From Methanomicrobiales archaeon (GTDB taxonomy: Archaea > Halobacteriota > Methanomicrobia > Methanomicrobiales > Methanospirillaceae), in contig JAPKXQ010000073.1 of NCBI GenBank assembly GCA_026394765.1, positions 1-59,117 of the forward strand: 59,117 nucleotides of DNA, read 5' to 3'. Made by a program: the position numbers and the translations under genes. Numbering within the stretch: position 1 is the first letter of the stretch; each line of letters begins with the position of its first letter. Below the pieces are notes generated by a model. It had not been told where the DNA came from. It saw only the letters and a list, made by a program, of their open reading frames with translations, and did no database searches. Shown here piece after piece: positions 1 through 59,117 of the stretch.

Positions 1-189
1 TTCTTTTTATCCACGAGGAGTTATATTTAATACTATATATAATTGATCATGTAGTACGCGCGAAAAATATGCATAGTCTATAAAAAAGTAATACTGCCCT
101 CAAGTCGGTTTAAACCACAGCACTAACCTGAGATGGATGAATGAATATCATACTTACGCTGGTTATGCCGGGAGAAACAGAAGAATTCT

Positions 190-469
190 TACATCGATCC
201 GTGACAGTATCTTCAGCAGCGTCGACTTCCCCGCCCCGTTCCGCCCGATAATCCCCACAACCTCGCCCTACTCCACATCAAACGACACATCTTTCAGCGC
301 CCAGAACTCTTCGTCAGGGGGAGCCCGGTTGAATCGTGCAAACGGCGCCTTCACTGAATTGAGCCATTGCATCGCGGAGCGTGAGGTATTTTTCCTGCGG
401 TCAGCTGATAATTTATTTCTTGCTGATGCCGTGGAAGCGGATTTCAAGGTCACCAAACCAAAAATACAT
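190..469 (-). pseudogene. Decayed polysaccharide ABC transporter ATP-binding subunit (Wzt-like), truncated just after Walker A
   Basis: Joined minus-strand frames read LEIRFHGISKK / KYLTLRDAM / [53 protein letters not shown]. This has several frame changes, a TAG before GEVVG, and no sequence after the Walker A helix. It lies immediately downstream of the ABC-2 permease. Confidence 0.85.
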
Positions 470-479
470 TATCCCCTTT

Positions 480-1343
480 TCACACCACATCCGCAAAGTA
501 CTGCTCCATCCTCTTGAAGTAAAACAAACCTCCTATAAGGAGAACAACAACAACCCCAATAGAAACGAGCATCATTGCCTCAGGGGGTTTTGCACCGAGA
601 AGCGCCCAACGGAAACCATCAATCACGCCAACCATTGGGTTGAGCCCGTAGAATATCCGGTATTGTGCTGGGATCATTGAACTGGGATACACAATCGGCG
701 ATGCATAGAGCCAGAGTTGAATGATAAACGGAAGAGTATACTGGAAATCGCGATATTTGACATTGAGCGCTGAAAGCCAGAGCCCGATGGCAAGCGATGT
801 GGCGAGGGCTAATAGGATAAAGAGTGGAAGCAGAACGATTGCGATGGTTGGTACAAACCCATAATATATCATCATGAGGATGAGGATGACAAACGCGATC
901 ATAAAATCCACCAGCGGAGAAAGAATTCCGGAGATTGGCATCACAAGACGTGGAAAATAGACTTTTGTCATAATATTCGCATTGCTTATCATGCTTGTTG
1001 TCGAGCGGGTGAGTCCTTCAGCAAAGAGCGTCCAGGGAATGAGTGCGGCAAAGGAAAAAAGGGGATATGGGACGCCATCTGACGGGATCTTTGCAAACCC
1101 CCCGAAGAACAGGGTAAAGATCACCATCATGAAGAGTGGCTGGATGATCGCCCAGAGAAAGCCAAGAGCAGTCTGTTTGTACCGGATCTTCACATCACGG
1201 GAGACAAAACTGTAGAGCAGTTCCCGGTACTCCCAGAGCTCGTGGAAGTCAACCGGCACCCACTTCTTTGGTGGGCGGATTATGAGTGTTGGGACAGGTG
1301 CCTTTTCAACTGTGGTATGACTGAAAGTTGGAGATGACGTCAT
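480..1343 (-). CDS. ABC-2 type polysaccharide export permease (Wzm-like)
   Basis: 287 aa ORF with multiple TM segments; ELLYSFVSRDVKIRYKQTALGFLWAIIQPLFMMVIFTLFFG motif. Confidence 0.93.
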   Translation of the reverse strand: MTSSPTFSHTTVEKAPVPTLIIRPPKKWVPVDFHELWEYRELLYSFVSRDVKIRYKQTALGFLWAIIQPLFMMVIFTLFFGGFAKIPSDGVPYPLFSFAALIPWTLFAEGLTRSTTSMISNANIMTKVYFPRLVMPISGILSPLVDFMIAFVILILMMIYYGFVPTIAIVLLPLFILLALATSLAIGLWLSALNVKYRDFQYTLPFIIQLWLYASPIVYPSSMIPAQYRIFYGLNPMVGVIDGFRWALLGAKPPEAMMLVSIGVVVVLLIGGLFYFKRMEQYFADVV

Positions 1344-1505
1344 TCTCTGTTTATCCTTTTGAAATACTACTGGATATATTTTACAATACTATCTATAGTA
1401 GATATACTACATTATATAATTTAAAATTGTCTTTACATTGACTCGAATATTCTTTTCAGAGATTATCTGGGATGGCTCAACACATAGATAGCATCATGCC
1501 TTTTA

Positions 1506-2489
1506 TCAAATCCTTTTGCCATAGTAGGTATCCCTATACCATTCGATGGTCTGCTGGAGCCCCGCCCGGAAGGGGACCACTGCTTCAAATCCAAACTCGC
1601 GTTTCGCCCGTGATGTGTCCAGGGAACGCCGTGGCTGACCGTCGGGTTTTGAATGATCCCAGGATATATCACCTGAGAACCCCGTGAGTTCCCTTATCAT
1701 CTCAACAAGGCCGTGGATGGTGATCTCCTTCCCTGCCCCGAGATTTACTGGATCAGGTTTACTATACCGTTCTGTCGCCATCACGATGGCACGTGCAGCA
1801 TCTTTTACAAAGAGGAACTCCCGTGAGGCACCTCCCGTCCCCCATACCTCAATAGTGCTCTTTCTTTCCTCCATCGCGTCGACGAACTTTTTGATAAGTG
1901 CAGGGATGACATGGGAAACCGCCGGGTCGAATGTATCCCCAGGCCCATAAAGGTTTACAGGGATGAGGTATATGATGTCCATGCCATACTGGGCACGATA
2001 CGCCTGTGCCTGCACGAGGAGCATCTTCTTGGCGAGACCGTAGGGAGCATTGGTCTCTTCAGGATAACCATTCCAGATTTCGTCTTCACGAAACGGTACG
2101 GGCGTAAACTTAGGATACGCACAGACAGTTCCGATGATTACGCATTTCTTCACGTCCTCCAGGCGTGCAGCTTCCAGGATCTGGATCCCCATGATGGCGT
2201 TGTCATAGAAGAGCGAACCCGGGTTTGCCTGGTTAAACCCAATCCCTCCAACCTTTGCAGCGAGGTGAATGACAATATCTTTCCCCTTCACTGTCCTGCG
2301 GCATTCCTTCCAATTGCGCAGGTCTGTATCTCTGCTCCTGGGTATTGAGACCGTTGCAGAATCAACCCCTCGGGCCCGTAGCTGGTCCATGATATTGGAT
2401 CCGAGAAATCCCGCGCCTCCAGTCAGGAGGACCTCGTTCCCTTCCCAAAATGATCCCTGATCAGGTATAAGGGCCGTGCTACACCTCAA
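1506..2489 (-). CDS. fcl: GDP-L-fucose synthase-like NAD-dependent epimerase
   Basis: [10 protein letters not shown] Rossmann motif, YGLAKKM catalytic motif, [12 protein letters not shown]; start codon uncertain (TTG in ORF track). Confidence 0.85.
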
Positions 2490-3266
2490 ATATACTCGTT
2501 TATCAGTGTTAGCTGCTTAAAGTATCAAAATTTGCTTTCATCTGAATGTTCGGGGGGGATCGTATTATCTGATGCAGAGATCTCATTGCGTTTGGGATGA
2601 GCACCTTCACGCAAGTGAAGTGGCAATACTTGTGCAATCACCTTTTCCTCTATAGGCAGTCCCTCTTCATGATTGTCACCTTCCTAAAGAGCTTGTATCC
2701 TCATTCTGTGAAATAGACTGAGTTTTGGAAGTCTTTTAATGCCGCGGCTGAAGTAATGACCTCCGGGAACGCTACAATACCTTGTTCTAGAATACCTCCT
2801 GGAATACCGAACTTGCAGAGATGAAGTGTTCCGGGGCAGCTCCCGTGAGATCTTTGAGGCGATGATAATGGAATCTCACATTTTGCAGGTGAGAGAAGTG
2901 ACGGTGACTGGGGTCAGATTCCTGCAACGATTGCAACACACGACACATAATGCCCGGTGTCAGAAACAGCCTTTTCATCCTTTATCGGACCCGGATGGAG
3001 CATCGTGGATGCAATGTATCATTGTTTATGGCCGGTTCTCATAGGTGAAGAGACTTATGGGAGTTCTTTTGCGATAGTGCCCTTTACTGGTGGGTGAGCC
3101 TTGGAGGGGTCTGCAGGGATACTATAAGGTTACGACACCTTGGCATATCAGGGAAAAATACCCTCAACGCGCAGACAAGCCGATTGAACTTGTTCGTGCA
3201 GGTGTAGTTGTTCTCATTCAATCATGAGCACAGGTGCATGATGTCGTCAGAAGCACACTGAAACCC

Positions 3267-4313
3267 TCAGTCCCCTTGCCACCACTTCTGCGAGAAGTGC
3301 TGTGAAAGGAACTTGTCCCCCTCTCCTGGGGGTGCAAGCCCAGCTGCGCGAAGGTCAGCATCCATCATGACTCGCACGAGGTCACTGAACTTCACCTTTG
3401 GGTCCCATCCAAGAAAGGTCCGCGCTTTCTTAGGATCTGCAATCAGCACCTCGACCTCGGTCGGCCTGAAGTATTTTTGGTCGATCCGCACATGGGTCTC
3501 AAGATCGAGGTCAACATAGGAAAACGCTTCCTGAAGGAACTCACGGACAGAATGGGTCTCCCCGGTCCCTAGGACATAGTCGTCCGGTGCCTCTGCCTGG
3601 AGGATCTTCCACATATACTCAACATATTCTGGCGCAAACCCCCAGTCCCGCCTGGCATCGAGGTTCCCTAGGTAGATGTGGGACACTTTACCAGCGAGGA
3701 CCTGCGCTATCCCCCGGGTGATCTTCCGGGTGACAAAAGTCTCACCCCTCCTGGGGGACTCGTGGTTGAAGAGGATCCCGTTCGATGCAAAGAGCTGATA
3801 CCCTTCCCGGTAGTTCCGTGTCATCCAGTAGGCATAGGCTTTCGCACACGCATAGGGGCTCCGGGGCTGAAATGAAGTCTCTTCCTTCTGTGGTGGCGCG
3901 GCAGAACCAAACATCTCGCTCGAGGATGCCTGGTAGAACTTTATCGGGTGATTACACCGGCGTATCGCTTCGAGGAGGCGTGTGGTGCCGAGGCCGGTGA
4001 CATTGCCCGTATATTCGGGGGTCTCAAAGCTTACCCTGACGTGGCTCTGGGCCCCCAGGTGATAGACTTCATCGGGGCGGATATTATACATGATGTGGGA
4101 GATAAGCTCATTGTCAGAGAGGTCACCGTAGTGGAGAAAGAGCCGTGCATCAGGCTCATGGGGATCGACATAGATAGTGTCGATACGGCTGGTATTGAAT
4201 GTGGATGACCGGCGGATGAGGCCATGGACCTCGTAATTCTTCGCAAGGAGGAGCTCGGCGAGATAGGAACCGTCCTGTCCGGTGATCCCGGTGATGAATG
4301 CAATCTTACTCAT
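3267..4313 (-). CDS. gmd: GDP-mannose 4,6-dehydratase
   Basis: [39 protein letters not shown], full length 348 aa. Confidence 0.97.
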
Positions 4314-4480
4314 TGTGACACCCTTATAATGGTGAGAGAATAGTCATTCATTTAGATAAGGTTAAATCTATAGGATAAGGGATGAAGGAGACTCGGTGGG
4401 GGATAGAGGGGCTCTTTCGAAACCAGCCCAGGACCCCGGGATTCATCAGATATCCGCCCATGTGCCCTCGTTTAATTAAA

Positions 4481-4567
4481 AACCCAGATGAGGCTTCGCC
4501 TCATGCTTAACATAAGAAAGCCCCTGATTTTTCCCAGTTTTGAATTCCATCCCAATTTTCATGGGAA
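4481..4567 (+). repeat. Dispersed repeat copy A (~87 bp) containing ATGAGGC-TTC-GCCTCAT palindrome
   Basis: Alignable end to end with 46420-46507 (aaccca..tgaggcttcgcctcatgcttaac...ttttgaattc.atccc.a.tttcatgggaa). Confidence 0.85.
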
Positions 4568-4801
4568 ATTTAATTGTTCAACCACTTGGTATTCGACCAT
4601 GTATCCGGGGATTGAGGAGTGCCACGTTATACTATTTCATTCTATGAGACCCTTGATCTGATTCCATGCCACGTGTAACATCAGCAGAATTGACCCAACC
4701 GAGGCTTTTCTATTCGCATCTTCATAATATCCGCTCCAAAAATTCGAATTCTTCAACATGACACCACTCTTATTTCCTAATTGACAATGAATGTTAACCT
4801 C

Positions 4802-6520
4802 TCACATCCCCCATACTATGACCTCTCCCTCTCGATAGGGTTCGGAACGACAAAAGATCTTCTTGGACCAGGGCTTTTTGGAGTTGCGATCGAACACAAC
4901 CAGGTGTCCTTCCTGCGCACCACAACGGTCCATGTAATCCCACGTCTGTTCGAGTCCTTTCTGGACTGTGCATTTCAATGAACAATGCAGGACTTTCAGC
5001 TCGATCACCATCCGCTGTATCACTTTCTGATGAATATCGGGTGGTAATGGGCGTGGACTGACCTTGATCTGTATAGCGTTCTCGTCGTGCTGATTGTTAG
5101 TGGGTGCATGCAGGGCACTCACCTCTCCAGATAAATCCCTTTGTGGGGTCTGTCTGGTTCTTGGATAAACCTGCCAGATGACCAGGAGGTCGGTACGTCC
5201 TCGTCCAAGTCCATATTCGCGTTCGATCCTTCCGCCACCGTTCACAACCCTCTGCAGGAATGCCTGGAGGAGCAACTGTGGTGCTGCCTCCTTGTAGGCA
5301 ATACCCTTCAGCCAAGCCTCCGAGTGTTCGCGGTAGAACTGCTGGAAAGCGCAGAGTAGGGAACTTATATCGAGAGTGCCATCTTTTCTGACATACCAGG
5401 CGGTCTCCTGCCGCATCCCTATTTGTGAGGGATATGCCAGTTCACGGGGGATTACCTCCTGATAGATCCCATTGGCAAGACGAAGACCACCATTCATGGT
5501 CCTCTTGAGCAGGCCTAAATCAATAACATAGCGGACATCGTCCTCTCGAATCTGTCCTTCAATTCCTGCCAGCACTGGCTCTATAACCCGCTGCACTCGT
5601 TCTTCAGAGAGCTTGTCAGTGAGCTGGTCCAGATGCGTCTCGCGTCTGAAGATGAGGTCCTCCTTTGCCTCCTGGATCATCTGAATGGTGATAGGCTTTG
5701 ACCGATCATACCCGCCAACGGCCTCAAAGCACGTCTCATACGCCAGTGCGTTGACCAGCCATGGTTGACCCATTGTCAGTTCCCATGCCAGGTCAAGTGC
5801 ATCCTGAGTAAAGACTTGGCCTGTCTCTCTGGTATGCTGGAGATAGAGGTTCTCCATCTCTCTCCTGCTGAAATCGCCCAGTAGTAGTGACTTGGCTCTG
5901 ATATTGAACGCGCTCACCCCGGTTATTATAGCATTATCGTTGTCAGAGTGGATACGGTAGTCGCGCACGTCGCGTACACCACAGAGGATGATGGTATGAG
6001 GGAACAATGTTGGTCGTTTGTCATAGCCAGCACGCAACTGACGGAGCACCGAGATGAGTGTGTCTCCCACAAGTGCATCAACCTCATCGATCAACAGCAC
6101 AATCGGGAGAGGTGACTCTTTCGTCCAGCGGGTCAATAGTTCATTCAATGAGATACTGGCATTCCCCTCCCGCATAAGCGTATCACGAATCTGGCCTGGA
6201 ATGGGGTCATTCAGTGAGTCACGGGCACGAGAAGAGAGTTCCAGGGTCAGGAACGCCATTGCATCACTCACCCGGTCCCGGTATCCCTGACCCACCTCAA
6301 AGTTGACATAAAGGCATCGATAGGTTTCTCGCTGATTCAAATACTCCATAAGTGCAAGCAGGCACGATGTTTTACCTGTCTGGCGTGGAGCATGAAGAAC
6401 GAAATATTTCTGCTGGTCTATCAGGTTCAGTACTTCGTCAAGGTTGAGACGACTGAGGGGTGGAAGACAATAATGGCTCTCACACCTGACTGGCCCAGCG
6501 GTGTTGAAGAAACGGGTCAC
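4802..6520 (-). CDS. AAA-like P-loop ATPase with C-terminal probable PD-(D/E)XK nuclease domain
   Basis: Walker A APRQTGKTS, Walker B LPIVLLIDEVD; C-terminal GRTDLLVIW ... MVIELKVLH ... YMDRCGAQEGHLVVFDR resembles a D...ExK nuclease core. Confidence 0.75.
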   Translation of the reverse strand: MTRFFNTAGPVRCESHYCLPPLSRLNLDEVLNLIDQQKYFVLHAPRQTGKTSCLLALMEYLNQRETYRCLYVNFEVGQGYRDRVSDAMAFLTLELSSRARDSLNDPIPGQIRDTLMREGNASISLNELLTRWTKESPLPIVLLIDEVDALVGDTLISVLRQLRAGYDKRPTLFPHTIILCGVRDVRDYRIHSDNDNAIITGVSAFNIRAKSLLLGDFSRREMENLYLQHTRETGQVFTQDALDLAWELTMGQPWLVNALAYETCFEAVGGYDRSKPITIQMIQEAKEDLIFRRETHLDQLTDKLSEERVQRVIEPVLAGIEGQIREDDVRYVIDLGLLKRTMNGGLRLANGIYQEVIPRELAYPSQIGMRQETAWYVRKDGTLDISSLLCAFQQFYREHSEAWLKGIAYKEAAPQLLLQAFLQRVVNGGGRIEREYGLGRGRTDLLVIWQVYPRTRQTPQRDLSGEVSALHAPTNNQHDENAIQIKVSPRPLPPDIHQKVIQRMVIELKVLHCSLKCTVQKGLEQTWDYMDRCGAQEGHLVVFDRNSKKPWSKKIFCRSEPYREGEVIVWGM

Positions 6521-6645
6521 CCTGATCTCTCCATCTCTACCCCGCTGTTTGGTTTATTGGCATATCTTCTTATTGAGGGCATCTTGACCATCCAGTCCCT
6601 TTTCCCTCCTTATGACAAATGTGCCCTGATACCTTCACCCCTGCA

Positions 6646-6924
6646 TCATATCTCATATCCCTCTTCAAGGGCGTTCTGGAGGAAGGAATTGCCGTTTGCG
6701 ATCATCGCATCAAACTCCTCCTTGGTGTAGCAGAGTGGTTCAATAGGGAGGGCTGTCATCTCCAGGATTGCTGTGGTCCGTATATGGAACCGCTCTGGGA
6801 AGTCCCCGATGATGATGAGGTCTATGTCGCTTCCTTCATGAACATCACCCCGGGCATACGACCCATGGAGGATGATCCGTGAGACATTCCTGGAAGTGCG
6901 GATGAGTGCAGCCAAGTCTTGCAC
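6646..6924 (-). CDS. MNT-type minimal nucleotidyltransferase (antitoxin of HEPN/MNT module 1)
   Basis: ILHGSYARGDVHEGSDIDLIII (GS-x9-DxD motif); GTG start at 6924 just after the HEPN stop is likelier than the track start at 6987. Confidence 0.85.
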   Translation of the reverse strand: MQDLAALIRTSRNVSRIILHGSYARGDVHEGSDIDLIIIGDFPERFHIRTTAILEMTALPIEPLCYTKEEFDAMIANGNSFLQNALEEGYEI

Positions 6925-6929
6925 GTGCT

Positions 6930-7337
6930 CTAGCCCCTGATTGCAGCCTTGGTTCGCACGAGTATTGACTCTGCAATCTTCAGACACTCTTCGGCATCCT
7001 CCTCTTCATAGTACTCTCCGGGTGTCAACTCACCTGCGATACTGTCCGGGTAACGGGATGCAAAGTATGCACCGTCCAACTTTTTTGTCCCCTTCCTGAC
7101 CTCAAGAAGGGACGGAGCAAACTTCCCTGCTTCCAGGACAAGTTCAAAGATCGAATGAATTAGGACTCTTCTCCTTCCCTGTGCAATGAGGACCGCTTTC
7201 AATGCTTTTTCTGAACACTGCTGCGCCTGAAAACATGCCCATTCATATGACCCCGTTGAAGCGCTATTCCTGCCCGCTACGAAATCTCGCTCGGCTTGAA
7301 CGAGCCACCGCTCAGCTTCACGCCTGTTCTGGTCCAC
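6930..7337 (-). CDS. HEPN domain protein (toxin of HEPN/MNT module 1)
   Basis: ERWLVQAERDFVAG...SYEWACFQAQQCSEKALKAVLIAQGRRRVLIHSIFEL typical HEPN with R-x4-H-like motif; directly upstream of MNT. Confidence 0.88.
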   Translation of the reverse strand: MDQNRREAERWLVQAERDFVAGRNSASTGSYEWACFQAQQCSEKALKAVLIAQGRRRVLIHSIFELVLEAGKFAPSLLEVRKGTKKLDGAYFASRYPDSIAGELTPGEYYEEEDAEECLKIAESILVRTKAAIRG

Positions 7338-7422
7338 TCCATAATAATCTGTACTCTCTCTTCTTCCCCTTTTCCATCCCCTTTTATATCGCCGAGAGGA
7401 ATACTACGAGCAGGACGATCCT

Positions 7423-10047
7423 ATGAACCTTTCCAGGCATCTCAACGCCAAATTCCTCTTCATCCTTATTGTCCTCCTATTCCTCGCGATATTCGCCCTT
7501 TGGATGCGGGTGCAACCGGCATTTAACAACCCTTCAGGTGATATCCTCGACATAGTGGGTAGCGATGACCCGATGTACAACCTCCGCCAGGTTGAGCAGA
7601 TGCTGCACAATTATCCGGGTTACGGCTGGTTTGAGGCGATGACACTATTCCCCACCGGACAGATTATCCATTGGGGTCCGCTTTTTCCCTGGATTATAGC
7701 AACGCTCTGCCTCGTCACAGGCGCGTCCACACGACCTGATATTGTCAGCCTCGCCCTTCTGGTGCCACCTCTCATGGCGGCCTTTATGGTGCCTCTCATC
7801 TTCATCTATGTCCGGCGATTGACCGACTGGAAGACCGGACTTATCGCAGCGGCTTTCATCGCGGTTATTGCAGGTCAATATTTCTTTCGTTCTCTCTATG
7901 GTTACCTGGACCACCACATCGCTGAGGTGCTCTTCTCCACGCTCTTTGCGTTCTGCTATTGTGGAATCGTTCATCATGCCAGGGATATGGCGATTGTATG
8001 GAAGAACTTCTCGACCTGGCGGGTACCTTTTCTTTTATCGATTGGGACCGGTGTTGCATTCATCCTCGGCCTCCTCGTTATGCCCACGATGATACTCTTT
8101 GCATTTATATCGCTCATTTTTACTGTGCTGCAGTTTTGCTGGGACTTTCATAAAAAGCATACCAGTGATTATCTTCTTCTTGTGAATGGTACAGTATTTG
8201 GAATAGTCACTCTCCTCTTCTTCATATTTGGCCCGGTTAAAGACGGTCTTCAACTGGACTTCTACACCCTTGGTCACCCGCTCGCGTACATCCTTGTTAT
8301 TGTTACAACACTCGTTCTGTGGGTCCTCTCCCGTCTCCTTAGGAATAAAAACACGTTTATATTTATCATTGCAATAGTCGCGATCGCACTCCTTGCAACG
8401 CTTTTCTTAATTGCTGCATTCCCTATTGTATATCAACTGATCACCAGCGCCTTAGATCAGTTCTTTTCCCAGAGTGCCCAAGTTCAGACCATCCAGGAGG
8501 CCCGCCCCTGGAGCGCGATGGAGGCCTGGACGACGTTTAGCTACAGCCTAATCCTCATGGCCGGCGGATTCTTCGTGATGCTCTGGCGGGTCTGGCGTGA
8601 CCACCGCCCTGACCACCTCTTCGTCCTCGTCTGGTCCGTGGTCATGCTCTATGCGACCATCCAGCACATCCGCTATGAGTACTTCCTCGCTGTGAACATC
8701 GTCATACTCGCCGCGGTCTGCGTGGGATTTGCGGTGAACTGGGCGATACAGGACTTAGGTGCCTATGTTCGGCAACGTCTTGCAGCACAGCATGCTGTTG
8801 CTGAAGTGGAGAAGAGCGAGGATCTGGCACAGAAAGGGCAGAAGGTGAGAGGAAAGAAGAGGGAACAGAAGGATAGAGCCCAGATAAAGGTCAGGCCTGG
8901 CCAGACCGCATTCTACAGTGCCGGACTCCTCGTCCTTGTCGTGGTGATCTCCCTCCTGTTTGTCGAGACCTCAGTCGGTTTTGAGTATGCCGTCGGAACA
9001 TCAGGAGCAATCAGGATGGTCCCAGACTGGCGCGAGTCCCTTGAATGGCTCGGTGCGAACACACCTGACACCGGGGTCGATTATTACACGATCTACTCCC
9101 AAAAAGACTTCAAGTACCCATCCACCGCATACGGTGTGATGTCCTGGTGGGACTATGGGCACCTTATCACCTACATCGCAAAGCGCATCCCCAATGCAAA
9201 CCCGTTCCAGGCAGGTATTGGAAGTGAATCTGGACCCGGAGCCTCCTCCTTCTTTATCACCCGATCTGAAGAGAATGCAACGAAGATCGCCGACTCCCTG
9301 GGAACAAAGTACATCATGACCGACATCGAGATGGACACCGGTAAGTTCTGGGCGATGACGACTTGGTACAATACCACTGCTGGGCCAACCCCCTATCAGG
9401 TGAACTACCTTGCGCCCCTCCAGGGGGAGAGCAGCAGCCTCTCACCGGTCACCCTCTACACACCCCTCTATTATGAGACGATGGTCTCCCGCCTCCACAA
9501 CTTTGACGGTTCCATGGCAGAGCCTGGGAACGCCTTCTACATCGAGTACCTCGAGCCGGGTGCCATGAGTGGCTACTCGATGCCGGTGATACGGCGTGCT
9601 GAGAGCCTCCCTGGTCCTGATGCAGTCAAGCGGGCAGAAGAGTTCAACAAGAATCCCCAGTCCGGCATGCGCGCTGCGGCGGTGAACTCTGCATTCTTCA
9701 CCCCTATCACCAAGATCCCGGCACTGCAGAACTTCCGCCTCATCTATGAGTCAAGTAGAAATGTCCTTGGGGGCGAAGGCCCGGACATCCGCTATGTGAA
9801 GGTATACGAGTATGTCCCAGGCGCGCGGATCAAGGGGGAGGGGTTGATCGAGGTTCCACTCCTTACCGATGGGGGCCGCCAGTTCGTCTACCGGCAGGAG
9901 AGTGTGAACGGGGAGTTCGTCGTCCCCTATGCAACGTCCGGCTCCTCCTACGGAGTAAAGTCTCTTGGGAAGTACCGCGTGAATGGGACCGGTTTGGAAT
10001 ACGAAGTCCCTGATCAGGCCGTGGTCAGGGGTGACATTATCACCTGA
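7423..10047 (+). CDS. aglB: Archaeal oligosaccharyltransferase (Stt3/AglB)
   Basis: 874 aa, N-terminal TM domain, GSDDPMYNLRQVEQMLHNYP, WWDYGH catalytic motif. Confidence 0.95.
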   Translation: MNLSRHLNAKFLFILIVLLFLAIFALWMRVQPAFNNPSGDILDIVGSDDPMYNLRQVEQMLHNYPGYGWFEAMTLFPTGQIIHWGPLFPWIIATLCLVTGASTRPDIVSLALLVPPLMAAFMVPLIFIYVRRLTDWKTGLIAAAFIAVIAGQYFFRSLYGYLDHHIAEVLFSTLFAFCYCGIVHHARDMAIVWKNFSTWRVPFLLSIGTGVAFILGLLVMPTMILFAFISLIFTVLQFCWDFHKKHTSDYLLLVNGTVFGIVTLLFFIFGPVKDGLQLDFYTLGHPLAYILVIVTTLVLWVLSRLLRNKNTFIFIIAIVAIALLATLFLIAAFPIVYQLITSALDQFFSQSAQVQTIQEARPWSAMEAWTTFSYSLILMAGGFFVMLWRVWRDHRPDHLFVLVWSVVMLYATIQHIRYEYFLAVNIVILAAVCVGFAVNWAIQDLGAYVRQRLAAQHAVAEVEKSEDLAQKGQKVRGKKREQKDRAQIKVRPGQTAFYSAGLLVLVVVISLLFVETSVGFEYAVGTSGAIRMVPDWRESLEWLGANTPDTGVDYYTIYSQKDFKYPSTAYGVMSWWDYGHLITYIAKRIPNANPFQAGIGSESGPGASSFFITRSEENATKIADSLGTKYIMTDIEMDTGKFWAMTTWYNTTAGPTPYQVNYLAPLQGESSSLSPVTLYTPLYYETMVSRLHNFDGSMAEPGNAFYIEYLEPGAMSGYSMPVIRRAESLPGPDAVKRAEEFNKNPQSGMRAAAVNSAFFTPITKIPALQNFRLIYESSRNVLGGEGPDIRYVKVYEYVPGARIKGEGLIEVPLLTDGGRQFVYRQESVNGEFVVPYATSGSSYGVKSLGKYRVNGTGLEYEVPDQAVVRGDIIT

Positions 10048-11021
10048 TGCTACGGACAGTCGCTATCTCGGGGGAGATCTTTAAGAAGCACGAGGTCTGC
10101 TCCCATACTGAGTGCAGCATCCGTCTCCATCGTGCACTCGCGGGGGTCCCCCCCGGGGTGCCGGTAATCCCCCCGGGACCCGCCTCTTATGAGGATCTCG
10201 CACGCGTTCACGACCCTGCCTATATCCGGATGATTCAATCCCTATCATCTGAAGGGCACCGCCGCTTTCTTGATAGTGACACCTACCTCACTGGGGACTC
10301 ATTCGAGGTCGCGCGTCATGCTGCAGGAGGTGCCATTGATGCATGCCGGTGCGCACTATCCGGCGACCATGCATTTGCGATCATACGCCCTCCCGGGCAC
10401 CATGCCTGCCATAACCGCGCGATGGGCTACTGCCTCTTCAACAACGTGGCGGTTGCGGCGGCCTGGGCACTCGACCATGTCGCGCGAGTGGCCATCATCG
10501 ACTGGGACCTCCACCATGGGAACGGCACCCAGGAGGCCTTCTACCAGGACGACCGTGTCCTCTTCTGCTCGGTCCACCAGGCTGGTGCTTTCCCGGGCAC
10601 TGGCTGGCCTGATGAAGTCGGTACGGGAAGAGGACGTGGGTTCTCGGTTAACGCCCCTCTGAAATCTGGATCTACCCTTGCGGACTATCGCTACATCTTC
10701 GAGGAGGTCTTCATTCCGGCACTGGACTCGTATCGGCCCGAGCTGCTCATCATCTCTGCAGGTCAGGACCCACTTCATGATGACCCCGTGTCTGGGATGA
10801 AACTCATCCCCGAAGACTTCCAGGCCCTCACGGCACTCCTTGTGCGCGCACACGAAAAACCCCTTGCCCTTGTCCTCGAGGGGGGATACGGCCCTTCGCT
10901 GGGAGTTGCCGTTCGTGCTATCTTCGATGGATTAACCTGGAGAACAAAGGATCCCTTTGAAGGGATTGTGCGCACTGCAACACGCGAGGTTGCACGGGAG
11001 CTCAAGGGGCTCCTCATGTGA
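10047..11021 (+). CDS. Histone deacetylase/AcuC family amidohydrolase
   Basis: IIRPPGHHACHNRAMGYCLFNNVAVAA, IIDWDLHHGNGTQEAFY, SAGQDPLHDDP. Confidence 0.93.
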   Translation: MLRTVAISGEIFKKHEVCSHTECSIRLHRALAGVPPGVPVIPPGPASYEDLARVHDPAYIRMIQSLSSEGHRRFLDSDTYLTGDSFEVARHAAGGAIDACRCALSGDHAFAIIRPPGHHACHNRAMGYCLFNNVAVAAAWALDHVARVAIIDWDLHHGNGTQEAFYQDDRVLFCSVHQAGAFPGTGWPDEVGTGRGRGFSVNAPLKSGSTLADYRYIFEEVFIPALDSYRPELLIISAGQDPLHDDPVSGMKLIPEDFQALTALLVRAHEKPLALVLEGGYGPSLGVAVRAIFDGLTWRTKDPFEGIVRTATREVARELKGLLM

Positions 11022-11228
11022 GAACATGGAGTGAGCGCATGACAGGTCAACGGCCATTGATCTGAAGCACCATCACTTCATGCGCGGTACCTCAGTTATT
11101 TCTTGCATGTCCAGTATAGTGTGTGATCACCAATCTTTCCATGTCATCTCATATTGAGGGGAACTTGAGGGCATTCCTAATATTATGGGATGTACCTTGA
11201 TATCTGAACATTAACGAGGGGCGCTTAG

Positions 11229-11528
11229 TCACCCCCTTCGGAACATTACCACTCCCGATTCCTGTGCTCTCCTCGCGAGGGTCGTATCCATCTCCTCCTG
11301 TGTGTAGGGAAAGACATCCACCGCTAATCCCACCTCCTCGAAATAGGGGGAGTACTCCTCAATTCGACGTATGAATCGGACATGGCTCTCTGCAAGTTCC
11401 ACGATCATTACGTCCACATCACTCCCAGGGACATCGAGGTCTTCTGCAAAAGACCCAAAGAGGATGACCTCGAGAACCTCTTCCCGGGTGACAAGGTGCA
11501 GAACCGCGGTCTTGAGGTTCTCCCTCAC
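11229..11528 (-). CDS. MNT-type minimal nucleotidyltransferase (antitoxin of HEPN/MNT module 2)
   Basis: VILFGSFAEDLDVPGSDVDVMIVEL (GS-x9-DxD); GTG start at 11526-11528 directly abuts the MITE target duplication. Confidence 0.85.
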   Translation of the reverse strand: MRENLKTAVLHLVTREEVLEVILFGSFAEDLDVPGSDVDVMIVELAESHVRFIRRIEEYSPYFEEVGLAVDVFPYTQEEMDTTLARRAQESGVVMFRRG

Positions 11529-11532
11529 TAGA

Positions 11533-11663
11533 GGGGCTGTTTCACAAACCCCAAATTAACAAAAAGGGGCGATTTACATCGACATCAAATTAATTAAATA
11601 ATTAATCTTTACTGATTTATTTATGTGATAATGTTAACAAAAAAATATTTGTGAAACAGCCCC
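11533..11663. mobile_element. 131-bp MITE-like element with perfect 16-bp TIRs and TAGA target-site duplication
   Basis: GGGGCTGTTTCACAAA at 11533-11548 and its exact reverse complement TTTGTGAAACAGCCCC at 11648-11663; TAGA at 11529-11532 and 11664-11667; AT-rich interior, no ORF. Confidence 0.9.
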
Positions 11664-11673
11664 TAGATCCCTG

Positions 11674-12063
11674 TCAATCCAGGAAACTGTTACAGAACCG
11701 TAGGATCGCCTTTGCACTGCTGATAGCACCATCTGCGTCCTCGCTATCGAAGTGGTCACCAGGGAGTCCCTTCAGCAAAGCCATTTGGATAGCGCGCTGG
11801 GATGTAATACCTGTCAAGAGACCGCGCTTGTTTCATGAGGTCTAGGGGAACTGGCTGGTATTCCTGATAGGCCCTGAGGAGATCGGTGATGGCATGACCC
11901 CATGCAATAACCCCTCTCGCGTGCAGCACTGCTTTGAGACCCTTCTCGGCGGCCTGTTGGGCGATGAAGCACGCCCATTCCGGATACCCCTGGTCCCTCG
12001 CCACTGTCGCCATCTTGAGATCACGCAGGCCTGACGGATCCAATCCTTACTCCGTTCAGCCAT
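11674..12063 (-). pseudogene. HEPN domain protein broken by two frameshifts (module 2)
   Basis: MAERSKDWIRQA (frame of 12063) joins LRDLKMATVARDQGYPEWACFIAQQAAEKGLKAVLHARG...YYIPARYPNGFAEGTP (frame of 12043), which joins GDHFDSEDADGAISSAKAILRFCNSFLD* in another frame. Confidence 0.85.
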
Positions 12064-12195
12064 TGAACACCAGTAATATCAGCATATTGTTCATCCTTCG
12101 CTATATCCTCCTGCTCTCGTAAGTGATCCCATTGCATGCATAATCTCGTTGCCACCACCCTCCCCTTCATCTCTTCCTGATCAAAAGATCATCTC

Positions 12196-12483
12196 ATGGA
12201 CACTATCTCCCCAGGCACCCGCGTCCGCTATCCCAGAACTGGCACAACCGGCACGGTCACGAGGATTGCAGAGGAGGGTGGGGCAACATTTGCCGAGGTC
12301 GACACCACCGGTCTCCTCTATCGTATCGATCAGCTCATCCCGGTGGAGGGACATGCCCCCACCAGGAAAGGTAGTCGCGAAGACACCCTCGTGCGCGTCG
12401 CACAGGAGCGGGAGTTCTCCAGTAGCACCGGCTTCCAGGAGTCACTACTCCATACTGACCATAGTTGCGAGGGCGGTGGTTAG
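12196..12483 (+). CDS. DUF2098-like methanogen protein
   Basis: 95 aa; PGTRVRYPRTGTTGTVTRI...FAEVDTTGLLYRIDQLIPV. Confidence 0.7.
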   Translation: MDTISPGTRVRYPRTGTTGTVTRIAEEGGATFAEVDTTGLLYRIDQLIPVEGHAPTRKGSREDTLVRVAQEREFSSSTGFQESLLHTDHSCEGGG

Positions 12484-12902
12484 TCAGTGAGCGGCATCGT
12501 GGTGAGTTTCACCGACTCTACCCCTTTTTGAGCCATCAACCGCTCAGTAAGGGTCTTGATCTCTGATCCTTCACCCCTTACCAGGATCACCTCAAGGCAG
12601 CGCGTATGGGTGACATGTGAATGGAGTGAAGCCTGGATAAGGGCCATGAACTCGTGCTGGATATCAGTGAGGACTGGGAGGAGACCCCGCTGCTCATGGT
12701 CATAGATGATCGTTATCACACCCTGTCGTTCACCCTTCACGTCCGCCATCCACTTGTAGTGGGTAATGTAGCTCCGGATCGAGTCTCTGATCCCCTCTGA
12801 TCGCGAGGAATACCCACGCGCGGAGATGATCTCGTCGAAGTGGTCAAGGAGGTGTGTTGGGAGTGATATCCCGATCCGTGAGAGCTCAGTGTCAAAGGTC
12901 AT
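12480..12902 (-). CDS. nikR: NikR-type nickel-responsive ribbon-helix-helix regulator
   Basis: MTFDTELSRIGISLPTHLLDHFDEIISARGYSSRSEGIRDSIRSYI RHH domain; H/C metal residues in HSHVTHTRCLEVILVRG. Confidence 0.9.
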   Translation of the reverse strand: MTFDTELSRIGISLPTHLLDHFDEIISARGYSSRSEGIRDSIRSYITHYKWMADVKGERQGVITIIYDHEQRGLLPVLTDIQHEFMALIQASLHSHVTHTRCLEVILVRGEGSEIKTLTERLMAQKGVESVKLTTMPLTD

Positions 12903-13146
12903 GTGATCACGTCTACTCAGTGATCCATCCTTCCAATGGCGTTTTAAGGTATCGTGGTGTGAAAAGATCAGAAACATCATGAGCAGCAGTAGCACAACCC
13001 GTGTCTCTCCTGCAGTGTAGTGCAGCCACAATGCGCGCCACAATAGGATAAGCCGATGGTAAATCTACCACTCTCCTGGAGGACTGACCGATCTGCACAC
13101 GTATAAGTAGAATCATTATAAATACCGTAGGGAGGTTTGATTCTGC

Positions 13147-14382
13147 GTGCGGGACATCACCATCCCAAGTGTTAATATCGGCGTCGTGGGCCATGTCGAC
13201 CATGGGAAGACAACCCTGGTCTATGGTTTAACAGGGGCGTGGACCGACCGGCATAGTGAGGAGATAAAACGGGGGATCTCCATCCGTCTCGGTTACGCCG
13301 ACGCCACGTTCTATCGATGTGGGGCCTGCATCGGGTCGGATTCCCTTTCCACAGCGGCGGTCTGTCCGCTCTGCGAGGGAAAGACGAATCCGTTTCGTTC
13401 TGTCTCTTTTGTTGATGCACCGGGCCACGAGACCCTGATGGCAACGATGCTATCAGGCTCGGCACTTATGGATGGGGCGATGCTCGTCATCGCGGCCAAT
13501 GAGCCATGCCCCCAGCCCCAGACCAAGGAGCACCTCATGGCCCTCGGGCTTGTGGGGATCTCCAGGATAGTAATTGTTCAGAACAAGATCGATGTCGTAA
13601 CGCAGAAGGAAGCCGCGGCACACTATGAGCAGATTAAGACGTTTATCAAGGGCACTATCGCTGAAGACGCCCCCATAATCCCCGTATCTGCACAGAAAGG
13701 GATCAATATAGGCGCTCTGATAGAAGCCCTCGACCAGATGATCCCGATCCCTGAGCGCGCACCGGATGCCCCCCCACTCATGCTGATAGCGCGGTCCTTT
13801 GACATCAATAAGCCCGGGTCGAACTGGAAGGATATCAAGGGTGGTGTCGTCGGTGGATCGCTCATCAGGGGTGTCCTCAAGGATGGAGACGAGATCGAGA
13901 TCCGCCCAGGGCGACAGACCCAGGCAGAGAACCGGCTCCGTTGGGTGCCGATCACAACCAAGGTCACCTCGATCACGACCGGGTCGAAAAAGGTCGTCGA
14001 TGCAGGTCCCGGGGGACTCATCGGACTGGGGACCAAGCTGGACCCCTCACTCACCAAGAGTGATGCACTTGCCGGACAGGTATTGGGGCATGTCGGCGCG
14101 CTGCCTCAAGTTTGGGAGCGGCTCAAGTTCCAGGTCACTCTCATGGAGCGTGTAGTGGGCTCTGCGAATGAACTGGTGATTGAGCCCCTGAAGCACCATG
14201 AGCCTCTGATGCTTGCGGTCGGCACCGCGGTGACGGTAGGGGTTGTGGCGGGCAGCAAGAAAGACCTCGTTGAAGTGACCCTGAAGCGTCCGGTCTGTGC
14301 TGAACCTGGCGCGCGTATCGCTATCAGCCGTCAGGTAGGCGCTCGGTGGAGGTTGATCGGGATGGGGGTCTTATCCGAGTGA
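13147..14382 (+). CDS. eif2g: Translation initiation factor aIF2 gamma
   Basis: NIGVVGHVDHGKTTL, zinc knuckle CGAC..CPLC, VDAPGHETLMATML, IVQNKIDVV. Confidence 0.97.
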   Translation: MRDITIPSVNIGVVGHVDHGKTTLVYGLTGAWTDRHSEEIKRGISIRLGYADATFYRCGACIGSDSLSTAAVCPLCEGKTNPFRSVSFVDAPGHETLMATMLSGSALMDGAMLVIAANEPCPQPQTKEHLMALGLVGISRIVIVQNKIDVVTQKEAAAHYEQIKTFIKGTIAEDAPIIPVSAQKGINIGALIEALDQMIPIPERAPDAPPLMLIARSFDINKPGSNWKDIKGGVVGGSLIRGVLKDGDEIEIRPGRQTQAENRLRWVPITTKVTSITTGSKKVVDAGPGGLIGLGTKLDPSLTKSDALAGQVLGHVGALPQVWERLKFQVTLMERVVGSANELVIEPLKHHEPLMLAVGTAVTVGVVAGSKKDLVEVTLKRPVCAEPGARIAISRQVGARWRLIGMGVLSE

Positions 14383-14759
14383 AGGTCCTCCTCGATGCCA
14401 ATGCCCTGATGATCCCCGGGCGCTACCGCATCTCGCTCTTTGATGAGATCACCGATCTCGTCGGGAGTTGTGAGCCGATCGTGCTCATGAGTGTTGTAAA
14501 AGAGCTCGAAGGGATCGCGCGGGGCTGTGGGTCATCAGGGCGCGCAGCGCGTCTTGGTCTAACCCTCGCGCAGCGGTGCAGTATCGTTGAAGATGGAGGT
14601 CTGCAGGAGCGGGTGGATGATGCGATCGTCTTTTTTGCGCAGGAGCACCGTACCGTGGTGGTGACTGATGATCGGGCACTTAGGAGGGCGCTCATGAATA
14701 ACAGGGTCCCGGTCATATCGGTCCGCGCGCGTAAAAAGCTCGCGTTACTGCAGTCGTGA
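14379..14759 (+). CDS. PIN-domain ribonuclease (Fcf1-like)
   Basis: MKVLLDANALMIPGRYRISLFDEI...VDDAIVFFAQEHRTVVVTDDRALRRAL; GTG start overlaps aIF2-gamma stop. Confidence 0.85.
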   Translation: MKVLLDANALMIPGRYRISLFDEITDLVGSCEPIVLMSVVKELEGIARGCGSSGRAARLGLTLAQRCSIVEDGGLQERVDDAIVFFAQEHRTVVVTDDRALRRALMNNRVPVISVRARKKLALLQS

Positions 14760-14760
14760 G

Positions 14761-15360
14761 GTGTTGCGGGTGTACTACCGGATGAAACTGATGGACAAGG
14801 TGCGGGTTCCCCCGCACCGGCTCGGGGAGGAACTGAAGAGTGTCATTCTCGACGTCCTCCAAGAGCAGCTCGAGGGGAGCATTGACAAAGAGATCGGGGC
14901 CTTCATCGCGGTCACGGGAGTCCTGGAAGTTGGTGAAGGGGAGCTAATCCCTGGCGATGGGGCTGTGTACTACGACGTCGTATTCGAAGCCGTTGTCATC
15001 CGCCTCGTGCTTCAGGAAGTGATCGAGGGAATCGTGGTCGAGACGACGAGTTTCGGGGCATTTGTCAGCCTTGGGCCTGTCGACGCGATGCTCCACGTAA
15101 GCCAGATCTCGGACGAGTACATCAGCTATGACGAGAAGAACTCACGCCTCATCTGCCAGGAGTCCAAGCGTTTCATCGCTGTCGGTGAAGGGCTCCGCTC
15201 ACGCGTGGTGACCCTCAGTCTGAATGAGCGCGAACCCCGGGAGAGCAAGATCGGACTGACCATGCGCCAGTCCGGCCTCGGTACTCAGAAGTGGCTAGAA
15301 GAGGAGATGGTGAAAGAGAAGGAGCGGGAGACCCGGGGTGGAGAGCGTGCCGGCCGGTAG
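14761..15360 (+). CDS. rpoE1: RNA polymerase subunit Rpo7/RpoE'
   Basis: YYRMKLMDKVRVPPHRLGE..., S1 domain GIVVETTSFGAFVSLGPVDAMLHVSQI. Confidence 0.94.
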   Translation: MLRVYYRMKLMDKVRVPPHRLGEELKSVILDVLQEQLEGSIDKEIGAFIAVTGVLEVGEGELIPGDGAVYYDVVFEAVVIRLVLQEVIEGIVVETTSFGAFVSLGPVDAMLHVSQISDEYISYDEKNSRLICQESKRFIAVGEGLRSRVVTLSLNEREPRESKIGLTMRQSGLGTQKWLEEEMVKEKERETRGGERAGR

Positions 15361-15550
15361 AAAGAAGCAACCAAATGTCTGCCGCGAGTGTCACAGGGTC
15401 GTTGAGGGGGAGGCATGTGCCCTTTGTGGCACATCCAACCTCTCTACTGACTGGACCGGGTACCTAGTCATCATCGACCCTGAACATTCCGAGATCGCGC
15501 AGAAGATGAACATCAAGCTCGCGGGTCGTTACGCCCTTAAGGTCAGGTGA
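15338..15550 (+). CDS. spt4: Transcription elongation factor Spt4 (RpoE'')
   Basis: CRECHRVVEGEACALCGTSNLSTDWTGYLVIIDPEHSEIAQKM. Confidence 0.95.
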   Translation: MESVPAGRKKQPNVCRECHRVVEGEACALCGTSNLSTDWTGYLVIIDPEHSEIAQKMNIKLAGRYALKVR

Positions 15551-15551
15551 G

Positions 15552-16049
15552 ATGCGCCGGCTTCCCCCAGGACTACGGCACCTCTTCAAGCGCCCGTTCG
15601 GGAGGCTATATCCTGATTTTGCTGACATACTTCCTGTTATCGCCGGGCGTACCCTCTATACAGTAGGTGACATAGTTACAGCCCGAGCTCTCTCATTCGG
15701 GATCATCCCTTCGGTGATGGTGGTGGACGGGATGACTATGCGAAGACCGGTGAAGCGACCGGGCTACCCCCCACTCACTACCCTCTCTGTGAAGAACCCT
15801 GCCGGGACGATCACCGATACTCTCATAGCAGCGCTTGAACAGGCGGTGGCGCACCCCCCAGTCAGAGTCGAGGTGGATGGCGAAGAGGATCTTGCCGTCA
15901 TCCCCCTTGTCATCGTCGCACCTGATGGGGCAATGGTCATCTATGGCCAGCCCGGAGAGGGTGTTGTGGTAAGGGAGGTAGATGGGCGTGCAAAAGAGGC
16001 TGCGCAGACGCTCTTTGCCCAGCTTGAGGTCCAGGACGATAGTATATAA
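15552..16049 (+). CDS. GTP-dependent dephospho-CoA kinase (DUF359)
   Basis: GDIVTARALSFGIIPSVMVVDGMTMRRPV, NPAGTITDTLI, GEEDLAVIPLVI; conserved neighbourhood Spt4-DPCK-S24e. Confidence 0.92.
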   Translation: MRRLPPGLRHLFKRPFGRLYPDFADILPVIAGRTLYTVGDIVTARALSFGIIPSVMVVDGMTMRRPVKRPGYPPLTTLSVKNPAGTITDTLIAALEQAVAHPPVRVEVDGEEDLAVIPLVIVAPDGAMVIYGQPGEGVVVREVDGRAKEAAQTLFAQLEVQDDSI

Positions 16050-16080
16050 CATCTCCCTGTAATGTATATAGGGATACCCG

Positions 16081-16377
16081 ATGGACATCGAGATTAGCCG
16101 GGACTGCGAGAACAGGCTCCTTGCGCGGAGGGAAGTCGAGTTCACCATTCGGTTCGAGGGGTCAACCCCTTCCCGGATGCAGGTCCTCCAGAAGCTCTCT
16201 GCGCTCCTCAATGCGAATGAAAAGACCCTGGTGATAAGTAAGCTGAAGAACCACTTTGGGACCTCCCTGGTCTCGGGTGTCGCGCGTGTCTACGAGAACG
16301 TCGATGCGAGAACTATGATAGAGCCCGCATATCTCATCGTGCGGGGCACCCCTGCGGTGAAAGAGGAGGGGGCGTAG
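16081..16377 (+). CDS. rps24e: Ribosomal protein S24e
   Basis: NRLLARREVEFTIRFEGSTPSRMQVLQKLSALL. Confidence 0.95.
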   Translation: MDIEISRDCENRLLARREVEFTIRFEGSTPSRMQVLQKLSALLNANEKTLVISKLKNHFGTSLVSGVARVYENVDARTMIEPAYLIVRGTPAVKEEGA

Positions 16378-16380
16378 ATA

Positions 16381-16563
16381 ATGGCCGCAAAGAAGGTGAA
16401 GGGGAGTGCGAGTCCCCGCCGGGGCAGTTACTATACTATATCTGGGTCTAAGGCAACGCTTACCAAGAAATTTTGCCCGCGGTGTGGCCCAGGTATCATC
16501 CTTGCCGAGCATGAAGACCGTGTCGCGTGCGGTCGGTGTAGGTACACCGAGTTTAAGAAGTAA
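16381..16563 (+). CDS. rps27ae: Ribosomal protein S27ae
   Basis: [29 protein letters not shown]. Confidence 0.95.
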
Positions 16564-16568
16564 GATCG

Positions 16569-18134
16569 ATGTTTCCGGGGCAGGTCCTCGGGATCGAGGG
16601 CACGGCATGGAACCTCTCGGCTGCAGTCTTTGATAGCCAGGTTGTAGCTGAAAAATCAAAACCCTATTCTCCCCCCCAGGGTGGGATCCATCCTCGTGAG
16701 GCCGCGCAGCACCATGCCACTCACATGGCTGGGGTGATCGGTGCTGTCCTAACTGCCGCTTCATCTCTCGAGGGGATCGCCTTCTCGCAGGGCCCTGGTC
16801 TCGGACCCTGTCTGAGAACTGTTGCCACCGCAGCGCGCGCACTAGCAGGTGCCCTCCATCTCCCCCTCGTGGGTGTGAACCATTGCGTTGCACATGTTGA
16901 GATTGGGAGGTACGACACGGGGTGTAAGGACCCTATAGTACTCTATGTGAGTGGGGCGAATACCCAGGTGATCGGGTACCTCACCGGGCGCTACCGGGTC
17001 CTGGGAGAGACCCTTGACATTGGTCTTGGAAATGCACTCGATAAGTTTGCGAGGGGTATTGGCCTCCCACATCCCGGTGGGCCGGCGATAGAACGGCTCG
17101 CGTGCCAGGGGAGGTATCGTGACCTCCCCTACACTGTGAAGGGTATGGACCTTGCTTTCTCAGGTCTAGTGAGCGCGGCGCAGGGGATGGCTGGGGATAC
17201 CGAGGACGCATGCCACAGTATCCAGGAGGTGGCTTTTGCGATGTGTGTCGAGGTCACCGAGCGAGCGCTCGCGCACACGGGAAAGGAGGAGGTCCTCCTT
17301 GTGGGAGGCGTGGGTGTGAACCACCGCCTCCAGGAGATGCTGGGGGAGATGTGTGCGGAGCGTGGTGCAACACTCCATGTCCCGAAACGGCAGTTCATGG
17401 GGGACAATGGGGCGATGATCGCCTACACCGGGGGCCTCATGCTCGCTAGTGGCCAGGCCATCCCGATCAGAGAGTCCAGGGTGATCCCGACGTTTCGCGC
17501 CGATCAGGTGGATGTAAATTGGAGGGAGCGTGACCCCTGCTTCCCGCGCCATGAACCGGAAGGTGGTATTGCGCGCGGCGCTGAGGCGGTGGTGGCCATC
17601 GGGTCTGAAGTGGTTGAGAAGCAGAGGTCCCCGAAAGGGTACAGACATAGAGACCTGGACCAGCGTCTCATTGCAGAGAGGACAAAGGCTGAAGCGAGGC
17701 TGATGGTGATGGCCAGGCGGGCCGGTGTCTCGACTCCCATTATCCACGACATCGATGGTGCAACCATCGTGATGGAGCGGGTATATGGCCCCCTTCTGCG
17801 CGACGCCCTCACCATTGAGACGGTCCGGGTGGCGGGAAGGGCTGTTGGGCGGCTTCATACCGCGGGCATCGTCCATGGAGACCTCACCACGAGCAATATG
17901 ATACTCCGCAATAACCGCTGTATCTTCATCGACTTCGGGCTCTCTGCCGCATCAATGGAATGTGAATCACGCGGTGTAGACGTCCATGTATTTGTCCAGG
18001 CCCTCACCGGCACCGCGCGCAATGCAGATGCCCTTGTACAGGCCTTCATAGAGGGGTACCGCGAGGAGTTTGCCGGTGCCGATGAAGTTCTTGCCCGTGT
18101 AGACGCAATTGTCCAGAGGGGGAGGTACCTGTGA
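16569..18134 (+). CDS. kae1-bud32: Kae1-Bud32 fusion (KEOPS tRNA t6A synthesis)
   Basis: VLGIEGTAWNLSAAVFD..., HHATHMAG, YVSGANTQVIGY; C-terminal kinase IVHGDLTTSNMILRNNRCIFIDFGLS. Confidence 0.97.
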   Translation: MFPGQVLGIEGTAWNLSAAVFDSQVVAEKSKPYSPPQGGIHPREAAQHHATHMAGVIGAVLTAASSLEGIAFSQGPGLGPCLRTVATAARALAGALHLPLVGVNHCVAHVEIGRYDTGCKDPIVLYVSGANTQVIGYLTGRYRVLGETLDIGLGNALDKFARGIGLPHPGGPAIERLACQGRYRDLPYTVKGMDLAFSGLVSAAQGMAGDTEDACHSIQEVAFAMCVEVTERALAHTGKEEVLLVGGVGVNHRLQEMLGEMCAERGATLHVPKRQFMGDNGAMIAYTGGLMLASGQAIPIRESRVIPTFRADQVDVNWRERDPCFPRHEPEGGIARGAEAVVAIGSEVVEKQRSPKGYRHRDLDQRLIAERTKAEARLMVMARRAGVSTPIIHDIDGATIVMERVYGPLLRDALTIETVRVAGRAVGRLHTAGIVHGDLTTSNMILRNNRCIFIDFGLSAASMECESRGVDVHVFVQALTGTARNADALVQAFIEGYREEFAGADEVLARVDAIVQRGRYL

Positions 18135-18626
18135 AGGTGGTAATGGTCACCGGGAACCCGCATAAAGCCAGGGAGGTTGCTGCCTTCTTTGGTGGCACCC
18201 TCGAGATAGAGCATGTATCCCTCGATTGCCCTGAGTTTCGCCACGACGATGTGCGGGAGATCGCGAAGGGAAAAGCATCTTTTGCTTACCTGCAACTCGG
18301 CCGCCCCCTCATTGTCGATGATACTGCGCTTTTTATACGCGCACTTCGCGGTTTTCCCGGTCCATATGCCGCGGTTCGAGACCGCGATCGCATACGCCTG
18401 GGATGGTGGGATAGAGGTCTTTCTTGGCGTCCTTGAAGGAACCATCACCCAAGCACCGAGTGGAGAGAGCGGGTTTGGCTATGACCCCATCTTTGCATAT
18501 AACGAAAGAACCCTTGCAGAGCTTGACGTTTTGGAGAAGAGCCGCATGTCTCACCGTGCGAGGGCGCTCCATGCATTCCGGACATGGTTCCTCACCCATG
18601 GTGGGAATGGCACAACGGTTAAGTGA
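18131..18626 (+). pseudogene. rdgB: XTP/dITP diphosphatase (RdgB/Ham1) with internal deletion and frameshift
   Basis: Frame 1 MKVVMVTGNPHKAREVAAFFGG...PLIVDDTALFIRALRGFPGPYAA, then frame 2 RFETAIAYAWDGGIEVFLGVLEGTI...GFGYDPIFAYNERTLAELDVLEKSRMSHRARAL. The segment normally joining PYAA to RFETA is absent. Confidence 0.85.
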
Positions 18627-18665
18627 GCAGGGCTCGTTGTATATTAGACACGTGGAAGTATTCTG

Positions 18666-18812
18666 ATGGCGCGTTTTCCAGAGGCTGAGGCACGGCTCCT
18701 CAATGTGAAGATCTGCATGCGGTGCAATGCACGGAATGCAATTCGTGCTACTCGTTGCAGAAAGTGCGGCTACGTGAACCTCAGACCCAAGAACAAGGAG
18801 AGAAAGGCCTGA
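18666..18812 (+). CDS. rpl40e: Ribosomal protein L40e (48 aa, below the ORF-track cutoff)
   Basis: [48 protein letters not shown]. Confidence 0.95.
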
Positions 18813-18832
18813 TCAGGGCCCTTGAGGGCTCA

Positions 18833-19483
18833 TCAGGCGCTGTAGAAGGTGACCCTTTTTCCCTTCTCGCTGTACTCGCCACGAAAGGTCTCGATATTTC
18901 TTTTGTACCCGATTCTATATGTGAAACCAAGCGCACGCAGGTGCTCACGGGCCCGCATCACGTCCTCTTCGTCTCTCCAGTCCGGGGTATACACGTAGAT
19001 AACTTTCCAGGTGTCCCTTGCTTCCGGGTTCTTCTTTGCAGTGCTCACCTTTGCAGAGATACCAAGTAGCCCTTCGCACGTAGCGTCCCTGACCCTGCAC
19101 CAGGCCTTGTCGACCTCGTCGGGGGGCAAAAAGATCAGCCATTTTCCTGCTAGCTCATCTTCTATGGCATCGGGTCGGGTATCTGGTGCGTCCTGCACTA
19201 CCCAGTACATCTGCGTGGTTCGCGAGGGGACCACGCCCTCTCCATCCAGGATCATCGTATAGATTGCATCTGGGCCTCCGAATCGCTTAACAAGTGCTTC
19301 GCAGAGGTCAGGGTAGTCCCTGCGGAATGCCGTGTAGGTCTCATGGAACTCGGTCAGGAACTGAGGGCCCCGCTCCACCCGGGTAAAGAGGGAATCCCCG
19401 TCTGCACGCAGCCTTCCGGAGATGAGATGAATTAAGAGGCCATATGCAACATCAGTGAGGGGATCGGGCACCATATCTCCCAT
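18833..19483 (-). CDS. DUF1917/Bles03-like family protein
   Basis: QMYWVVQDAPDTRPDAIEDELAGKWLIFLPPDEVDKAWCRV...STAKKNPEARDTWKVIYVYTPDWRDEEDVMR. Confidence 0.75.
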   Translation of the reverse strand: MGDMVPDPLTDVAYGLLIHLISGRLRADGDSLFTRVERGPQFLTEFHETYTAFRRDYPDLCEALVKRFGGPDAIYTMILDGEGVVPSRTTQMYWVVQDAPDTRPDAIEDELAGKWLIFLPPDEVDKAWCRVRDATCEGLLGISAKVSTAKKNPEARDTWKVIYVYTPDWRDEEDVMRAREHLRALGFTYRIGYKRNIETFRGEYSEKGKRVTFYSA

Positions 19484-19517
19484 ACCTTACGTTCTCGTGA
19501 AAAACGGATAAAAAACG

Positions 19518-19855
19518 TTAGGATTGGCATCGGGATCTGACGACTTTTATGGGGAGGTGGGCTGCCGCTTCGCCTGAGGGGAGCATCCCCCCAAAGATCG
19601 ATCTCATACTGTGCTCCCCAGCCATGGCATTCGCGGTCATCCCGGCCACGATAAGACCTGGTCAGACCTCGCGGGTGTGAGAGAGGATTGCAGTCTTGGC
19701 CCTTTCCAGATACCTTCTCTGGCGAGGATCGCGGCACATGATGGGCCCTATTGCCCGGCCCCCACGACCGCTGCATCCATTTTGCAGTAGTCAAGGACCA
19801 CCTCCATTTGTGCCCTGATGATAGCCCGGCTGATGGCTACCTCGTCAAGTTCCAT
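19518..19855 (-). pseudogene. Relic of a Thi4-type thiazole synthase gene (large internal deletion, nonsense mutations)
   Basis: N-terminal MELDEVAISRAIIRAQMEVVLDYCKMDAAVVGAGQ*GPSCAAILAREG, then C-terminal (different frame) AKTAILSHTREV*PGLIVAGMTANAMAGEHSMRSIFGGMLPSGEAAAHL. Confidence 0.85.
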
Positions 19856-20023
19856 GGGTACCATCTATCGTTCACACGGCAGGACTTTTGGTTTATCAGC
19901 TGGGAAACGGTAGATCTTCCAGGTACTCTTATCTGAACATTATCTCCTGGTTATCCCAAAAAGTGCCAGAATCATTGCAATTGTAAGAATGTTTATGAGC
20001 GTGACCCCGCATACCTAGACGGT

Positions 20024-20902
20024 ATGCAATGGAAGCGTGACTACGGTCTTACGATGAGAATATGGCTCACGCTGTTCCTCCTCTTCATCGTATACCTAGT
20101 CTTCCTCACGGTACTATCTGCGTTTGGGGTAGGTCTGATCTGGCTGCTCCTATTTGTGGTCGGGTGGGGCTTTATTCAGTTCTACTTCTGTGACAAAATC
20201 GTCCTCTGGAGTACAGGTTCCCGTGTCATAGAGGAGGATGAGTACCCTGAGATCCACCGAATGGTAGAGCGTCTCTGCCAGGAGGCTGACCTGCCAAAAC
20301 CACGGATCGCTATCATGCAGTCACCGGTACCGAATGCGTTCGCGACTGGTAAGGGGCCAAAGAGCGCGGTTGTAGCGGTCACTGACTCGATTCTGCGCAC
20401 CCTCTCTCCCAAAGAGCTGGAGGCGGTTCTGGCCCACGAGCTCTCTCATGTCAAGAACCATGATGTCCTCACACTCACCATCGCGAGTTTCATCGCGATG
20501 CTCGCATCATTCGTCTTTCAATGGGGATTTTTTCTCACCCTTGGGAACCGAAGAGAGGGGAGTCTCCCCTTTATTGTCGTATGGGTTGTAGCGATAGTCG
20601 TTTGGGTCGTGAGCATGCTGCTTATCAGTACCCTCTCGCGTTACCGTGAGTTTGCCGCAGACCGTGGGAGTGCGTATATTACGAAAAATCCCCGGGCTCT
20701 TATGTCAGCACTGGTACGTATCAGTGGTCGGATGGACTCACTCCCGCCTGAGATCAAGGAGAAAGTAGCTGGGGCGAATGCCTTCTACATCATCCCGGCA
20801 CTATCAGGACGATCACTCATGGAGCTCTTCTCTACCCATCCCAGCCTTGAACGCCGCATCGCTGCGCTCGAGCAGGTAGAGACCGAGATTAAGGGTTACT
20901 GA
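20024..20902 (+). CDS. htpX: HtpX-like M48 membrane zinc protease
   Basis: LEAVLAHELSHVKNHDVLTL (HExxH), EFAADRGSAYITKNP, N-terminal TM helices. Confidence 0.95.
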   Translation: MQWKRDYGLTMRIWLTLFLLFIVYLVFLTVLSAFGVGLIWLLLFVVGWGFIQFYFCDKIVLWSTGSRVIEEDEYPEIHRMVERLCQEADLPKPRIAIMQSPVPNAFATGKGPKSAVVAVTDSILRTLSPKELEAVLAHELSHVKNHDVLTLTIASFIAMLASFVFQWGFFLTLGNRREGSLPFIVVWVVAIVVWVVSMLLISTLSRYREFAADRGSAYITKNPRALMSALVRISGRMDSLPPEIKEKVAGANAFYIIPALSGRSLMELFSTHPSLERRIAALEQVETEIKGY

Positions 20903-20998
20903 AGGAACCCTAGTCAATCGCTACTTTTTCCTCCTTCCGTGCATTTACTTGCAGCGTAAGGAATAAGTCAGTGCTCTGCGATATGTTCTGGGCATGCT

Positions 20999-21069
20999 GC
21001 ATCGATGGTCTAGTGGTATGACTTTGGCCTTCCAAGCCAATTGCCCGGGTTCGATCCCCGGTCGATGCA
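20999..21069 (+). tRNA. tRNA-Gly (TCC)
   Basis: GCATCGA/TCGATGC acceptor, anticodon arm TTGGC-CTTCCAA-GCCAA, T arm CCGGGTTCGATCCCCGG. Confidence 0.95.
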
Positions 21070-21071
21070 TC

Positions 21072-21145
21072 GGGCTCGTGGTCTAGCTGGTTATGACGTC
21101 GCCTTCACACGGCGAAGATCTCGTGTTCGAATCACGACGAGCCCA
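21072..21145 (+). tRNA. tRNA-Val (CAC)
   Basis: GGGCTCG/CGAGCCC acceptor, anticodon arm TCGCC-TTCACAC-GGCGA, T arm TCGTGTTCGAATCACGA. Confidence 0.95.
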
Positions 21146-21284
21146 TCAACGTATCTTCCAATATACTATCTCAATTTGAGATCTCCTGTTTTTCAATCTG
21201 CACTATATCTGGATCCCTATTCCATAGCGCAGGGGTTTCGAATCCATTGGAAGATAGTATCGTTCCTTTTTTAGAGGGTGCTAC

Positions 21285-22235
21285 CGCCTATCCCCGTGAG
21301 GGTGCTCGCAAGGTCGTACCATACCCGGTACCTCCCATTGTCTCGACCCCGACATGCATCAGGTCAGGGCGATCAAACTCGCATTCCTTTGCGAACTGAC
21401 TTTCGAGGGGGCCACCGTGGAGAGGCCGATCTTGTGGTGGATGAGAAGCGTTGCAAGGAGTTCTTAGTCGGCTTCAATCAGTCCTCGCAAACAGGTCTGA
21501 TGTCGCGAGGACTTTTGCATCAGCATCAGAGGAGATCTCAAATGCAACTTGGTGCGGGTCCCCTTGCCATGAAGGAGACGCGTGATTGAGAGGGTTTGGG
21601 TGGGGCCGCTCATGGTGGCGTTCCTATTCGCAGGTAATAGAACCTGACGATAGGAAAACAGCGTGCATAACTGGTCAGCATTGATCTGGATTTTTAGTTC
21701 CGTTGCGACACATGCGAGGAAGTGAGATGTGGCGGCAGGGCCTATGGGGGGTTCTGCAATAGGGTATGGGCTTGCAGCGCGCTGCAAGCAGGTGGGCTGC
21801 CGGGAGTCCGGAGGTCTCATAGAGGATCATATTGAGGCAGCGAAAAAAACTCGGGAGGATGGAGAGATGTCGGCGTCGATAGTGAGACTGGCATTGGTGG
21901 TGAGGTGTCAGCATATTTTGTGTGGAGGTCCCAATCAAGTTTTCTGCAGTCCCTGCCTATCAACTGGGCAATTGTTGCGGCATCAAATACCACCTCCGAT
22001 GCACTGATGCAGGTGGAATAGGTCCGGGCGGGTAGGTCCCCGCGCGCTCGAAGGATGTAGTTGATGTGGTACGCGCAGCCCTTTGGGCTCTAGATAAAGA
22101 CCGAACACCTCTTGATGACACTGACCAATCAGATCTCGCCCCAAAGAGCCGTCAGGTTGTTTCGTGGGATGATGGGGACCCTCACGGTTTTGGTCTCCGT
22201 CTCCTTCACCCACCTTCTGGCCCCCACTCATATCG
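21285..22235 (-). pseudogene. Relic of a nitrogenase-component-1-like oxidoreductase gene
   Basis: Minus strand reads VRVPIIPRNNLTALWGEI*LVSVIKRCSVFI*SPKGCAYHINYILRARGDLPARTYSTCISASEVVFDAATIAQLIGRDC. This resembles the HGPxGC...R...ST...E.EVVFGA signature of NifD/E-like proteins. Further frame-broken segments follow. Confidence 0.6.
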
Positions 22236-22373
22236 TTTGATGGGTCTCTGGTGCCACCTGCCTGATCCCAGGCAGCCATCCTTTTGACTGTCATGACCTT
22301 GTGCATCACACCGCCACATCAGTGCCTTACTGCGAGAGGTCCATCAATCTGGCATCCCACTGGGTTCTTATGA

Positions 22374-23225
22374 GTGGGTGGAGCTCTAGTATGTATGCAG
22401 CATGGGTGGTCCTTTGCACCACTCATCGCCCTTACTGTCCTCCTCTTTGCAGTCCATGTATCTGGCGAAGGGGGATATGACGATGCAGTCAGGCTCGTCC
22501 AGAGGGGTGATGTCCTCATTGCGGAAGGAGACTATGAGGCCGCCCTTCCCCTATTTATCGAGGCAGTTGAGGCTGACCCCTACTATAGTATCGCCTGGTC
22601 TCGTCGTGGTGAGGTGGAAATGACCCTCGGGAAGTATTCTGGCGCATTACAGTCATTTGAGCGTGCACTCTCGCTTGACCCCTACTCAACGAAGGCCTGG
22701 AACAGGAAAGGGGATGCGCTGGTATATCTGGGGCAGGAACGTGATGCAATCGCCCAGTATGACCGGGCGCTCGCAGTCAATCCCAATGACCTCGCCTCGT
22801 TTGTCGATAAAGGGGCAGCACTCCAGCGTCTTGGAGAGGATGATGCAGCCATGGAGACCTTTATGGAGGTGGTCCAGATCGCAGATCGTGAGGTGAGAAA
22901 ACACCCTAATGACGCACGTTACGATGCAAACCTCTGGGTGATGCGGGGCGAAGCCCTCTACCGCCTCAGGCGGTACGACGAAGCTATCGAATCCTTCACC
23001 ACTGCACTCTCCATCGACCCGCGCCATGCCGGGGCCACGCAGAGTCGTGCTACAATCCTTGCATACCTGGAAGGTATAAAAACAGCCAATGGCACGCTCC
23101 CAACCGCAGTGCCCTACACAGTGGCCACCACGACCTGGTCTGGAAAACCCATTCCTTACTCTCCGTTATCTGCCATCGCGTCGCTTATTATCGCTGCCCT
23201 CGCAATCTCCGTCTCCAGGCGCTAA
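22374..23225 (+). CDS. TPR-repeat protein with signal peptide and C-terminal TM anchor
   Basis: Tandem TPRs (AWSRRGEVEMTLGKYSGALQSFERALSLDPYSTKAWNRKG...), C-terminal SPLSAIASLIIAALAISVSRR. Confidence 0.88.
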   Translation: MGGALVCMQHGWSFAPLIALTVLLFAVHVSGEGGYDDAVRLVQRGDVLIAEGDYEAALPLFIEAVEADPYYSIAWSRRGEVEMTLGKYSGALQSFERALSLDPYSTKAWNRKGDALVYLGQERDAIAQYDRALAVNPNDLASFVDKGAALQRLGEDDAAMETFMEVVQIADREVRKHPNDARYDANLWVMRGEALYRLRRYDEAIESFTTALSIDPRHAGATQSRATILAYLEGIKTANGTLPTAVPYTVATTTWSGKPIPYSPLSAIASLIIAALAISVSRR

Positions 23226-23266
23226 AAAAGTTTTTAGGACCTGTACCACCAGGAATGGCATGACCC

Positions 23267-24388
23267 TTGCACTACCACGTCCTCCTTACTGATCGTTGCA
23301 ACCTGAACTGCAGGTACTGCAGGGGAAAGATACTGGAATGTCCAACAGGTGAGATCACCAGTACTTCGTCCATAGATAACGATCTCCCGTTGGACTACTC
23401 AGCAGGAGTAAGTGGCCTCGCACGCTTTCTCAGTCGCGACCCGCACCCGGTACTGACGTTTTATGGGGGTGAACCTTTCCTAAGATCCGATCTCATCAGG
23501 GAGATCATGGAGGCAATCCCCACTGCAGGTTTTATTGTCCAGACCAATGGCATCCTTCTTGACCATCTTGAACCATCGCTCGTCAGGAGACTTTCTACTA
23601 TTCTTGTCTCAATAGATGGGCCTGAGGAGGTCACCGACAGGAACAGGGGGGCGGGGACGTACCGGGCCGTGATGAAAAACCTCAAGGCAATTGTAAGGGG
23701 TGGATATCGTGGCGAGGTTATCGCGCGGATGACGGTCAGTGCGGGAACTGATATGAGGGCTGCAGTGCGGCACCTCGCAGGCAATGATGAGTTCTCGTTT
23801 GATTCGATCCACTGGCAGATGGACGCAAACTTCTGGCCAGATGGCACATGGGACGAGTTCGCTCCCTGGGCCGTTACATCCTACAATCCTGCTGTCAGTG
23901 CCCTGGTAGATGACTGGGTGCAAGTCATGGAAGCGCGGGGCATCGTGCTGAGGTGGTACCCATTCCTGGACCTTGTTGAGGACCTCCTCCTGGGCAGGGC
24001 AAGTCGCTTGCGGTGTGGGTCAGGGTACGCGAACTACACAGTCATGACGAATGGTCAGATCATCCCCTGCCCTGTCATGGTAGGCATGCGCGATTACTAC
24101 CTTGGGACCATTGCAGATACCGATCCCACCAGACTTCCTGAAGTCAATGTGGGCGCACAGTGCTCTGACTGTTCAATCTTCACTTTCTGCGGGGGGCGAT
24201 GCCTCTATGCAAATGTTCTCTCCCCCTGGCCCCCTGAGGCAAGAGCCGAAGTATGCAGGACTGTGTTCCACCTCCATGCCACCCTCCAGGGAGCGCTTCC
24301 AGCCATTCAGAACCTCATTGTCAGGGGTGTTATCAGGTCCGAGGACTTTGTCCATGAGAAGTTCAATGGCTGCGAGATAATCCCCTGA
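23267..24388 (+). CDS. SPASM-type radical SAM enzyme, putative peptide-modifying (AF0577-like family)
   Basis: TDRCNLNCRYCRG CxxxCxxC motif; C-terminal CSDCSIFTFCGGRCLYANVLSPWP cysteine cluster; TTG start. Confidence 0.8.
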   Translation: MHYHVLLTDRCNLNCRYCRGKILECPTGEITSTSSIDNDLPLDYSAGVSGLARFLSRDPHPVLTFYGGEPFLRSDLIREIMEAIPTAGFIVQTNGILLDHLEPSLVRRLSTILVSIDGPEEVTDRNRGAGTYRAVMKNLKAIVRGGYRGEVIARMTVSAGTDMRAAVRHLAGNDEFSFDSIHWQMDANFWPDGTWDEFAPWAVTSYNPAVSALVDDWVQVMEARGIVLRWYPFLDLVEDLLLGRASRLRCGSGYANYTVMTNGQIIPCPVMVGMRDYYLGTIADTDPTRLPEVNVGAQCSDCSIFTFCGGRCLYANVLSPWPPEARAEVCRTVFHLHATLQGALPAIQNLIVRGVIRSEDFVHEKFNGCEIIP

Positions 24389-24412
24389 TGGTGGGCAACA
24401 CCTCCCCGCTCA

Positions 24413-24841
24413 TCATCGGTGGTATGGCTCACCCCGGATGATCCTGAATGCTCGGTAGATTTGTTCGAGGAGGATGACCCGCGCCATCCCATGCGTGAAG
24501 GTGAGGCGTGAGAGGGATAGGGTTGTTTCTGCGGCATGAAGAAGGTCTGATGAGAGCCCATCAGGGTCGCCAATAATGAATATCACCGTTCCCACCGATG
24601 AGACCTCTGCCGTTTTCAGAAACTCAGCGAGGTCACTACTTGACCACGCAGATCCCCTGGCATCGAGTGCTACAACCCGCGCCGCCCCTGCTGACCTGGC
24701 GAGGTGGCGCGGCATCCTTGCCAGGGAGACCTCTTCCATACTGACCTTTACATAAGGGCGGAGACGTGTGAGGTACTCTCCTGATGCCGCGCGGAGGAAG
24801 TCCTCCTTGAGGGGCGCTGCAGCAAGGATCCGGATATGCAT
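24413..24841 (-). CDS. rlmH: RlmH-like 23S rRNA methyltransferase
   Basis: IFIIGDPDGLSSDLLHAAETTLSLSRLTFTHGMARVILLEQIYRAFRIIRGEPYHR. Confidence 0.93.
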   Translation of the reverse strand: MHIRILAAAPLKEDFLRAASGEYLTRLRPYVKVSMEEVSLARMPRHLARSAGAARVVALDARGSAWSSSDLAEFLKTAEVSSVGTVIFIIGDPDGLSSDLLHAAETTLSLSRLTFTHGMARVILLEQIYRAFRIIRGEPYHR

Positions 24842-25109
24842 ACCGTTCCCTCTCTTTCTGATGGCAGAATAAGAGGATCCCCACGGGAATTGTTGGGGAG
24901 TTCCGTGGGGCTTTCTCTAAAGTCTCGTCCCTGGTATCGGAGGGTTCCGGGGAGGGTTGGGGGCGGGAAAATCCCGCGATCCCTTGTCCTTTGCCTCCCT
25001 GCTACAGGGTGAACCTGGGGGCATATGAACTCCTGCCGCGGGGTGTGAAAGTGATTGAGGGTCTCATCCATCGGCACGTTCTTTGGACTCCCAGCCACCA
25101 CCTTAACGG

Positions 25110-25688
25110 ATGGAACTTCGTAAGGACCTCGTCACTGGGATCGCTGCCATAGTGTTCGTCGTAGTCGCACTCGCTGCCGCGGGGTGCATGGCCCCAACTT
25201 TTCCTGGGGGGAACAAATCCCCCCCTATGCAGAATGAAGCTGTACCGGGTGGATGGCCACTGCTTCAGGATGTGACAACAGGGGAGTCTTTCAGCCTGGA
25301 TGAACTGACAAGAGGCCCCCTGCTTATCTCTTTTTTTACCATTGCCTGCCCTATCTGCACGGCGCAGCAGAAGGAGGTTACCGCGCTCACCCGTGAGATG
25401 CCAGGAGTTTTTACTCCACTCGGCCTTGATATCGACCCTAATGAAGACGAGGTAGCCCTCAGTGAGCATATCGGGAAGAATCAGTTTTCGGGCCGTTACG
25501 CGGTCGCACCCCGGGAGATCACCCAGGCATTCCTGGACCGGTTTGGGATAGAGATAATCACCCCTGCTGCAGCACCCATCGTCCTCGTCTGCAATGGGAC
25601 CATATACAAGTTCAGAAGCGGATATAAGACGAAGACCGAGATCAGATCGGTGATTGCGGGGGTGTGTGGCACTGGAGGTCCTCAATGA
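25110..25688 (+). CDS. Thioredoxin-fold (TlpA-like) lipoprotein
   Basis: Lipobox LAAAGC; SFFTIACPICTAQQKEV redox CPIC motif. Confidence 0.85.
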   Translation: MELRKDLVTGIAAIVFVVVALAAAGCMAPTFPGGNKSPPMQNEAVPGGWPLLQDVTTGESFSLDELTRGPLLISFFTIACPICTAQQKEVTALTREMPGVFTPLGLDIDPNEDEVALSEHIGKNQFSGRYAVAPREITQAFLDRFGIEIITPAAAPIVLVCNGTIYKFRSGYKTKTEIRSVIAGVCGTGGPQ

Positions 25689-26343
25689 GGCGGGAGTAGC
25701 ATTCCTCGCAGGCCTCTTCACTCCCCTCGGTGCGGTATGTGTCCTCCCTCTCTACCCTGCCTACCTCGCATACCTCGTCGTCCAGGCCCGGGTGCTCCCA
25801 CCCCGGATCGGACCCGTAATCCTCGCCTTGGTGGTCACAGCAGGTGTCCTCACCGCAATGGCAGTCATGGGGGCGGTGATCATGCTCCTCATGGCAGGCT
25901 CACTCTCCGTGGTGATGATGGCGTTATCTCCGTTCCTCTATGCAGTCCTCGCGTTTATCGGAGCCCTGCTCATCGCAGGATCTGTCGTGGAACTTCGGTT
26001 ACCCTCTATTCAGGTACCTGCACTGGCATCACCCTATGGGGGGGCATTCGTCTTTGGGCTCTTTTTTGGGGTATTGGTGCTCCCTTGCAACCCCGGGCCG
26101 GTACTCCTCCTCTTTGCCCTTGGCATCGCCGGGAACAGTATGATCCCCATCACCACGTTCCTTGCATTTGGGATCGGGATGGCTACCCCTCTCTTTGTCC
26201 TCTCACTCTTCACCGCGGTCGAAGGGTCCCGCTGCACGTCGTTCCTTGTAAAGAAGAGGAGGGTGGTCCAGGCAGCCTGCGGTACCTTTATCCTTGCAAT
26301 CGCTCTCTTTTACCTGATAACGAGTCTTGGAGTGGTCATTTAG
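25654..26343 (+). CDS. ccdA: CcdA/DsbD-type membrane reductant transporter
   Basis: FLAGLFTPLGAVCVLPLYPAYLAYL, GLFFGVLVLPCNPGPVLLLFALG; overlaps thioredoxin-like gene. Confidence 0.9.
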   Translation: MRGCVALEVLNEAGVAFLAGLFTPLGAVCVLPLYPAYLAYLVVQARVLPPRIGPVILALVVTAGVLTAMAVMGAVIMLLMAGSLSVVMMALSPFLYAVLAFIGALLIAGSVVELRLPSIQVPALASPYGGAFVFGLFFGVLVLPCNPGPVLLLFALGIAGNSMIPITTFLAFGIGMATPLFVLSLFTAVEGSRCTSFLVKKRRVVQAACGTFILAIALFYLITSLGVVI

Positions 26344-26452
26344 CAGGGATGATGGTAACGGGTCAACTGCCAGGAGCAGTGGCCCTGGTGAGACTGGTAT
26401 ACCACACCCCCCTGCGCAATGTATTTTTTCCAACTGGGTGCACCTGACATGT

Positions 26453-26938
26453 ATGCCGCTGCACTCCATCAACCTCCCGGGTGTCGGGACTAAGTACGAA
26501 CTCATCACTGAATGGGGGGACACTCTCGCGGTCTTCTTCTTAAAAGCGGGTAACATCCAGATCTATGCCCTCCCTCGGGGGTCACGCGCGCCCGCGGTGG
26601 TCGACCTCTCCCCGGTCGAGGCCAGGCGGGTGGGGTCCGTCCTCACCGGAGCTATCATGGAAGCCGACAGGGAGAGCGTAGAAGTCGCGTTCTCAGCGCT
26701 GTCAGATCTTCGGATAAGCATCCATACCTACATAATTCCCGGGTCAATGGCAGGGAAAGGCATCGAAGAGCTCCAGATCCGTGCGAGGACTGGGGTGACG
26801 ATCATCGCGGTCTCACGAGGGGATAAGAACATTGTCAACCCTTCACCGTCCTTTACCTTTTCAAAAGACGATGCGGTAGTCGCTATCGGAGAGAGTGACC
26901 AGCTCCGTCAGTTTGAGCGGGAATACCTCGGGGGATAA
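26453..26938 (+). CDS. TrkA-C domain regulatory protein (KhtT-like)
   Basis: LPGVGTKYELITEWGDTLAVFFLKAG...GKGIEELQIRARTGVTIIAVSRGDKNIVNPSPSFTFSKDDAVVAIGESDQLRQFE. Confidence 0.88.
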   Translation: MPLHSINLPGVGTKYELITEWGDTLAVFFLKAGNIQIYALPRGSRAPAVVDLSPVEARRVGSVLTGAIMEADRESVEVAFSALSDLRISIHTYIIPGSMAGKGIEELQIRARTGVTIIAVSRGDKNIVNPSPSFTFSKDDAVVAIGESDQLRQFEREYLGG

Positions 26939-28113
26939 TGGAAGGAATCGCACTTGCCCTCATAGTCTGTGCTATACTCGCAATCATCGCACGGCGCTTT
27001 GCACTCCCGACGATCCCCTGCTACCTCCTCGCGGGTCTCGTCCTTGGCAGGAGCGGTCTTCAGCTTGTAGAGCCCAGCGAAGTCTCCTCATACCTCACCT
27101 CACTCGGCCTCCTCTTCCTTCTCTTCTTCATGGGCCTGGAGATACGACCCTCCCGCATCTGGAGCAACCAGTCTGCCATCTTGACGAGCGGTGTCATCGA
27201 CCTACTCATCAATGGGGTAATCGGGTTCTCCGCTGCCTATCTCCTTGGATTCTCTTCATTTGACTCGGTCATCGTTGCCGCGGCATTCTTCATCAGTTCC
27301 ACTGCGATGGCAGTGAGCTCCCTTGTTGAGAACCACAAGCTCCTGATGCGGGAAGCAGAAACGGTAGTTTGGCTCATGATTTTTGAAGACATCGCCTTAA
27401 TCGTCATCCTCGCCCTTCTGGGGGCCTCATCAGAGCCAATAACCATGACCCTCCTCAAGATCGCCCTCTTCCTTTTGGCGATCATAATTATCGTCAGGGT
27501 CGCAAGAGAGGAGATCGTGGCGATCATGAAGAGAGAGGACGACCTCCCGGTCCTCTTCACCTTCTCTGTCCTCATTACCGTGGCCGCGCTCTCACTCGTC
27601 CTCAAAGTCCCAGAGTCCTTCATGGTCATCGCGCTGGGAACCGCTCTCGGGGCGGTGGATACCGGGGCATTCGAGCGCCATGCAAAGCCCTTCAGGGACG
27701 TCTTCCTCATTATATTCTTTGTTTTTTTCGGGATCGGCATCGACTTCTTTGCAGGGGGAGTGCAACTCCCTGCAATCATTGCGATCAGTGCCGCGGCAGT
27801 CCTCTCCAAGCTCGCATCAGGTATCGTGATCGGGCGGGCAGTCCATGGGGACGCCATGTCTGGGATCGAGGTCTGGTCCAATACCATTGGGAGAGGTGAG
27901 TTCTCGATCGCGGTCGCAACCCTGTATGGGTCTGCAATCGTTTCGAGCACCATCGCTGCGGTGGTGATTGTGACATCAATAGTCGGCTCGTTCGTAGCGG
28001 GTGCCAGTACAAGGATAGGAGATGGCATCTGGGCACTCACCAACAAGGGAGAGAGGAATGATAAACCAGGTAATGGAGAGGAGCGATCGCCACCCGTTCT
28101 TGAAGGACCTTAA
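26938..28113 (+). CDS. CPA2/Kef-type monovalent cation/proton antiporter (KhtU-like)
   Basis: [23 protein letters not shown], multi-TM; ATG overlaps preceding stop. Confidence 0.92.
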
Positions 28114-29705
28114 TCCCCTAACTCTCCTTCCATGACAGACCTTACTGTGACAAAGACCGGACCGCGGGTGTCTACCTTAAGCGCATGGTCGGTGATGGAC
28201 CGCATCGCATAGTCCTCTATTGCGAGGTTCAAGTCGCCTGGGAGCTTTGCCATCTTCACCTGCACAAGCGTCCCCTTCCCGCATGCAGCTGCCCGTTCAA
28301 TCCGCGCAGCGGCACGTGACGCTACCGCATCGATGAAGAGTATGCCGGTACTGACCCCCTCTTCTCTCACCTGTGCCCATCTCTCCCCTTCAGGAACACC
28401 TAGAATTGACCCGTGATGGACAAAGACCTCGTTACGGCAGGCCGGGCCAAGGAGTCTGGTATTGGACTCCGGCTCCTCCACCCATACTGTTGCTACGCCA
28501 CCTGCGAGGGGGCCCCGATATGCCTCAAATGAGCAAGGACCGGGCTCGTTCCCATGGGTAAGAGCGGTCTCCCGGATCGCGCGCGCGATGACCTTCCCTT
28601 CCAGGCTGGAGGGTTCCTCGCGGAACCTGACTCCGCGCGCGATCTCCAGGTCAGTGAGGGTACGGGGGAAGAACTGGGGGTGCACAAGTGCGCGGATATC
28701 GCTGGCACCAGACGCGATCATCGCGAGCCGCTCTACCCCGAGTCCCAGGTTCATCACAGGGACCCCGATCCCGTACTCTGCGAGTGCAGAAGGTGAGTAG
28801 AGTCCGAATGTGGCGACTTCTACCCATGCATGTATGGGGTGGCGTGCATAGACCTCGGTCTGCGTACCAGGCATGTAGTACTTCGACCGCTTCTCATCAG
28901 GTCTGAAACGAAAATCTGTATACCCAAATGCAGAGAGGAGCGCCTCAGAAACCGCCTTTCCCTCCTCGTTTGTGACGTCTTCTCCTGCCACCACGCAGGA
29001 GGCAGAATGATAGCTCATCAGCCTTGTCGGGCCCTCTTCCTGCTCTCTCCGGAAGCAGCGGTCTATTGAGAATAAGCTGAGGGGAAGTGGGTTTTTATCC
29101 CATATGGTGGCGAGGGTGAGGAACCATCCGCTCGTCATATGGCTCCTGAGCGTGCTTTTAGAGGACTCTGGGGAGAGGTCCCGGAACTCTGGGAATACCT
29201 CTCCCAGGATCCGTGCGACCGCTCCATCATCTGCGGCGAGAACCTCTGCAAGGGTGTGGACGAGTTCGTCCCCATCGATGGTCCCTTTCTTGTAGGCGTG
29301 GAGCGTCTCGCGAAGTCGCTCCTCTACTGCCATAGAGACCTCACTGCCTGTTATTCTGGCTATCTCCTCCAGCTGCCGCCGCGCAATTCCCACATTTGGT
29401 CTGGGGAGCCCACCAAGGTAGAAGACCCTGTCCAGTACCGCCCCTGCTTCGGGGCCGAACTGACGGCGTACCTCCTGTTCTTCGATTATTATTGGATTTT
29501 CGGCCTCTGCAAATCCCATCATGAGGTATGCTTCCCTAAGGCGCTGGATTGTTGCAAAGACCGGGTGCTCGCGGGCCCTTGGATAGGTGAGGCAGGGGTA
29601 TTGCGCATCGTGCCCTGATGGGGTGACAACACCTAACCCCTCGTGCCATGCTGCCTCAAAGTTCTCGCGCGCCCGCTCCCTGAAGTACCCCACATCGAAT
29701 CGCAT
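28110..29705 (-). CDS. sepS: O-phosphoseryl-tRNA(Cys) synthetase
   Basis: [23 protein letters not shown]...[33 protein letters not shown]. Confidence 0.97.
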
Positions 29706-29706
29706 A

Positions 29707-30597
29707 TCAAGACCTTCCCATCAGGACCACCCTGCTTTCAGGACATTCGTCCAGGATGGTATAGTCACAGCACGAGGCGATCTCCCTGGCAAATGCCTGC
29801 ACCCTCGTGTGCTCAGGCATGTTGTTGCGGGAGAGCCTCCTCCGGCTGTAGCCAAGGTACATGTACCCCTTTACCTCAATATACGTCGCGCCGGAGTTCT
29901 GTGCCAGGCGTGCGAACCCGGCTGGGTCTGTATCATTCACCCCTTCAACCAGGGTTATCCTGATGGCAGACCGCCTCGTCCCAAGGATGGCGAGACTCTC
30001 CTGCACATACTCCCAGCTGTCCTCGATCGGCCGGCATACTTTCTGGTACGTTTCAGGGTCGGCAGCGGTGAGGGAGAGGTAGAGCTGCATCGGCCTGCAC
30101 TTCGCAAGTACATCTGGGCGAGTACCGTTACTCACCAGGAACGTGGAGTATCCGTGGTCGGTCAGGGAGGAGATGAGTGTGGGAAGGGGCTCATAGAGTG
30201 TGGGCTCTCCTGAAAGTGAGATGGCGACATGGCGTGGGGCGAGGGCCTCATGAAACCGGGTGGGAGTGACATAAGGCGAGACTTTGTACCCCGAGAGAGC
30301 CCTCTTCTGGAGCCCTGGGAGGGCAGAAATTATCTCATCAGGGCTGCACTCGCGTTCTTCCCCCACATCATGCTCGAAGGAGCGCCAGCAGTAGAGGCAC
30401 CGCTGGTTACACTTAAGGGTGGGGGTCATCTGGACACAGCGGTGGCTCTCGACCCCATAGAACTGTGCTTTGTAGCACATCCCCTCCCCACGGAGGGAGC
30501 GCTTGCACCAGAGGCAGGGCTTCACCGCAGCCGAGGCGTCAGGGCTGACAAACTGGTACCCTTGCCGTCTGAGTAATTCACATGCTCCGGAGTGCAT
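29707..30597 (-). CDS. taw1: tRNA 4-demethylwyosine synthase (TYW1/Taw1)
   Basis: [43 protein letters not shown]; internal start after argS overlap. Confidence 0.95.
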
Positions 30598-32245
30598 CGA
30601 TCCCCAGGGTTTCCAAGGCCTCATGGAGCGTGTTCTGCGCTGCGCGGACCAGGGTGATCCTGCTCTCCCGTGTTGCGCCCTCGCTCCCCAGTACCGGCTC
30701 GAACTGGTAGAACGCGTTGAAGTGATCTGCGAGCTCGCGCGCATACACCGCTAGGAGGCCGGGACGCAGGGTCATGGCAGTCTCTTCAATCACTGCCGGG
30801 AACCGTGCGATATGTCGGGCGAGTGCTACCTCATGGGTGGTCACAATTTCATATGTGGGCTGCCAGTCACCTGCTTTGGCAAGGATGCTGCAGGCTCTGG
30901 CATGCGCGTACTGGATATAGGGGCCACTCTGGCGCTCGAAGTTGAGGGCCTCTTTCCAGTTAAAGACTGTACTCTTGTCAGGAGATATCCTGATGATGTC
31001 GTACCTGATAGCAGCGCGTGCCACTGCACGGGCGATCACCGTGCGCTCCTCTTCAGAGAGTTCAGGCCGGCGAGTGGTCACCTCATCGAGTGCCCTCATG
31101 GACACCTCCCGGATCAGGTCGTCAGCAGAGACAAACGTGCCTGCCCTGGTACTCATTGCACCCTCTGGAAGGGATACGAACTCGAAGTGGACGATATCAG
31201 GGGTCTTTTCACCCATCAGATGAAGGGTCGCTATGAGCTGCGCGCCGATCAACTTGTGGTCTGCACCGAGCACGTCGATGACGCGGTCAAAGTTCCTTCC
31301 CTTCCAGGTATGGTACGCGAGGTCCCTTGCCGCATAGACCGAGGTACCGTCACTTCTTCTTATCACGTACTCCTTGTCAAAGCCCTGTTCCCTGAGGTCA
31401 AGGTACTCCTTTCCATCGACATGATACCCGGGGAGGTGCCGCAACTGCCCAATTATCCGGCTGGTGTCACCGTTCCTGATGAAGTCGCTCTCCCAGACGA
31501 ACCTGTCGTGAGGTACCGCGAGGTCCCGGAGGGTAACAGAAAACCCTGCAAGACATCGGCTCACCGCGTCCCGAAACTGGCGTTCGACCCCAGGATCCCC
31601 CTGTTCTACCCGCTGCATCAGGGAGTCTACTGCAGTGGTGAGGCCAGGGTCCTCCTCAAGGGCGCGATTAGCGGCGATATAGACCCTCGCGATGTAATGA
31701 TCTGGTTTTTCATTGGGATCTGGGAGTGATGTCGCACGACCAAGCCCCCATACCACGATCGCGATCTGGCGCCCCATATCGTTCACATAGTACTGTACTT
31801 CGACCGGAAATCCCGCTTTTCGGAAGCAGCGGGCAAGGGTGTCGCCGATGATTGAGTTCCTGATATGGCCCACGTGGAGCGGGCCATTTGGGTTTGCACT
31901 GGTGTGCTCCAGCACGACCCGCGTGTCTTTCGATGGGAGCGCACCATATCCCGGCTCGAGTGCTGCCGCAAGCGCGCGGGTGAGGCGTTCTGTCCCGATC
32001 GTGAAGTTGAGGTAGGGCCCGGTGGCCGTGATGGTGATACCTGCAAGTGTCGGATCTTTAGCAAGGGACCTGGCAATCTCTGCAGCAATGGGTGCAGGAG
32101 CAGACTTTTCTCTTTTAGCAAGAACAAATGCCACAGTACTCGCAAAGTCAGCGTGGCCCCCTCCCTCGGTCAAGGGGATGTCGTCAAGTTTGGTCGCGCG
32201 GCAGAGCGCGTCAAGGATCTCCTCTTTTGCAGTCAGCACCATCAA
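30578..32245 (-). CDS. argS: Arginyl-tRNA synthetase
   Basis: HTSANPNGPLHVGHIRNSIIGDTLAR (HIGH), GAMSTRAGTFVSADDLI. Confidence 0.97.
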   Translation of the reverse strand: MMVLTAKEEILDALCRATKLDDIPLTEGGGHADFASTVAFVLAKREKSAPAPIAAEIARSLAKDPTLAGITITATGPYLNFTIGTERLTRALAAALEPGYGALPSKDTRVVLEHTSANPNGPLHVGHIRNSIIGDTLARCFRKAGFPVEVQYYVNDMGRQIAIVVWGLGRATSLPDPNEKPDHYIARVYIAANRALEEDPGLTTAVDSLMQRVEQGDPGVERQFRDAVSRCLAGFSVTLRDLAVPHDRFVWESDFIRNGDTSRIIGQLRHLPGYHVDGKEYLDLREQGFDKEYVIRRSDGTSVYAARDLAYHTWKGRNFDRVIDVLGADHKLIGAQLIATLHLMGEKTPDIVHFEFVSLPEGAMSTRAGTFVSADDLIREVSMRALDEVTTRRPELSEEERTVIARAVARAAIRYDIIRISPDKSTVFNWKEALNFERQSGPYIQYAHARACSILAKAGDWQPTYEIVTTHEVALARHIARFPAVIEETAMTLRPGLLAVYARELADHFNAFYQFEPVLGSEGATRESRITLVRAAQNTLHEALETLGIDALRSM

Positions 32246-33525
32246 AATCCCGTCCTGTATCTGAGGATCGCCGCTATTCCCCCAAACGCCGTCATGAGGA
32301 TCGCCCCCTCTTCAAAGTCATCAGAGATGAGTTCCACCTTCGCGCTGCTCTTGTCTGCGAGTATCGAGAGCTCTTCAATGATGTCTACCTCGGCATCGAC
32401 GATCAAAGGGCCACTACAGGCATGACAGGTCCCACTCGCCATAACCTCCTGCACAGTTCTTCCAGGTTCGAGCGCAATCGTCCGTTCTTCGGCATGTCCA
32501 CACCCCTGGCACCGCACCTTGACGCGCGACTTTCTCAGGCTCGATGAGAGGAGGAGTAGGTCTACGGCGCCCAGGTCGAGGTTCTTCCTTACCTGCTCCT
32601 CTCCATAGGACGCGGTGCCATTTTCACGGACAAGTTCTTTGAGGAACCTGTTCATCACAGCCTTCTCCTTCATCACCTCCACTCCCTTGAGTGCGTCCTG
32701 TGCTGCGTCCACGAGTTCAGCGAGGCCACTCTCGTTTGTATAGGACACGTCAAACAGGCCGGTTATCCGTTTCTGTACCTCATGGTGGAGGTAGTGACCT
32801 GCTTCGAACTCCTCTTTTGTCGGGCTCGGCCCCCCAATCAGGACACCTTTAAACCGCTCATAAAAGTCCTTTTCGGCAATGAAGGTTGTACCTGACCGTT
32901 CTCCCACCTTGGTGTAGAACTCATTGATGGCGATCTCGCGAAGCCTCTGGAACCTGACGCTTGACTGTCCCCCTTTCCGCTGTTTTCCCGGGACTGTGGA
33001 GGTAGCTCCTCCAACAGGTTCGATCCTGTTCCCACGGAGAAACCCCCAGTAGGCCTCCCTGCGATCGATCACCAAGAGGCCATAGACTGCTTTCTCCTCA
33101 AGCATCTCCCGAAGCGGTTCGAGCTCAAAGTTCGAGCTGCAGCGATACATGTAGAGGTTGAGTGGCTGAGGAGGGTCGATGATGATACACTCAAGATCAG
33201 TTCGGTCTCCCCCGAGGAGCACGGTACCGCAGAAAACTGCCATTCCATGCTGTGGGGGCCGTTTGTAGTACCGCAGCCTTGCCAGGATGGAAGAAATGGC
33301 GCTTTGAACATTGCTACGGGTCTGTTTGCTCTTAATGTTCGCACACTGACCGAACTCGTCGCGCAGTTGCGCAGTTACGTCAAAGATCTGCTTGTCAGGG
33401 GGGATATAGAGGGTGATAAGCTCTGTCCCGCTACCCTGTTTTGCCTCGAGCCTCTCGAGTGTCTTTTTAAACTCGTAGCGGCGCCGTGCCTCGTCGACTA
33501 CCACAACCTCATTTGTATCGCTCAT
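32242..33525 (-). CDS. prf1: Peptide chain release factor aRF1
   Basis: IKSKQTRSNVQSAISSI (NIKS-type), HGMAVFCG, GGQSSVRFQRLRE (GGQ). Confidence 0.97.
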   Translation of the reverse strand: MSDTNEVVVVDEARRRYEFKKTLERLEAKQGSGTELITLYIPPDKQIFDVTAQLRDEFGQCANIKSKQTRSNVQSAISSILARLRYYKRPPQHGMAVFCGTVLLGGDRTDLECIIIDPPQPLNLYMYRCSSNFELEPLREMLEEKAVYGLLVIDRREAYWGFLRGNRIEPVGGATSTVPGKQRKGGQSSVRFQRLREIAINEFYTKVGERSGTTFIAEKDFYERFKGVLIGGPSPTKEEFEAGHYLHHEVQKRITGLFDVSYTNESGLAELVDAAQDALKGVEVMKEKAVMNRFLKELVRENGTASYGEEQVRKNLDLGAVDLLLLSSSLRKSRVKVRCQGCGHAEERTIALEPGRTVQEVMASGTCHACSGPLIVDAEVDIIEELSILADKSSAKVELISDDFEEGAILMTAFGGIAAILRYRTGF

Positions 33526-33573
33526 CCTTATCCACGCGCCCCGGATGTGGAAATGTATTCACCATTCCCGCGC

Positions 33574-34497
33574 TTAAACCTGCGTTATATTCGCAAGGAT
33601 GGCAGCGTCCACCTCACCCGTGACCCCATGGGTGCCATTGAAAGGAGAGAACCAGCGGGGTTCTGATGCCTTCTCATAGAGGGCCTTTCCCTCTTCAAAT
33701 GGGATGATTGTGTCTCCAGGCGCATGGAAGATCCAGACCGGGCGTGGTGCAATCCTTCCTACCACTGCATCAGGGTCGATACTGAGTAGAAACCTCCGTG
33801 CGTCACCCTGGTAAGTGTCCCCGATTCGTGAAAACCCGGAGGTGGAGATCCCGATAAATCCCGCGAAACGCGCGTCTGTGGCGGCGGCAACCGCGGCATA
33901 CCGTCCACCATTGCTCTCCCCGCTCACGATGACTGGGACGCCAAACCTCTCCCTCATGACCTCTTCGTATTCGATGAGGTCGGCGATGATCGCATAGTTC
34001 TCTGGCCAGCCCCCAGTGGTGAATCGCCGATAGTCCTCCTGGGGGTTAAGTGGAGTCCCCCTGGTCTCACCACCGTGGCCCCTTATGTCGAGGACGAGGT
34101 AGGCCACGCCGTGCTGCGCGTACTGGACCGCCCTGGACTGATGAGACTCTTTTGTAACACCCGCTCCTGGGGCATGGACTATAGCGACAGAGGGTCGTAA
34201 GGGTGCAGCGAGGAGGCCAAAGACGTCACCGGACTGGGTGTGGAGGATCAGCCTCTCAATTGTGATGTTACCTTCCTTGGAGAGGGGTGTTATCTCAAAT
34301 GCCGGGTGCGGGGTGGTGATGGTCAGGCAACCATCTGGTGTCACGGAATAGCTCCTCGTGGTGCTTTCGTGCCCGCCTGTGCATCCCGCAGTGAGGAGCA
34401 GGACAATAGCCATTACCAGGAGGACTGGCAGGGGTGAGAGGTGGTCCAATTCACATGAGACAGCGGCAGAACAGGCAGATCGTCTTTGCATCAGCAA
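33574..34497 (-). CDS. Alpha/beta hydrolase lipoprotein (dienelactone hydrolase-like)
   Basis: Lipobox LLLTAGC; VSGESNGGRYAAVAAA nucleophile elbow; HAPGDTIIPFEEGKALYE. Confidence 0.85.
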   Translation of the reverse strand: MLMQRRSACSAAVSCELDHLSPLPVLLVMAIVLLLTAGCTGGHESTTRSYSVTPDGCLTITTPHPAFEITPLSKEGNITIERLILHTQSGDVFGLLAAPLRPSVAIVHAPGAGVTKESHQSRAVQYAQHGVAYLVLDIRGHGGETRGTPLNPQEDYRRFTTGGWPENYAIIADLIEYEEVMRERFGVPVIVSGESNGGRYAAVAAATDARFAGFIGISTSGFSRIGDTYQGDARRFLLSIDPDAVVGRIAPRPVWIFHAPGDTIIPFEEGKALYEKASEPRWFSPFNGTHGVTGEVDAAILANITQV

Positions 34498-34942
34498 TCC
34501 TCCCTTCTCTTATCATGGCACCAAGATCGCTTAAGGGCACCCTGACCGGTTCGATAACCTCGTCCTCGTCCATGACCCCGACTGTGGGGGTGAGGTCGCG
34601 CGCCTCAAAAAGGTAGATCCGCTCGTCTGAGAACCCCGGGGTGGTATAGATGAACCCACGCGGGATGAGGGCACCTGCCGCAAGCCCCGCCTCCTCGGCG
34701 AGTTCCCTCCTGGCAGTCTCATCAGGGCACTCTCCGACCTCCATAGTTCCAGCTGGGGCTTCAAGGATGGTATCTCCTACCGAGAAGCGGTACTGCCGGA
34801 TCAGGTGGCATATAGATCCCTCGATCGGGAGTATCGCGACTGCATCACCGGGGTGGGCGATCAGACGGTCACGGATTGTCCCATCTGGGAATGTGATCGA
34901 ACGCCTCTCGACCCAGAGCCGGGTGCCCCTGAATACTTCCAT
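34451..34942 (-). CDS. NUDIX hydrolase (ADP-ribose pyrophosphatase-like)
   Basis: EAPAGTMEVGECPDETARRELAEEAGL Nudix box. Confidence 0.93.
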   Translation of the reverse strand: MEVFRGTRLWVERRSITFPDGTIRDRLIAHPGDAVAILPIEGSICHLIRQYRFSVGDTILEAPAGTMEVGECPDETARRELAEEAGLAAGALIPRGFIYTTPGFSDERIYLFEARDLTPTVGVMDEDEVIEPVRVPLSDLGAMIREGRIADAKTICLFCRCLM

Positions 34943-34947
34943 TTCCC

Positions 34948-35613
34948 TTACACCTCATACTTGATCGGGTCCCTGACACCGACCTCATCAAATGCCATCA
35001 GTCTGAAGTGACACGACCCGCACCTTCCGCACGCGCTCCCCTCATTCCTGTAACATGACCAGGTGAGTGCGTATGGAACACCCAGAGAGAGACCGGTTTG
35101 CAGGATCTGGGCCTTAGTCATCATGACAAAGGGGGTCATGAGGGTGATATCAGTCTCGTCCCTTGTCCCGTGGGAGATAACGCTCTGAAATGCCTCAATA
35201 AATGCCGGGCGGCAGTCCGGGTAGCCGCTGTAGTCCTGGGACTGGACCCCGATGAAGATCGCAGAGGCCCCTCTCGCCTCCGCGTAGCTCGTCGCAATGG
35301 CGAGGAGGTTTGCGTTCCTGAATGGCACATACGTGGTCGGGATATGCGCATGGTCGGGCTGGAAGTCATCTACCTCCTGCAGGTGGTCAGTAAGACTGCT
35401 GCCGCCGATCGCTTTGAAGTAGGCCAGGTTGATGACGATGAACTCCTCGACCCCCACCGCGGCAGCAACAGCGCGGGCGGCTCTCTCCTCCTTCCCCTCG
35501 GTACGCTGTCCATAGTTGGCATGGAGTGCGATGAGCGAAAACCCGGAGTCCTTTGCAACATACGCGAGGGTGGATGAGTCCATCCCTCCCGAGAGAAGGC
35601 AGACGGCACGCAT
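34948..35613 (-). CDS. queC: 7-cyano-7-deazaguanine synthase
   Basis: MRAVCLLSGGMDSSTLAYVAKDSG; C-terminal CGRCGSCHFRLMAFDEVGVRDPIKYEV. Confidence 0.96.
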   Translation of the reverse strand: MRAVCLLSGGMDSSTLAYVAKDSGFSLIALHANYGQRTEGKEERAARAVAAAVGVEEFIVINLAYFKAIGGSSLTDHLQEVDDFQPDHAHIPTTYVPFRNANLLAIATSYAEARGASAIFIGVQSQDYSGYPDCRPAFIEAFQSVISHGTRDETDITLMTPFVMMTKAQILQTGLSLGVPYALTWSCYRNEGSACGRCGSCHFRLMAFDEVGVRDPIKYEV

Positions 35614-35614
35614 A

Positions 35615-36238
35615 TCACGGCACCCCGATGACTTTATGGAGCTGGATCTGAAGCCGCACCGGGATGTGACTTTCGAGGATGAATGCGGCGATGGCCCTAT
35701 AGTCTGCTCCATGAACCGGAGAAAGGACCGCTTCACCCCTGATGGGGTGGGCCGAGAGTACTGACTCGGCATACGCGCAGTCATCCAGGTCTTTAACCAC
35801 AAATTTCACTGTATCGCGTTCGTGAATCCCCTTAAGGAGGGAGAGGTCACTCTCCTCCCCTGATGAGGGGCATTTCACGTCCATCGTCACCGACGCAAAC
35901 ACCTGGAACTGCACGAACGGAAATGTCCCGTTTGTCTCGATCTCGATGGTATACCCTGTATAAAATAGGTCTTCCACAATGGGGAGGAGTTCTTCAGACT
36001 GGAGGAGGGGCTCACCCCCGGTGATGCAGATGGCGGGCTCTCTCAGATCTTTTACCCTGGTAATGACCTCATCAGCCGAGTGCTCTCCTCCTCCTGTGCG
36101 CGCATATGCGGTGTCGCACCAACGGCATTTGAGGTTGCACCCCGCGAGGCGGATAAAGGTCGTGGCCAACCCCTGTCGCCTACCCTCTCCCTGGAGGCTG
36201 CGGAAGATATCAGCAACTCTCATTGGTGACCTCTGCAT
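35615..36238 (-). CDS. queE: 7-carboxy-7-deazaguanine synthase
   Basis: IFRSLQGEGRRQGLATTFIRLAGCNLKCRWCDTAYA radical SAM motif. Confidence 0.95.
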   Translation of the reverse strand: MQRSPMRVADIFRSLQGEGRRQGLATTFIRLAGCNLKCRWCDTAYARTGGGEHSADEVITRVKDLREPAICITGGEPLLQSEELLPIVEDLFYTGYTIEIETNGTFPFVQFQVFASVTMDVKCPSSGEESDLSLLKGIHERDTVKFVVKDLDDCAYAESVLSAHPIRGEAVLSPVHGADYRAIAAFILESHIPVRLQIQLHKVIGVP

Positions 36239-36623
36239 AGCAGGTCTCTGACTCCCAGACTCTCACTTTGATGACCTGTACACAGATACCCCCTATTGCG
36301 CAGGTCTCATCAAGCAGTTTCCTGATGGAGCACGCGAGCCTTTCACTTGTCGGGTCACCTTCGGTGGTGATGACCTCCTGGTAGGGGGACAGGATAGGAA
36401 CTAGAGGATCATCTTTGTTGAGGATGAGTTGGTGATCAAAGCGCTCGACAACCTCGCTGATCTTGGCATAGTCGACTAGGATCCCAGTCTTCTCATCGGC
36501 TTCCCCTTCCAGCCAGACCTCAACTCTCCACCGGTGACCATGGATTCTTGCACATTTCCCTTTGTAGTGGAGCAGCCGATGGGAGGCGTCGAAGTAGGTA
36601 GCCCGGTAGATTTGGGAGCGCAT
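36210..36623 (-). CDS. queD: 6-carboxytetrahydropterin synthase
   Basis: FDASHRLLHYKGKCARIHGHRWRVEVWLEG. Confidence 0.95.
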   Translation of the reverse strand: MRSQIYRATYFDASHRLLHYKGKCARIHGHRWRVEVWLEGEADEKTGILVDYAKISEVVERFDHQLILNKDDPLVPILSPYQEVITTEGDPTSERLACSIRKLLDETCAIGGICVQVIKVRVWESETCYAEVTNESC

Positions 36624-36789
36624 CCTCTCTAACTTTCAAGTGCGGGGTATAATATTATTATGAATACTGGGGAATATGTATAGACACGAGGATGGGCATT
36701 AGAGCTCCCATCCATTTCTGGGTTCTGGTGCTGGTAAGACCGATCTATCGCATCAGGGCATTCCTAAGTTGCTCTATTGAGGGTGTAGT

Positions 36790-37218
36790 ATGGGTAATGG
36801 TAAATATGCAGCGAGAAAGATGGTCCGCGACGCGAAGAAGTTCCGTTGGAGTGATTCGCATTTCACCCGTCGTGCAAGTGGGCTCGATCTCAAGTCTGAT
36901 CCCCTCGAAGGGGCACCACAGGCACGCGGAATCGTCCTTGAGAAGGTAGGGGTCGAGGCTAAACAGCCCAACTCTGCGATCCGGAAATGCGTTAGGGTCC
37001 AGCTCATCAAGAACGGCCGTCAGATCACGGCATTTGCGGTGGGTGACGGAGCTATCAACTTCATCGACGAACACGACGAGATCCTCGTGGAAGGGATCGG
37101 GGGCAGGTTGGGCAGGTCGATGGGTGACCTCCCGGGTGTCAGGTTTGTGGTGACCAAGGTGAACAACGTCAGCCTTCATGAGATGGTGATTGGACGGAAA
37201 GAGAAACCAAGGAGGTGA
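36790..37218 (+). CDS. rps12: Ribosomal protein S12
   Basis: [22 protein letters not shown]...[20 protein letters not shown]. Confidence 0.98.
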
Positions 37219-37224
37219 ATTAGA

Positions 37225-37803
37225 ATGACCGATGAACAGAAGACACAACTTCTCTTTAACCAATGGGACATGAGCGAGGTCCAGGTCACAGATCCGAGTC
37301 TGGTAAGGTATGTCAACCTGAGTTCCATGATCGTCCCTCACTCGTGCGGACGCTACAGCCAGCAGGAGTTCTCGAAGGGCCACATGCTCGTCGTGGAGCG
37401 TCTCATTAACAGGCTCATGCAATCAGAGGTGAACACAGGGAACAAGACCCTCGCGATGCGGATCGTAAAAGACGCATTCTCGATCATATACAAAAGGACC
37501 AAGAGAAACCCGGTCCAGGTCCTGATCGATGCAGTTGCAAATACCGGCCCCCGCGAGGAGACGGTTCGCCTGAAGTACGGGGGGATCAATGTCCCCAAGT
37601 CTGTCGATACTGCACCCCTGCGGAGGGTCAACTCTGCGCTCAAATTTATCGCCGAGGGCGTCAACAAGGGATCGCGCAAGAGCAAGAAACCTGTCAGTCA
37701 GTGTCTTGCCGACGAGATCCTTGCCGCAGCCAAAGGGGACATAAAGTGTTATTCGGTGAACAAGAAGGAAGAGCGCGAGAGGATAGCGAAGTCCGCTCGC
37801 TGA
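37225..37803 (+). CDS. rps7: Ribosomal protein S7
   Basis: [57 protein letters not shown]. Confidence 0.98.
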
Positions 37804-37834
37804 TATCATCCCATCTTCATTTTTAGGAGTATCC

Positions 37835-40027
37835 ATGTCACGAGGGAGAAAGGCGGTAGAGCGTGTCGTCGAACTGATGAACGAGCCCAAACATATCCGC
37901 AACATCGGGATCGTCGCCCACATAGATCACGGGAAGACGACCCTTTCAGACAACCTCCTCGCAGGTGCGGGGATCATCAGCGAGGAGCTTGCAGGAAAGC
38001 AGCTCTTCATGGACTCAGATGAGGAGGAGCATGCACGCGGTATCACGATTGACGCGTCAAACGTCTCGATGGTCCATGAGTACGATGGCCAGGATTACCT
38101 CATCAACATGATCGACACCCCTGGCCATGTTGATTTCGGGGGAGATGTCACCCGGGCGATGCGCGCTGTTGACGGGGCGCTGGTGCTGGTTGATGCCGTG
38201 GAAGGGACAATGCCCCAGACTGAGACCGTCCTTCGCCAGGCATTAAAGGAGCAGGTACGTCCGATCCTCTTCATCAACAAGGTTGATCGTCTTATCAATG
38301 AGCTTAAGGTCGACGAGATGGAGATGCAGATTCGCCTCGGACTTGTGATCGACAAAGTGAACAAGCTCATCAAAGGGATGAATGAGCAGATGTACAATGG
38401 CGGCTGGAAGCTGGACGCCAAGCTTGGGACCGTGGCATTTGGATCTGCGCTTTATAACTGGGCTGTATCTGCTCCATTCATGGCTAAAAGCGGGGTCTCA
38501 TTTCGGGACGTCTACCAGCACTGTCGTTCTGGTGATATGAAGGCCCTCGCAAAGAAGAGCCCCCTCTGTGACGTGGTCCTGGACATGGTGGTGCGCCACC
38601 TCCCCAACCCGCTGGAAGCACAGACAAGGAGGATCAAGGTCATCTGGCATGGGGACAAGACCTCCCCAGAGGGGAAGGCGATGCTGGAATGTGACCCTGC
38701 AGGTCCAGTGTCACTTATGGTGACCGACATCTCTTTTGATCCGCATGCCGGTGAGGTAGCAACGGGACGCCTCTTCTCGGGCAGGATGCGAAGAGGCCTC
38801 GAAGTCTACGTGATGGGGACTTCGAAGCACGTAAACCGACTTCAGCAGGTAGGGATCTTTATGGGTCCCACGCGGGTGGAGGTCGAGGAGCTCGCGGCAG
38901 GCAATATCGCCGCGGTGACCGGGCTAAAAGACGCGATTGTCGGGTCCACTGTCACGACCCTCATGGATATGACGCCATTTGAGTCGCTGAAGCACTACAG
39001 TGAGCCGGTGATGACGGTGGCAGTCGAGGCCAAGAACATGAGGGACCTCCCCAAACTCGTGGAGGTACTCCGTCAGGTAGGGAAGGAGGACCCTACACTC
39101 CATGTGAACATCAACGAGGAGACCGGGGAGCACCTCATCAGCGGGATGGGTGAACTTCACCTCGAGATCATTACCGGGCGGATCAAGCGGGACAAGGGGG
39201 TCGAGATAGTGACATCAGAGCCGATCGTGGTGTACCGTGAGACGGCCACCTCCAAGGCCGGCCCTGTGGAGGGGAAGTCCCCGAACCGGCATAACCGGTT
39301 CTATCTCGAGATGGAACCTCTTGACCAGGTCATAGTGGACTTGATCAAGAACGGTGAGATCTCCATGAATCAGGAGGCACTGGTCCGTCGTGATCTCCTC
39401 ATGAAGGCCGGGTTTGAAAAGGACGAAGCTAAGAGTGTGAAGGATATAAAAGGGACCAATATCTTTCTCGATATGACGAAGGGGATCCAGTACCTCAATG
39501 AGACGATGGAGCTCATCCTCGAGGGGATCCACGAGGCCCTTGACGGTGGTCCCCTTGCAGACGAGCCGGTCCAGAACCTCAAGATACGCCTCGTTGATGT
39601 GAAGCTCCATGAGGACGCGATCCACAGGGGGCCTGCACAGGTTATTCCCGCAGTTCGCAGTGCATTGAAGGGAGGTATCCTGCTTGCCGGGGACTCCCTC
39701 CTTGAGCCAATCCAGAAGATCCAGATAACCGTCCCAACTGATCTGATGGGAAATGCAACCAGCCAGATCCAGGGGAGGCGCGGGCAGGTCCTTGACATCC
39801 AGAGTGAGGGCGATACGGTCACTGTGGTTGGCAGGGCCCCAGTAGCCGAGCTCTTTGGGTTTGCAGGGGACATCAGATCGGCGACTGAAGGGCGTGCGAT
39901 GTGGAGTACTGAGTTTGCCGGGTTCGAACTGGTCCCAAGTGGCATGGTAAAAGAGGTAGTCCTTGGGATACGGAAGCGGAAAGGGTTGAAGGAACAGATC
40001 CCGCAACCCGCGGACTATCTCGCATAA
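37835..40027 (+). CDS. fusA: Elongation factor EF-2
   Basis: [48 protein letters not shown]; 730 aa. Confidence 0.98.
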
Positions 40028-40316
40028 GAAAAAAGCGTGGGTGGTGAATCAGGAGAAAAGGATTCATCCCTTTGGTCCTCCACCAACTCTCTCAAATTTC
40101 TCAGAAATAGTGGGGCCCTGCCTCACGCGTAGCCTATTAAAAATTCCAATTTCATTTCATATTCGGATTCCAGGGCTACTATTAAGAGAAATCCATGGGG
40201 GCATAGAAACCTGGCTGAAAAAAGGTTTTCCTGGGTTTCGGCTTTGGACCGAAGATATTCACAATTGTTTTTTATGTAACTGTGCGGGGACCAGAGGCCC
40301 CCTGATGCACTTGCAC

Positions 40317-40877
40317 TCACTGCATGGTAGCACGGATGATCTTTACCTCCTGGAGTGGCCGGTCTGATCCATCGGTCTTCACCTTCGAGATAGCGTCGAC
40401 GACATCCATCCCCTCGATCACTTGTCCAAAGACCGGGTGGCGAGTGTCAAGGTTACGGTTGTCAACGACGTTGATGAAGAACTGACTGCCACCTGTATTG
40501 GGCCCGGCGTTTGCCATGGCGATAGTACCTCGCAGGTTGCGGTTTACGGACATGAACTCGTCCTTGATGGTGTAGCCCGGTCCGCCCATCCCTGTTCCCT
40601 TAGGGTCACCCCCCTGGATCATGAAGTTAGGAATCACCCGGTGAAAGATAACCCCGTTATAGAAGCCTTTCTTCACTAGTGTCTCAAAGTTCCCTGCCGT
40701 GACCGGCATAGTTCTGGAGAGGCGGATCGTGACATTTCCCATCGTGGTCTCGAGCTTTACGAGCTTCTCACCTACTGGTTCTGTTGTAGGGGCGCTCACT
40801 CCGCTCTGCCCTGTACACCCGCAGGTGAATGGGATGAGAACGAGGGTGAGTGCCACAAATGCTCCTGCAGATCTCAT
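40317..40877 (-). CDS. Cyclophilin-type peptidyl-prolyl isomerase lipoprotein
   Basis: Lipobox CGC; GVIFHRVIPNFMIQGGDPKGTGMGGPGY, GSQFFINV. Confidence 0.95.
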   Translation of the reverse strand: MRSAGAFVALTLVLIPFTCGCTGQSGVSAPTTEPVGEKLVKLETTMGNVTIRLSRTMPVTAGNFETLVKKGFYNGVIFHRVIPNFMIQGGDPKGTGMGGPGYTIKDEFMSVNRNLRGTIAMANAGPNTGGSQFFINVVDNRNLDTRHPVFGQVIEGMDVVDAISKVKTDGSDRPLQEVKIIRATMQ

Positions 40878-41674
40878 AGGGTCTGTAAGGTTGATCGTCC
40901 GTCCACAAAGAATTGGCGGTCTTCTCCCGAAAGTCCATAACCTGATTATTATATCGTAGTATGCGGTATATGTCTGAAAAACAGCCCTCCCAGATGCTCT
41001 TCCTATCAGGGTATTGTGTTATTGCATCGTTCCTAAATGCTAAATGACAAAAACTGTCCGAGTCCCTTGAATGGGTATTGAGGTTTTCAGAGGTCTCCAT
41101 GGGTCTGATCGGGCCACTAGGTCTGGCGCACTCTGGATGAAGTACCAGTTGCACCACGCGATTTGTTGAGTGAGCCCGGTGCTCGTACAAATACTGTAAT
41201 TTTCCTGGGGGTGTGGTCATCACAATTCCGTGTGTGGCATTGTTGGCATCAAAATAGGACTATCTATATCGTAATGTTGGCTACACGTATAGGCCCCAAT
41301 TTTAGTGATGGTGCGTGAGAAGAATGGAAATGAGGGGACATTTCAAGGGCAATCAGTCTATTCTAGGGATTACTGGATGGTTGTAGGGACAGGTCTCTGG
41401 ATGCTAGATGCCCTTTGGGTGCAGCACCTCGTAGTGGGGATGTCTCCAGGTGATGCGGTCCCAGATGAAATCTGTTGTATCTGACCTCTGTCCTGAACTG
41501 CTACCCTGTTACGGACCGGGTGGGGATTTGGTACATAAATATGTCCCAGCACTGATCTGAAAGACCTCTTTTGATTCGTTATCGATGCGACCATTTGCCT
41601 GGGAAATAGGCCTGGAAGTGAGATCGATGGTGGATTTTTAATAGCTGGCCTGGGGCTGCAGGGTCCTTTGCTGG

Positions 41675-42436
41675 TCAGGCATACCCATCGATGTGAGGGG
41701 TCTCTTTCCCCTGGACCTTCCGGGAATATTTCTTCTTCATGGTGGAAAGGCCCTCTTTTATCTGCTGGATGAACTCCTGGTCCACTGCATCACTGGGAAT
41801 CTTCTGGATCTCAGCTATCATCAGGTTCGTGAGCTGGACTGCAGATACTGGAGTCATCCTGAGAAAGATCTCTTCACCACGATACTTCTCAAGGTCCATC
41901 TCGATGAACCACTGCTCTCCCTCTCCCTTTCTGAGCAGTGAGACTTCGGCGGTCCGCCAGTCGTCCTCCATGTAGCGGAATGAGAGGAAGAACGCATCTT
42001 TCACTCTCGTACCATACCGCGCGGTGAGGTGCTGGAGGAGGAGGACACTCTTGCGCATGGCCTCGTCTTCGGAATGCTTGAAGATCTCTTCAAAGAAGAA
42101 CCTGTTCAGGATCTTGGCTGACTCAGTGATGAGCCGGGCTGGGGCGTCCCCTACAAGGACGCGAAGGCTGATTGTGAGTCGCTCATAAGACTCACCGGTT
42201 ACCTGGCGGTGGAGGTGCTCTTCAAAGATATCATAGATGTGGTCTGCAATGGATGGGTCATCCTTAAGAATGGTCGTAAGAGTGGAGAGGTCGCTCCTGA
42301 TAACGCCATACATATCTTCAGGGATCGGTTGTGGCGTCTCTTTCTTGGGCTTTCTTCTCACCTTAGGTTTTGGGGACTGCCCCTCTGCCACTTCCGTATC
42401 TCCTGCTGTTCTGGGTTTATTTGGAATTCCACACAC
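41675..42436 (-). CDS. Conserved-looking hypothetical protein next to frh operon
   Basis: 253 aa, Lys/Pro-rich N-terminus then soluble globular sequence (MYGVIRSDLSTLTTILKDDPSIADHIYDIFEEHLHRQVTGESYERLTISLRV...); no family recognised. Confidence 0.7.
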   Translation of the reverse strand: MCGIPNKPRTAGDTEVAEGQSPKPKVRRKPKKETPQPIPEDMYGVIRSDLSTLTTILKDDPSIADHIYDIFEEHLHRQVTGESYERLTISLRVLVGDAPARLITESAKILNRFFFEEIFKHSEDEAMRKSVLLLQHLTARYGTRVKDAFFLSFRYMEDDWRTAEVSLLRKGEGEQWFIEMDLEKYRGEEIFLRMTPVSAVQLTNLMIAEIQKIPSDAVDQEFIQQIKEGLSTMKKKYSRKVQGKETPHIDGYA

Positions 42437-42529
42437 TCCCGTCGTTATGCACTATTACGTCTGACCCAGCGTGGAGATATAGTATTGGAATTGTGTTGTC
42501 GTGATTCTGGTAGTATGATAAAAAAGAGT

Positions 42530-43414
42530 TCAGGGTTTTATATAGGGGTTACGGAGCCCCTTACCCACGCCGAACTTCATCCGCTCTTCCACGGTCTTTT
42601 GGTTCTTGGAAATCTTCTCGTTCGCGAGTTTCGTGACGAGTTCAAGGCCGGGTTTGACCTGGTCAATCGGTTTGGTCTCGAAGCAACCGGCGGCGATTGC
42701 TTTTGACCATACGTCCTCACCGCTCTTGCTGCGGACAAAGACCGTGCTCCATCCATCGGGGCTTCCCACAGACCCGGTAGAGACATCGGCGAGGTTTGCC
42801 ACATAGTCAAGACATACATGGCATCCGGGTTGCTCATACTTGTGGGTGACTTTCAGGGGGAGCTGGACGACTGCACCGCGCTCGGTATAGACCCAGAACT
42901 TCCCCTTCCCGATCTCCATCTTCTTGACAGACTCGAGCTTCTGCCCTGCGTGGTCCTCCACGAGCTGGACGATGCTCTGGTACGGGAAGTTCTCCATGCA
43001 GAAGATCCCAATTGCAAGAGCTATCTTGTCTGGGACATCACGAAGCCCGACCGGATAGAGCTGGCCCTTGCGAATCGCCTGCATCTGGCAGGGAGTCCCA
43101 ACAATACCAACTTTGTCGAGGCCATAGCTCCTCGTTGCCTCCTTGATGAGGGAGACGTTTGGACTTATGTTGTACCGTGTCCCCCTCGCTGCTAAGAGTT
43201 CTTCACGGGTAGTCGCCACTATGGGGCGCGGGCGCCAGGGCTCGTCGCCCGGACCTGCGACGATCGCTCCATCGATGATCCCTGCATCAAGGGCGAATGC
43301 AAAGAGCTGGGTGACGATCCCCCCGTCCTGAGCCTTTTTCAGGATCTCTTTGTCAGTGCTCCGTGCAGAGACACAATTGGTGTACTTTCCAAGTTCATTT
43401 CCCATTGCAATCAC
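42530..43414 (-). CDS. frhB: Coenzyme F420-reducing hydrogenase beta subunit
   Basis: MGNELGKYTNCVSARSTDKEILKKAQDGGIVTQLFAFALD...GTPCQMQAIRK. Confidence 0.97.
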   Translation of the reverse strand: MIAMGNELGKYTNCVSARSTDKEILKKAQDGGIVTQLFAFALDAGIIDGAIVAGPGDEPWRPRPIVATTREELLAARGTRYNISPNVSLIKEATRSYGLDKVGIVGTPCQMQAIRKGQLYPVGLRDVPDKIALAIGIFCMENFPYQSIVQLVEDHAGQKLESVKKMEIGKGKFWVYTERGAVVQLPLKVTHKYEQPGCHVCLDYVANLADVSTGSVGSPDGWSTVFVRSKSGEDVWSKAIAAGCFETKPIDQVKPGLELVTKLANEKISKNQKTVEERMKFGVGKGLRNPYIKP

Positions 43415-43417
43415 CTC

Positions 43418-44305
43418 TCACTGGAGCGCTCCGGTGATGGCATCGAGGATGCCCTGGTATTCATTGATGACATCGAAGTTGAAGAAACTCCGTGGGCACT
43501 GGGCATAGCAGGCCCCGCACTTGATGCACATCTCTCGGTTCACGTTAGGCTTCCCATACTCATGGGTGATCGCCCTTACCGGACAAGCGGCCGCACAGCT
43601 TCCGCACCCCATGCAGAGCCCCTGGTTGACCACTTCGATCATGAGGTCACACCCACAGGCCTCGGTCCCACGCTCTGCGAGTTGCATCAGCGGGGTGAGG
43701 TACTTCTTTGCGAGTGCCTGCTGGTCGGGGTTCCCCTTGAGGAGGAGATATGCCATGACGCAGACGTTCCTTATCATCTGCGGGGTCGGTGCACAACCGG
43801 GGATGTAGACATCCACTTTGATGATGTCTCCGATCGGGAGGAATGACTCGTGTTGGGGCTGATTTGTCTGTCCACCACGGGCGAACCGTGTTATGTTGCC
43901 ATAACAGGCGCATCCGCCCAGTGCCACCACGATCTTGGCCTTCTCACGGGTTTCCTTGATCTCTTCTACTGATAACTTATCCTGGATACAGACCGACCCC
44001 TCTACCATGGCGACGTCCATTTTGGGGACATGGCGTACATCGGCGAGAGTGAGGTCATAGACCCAGTCGACATATCTGTCCAGCAGGGTCAGGAGTCCAG
44101 CATAGTTGTCAGCAATAGCCACTTCACAGCCAGTACACCCACTAAGGTGTATATGGCCTGCGGTTATTTTCTCTGCCACAGGCTTTGCCTCCTTAGATTT
44201 AACTTCCTCTTTTGGTTGTTCAACTGGTTTCTGGGGCGTCGCTGCAGGTATCTGCTGTTTCACCGGCTTGACGTCCGATTTGAAGATGCTTGATAGCAGT
44301 CCCAT
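43418..44305 (-). CDS. frhG: Coenzyme F420-reducing hydrogenase gamma subunit
   Basis: HLSGCTGCEVAIADNYAGLL, GGCACYGNITRFARGG, ferredoxin motifs CMGCGSCAAACPV, CIKCGACYAQCP; long N-terminal extension. Confidence 0.97.
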   Translation of the reverse strand: MGLLSSIFKSDVKPVKQQIPAATPQKPVEQPKEEVKSKEAKPVAEKITAGHIHLSGCTGCEVAIADNYAGLLTLLDRYVDWVYDLTLADVRHVPKMDVAMVEGSVCIQDKLSVEEIKETREKAKIVVALGGCACYGNITRFARGGQTNQPQHESFLPIGDIIKVDVYIPGCAPTPQMIRNVCVMAYLLLKGNPDQQALAKKYLTPLMQLAERGTEACGCDLMIEVVNQGLCMGCGSCAAACPVRAITHEYGKPNVNREMCIKCGACYAQCPRSFFNFDVINEYQGILDAITGALQ

Positions 44306-44780
44306 AATTCACCCCAATCAATGTGAGTACCTGCTGCACCGTCCTCGGTACAGCGTCTTTCACCTCATCCGTAAGCCCCATCTCGAATTCAGGGGCAGAA
44401 ATATGCTTTGGCTGGCATCCTATCACCGTGATATCGATCCTGTCTTTTAAGCGGGTAAGGGGTTCGGTCAGGTCCCATGAGTGGGCGTCCCGGTAGCTCC
44501 CGGCAGGGAGGTCTTCGACCCGGAACGTCGCAAGAGTCCCTGGCTCTGCGCCGAAATCAGCGGTATCGATGATGATGAGCCTCTTTGTAGCGGTTGGATC
44601 GAGCATCGTAAAGATGAAATGCGGTCCACCGAGACCTGCATCAACGACTTTGATGTGTTCAGGCAGGGGTACCTTCTTCAGCTCCTCAACAACCGCGGGC
44701 CCGAACCCGTCGTCACCAAAGAGGGGGTTCCCGCACCCCGCGATCACGATCTCTGGATACAGCATCTGCATATCCTTCAC
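44220..44780 (-). CDS. frhD: F420-reducing hydrogenase maturation protease
   Basis: IVIAGCGNPLFGDDGFGPAVVEEL...VDAGLGGPHFIFTML; between frhA and frhG. Confidence 0.96.
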   Translation of the reverse strand: MKDMQMLYPEIVIAGCGNPLFGDDGFGPAVVEELKKVPLPEHIKVVDAGLGGPHFIFTMLDPTATKRLIIIDTADFGAEPGTLATFRVEDLPAGSYRDAHSWDLTEPLTRLKDRIDITVIGCQPKHISAPEFEMGLTDEVKDAVPRTVQQVLTLIGVNYGTAIKHLQIGRQAGETADTCSDAPETS

Positions 44781-46144
44781 TGGATGAGCTTCTGGGCAAC
44801 TACCCGTGCATCCTCGTCAATCACGATCATGTGGGTCGCACATGAGACGCAGGGATCGTACCCACGGACAACAACCTCCGCGAGCTGCCAGGGTGCACCG
44901 GTTAAGGCACGGCTGCAGGTCGGGAAGTTCCAGGTGGTTGGGACGAGCATCTCGTAGTAGAGGACGCGGCCGTCCTTGACCTTTGCCAGGTGGACATCAG
45001 TCCCCCTCGGGGCCTCGTTCGCTGCGAATCCAAGTTCACCCTCCCCCTGTGGAATCTTGTCGGCTAGGACCTTTCCTGCAGGGTTGTACTCGTCGAGTGC
45101 GTTGATCATCGCATAGACGGAGTCGGTATATTCGAGCTGACGGGCGACCTGCTGGCCGATAGTACCCTTCTCGTCGTAGTTTCTGAATTTGACGAGTCGT
45201 GCGCGTGGTCCTACTTCGACTGGCTGACCATCATAGAGTGGGACACCGGTGCAGGCTTCCATCTGTGGGTTTGCCTTGGTGCCGACAGGCGAGGTGCCGC
45301 CGATTGGATAGTTCGGCTCTGCGAGGTTCACTTCGACCTCTCCCATGTACCAGTCCCAGGGGCGCACATCGGTCCAGCGCTCAGGGTCCCAGGTCGGGCA
45401 TGGATCGAGGCTCGATGAACCATAGACAGGGTGGACTGCCATGTATCCCTGGTTGTGGTATCCTAATGTCTTGGGGATCGGTATCTGCTTTCCCCCGACC
45501 TCAGACCAGTCACGGTTCTGGTAGTTCCGGAGGACTGCGATCATGAAGTCCTCCTGCTCGCGGGCAAGGATAAGCCCCTCTTTCGCGAGGTCGTACATCT
45601 TGTTCTTTGCACGCTCTGAACAGGCTTTGTACAGCCCGCCAACCCGTGGGTTACTTGGGTGGATGCACTCGCCGCCCGCAATCTCACCGACCGTCTGGCC
45701 GATCTCGCGGATCCGTTGAATGCGCTTTGCCACACTCCTGACTGGCTCTTCAGGGGTGAATGGGTTGATCTTCGTGTCTGTACCCGGGATGTACATGTCC
45801 GGGAGGGTCAGGATGTTATGCAGGGCAATACTATGGAGCCTGTTTGCACACTGGAGGACCACACGGAGCAGATATGCATCCCGTGGGATCTCGCACCTGA
45901 TCGAGGCCTCCATCGCCTCGATACCCGCGAGTGTGTGGGCAATAGGGCATATACCACAGACGCGTGATGCGATCTTGGGGACCTGGTCCATCGTCTTGTT
46001 GATGGCGAGTTTCTCGATCCCCCTTACCGGGGTGATGGAGAGCCAGTCGCCACGTTCAACGATGCCCTCATCGTTGACCTTTAAAACCAGCTTCGAGTGT
46101 CCCTCGTGCCGTGTGGTTGGGGATATCTCAACTACCTTCGACAA
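44777..46144 (-). CDS. frhA: Coenzyme F420-reducing hydrogenase alpha subunit
   Basis: SRVCGICPIAHTLAGIEAME N-terminal Ni site; C-terminal YDPCVSCATH. Confidence 0.98.
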   Translation of the reverse strand: MSKVVEISPTTRHEGHSKLVLKVNDEGIVERGDWLSITPVRGIEKLAINKTMDQVPKIASRVCGICPIAHTLAGIEAMEASIRCEIPRDAYLLRVVLQCANRLHSIALHNILTLPDMYIPGTDTKINPFTPEEPVRSVAKRIQRIREIGQTVGEIAGGECIHPSNPRVGGLYKACSERAKNKMYDLAKEGLILAREQEDFMIAVLRNYQNRDWSEVGGKQIPIPKTLGYHNQGYMAVHPVYGSSSLDPCPTWDPERWTDVRPWDWYMGEVEVNLAEPNYPIGGTSPVGTKANPQMEACTGVPLYDGQPVEVGPRARLVKFRNYDEKGTIGQQVARQLEYTDSVYAMINALDEYNPAGKVLADKIPQGEGELGFAANEAPRGTDVHLAKVKDGRVLYYEMLVPTTWNFPTCSRALTGAPWQLAEVVVRGYDPCVSCATHMIVIDEDARVVAQKLIQ

Positions 46145-46419
46145 AATTATCGCCTCATAGGAAATGAGTTGTTCATCATGCGATACCGGGATTTCTCCAC
46201 GTGATCTCGCTGGGAGATCAATGACCGTACCTAGTACGTCAGGAAAATTATTCGTTGCCTGGCGATATAATGTCTGTCCTTCTCCCTTGTCCCTGCACTC
46301 TCCTGGGAGACGGGAGTATGGGAAATATAATAGGAAGAGCTGGAGGAAGGAGGTTTCTTGCAGTATTACAAAAAAATAAATTTGTAAAATTTTGTGTTAT
46401 GTTATCAATTACTATTAGA

Positions 46420-46507
46420 AACCCACTTGAGGCTTCGCCTCATGCTTAACCTATGAAAGTCCATAATTTTTCCCCCGTTTTGAATTCTATCCCGACTTTC
46501 ATGGGAA
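46420..46507 (+). repeat. Dispersed repeat copy B (~88 bp)
   Basis: aacccacttgaggcttcgcctcatgcttaacctatgaaagtccataatttttcccccgttttgaattctatcccgactttcatgggaa; aligns to copy A at 4481-4567. Confidence 0.85.
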
Positions 46508-46576
46508 AAAATTCTATGAATCTCTTTATCAGGAGAGTCAATGTATTTTTTCGAGGAGGTGGCTCGCATCCGGAAC

Positions 46577-47563
46577 TTATGAGGCCTCTCCACTCAGTTC
46601 AATGAAGAGCTCTGCAATGGTTGCCTGCCGCTCTGCATACGCGTCGTGTTGGTGGATGCTCTCCTCGTTTGTCTGCTGTATCATGACAAGCGAGTCTCCG
46701 GGGAGGTCGTGAAACTCTGATAGTACCTTCTTGGCCATCTCCCGCACACAGTCCTCCACAAACCGCGGGTTCTTATGCGCTTTTAAGACAACGTAACTCT
46801 CGTCACCCCTCTTTAAGAGTTCAAAGATGGGCGCACTCATCGAGTCCTTAACGATCCTGATGATCCTCTCAAGGTTCACATGCTCCCTGTCGTCGGTCTC
46901 GATGCAGAGGAAGCCACGTCCTCTCTGGTTGTGTGTCGCCATGGGAACCTCGTCGAGGAACCGTGTTATCTTAGACTGCTCGATCCCGAGGTCCTTGAGG
47001 ACCTGTATGGCCCGTTCCTCCATGATGTTCTGGGCGCAGGGGCATGCAGTCATCCCGATCACCTCGGCCCCAATACTCTTTCTCACGATCGGGTCCCGAA
47101 ATGTCCGCTGTGCTATGGCCCGGGCGTGGACCTTAACCACTTCATGGCAGCTGGTCTGGCTCACCGGAGTCTCCCGCTTCACCATGAACTGGCTGCACAT
47201 CCTCACCTCAGTCCTTTCGGCGTATTCGTGCCGATCGAGGAGTTTCCTTGCCACGATACTGCAGAGGGACTCGATCTCCTTCACCTCGCCATCGATGGCT
47301 TTCTGGAGGACCTCGTCGATGACCTCAAAATTCCGTGAGAGGTTTGCTCCTTTGAGGCTTCCCGGGAGGTCAACATAGACATCAAAATTCGAGATGAAAA
47401 CTACAGGTCTTTTTTCAGATCGGGAGACTTCTACAAGTTTCTTAACCTTTCTGACACCAACCCGTGTCAGGTTGATCCTGATGTCAGGGGTGGTCGCCTG
47501 GATGTCAGGAAGGTCTTTGGGGAATCTTCCCGTCTTCTGCTTTATAGAAGTCTTTTCTTCCAC
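46577..47563 (-). CDS. mptA: GTP cyclohydrolase MptA (type IB/FolE2-like)
   Basis: [57 protein letters not shown] start at VEEKTS preferred. Confidence 0.93.
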
Positions 47564-47632
47564 CGCGAGCTGCACCACCAGGTAAGTCCAGTATGGTTTT
47601 TTTATAAAATATTTAAGTGCTTTGGTGATAAT

Positions 47633-48682
47633 ATGAGTGGGACACACATGGTCACGAAGTTTTTTGATGCTGATGCAGACCTAGGTCTGCTCAAAGGAAA
47701 GAAGGTAGCGGTGATCGGGTACGGCTCGCAGGGGCGTGGTCAGGCCCTCAATCTCAGGGACTCTGGAATCAATGTCATAATCGGCCTTCGACCCGGGAGG
47801 AGCTGGGAGATAGCCTCTTCAGAAGGGATGGTAGTCCAGTCTGTCCCTGATGCGGTGAAGAACGCAGATATCATCCAGGTCCTCATCCCTGATGAGCACC
47901 AGGCAGCAGTCTACCGTACAGAGATCCGCCCCCACCTTGCGGATGGAAAGTGCCTGATGTTCTCGCACGGGTTTAACATCCACTATGGTCAGATCGTCCC
48001 TCCACCCAATGTGGACGTAATTATGGTCGCGCCAAAAGGGCCCGGGCATATGGTGAGGAGACAGTACGAGGAGGGGCGGGGTGTTCCGGCCCTGATTGCG
48101 GTCCACCAGGACCACAGCGGGAATGCGAAAAAGACTGCACTTGCGTACGCTAAGGCGATAGGGGCGACTCGTGCCGTGGTACTAGAGACGAGCTTCCGCG
48201 AAGAGACTGAGACTGACCTCTTTGGTGAGCAGGCGGTCCTATGCGGAGGTGTGACATCCCTTGTCAAGGCCGGATTTGAGACCTTGGTCGAGGCAGGGTA
48301 CTCCCCGGAGATGGCATACCTCGAGGTCCTCCATGAGCTGAAGCTGATAGTCGACCTAATCTACGAGGGGGGTCTTTCCAAGATGCGGAGTGCAATAAGT
48401 AATACCGCGCAGTATGGAGACCTCACGAGAGGGCCGAGGATCATTGGACCTGAAGTCTATGCTGCGATGGAGGAGATCCTCCATGAGATCCAGAACGGGG
48501 AGTTCGCCAAAGAGTGGATCCTGGAGAATATGGTGAACCGTCCTGTCTTTAATGCCCTCACAAAGGCAGATGAAGAGCACCTGATAGAGGAGGTAGGGCA
48601 GGAGATCAGGCAGATGATGCCTCAATTCAAAAAGGACCGGGACGCCGTTTCTGCCAGCAAAAAGGGTACAAAAACTCCCTGA
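47633..48682 (+). CDS. ilvC: Ketol-acid reductoisomerase
   Basis: [59 protein letters not shown]. Confidence 0.97.
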
Positions 48683-48686
48683 TGAA

Positions 48687-48745
48687 CATATGTGGCAGGG
48701 AATATGAGGGGGCCCTACCCCTCTTCATCCTCTGATTGACAAATA
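48687..48745. terminator. Possible hairpin between convergent ilvC and purL
   Basis: gagggg-gcccta-cccctc inverted repeat in the 3'/3' intergenic gap. Confidence 0.3.
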
Positions 48746-48756
48746 TGGTCTATTTT

Positions 48757-50838
48757 TTAGCCTTCCCCTCTCATTGTCCTGGTGAGTGATGAGAGGGACC
48801 GCTGCAGGTCCTCGGTGGTGAGCAGAAGCGATGACGAAGGACTCTTCACGACGAGGTCACGTTCCTTCACCTCTCCTAGGATGCAGTGGTCCAGACCCCT
48901 GATCGCGGATTCGTTCCTGAATGTGACGAGGAACCTCCCATAGGTCTCTGAGAAGATGTCATGGAGCAGGTCATCATGGTCGAGCGCTATCTCGGCCCCA
49001 GGGAGCCAGCTGGCAAGTGCTGCAATCAGCCCCCCTTGCGAGAGATCAGTCGCTGCTATCCGGGCACCCTCTGCGATCCGTTCCCGGACCGCAATGATAG
49101 GGGCTACAGAAGTGGGCGGGGGGCATCTCCCCCCGCACCCGGTCACCGCGTCCAGGAGAGACCCCCCAAGGTGCGTCCCTGTAGTTCCTACAATCGCTAT
49201 CTCATCGCCCACTGCGGGATCATGCCATTGCAGGAGGGGAGTTTTCCCCATGATCCCAATAGATGGTGTCGGCAGGATCATGGTCCCATGCTCAGCACTC
49301 TCGTTGTAGAGCGAGACATTTCCCCCCACCACAGGGATGCCGAGCGTCCTAGCCATCTCTCCCATCCCCCGCACTGCCTCCCTGATATGCATTGCGACCT
49401 CAGGGTGGGTGGGGTTTGCGAAGTTGAGGCAGTTTACGAGGGCTATCGGAGACGCACCCACGCAGGCGAGGTTGCTTGCGTTCTCGGCTACTGCATTGGC
49501 AGTCCCTGAATGGGGGTCGAGGTGGACATGGCGCGGATTACAGCCGCAGGAGAGCGCGAGTCCCTCTCCCCCGAGGCAGAGGACCGCCGCGTCCCTCGTG
49601 ATGGATACTGTATTTATCTGGACATCGTGGTCATACTGGGAAGAGATCCACTCCTTGCTGGCGACCTCGGGGTGGGCGAGTACCTGGAGGGCGAGTGGTG
49701 CAAGCCCCTGCCGTGGTGGAAAGAACGGTCTCTGCACCGTAGAAGTCCTCTCTTTCCAGGAGCACTGCGGAGCACCGGCTGTGAGCAGGTCGATAGGGAG
49801 GTCACAGACCACTTCTCCATGGAAAGTGACGATGTAGCGGGGTTCCTTGATAATGTTTCCGATGTCACTCCAGGGCAGGTCGAACCGCGCTGCGATCCTG
49901 CCCATCATCTGCACGTCCTCGGGGGCAACCTCGAGGAGCATCCGCTCCTGCGACTCAGCGAGCATCACCTCGACCGGGTGCATCCCTGTTTCCCGCTGGT
50001 GTACCCGGTCAGCTGCGATACGGCCTCCGAATGTGCTACACATCTCGCTGGATGCCCCTGCAAGTCCAGCGGCACCGAGGTCTCGACAGGAGAGGACGCG
50101 TCCGGTCTCCACCATCGAGAGGACCGCCTCAATCAGGAGTTTTTCAGTGAACGGATCCCCAATCTGGACGCTCGGGCGGTCCTGCGCGACTGAGTCCCTC
50201 GCGAGGTCACGTGATGCGAACGAGGCCCCCCCTAGACCGTCCCTCCCGGTCGAGGCCCCCACCAGGACGAGGTGGCTCCCTGGAGACTTCACGCGGCCGG
50301 TCACGTACTTATCGGGGTCGACGAGGCCGATACAGACGACATTTACCAGCGGATTGCCGTCATAGGATGGGTCGATGGCGAGGTCTCCCCTTACCACTGG
50401 GACCCCGATACAGTTGCCATATCCCCCGATACCAGACACTACATGTTCCAGGAGATGACGGTTCTTCTCTTTGGTGAGGGGCCCGAAGTAGAGTGGGTCC
50501 ATCAGTGCCACCGGGCGGGCACCCATAGAGAGGACGTCTCTTACAATACCCCCTACGCCGGTGGCAGCCCCATCATGGGGGTCGACGTAGCTGGGATGGT
50601 TATGGCTCTCCATTCCGACTGCGAGTGCGATAGTGTCATTGAATCTGACGACTGCCGCGTCGTCCCCTGGTCCCACGATCACCTGTGGTCCGGTGGTCGG
50701 GAGAGTGGAGAGGAGACGTTTCGTTGAGCGATAGCTGCAGTGCTCGCTCCAGAGGTTCTCGAAACAGGCACCCTCCAGATCGGTTGGTTCCCTGCCCAGG
50801 CGGGCTCTGATCACCGCGAGGTCAGCGGGGGATAGCAT
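48757..50838 (-). CDS. purL: Phosphoribosylformylglycinamidine synthase II
   Basis: [57 protein letters not shown]. Confidence 0.97.
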
Positions 50839-50927
50839 GCAGGTTATTTGCGTTCCTGGAGGGGAAAAATCATCCGAACGCGCTGAGATGGGCCAGTTAT
50901 TTAGGCCTCTGGCACGAATGTACTCAC

Positions 50928-51542
50928 ATGGCTGAGTCGTATGAGGCCCTCCTGAAGAAGGCCTACACCAGGATCACGGAGCCCAGTGAGTCCACGGAGC
51001 GGTTCACGACTCCCGAGGCGAAGTCCTACATCGAAGGGAAGACCACTGTGCTGGAGAACTTCGTCGAGATTGCAGGGATCGTGAGGCGGGACCAGGATCA
51101 CCTCATGAAGTACCTCGTCGGGGAGCTAGGGACGATGGGGAAGGTCGACGGAAACCGTGCGATCTTCAATGGGAAGTTTGAGGCAAGTCTGATCAACAGC
51201 CTGGTGAAGAACTATGTCGAGGACTATGTCATCTGCTCTGAGTGTGGAAAACCTGATACCCGCCTTGTCAAGGATGACAGGTTCCACATACTGAGATGTG
51301 ATGCATGTGGTGGCCACCGTCCGGTCAAGAAACGGAAGGCAAAGGCTGAAAGCAGTAAACAGGAGATCCAGGAAGGATCGATCATCGAAGTGGAGATCCT
51401 CTCTTTGAGCAAGCGGGGAGATGGTGTTGCAAAGCGGGGGAAGTACATCATCTTTGTCCCGAGGACAAAGCCGGGGCAGAGGATACGGGTGAAAGTCGCG
51501 AGAATATCGGGGTCTATCATCTTCACCGAGCCTGTCACATAG
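50928..51542 (+). CDS. eif2b: Translation initiation factor aIF2 beta with C-terminal TRAM domain
   Basis: Zinc ribbon CSECGKPDT...[11 protein letters not shown]-terminal [50 protein letters not shown] (TRAM-like). Confidence 0.95.
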
Positions 51543-51567
51543 GGGGATGCTCCCCCCATTTTTTTGG
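51542..51567 (+). terminator. Hairpin plus T-run terminator after aIF2 beta
   Basis: ggggg-atgc-tccccc followed by attttttt. Confidence 0.5.
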
Positions 51568-51633
51568 GTTTTAATTTAACCCTGCAAGGTAGGGCGCAGG
51601 AAAAATATCTGTGAATATCTGATCGCGGACGCT

Positions 51634-51903
51634 TTATACCGCCCTGGCCTGAACCAGGAGGTGCTCGCAAGTGGCCATCATCCGCATACAGGCCTCTGTG
51701 ATCGCTAGGAGGGGGCTTTTTCCACCCTTTGTGGTGACAAGGAGCTCAGGGTCAGAGAACTGGAATTTAATGACATATTTGGCAATATCAACCCCCGGGT
51801 CTTTGAGGAGCTCCTCTGTGAGGGCGTTCATGAAGGTATGCCCCTCACCGACGATGACGAGATGTACCTTCTCCTCGGCGAGCGCGAGGACCTTAAGATT
51901 CAT
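51634..51903 (-). CDS. rpoL: RNA polymerase subunit L (Rpo11)
   Basis: EEKVHLVIVGEGHTFMNALTEELLKDPGVDIAKYVIKFQFSDPELLVTTK. Confidence 0.93.
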   Translation of the reverse strand: MNLKVLALAEEKVHLVIVGEGHTFMNALTEELLKDPGVDIAKYVIKFQFSDPELLVTTKGGKSPLLAITEACMRMMATCEHLLVQARAV

Positions 51904-51985
51904 GCAACGTAGGAATGGGGAATAGAGAGTATATAGATATTGGTCAGGGACAAGTACCGCCGCGATACCAATTTCAGACCTTGGA

Positions 51986-52714
51986 TCATGGATATTCGAA
52001 TGACTCGCCGTCAGTGCCTCCGCCTGGGATGTCCCAGGGGACGTGGTGACTCATATGGACGAGTCGGTATGACCTGGCGCTCATATCTTTTGCGAGCCCC
52101 GTGGCGTCGGGCACGTTCATATGCTTGGCAATGTGGAACTGTGCTGGGACGAGGGCGTCGAGGATGAGGATGTCGCAGGCAGTCAGGTGTTCCCTGGTCA
52201 GTGGAGGGAGGTCTGCATTGGTATCAGATGTGAATCCCACTTTGGCACCTTCGTATTCCAGGACCACCCCGCAGGCCGGGGTGGGTGGGTGACTGACCTT
52301 CACAAGGGTGACATTCATCCCAAAGAGGGGAAAGGGCTGGTAGGGGGCTACCGCCTGCCTCTGAAACTTTAAAAACCCAAAGATCTCTCCACAGTAGGTG
52401 AGGGTCTCTGAAATTGAGAACACTTTGGGCATTGGCTGGACCCGGTAGAACTCTCCAAATCCCATGAAATGGTCGTAGTGGCCATGGGTCCAGATCACCG
52501 CATCGATCCTCGGTGAGCCGGACTTGAGCATTTGCAGTCGCAGGTCTGGCGACGTGTCGATGAGGAGGTGACGGCCTCTGCTCTCGACCAGGAGAGACGT
52601 CCTCAAGCGTGTCCTTCCAGTTCTTTGCGCAATGGTGCATTGACTGCAGGTACATCCGATCTTTGGTGTGCCCGGAGCGTCCCCAGTCCCAAGCAGGGTG
52701 ACTTTCATCCTCAC
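51986..52714 (-). CDS. MBL-fold metal-dependent hydrolase (PhnP-like)
   Basis: LLGTGDAPGTPKIGCTCSQC, LLIDTSPDLR, WTHGHYDHFMGF. Confidence 0.93.
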   Translation of the reverse strand: MRMKVTLLGTGDAPGTPKIGCTCSQCTIAQRTGRTRLRTSLLVESRGRHLLIDTSPDLRLQMLKSGSPRIDAVIWTHGHYDHFMGFGEFYRVQPMPKVFSISETLTYCGEIFGFLKFQRQAVAPYQPFPLFGMNVTLVKVSHPPTPACGVVLEYEGAKVGFTSDTNADLPPLTREHLTACDILILDALVPAQFHIAKHMNVPDATGLAKDMSARSYRLVHMSHHVPWDIPGGGTDGESFEYP

Positions 52715-54033
52715 GTCCAGTGGAGGTTTCGGACGGCTTCGCGCCCTTTTACCGACTTGATCCCCTGGAAGAGGTCCTCCTGCTCCACGGTTCTGCGGCC
52801 ATCAAGGAGTGCACATAGGAGCCCCTCCTTCACCATTAGCCTGAGATCAGCCCCCGAGAAACCGTCCGTGATATCGGCGAGCACTTCACGGTCACACTGG
52901 CATGGGATCGTTCCTGTGACCTTTTCCAGGATCCTGCGGCGCATCTCCCTGTCCGGGAGTGAGAACTCGACCACCTCATCAAACCTCCGCCATGCCGCCT
53001 CGTCGAGGAGTTGGGGGTGGTTTGTGGCACCGACGAGGAGGAGGTTGTTCCTCACAAGGCTTACATGGTCGATATTCTTGAGGAGGGAGTTCACCGCCCT
53101 CTTCATGGCCCCATGGTCATCTGAGGTCCTGGACTTGGCCACATAATCGAACTCGTCGATAAAGAGGATGCACGGGGCGAGGTGACGTGCGAGGTCGAAT
53201 ATCCTATCAATGTTCTTGGACGTCTCTCCGAGGTACTGTGAGGTTACCATGGAGAGGCGGACTTCAAGGGTCGGGATGTGGAGGAGGTGGGACAATGCGA
53301 GGGCAAGTGACGTCTTCCCAGTCCCTGGAGGACCGATGAAGAGGAGTTTTCCGACCTCGTGGATCCTGTGGGTCAGAAGGAGTTCGCGGTGCTCAAGCGC
53401 GATCCGGATCTTTGCAAGGATCCGCTCCTGTGCAGGGGTGAGTACAAGATCTCCCACCTCGCGTTCAACTTCCTCAGGCGCCCTCACCACGATCAGGTCG
53501 AGGGCACTCTTCAACCGGTCATCTACGGCGGTTATCTCCGCCACCCTAGCCTCTACATATCCCTGGCTATCTTCGATCCTAGGGTTTGCGTTCCTTACTG
53601 CCTGATAGTCTACTCCCAGTTCCTTATCGCCCCTGAAGTGGTAGGCGATTGCAGGGTTTGACTTGACCCTGGCCAGGCCCCCTTCCTTAATGAACCAACG
53701 GGCTGCGGCATCAGGAGCTGCTATCTTCAGTCGCTGCCCGAATGTCTCGAAAGAGACGAATGGGTTTGCAGAGAGGATGGTATGCGCACTCTCGATACCA
53801 AGTGCGCGCGACAGTGTCCCGTCGGAAACTACCAGGGGTCGCAGGATACTGCCCCCCCCGTTGACTGCAAAGACTTTCCTGCAGCGTGGGGGCAAGTCGT
53901 TATGGTCCAAGCCGGGCATTCGGTTGAAAAGCTCTGCCGTAAGGATAATCTCAAAAAGAGCTAGGGTTGAGTCTTCTTCTGGCATACCAGTAACCAGAAA
54001 TGTGGTATCTCCCGCGCGATAAGTATATCTCAC
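52711..54033 (-). CDS. AAA+ ATPase (CDC48/FtsH-like core) with unassigned N-terminal domain
   Basis: LLFIGPPGTGKTSLALALSHLL, CILFIDEFDYVAKSR, ATNHPQLLDEAAWRRFDEVVEFSLPDREMRRRIL. Confidence 0.93.
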   Translation of the reverse strand: MRYTYRAGDTTFLVTGMPEEDSTLALFEIILTAELFNRMPGLDHNDLPPRCRKVFAVNGGGSILRPLVVSDGTLSRALGIESAHTILSANPFVSFETFGQRLKIAAPDAAARWFIKEGGLARVKSNPAIAYHFRGDKELGVDYQAVRNANPRIEDSQGYVEARVAEITAVDDRLKSALDLIVVRAPEEVEREVGDLVLTPAQERILAKIRIALEHRELLLTHRIHEVGKLLFIGPPGTGKTSLALALSHLLHIPTLEVRLSMVTSQYLGETSKNIDRIFDLARHLAPCILFIDEFDYVAKSRTSDDHGAMKRAVNSLLKNIDHVSLVRNNLLLVGATNHPQLLDEAAWRRFDEVVEFSLPDREMRRRILEKVTGTIPCQCDREVLADITDGFSGADLRLMVKEGLLCALLDGRRTVEQEDLFQGIKSVKGREAVRNLHWT

Positions 54034-54905
54034 CGGGTGGTTACGATACAGCCAGTATCAGTCACAATCACGGTATGTTCTGCCTGAGAGACGAATGAGC
54101 CTGGGGTGTCAGAGAGTACGGGATAACTCCGTATGGCCCCGGTCCTCTGGAGTGTGGTAAGACCGATATCTGTCTTTTTGACCTGGAACCACCTCTTGGC
54201 AAAGGGAAGGCCGTTTCTGGTTCGGATCTCCTCCATCAGTAGTCGTGCTGATCCCACTCGCACTGGTTTTTCAGCCACTTGCTGAAATATCTCAGTCCTG
54301 CGTCTTTCGGTCACAAATCCTGACCCTGTGGTGGCGAATGGTTCGATTGCAAAGACCATCCCCTCTTCAATAGGGGTGCTGTGGGGCAGTGGTATGTTTG
54401 GGATATTTGGGGGCTTATGGATGACAAAACGGTCGAGTCCGTGACCGGTGAGGTTGGCAATAGGACGAAAACCCAGGTCAGTTATCTCCTTATAAATGGC
54501 ACCCCCGATCTCTCCAACCGGGACTCCGGGGCGGACTTTCTCGATAGCTGCTGAGAGTGCACGGGATGATGCTTCCACCAGGAGGTCATGTGAGCCCAGA
54601 TCGATACTGCAGGCGGTATCTGCGATATATCCATCAAGTGCCACTCCTAGGTCGAGCTTTGCTAGGTCACCGGATTTGAAGGTCCGCGCGTCCCCCCCTG
54701 ATGCCGTGTCATGAGCTGCGTCTTCATTGAGAGAGAGGTTGAGGGGGAAGGCGAGCATAAGCCCTTCCTCGGTGACTCTCGCCTCGATCGCCTCTACCAC
54801 CTCGAGATAGGGGGCCCCCACCTTCACCATGGACCTTCCCTCATCAAGAATCCGGGAAGCAACCTTTCCTGCCTCGCAGTAGGCTGTCAGGATCTCGTCA
54901 TTCAT
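54030..54905 (-). CDS. map: Methionine aminopeptidase type II
   Basis: SLNEDAAHDTASGGDARTFKSGDLAKLDLGVALDGYIADTA, NLTGHGLDRFVIH, VFAIEPFATTG. Confidence 0.97.
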   Translation of the reverse strand: MNDEILTAYCEAGKVASRILDEGRSMVKVGAPYLEVVEAIEARVTEEGLMLAFPLNLSLNEDAAHDTASGGDARTFKSGDLAKLDLGVALDGYIADTACSIDLGSHDLLVEASSRALSAAIEKVRPGVPVGEIGGAIYKEITDLGFRPIANLTGHGLDRFVIHKPPNIPNIPLPHSTPIEEGMVFAIEPFATTGSGFVTERRRTEIFQQVAEKPVRVGSARLLMEEIRTRNGLPFAKRWFQVKKTDIGLTTLQRTGAIRSYPVLSDTPGSFVSQAEHTVIVTDTGCIVTTR

Positions 54906-56035
54906 AGTTGGAGGTCCCTCTCACGGCGGGTGAATGGTTGGAAGCCGTTACGCACGACAAGACCTATCTCTTCGATGCGGACACCACCCACGCCCTGGAG
55001 ATAGAGTCCAGGCTCGACGGTGATGACATTTCCTGCAGCAAGAGGGCCGCCACCAGGGCCCAGCGAGGGGTGCTCATGGACCGCGAGCCCCACCCCATGG
55101 CCGAGGTTGTGGATGAAACCTCCTTGAACTCCTGAAAATCCCATGTCCTGGAAGTGATCGCACACCTCCTGGTGGAGGTCATCCCCTCTCACACCCTCCT
55201 TTATCCGGGCAATGCTTCTGTCCCGAGCCTCCTGCACCGCGCGGAACATATCTTTGATCTGTGGGGCTGCCTCCCCGCGCACCACTGTACGGGTCATGTC
55301 AGAGTGGTAGCCGCTCTTTTCGTCCCGTGGGGCGATGTCTATAACGATGGGCTCTCCCGGGACCAGGGGGCCGCTACCCACGGAATGGGGTATCGCGGTA
55401 TCAGCGCCGCAGGAGACGATGATGTCCCTCCCATGGCACCCCCCGGCAAGGAGGCGACGCTGGATAACTCCCCTGATGTATTCGGAGGTGAGGGGCGATC
55501 CCCTGTGCAGGAGATTTTCCCCCTCAATGCGTGATCTCCTGATGATACCTTGTGCCATTCGCATCGCTGCGCCGTTTACTGTCTGAACTGCCTGAATCTG
55601 TGCGATCTCATCGTCTCGTTTCACCGCACGAATGTGCTCCACGGTACCCTTGTCCACGCTGATCTCGGTGAGCGCCGCAATCTCCTTTGCGAGGATACAG
55701 GGGGCACTTGGGGAGAATAGGACCTTTCCTCTGACAAGTCCAGTGATCATCCGCGCGATAGCGCGCCATGGGTCCTGCTCCTCCTTCAGAATTGCAGGGA
55801 GGCCTGCCTCTGCCCTGGAGATCACCGCACACCGCGCTTCTCGCGAGGCACGGGGGACTTCCATCTGCGAGACCACGAGGACTCCTCCCTCGCCCGGTCG
55901 CTTCACGTATACGACCGGGTCCCCTGTCTGAAACCTGGTGAGGTAGAGGATATCTGGGTTCTGGGAGGACCCATACCCTACAAATCCTCCTGCCTTATGT
56001 GCAGCAATTGCACCATCAAGAGCCTCCATCACCAA
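54902..56035 (-). CDS. M24 family Xaa-Pro peptidase
   Basis: IVSCGADTAIPHSVGSGPLVPGEPIVIDIAPRDEKSGYHSDMTRTV, HNLGHGVGLAVHEHPSLG. Confidence 0.95.
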   Translation of the reverse strand: MVMEALDGAIAAHKAGGFVGYGSSQNPDILYLTRFQTGDPVVYVKRPGEGGVLVVSQMEVPRASREARCAVISRAEAGLPAILKEEQDPWRAIARMITGLVRGKVLFSPSAPCILAKEIAALTEISVDKGTVEHIRAVKRDDEIAQIQAVQTVNGAAMRMAQGIIRRSRIEGENLLHRGSPLTSEYIRGVIQRRLLAGGCHGRDIIVSCGADTAIPHSVGSGPLVPGEPIVIDIAPRDEKSGYHSDMTRTVVRGEAAPQIKDMFRAVQEARDRSIARIKEGVRGDDLHQEVCDHFQDMGFSGVQGGFIHNLGHGVGLAVHEHPSLGPGGGPLAAGNVITVEPGLYLQGVGGVRIEEIGLVVRNGFQPFTRRERDLQL

Positions 56036-56197
56036 GGATTTGAGAATAATCCTGAATTATTGTTGTCATTTAACTCTTGAAAGGGGAGAAGGGATACCCT
56101 CGCTTGAAATGATGATGATTATTGGACGAACCGGTGCATGGAGGCATCTGCAGTGCGGTGCTTTGTACAAGACCATGAGGAAGCATTATAATGTTTT

Positions 56198-56452
56198 ATG
56201 GGTGTGGTCATGTACGATATATCCATGGACGAAAAGGCACGGGACAGGTTCAAGTGGAAGTTCTACCATCTCACCATCGTCCTCAATTTGATCGTTCTCT
56301 TGATCGCAATTGCGGTATTTGCGGCCCTAAAGGCCCCGCCCCCCATCGCAGCACCTCTCACCCTGACCCTTGTTGTGGTAGTAGTAGCCCTCGTGTGGTA
56401 TTTCAGAGCGAAATACCGGGCAGCACGGGTATGGCTCGAGGAGAACCAGTGA
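56198..56452 (+). CDS. Small two-TM membrane protein
   Basis: 84 aa; LTIVLNLIVLLIAIAVFAALKA and LTLTLVVVVVALVWYFRAKYRAARVWLEENQ. Confidence 0.65.
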   Translation: MGVVMYDISMDEKARDRFKWKFYHLTIVLNLIVLLIAIAVFAALKAPPPIAAPLTLTLVVVVVALVWYFRAKYRAARVWLEENQ

Positions 56453-56478
56453 GATGATACCACCATTCCGGGGTATAC

Positions 56479-56769
56479 ATGCTTGAAAAGATGCGGCACG
56501 AGGTGGAACTTCTCAGCCGCCATATGGCTGTCCTCAGAACTGTGGCGCTGCACCAGCCAATCGGGATCAATAAACTCTCTGAGATCCTTGACCTGCCCTT
56601 TCACCGTATTCGTTACTCACTCCGTGTCCTTGAGCAGATGGGCTATATCAGGGCCTCTCATGCGGGTGCGATGGCGACAGGGAGGGCAGAGGAACTCTTC
56701 ACTACTATCGACCGGGACATAGACGACCTCATCATTCTCTTAAAAGGGGTTAGGGGTCCAGGCACCTGA
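56479..56769 (+). CDS. Winged-helix transcriptional regulator-like protein
   Basis: HMAVLRTVALHQPIGINKLSEILDLPFHRIRYSLRVLEQMGYIRAS. Confidence 0.75.
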   Translation: MLEKMRHEVELLSRHMAVLRTVALHQPIGINKLSEILDLPFHRIRYSLRVLEQMGYIRASHAGAMATGRAEELFTTIDRDIDDLIILLKGVRGPGT

Positions 56770-56986
56770 CGGGGGGAGATTTTCATGATCCGCAATTGGT
56801 GGAATATGGGTAGATCAGTCAATCTCCTTTCCCATCTCTGATATGCAAAACTTTGTATTGCATAGCCTTCTATGAACCTTCGTTCATCGCTGACTTATGT
56901 TCGAGATCTGGTGGTGAACCCGTGTATACAGGTTTTTTTTCTGTGTCGTGGTATATCCTATTGGGCAGGGCCTTTGTAATTTTTGA

Positions 56987-57523
56987 ATGAGTATGAAGAG
57001 AAAGCGCGCAGTAACTGGGAAAAAGGTTGTAGTCGCACGGCGGAGGTCAGAGTATTGGATAGCCCTAGTCCTCTCAATAATTGTGGGTGGAGCCCTCATC
57101 GTCTGGCTCGCTCCCCTGGGGCTGGGGTCAGGGGAACCAAGGGTTATCCTGGAGGACGGGTCGTCATATGGTGTCATCGTCGCAGCAACCCCGCAGGAGC
57201 AGGAGGCCGGCCTGTCGGTGTATGATACGTTCCCATCACCGAGGGTGATGGTCTTTCCCTTCGATCCTCCTCTTAAGCAACCGATCTGGATGTATGGGAT
57301 GAAGTTTCCTATCGATATTATCTGGGTCGATATAGAGGGAAAGATCTTGCATATGGTCCAGTATGCGCCCCCCTGTGGCCCGACAGGAGAATGTCCGTTC
57401 CTTTGGCCCCCGGCTCAGGCACGGTTCATCATCGAGGCACCTCCTGGATTTATAGCGTCACATAACCTCTCACCTGGGGAGATTGTGCGGGTGGAACGCC
57501 TGGGGGGTAGAGGTCAAGTATGA
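56987..57523 (+). CDS. DUF192 family membrane-anchored protein
   Basis: TPQEQEAGLSVYDTFPSPRVMVFPFDPPLKQPIWMYGMKFPIDIIWVDIEGKILHM. Confidence 0.85.
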   Translation: MSMKRKRAVTGKKVVVARRRSEYWIALVLSIIVGGALIVWLAPLGLGSGEPRVILEDGSSYGVIVAATPQEQEAGLSVYDTFPSPRVMVFPFDPPLKQPIWMYGMKFPIDIIWVDIEGKILHMVQYAPPCGPTGECPFLWPPAQARFIIEAPPGFIASHNLSPGEIVRVERLGGRGQV

Positions 57524-57679
57524 CGATTCAGGGGAGTTTCCCACTTTTCAGCCAGTTTATGACATAGTATCTGTTCCCTGTCCGGGAATGGTGGGGGTAG
57601 AAGCAAATTGAGAGATCCAGTTTATTTACCGCTATCTTTAACCCCGGTGAAAAATAACTAAATAAAGCAGATCAATTGT

Positions 57680-57752
57680 GCCGCCATAACTCAGTTGGTA
57701 GAGTGGCTGGCTGTTAACCAGCATGTCACAGGTTCGAGTCCTGTTGGCGGCG
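57680..57752 (+). tRNA. tRNA-Asn (GTT)
   Basis: GCCGCCA/TGGCGGC acceptor, anticodon arm GCTGG-CTGTTAA-CCAGC, T arm CAGGTTCGAGTCCTG. Confidence 0.95.
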
Positions 57753-57759
57753 CTTCCTC

Positions 57760-57834
57760 GGGCCCGTAGCTTAGTCTGGTGAGAGCGCCCGGCTCATAAC
57801 CGGGCGGTCATGCGTTCGAATCGCATCGGGCCCA
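57760..57834 (+). tRNA. tRNA-Met (CAT)
   Basis: GGGCCCG/CGGGCCC acceptor, anticodon arm CCCGG-CTCATAA-CCGGG. Confidence 0.95.
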
Positions 57835-57939
57835 TGAGGTCGCTTTCTCTGGGTTACTTTGCCATAGCACTTTTAGGTGTAATCCTGTTGGTACTTTGAA
57901 AGCGAAGATTTCTATGGGGCCGCACCCAATCGCCACATC

Positions 57940-58968
57940 ATGGACTGCCCGGTATGTGGAAAAGACTGCGTCAATTCTGCACATGAAATGATCGAGAAGC
58001 TCCCCACGGTATTCAAGGGCTGTACTGAATGCATTATCAGCCCCCACCCTAAGCGTGTCCCACCACCCAGGAGGTTCTATAAGGTTCCCTGTTCCTGCGG
58101 CAAGCGCTTCATCGATGAAGTTTTTGTCCACCTCTGGGTCATCCTTGTCGAAGAGCAGATATTCTGCGGCAGTGAGCCACTCGGGGCCGTTGGTCAACCC
58201 CTCGTTCATCCCGGGTTTGTCATGGGACTCCCTCCCTTTCTTCCGAAGGACTCGCTCGTCCTTTTGAGTCCCCATCCCACAGAGGCCGTTGCACGCCGGA
58301 TGGTTGAGGAAGTCCCAGAGGTGCGTGGTGTCGTGAAGCAGGAACCCTATGTCCCTGGGATCATAGACCCAGGCCTGCAAAAGACCCCTCGTGAATACCC
58401 CCTGCTTGCCGGGTGCGACGTGCGAGCTGACGTTTTCGGGACAGCGATGGGGCCGATCGTCGTCTACAAACAGCAGTCGACCATTCACTTGGAATTTCCG
58501 CGGGGCAATGACCCGAAGATATCAGAAGTAGAAGCACGGATCAGTGCTACCAACCCTCACTGCTTTGTCGATGCGAGCTGCGGGGCCGGAACACTGGGGC
58601 TCGTGGCGGCGAGAAACGCGGTAAGATCGGTTGTTATGAACGATGCATGGTATTCTGCGGCGTTCTGGGCCGCATTCAACATCGGTGTGAACAGGGAGTA
58701 CTTTCTTGTCAATGACGTGATAATGCATCACTCCCTTACTGAAATGAAGGCACAACCTGTGGGACAGAGGCCTGTTTTGGTGGGGGAGGCGCGTGGGGAC
58801 CAGGAGATCACTGTGTATCATGGGGACCTCTTCAGGCTCAACGAGGTCATTGGGGGGAGTAGTGTCCTTGCAACCCTGGACCTCTTTGATAAATCTGACA
58901 AAGGCAGAATGGCGCATGCTATCGAACGCTGGAAGGGTCTGGTGAGCGGGGAGGTATTTATCCCGTGA
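57940..58968 (+). CDS. Zinc-cluster protein with class I SAM-methyltransferase-like domain
   Basis: N-terminal CPVCGKDC; C-terminal FVDASCGAGTLGLVAARNAVRSVVMNDAWYSAAFWAAFNI resembles SAM-binding motif I. Confidence 0.7.
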   Translation: MDCPVCGKDCVNSAHEMIEKLPTVFKGCTECIISPHPKRVPPPRRFYKVPCSCGKRFIDEVFVHLWVILVEEQIFCGSEPLGAVGQPLVHPGFVMGLPPFLPKDSLVLLSPHPTEAVARRMVEEVPEVRGVVKQEPYVPGIIDPGLQKTPREYPLLAGCDVRADVFGTAMGPIVVYKQQSTIHLEFPRGNDPKISEVEARISATNPHCFVDASCGAGTLGLVAARNAVRSVVMNDAWYSAAFWAAFNIGVNREYFLVNDVIMHHSLTEMKAQPVGQRPVLVGEARGDQEITVYHGDLFRLNEVIGGSSVLATLDLFDKSDKGRMAHAIERWKGLVSGEVFIP

Positions 58969-58985
58969 TGGGATGATGTATATCG

Positions 58986-59117
58986 GGGACTAGCCCGGGT
59001 GGTCCGGCGTCACCTGTCACCCGAAACCGTCGGTATGCGGGGGGCGAAGTTTGAGGAAGGCAACAACGGGCTGCTGGAACTGTTAGCATCCTGACGAAGA
59101 AGCCTCGTCCTGTGAGG
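58986..59117 (+). ncRNA. SRP (7S) RNA, 5' portion, running off the window
   Basis: gggtggtccggcgtcacctgtcacccgaaaccgtcggtatgcggggggcgaagtttgagg resembles the archaeal SRP RNA Alu domain (GGUGGU..., UGUCACCCGAAACC). Confidence 0.8.

Follow-up and report, generated by a model that had tools for sequence, protein, structure and literature searches.

A 131-bp MITE within the MNT gene of an apparently decaying HEPN-MNT module in a Methanomicrobiales archaeon

Archaea commonly contain MITEs whose likeness to a partner insertion sequence is confined to the terminal repeats (PMC3852290). Among the entries in Table 4 of that paper are a 136-bp MITE of M. hungatei (6 copies, IR 15, DR 4), with the partner printed as ISHmu1 and its family given as '?', and an IS1182-associated MITE of Methanosarcina acetivorans, which is 160 bp long and has ISMac2 as its partner (14 copies, IR 26, DR 4). 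In HEPN-MNT pairs, HEPN is the toxin (PMC3710099, PMC7641770). As PMC3710099 presents these dyads, MNT is almost always the 5' gene, and some PF05168-type HEPN proteins lack the canonical RNase motif. In the HEPN-NT pairs of Sulfolobus islandicus, a degenerate, truncated HEPN has been judged non-functional in a pair that is still recognisable (PMC3718332).

Here a MITE and a HEPN-MNT pair are found together. The locus lies in the window, meaning the whole stretch of 59,117 nucleotides that was analysed, which belongs to a 1.83-Mb draft genome in 107 contigs that is about 79% complete and is the only one of its genus in the comparison set. That the host is an archaeon is borne out by nearby genes, which match the archaeal aIF2-gamma equivalog (TIGR03680) and TIGR04154, the archaeal model for oligosaccharyl transferase.

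The repeat, its copies and its larger relatives

The element and its parts are as follows.

11533-11663, unstranded: non-autonomous MITE of 131 bp, AT-rich, with perfect TIRs and no ORF, one of five genome copies with exact 4-bp TSDs
11533-11548, plus strand: left TIR, GGGGCTGTTTCACAAA, perfect over 16 bp
11648-11663, minus strand: right TIR; together with the 5 bases inward of it, the same sequence as one end of a larger relic on contig C28
11529-11532, unstranded: left copy of the TSD, TAGA
11664-11667, unstranded: right copy of the TSD, TAGA
11589-11606, unstranded: AT palindrome inside the MITE, ATTAATTA-AA-TAATTAAT, with 8-bp arms and a core kept in most copies

The two TIRs agree at 16 of 16 bp and the TAGA duplication is exactly 4 bp long; the inverted-repeat arms come out at 17 nt, the 17th pair being a chance pairing of the A and T of the flanking TSD. 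The GC content of the element is 0.30, against 0.55 in its flanks, and both its length and the absence of an ORF of its own agree with what is required of a MITE (less than about 600 bp, no ORF).

Four further full-length copies (130-131 bp) are present in the same draft genome, on contigs C3, C55, C68 and C84. They are 81-86% identical to the window copy (E 1e-29 to 4e-38), and those on C55 and C68 differ from one another at only 4 positions. All five copies are flanked by exact 4-bp duplications, each of them different (TAGA, ACAT, GGTG, ATAT and TAAT), so that a strong target preference is absent. Five copies with different, exact TSDs are beyond chance, and the repeat is a multi-copy MITE. 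Of the 34 columns that make up the terminal 17-bp segments of the five copies, 1 is variable, whereas 38 of the 97 interior columns are (Fisher p = 2e-5); such conservation of the ends over the interior is expected of a family with transposase-recognised ends, and it fits present insertions of no great age. On C3, C55 and C84 the copies sit outside the adjoining long ORFs.

The preliminary description had already reported the perfect 16-bp TIRs, the TAGA on both sides, the missing ORF and the AT-rich interior with its 8-bp-arm palindrome, all as found here. It had also taken the element for an insertion rather than ancestral sequence, to be checked against further copies in the host genome. 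That view is backed by the four copies found besides the one in the window and by larger TIR-sharing elements in the genome; relatives do not carry the 131 bp as ancestral sequence, and the TIR recurs, but only inside this genome.

Beyond this genome, searches of the order (231 other genomes), of a phylum sample and of a collection of 84,980 species turned up no copy of the MITE. The exact paired-TIR pattern gave zero matches in the 84,980 species genomes and in IMG/VR, as did blastn with the MITE against plasmids, and a looser form of the pattern occurs in this genome only, among 232 of the order and 394 of the phylum. Single-TIR matches in two genomes (G038, G173) are without the partner end and chance-like. 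The MITE family, defined by its 131 bp, the TIR GGGGCTGTTTCACAAA and the 4-bp TSD, is apparently undescribed and was not found outside one archaeal lineage.

Larger elements or relics with a MITE-type end occur on contigs C28, C42 and C47, with one end each and all incomplete. The element at C28:9914 is an IS relic: its single TIR, a perfect 21-bp match to the MITE's right end, is followed by terminal sequence related across about 110 bp to the element on C42 and C47. On the latter two contigs, 98%-identical insertion-sequence ends carry the TIR GGGGCCGTTTCACAAACATTTGC, with one difference in the 16-bp end, and a C-terminal transposase-like fragment. Both are cut by the ends of their contigs, a frequent fate of repeated insertion sequences in draft genomes.

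The 76-aa C-terminal fragment of the C42 element weakly matches Pfam DDE_Tnp_1_6 at positions 95-125 of 125 (E = 0.11), and the closest relative of the C42 peptide, a fragment in genome G002, matches the IS1182 model at positions 458-485 of 488 (E = 0.017); both matches are below curated cut-offs, though at the right place in the model. G002 is the only genome of the phylum with a related transposase fragment, which is also cut by a contig end, and a search for the fragment in named genomes confirmed none. The draft genome itself holds no IS1182 transposase above the cut-off and no assembled full-length parent IS. A TIR-sharing IS is likely, but not proven, to be the parent of the MITE; the possible IS1182 identity of the mobilising transposase, as read from these peptide matches, is a lead and not a result.

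Two further sequences belong beside these elements. A degraded transposase-like stretch near the start of a contig (C55:250-390), with a weak N-terminal match to the IS1182 model, has no MITE TIR nearby and was judged unrelated. Another repeated element, with 98%-identical copies at the ends of contigs C50 and C62, has an end, GGGGCTGTTTCATAGACC, that resembles the MITE TIR yet is distinct.

The insertion point and the state of the module

The genes around the element, and a second pair elsewhere in the window, are these.

11674-12063, minus strand: remnant of the HEPN (PF05168) gene, with frame changes near 12028 and near 11761 and its stop at 11676-11674
11664-11717, minus strand: 5' portion of MNT cut off by the insertion, about 18 codons long, sharing 44 nt with the 3' end of HEPN, with the probable ancestral start GTG 11717
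11229-11528, minus strand: downstream MNT ORF of 99 aa, with the nucleotidyltransferase domain and an intact GS..D.D motif; first possible start GTG 11528-11526
6646-7337, minus strand: second HEPN-MNT pair, intact (HEPN 6930-7337, MNT 6646-6987, ORF overlap of 58 nt), an uninterrupted comparison locus outside the damaged module

On the minus strand HEPN is followed by MNT, the two being adjacent and co-oriented (PF05168, E 1e-20; NTP_transf_2, E 3e-8), and the MITE begins 10 nt past the HEPN stop. In the 99-aa ORF the NTP_transf_2 match spans residues 6-91, positions 5-89 of 93 in the profile, with GSFA..SDVDV intact. HEPN is likewise followed by MNT in ten related pairs (L052-L059, L061, L062), which come from organisms of the same family, and their MNT frame is open upstream of the HEPN stop; its GTG lies 44-50 nt before the HEPN end in nine of the ten and 56 nt before it in L053. 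In the window, the frame that begins at GTG 11717, 44 nt short of the HEPN end, stays open past the HEPN stop as far as the insertion site, and when the flanks are joined across one TAGA it continues unbroken beyond the MITE. The joined N-terminus, VQRRSYGSVTVSWIDRDL and then VRENLK, aligns gap-free with the relatives, for example with SVRIFWIDRDLVKERLQ in G087. Conservation of the GTG alone is weak evidence, since the region also codes for HEPN; the unbroken alignment and the DRDL residues past the HEPN stop weigh more. A DNA search found no positional ortholog with an empty site in a close relative.

Because the frames of the relatives run through the HEPN stop and the window frame is gap-free on both sides, the MITE is placed within the coding sequence of MNT, some 18 codons downstream of the probable start GTG 11717. 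By the same alignment, GTG 11528-11526 is an internal Val codon of the uninterrupted MNT frame and not its original start, and the ancestral arrangement is one of overlapping genes rather than of a 10-nt spacer. The gene structure of this HEPN-MNT clade is thereby corrected: MNT starts within HEPN, and an insertion just past the HEPN stop therefore hits the antitoxin gene itself. The MNT of the second, intact pair (6646-6987) weakly matches the model of the HalB anti-phage nucleotidyltransferase (E 1e-6, below the cut-off).

HEPN is damaged as well. Its homology follows one frame from ATG 12063 as far as about 12028, switches to a second until about 11761 and returns to the first for the rest, up to the stop at 11674. 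Consensus errors might account for these frameshifts in a draft that is 79% complete; long ORFs elsewhere in the window are intact (87% coverage), and for that reason the breaks are probably real. Neither gene of the module has an intact frame, HEPN having two frameshifts and MNT being split by the MITE. Judged from the sequence, the locus appears to be a doubly broken, decaying module that bears ordinary transposon damage and would no longer be working. The toxicity of this HEPN was never certain, because PF05168-type HEPNs vary in the canonical RNase motif. Loss of an antitoxin beside a working toxin should be costly, and the damage to HEPN was thus probably first or concurrent. It is probable that the loss of HEPN function preceded the damage to MNT or made it tolerable; the order cannot be read from one genome.

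Mechanism and competing readings

The reading preferred here, to which a probability of about 85% is assigned, is that a 131-bp MITE mobilised in trans was inserted, at a 4-bp staggered cut, into the 5' part of MNT in an overlapping HEPN-MNT operon, with a source IS that is probably IS1182-like. The transposase of this TIR-sharing insertion sequence, supplied in trans, would bind the 16-bp ends and make the staggered cut, so that the MITE enters MNT near codon 18. Translation from the original start would yield an MNT stub that reads into the MITE and stops 9 further codons on. The 99-aa downstream ORF retains the whole nucleotidyltransferase domain, having lost the coupled start and the overlap with HEPN.

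The downstream ORF may still have a use. Translated from GTG 11528, perhaps by way of a promoter in the AT-rich MITE, the MNT core with its domain and GSFA..SDVDV motif could act as an orphan antitoxin that protects against related HEPNs, which would be compatible with the preferred reading. Such translation is nevertheless unlikely: by eye, no ribosome-binding sequence was seen upstream of GTG 11528, and pairing of the two TIRs would give a strong hairpin ending 4 nt before that codon. The fuller proposal, in which the MITE made a coupled antitoxin into an orphan core whose expression depends on the MITE, and which was kept after toxin loss against related HEPN toxins, is harder still to credit. 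The preliminary description had gone another way, placing the element exactly between the two genes, taking GTG 11528 as the MNT start, with a normal spacer after excision, and concluding that an antitoxin had been uncoupled from its toxin. A MITE in an intergenic spacer that uncouples an intact HEPN from an intact MNT, and so shifts their expression ratio, agrees with the 10 nt between the HEPN stop and the element, which were correctly given, and with a 99-aa ORF of intact motif and full Pfam domain whose GTG comes right after the MITE. It is very improbable all the same, as the MNT frames of the relatives begin within HEPN and cross the insertion position. With the ten pairs and the gap-free alignment the element moves from between the genes to inside MNT, the supposed start becomes an internal codon and the spacer an overlap; nor does the uncoupling hold for a HEPN that is frameshifted twice and an MNT that is itself interrupted.

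A reading that dispenses with transposition altogether makes the 131-bp repeat a structured regulatory RNA or a REP-like host repeat, and finds a point in its favour in the strong fold of the element (z -5.7 as RNA, -6.1 as DNA). This fold is driven by the TIRs, which the repeat has in common with larger elements, and exact 4-bp duplications at five of five sites, an Rfam search without a match and little covariation (both sides changed in 2 of 31 pairs) leave this reading with hardly any probability.

Likeness to known systems

Apart from the new MITE family and the corrected gene structure, the insertion of the MITE into MNT is ordinary transposon biology. Beside an intact HEPN, an insertion of this kind would be expected to do harm, and such loci could therefore help to test which of the two genes, toxin or antitoxin, decays first.

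As described in Table 4 of PMC3852290, the 136-bp MITE of M. hungatei comes nearest to the present one in size, in number of copies and in the lengths of IR and DR. A different TIR is probable for it, provided that the species is among those searched, because the paired TIR pattern occurs in no other genome of the order. The MITE of Methanosarcina acetivorans is also similar by its description there: short, ORF-less and multi-copy, with TIRs, a 4-bp duplication, a likeness to its partner at the ends only and, tentatively, the same partner family. It has IR 26 and ISMac2 as its partner, against a 16-bp TIR and a partner present only as a fragment in this genome.

With HEPN-MNT (HepT-MntA, type VII) modules the locus shares a PF05168 HEPN beside a minimal nucleotidyltransferase, which matches NTP_transf_2 and, weakly, the MntA model (22 bits against a curated cut-off of 60). 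It differs from them in its frameshifted HEPN, its split MNT and its gene order: HEPN precedes MNT here and in 10 of 10 related pairs, unlike the order that PMC3710099 gives for such dyads. The nearest parallel for its condition is found in the S. islandicus pairs, where HEPN is likewise degenerate in a pair that can still be recognised; unlike those pairs, for which the account in PMC3718332 describes no such element, this one has a MITE inside MNT.
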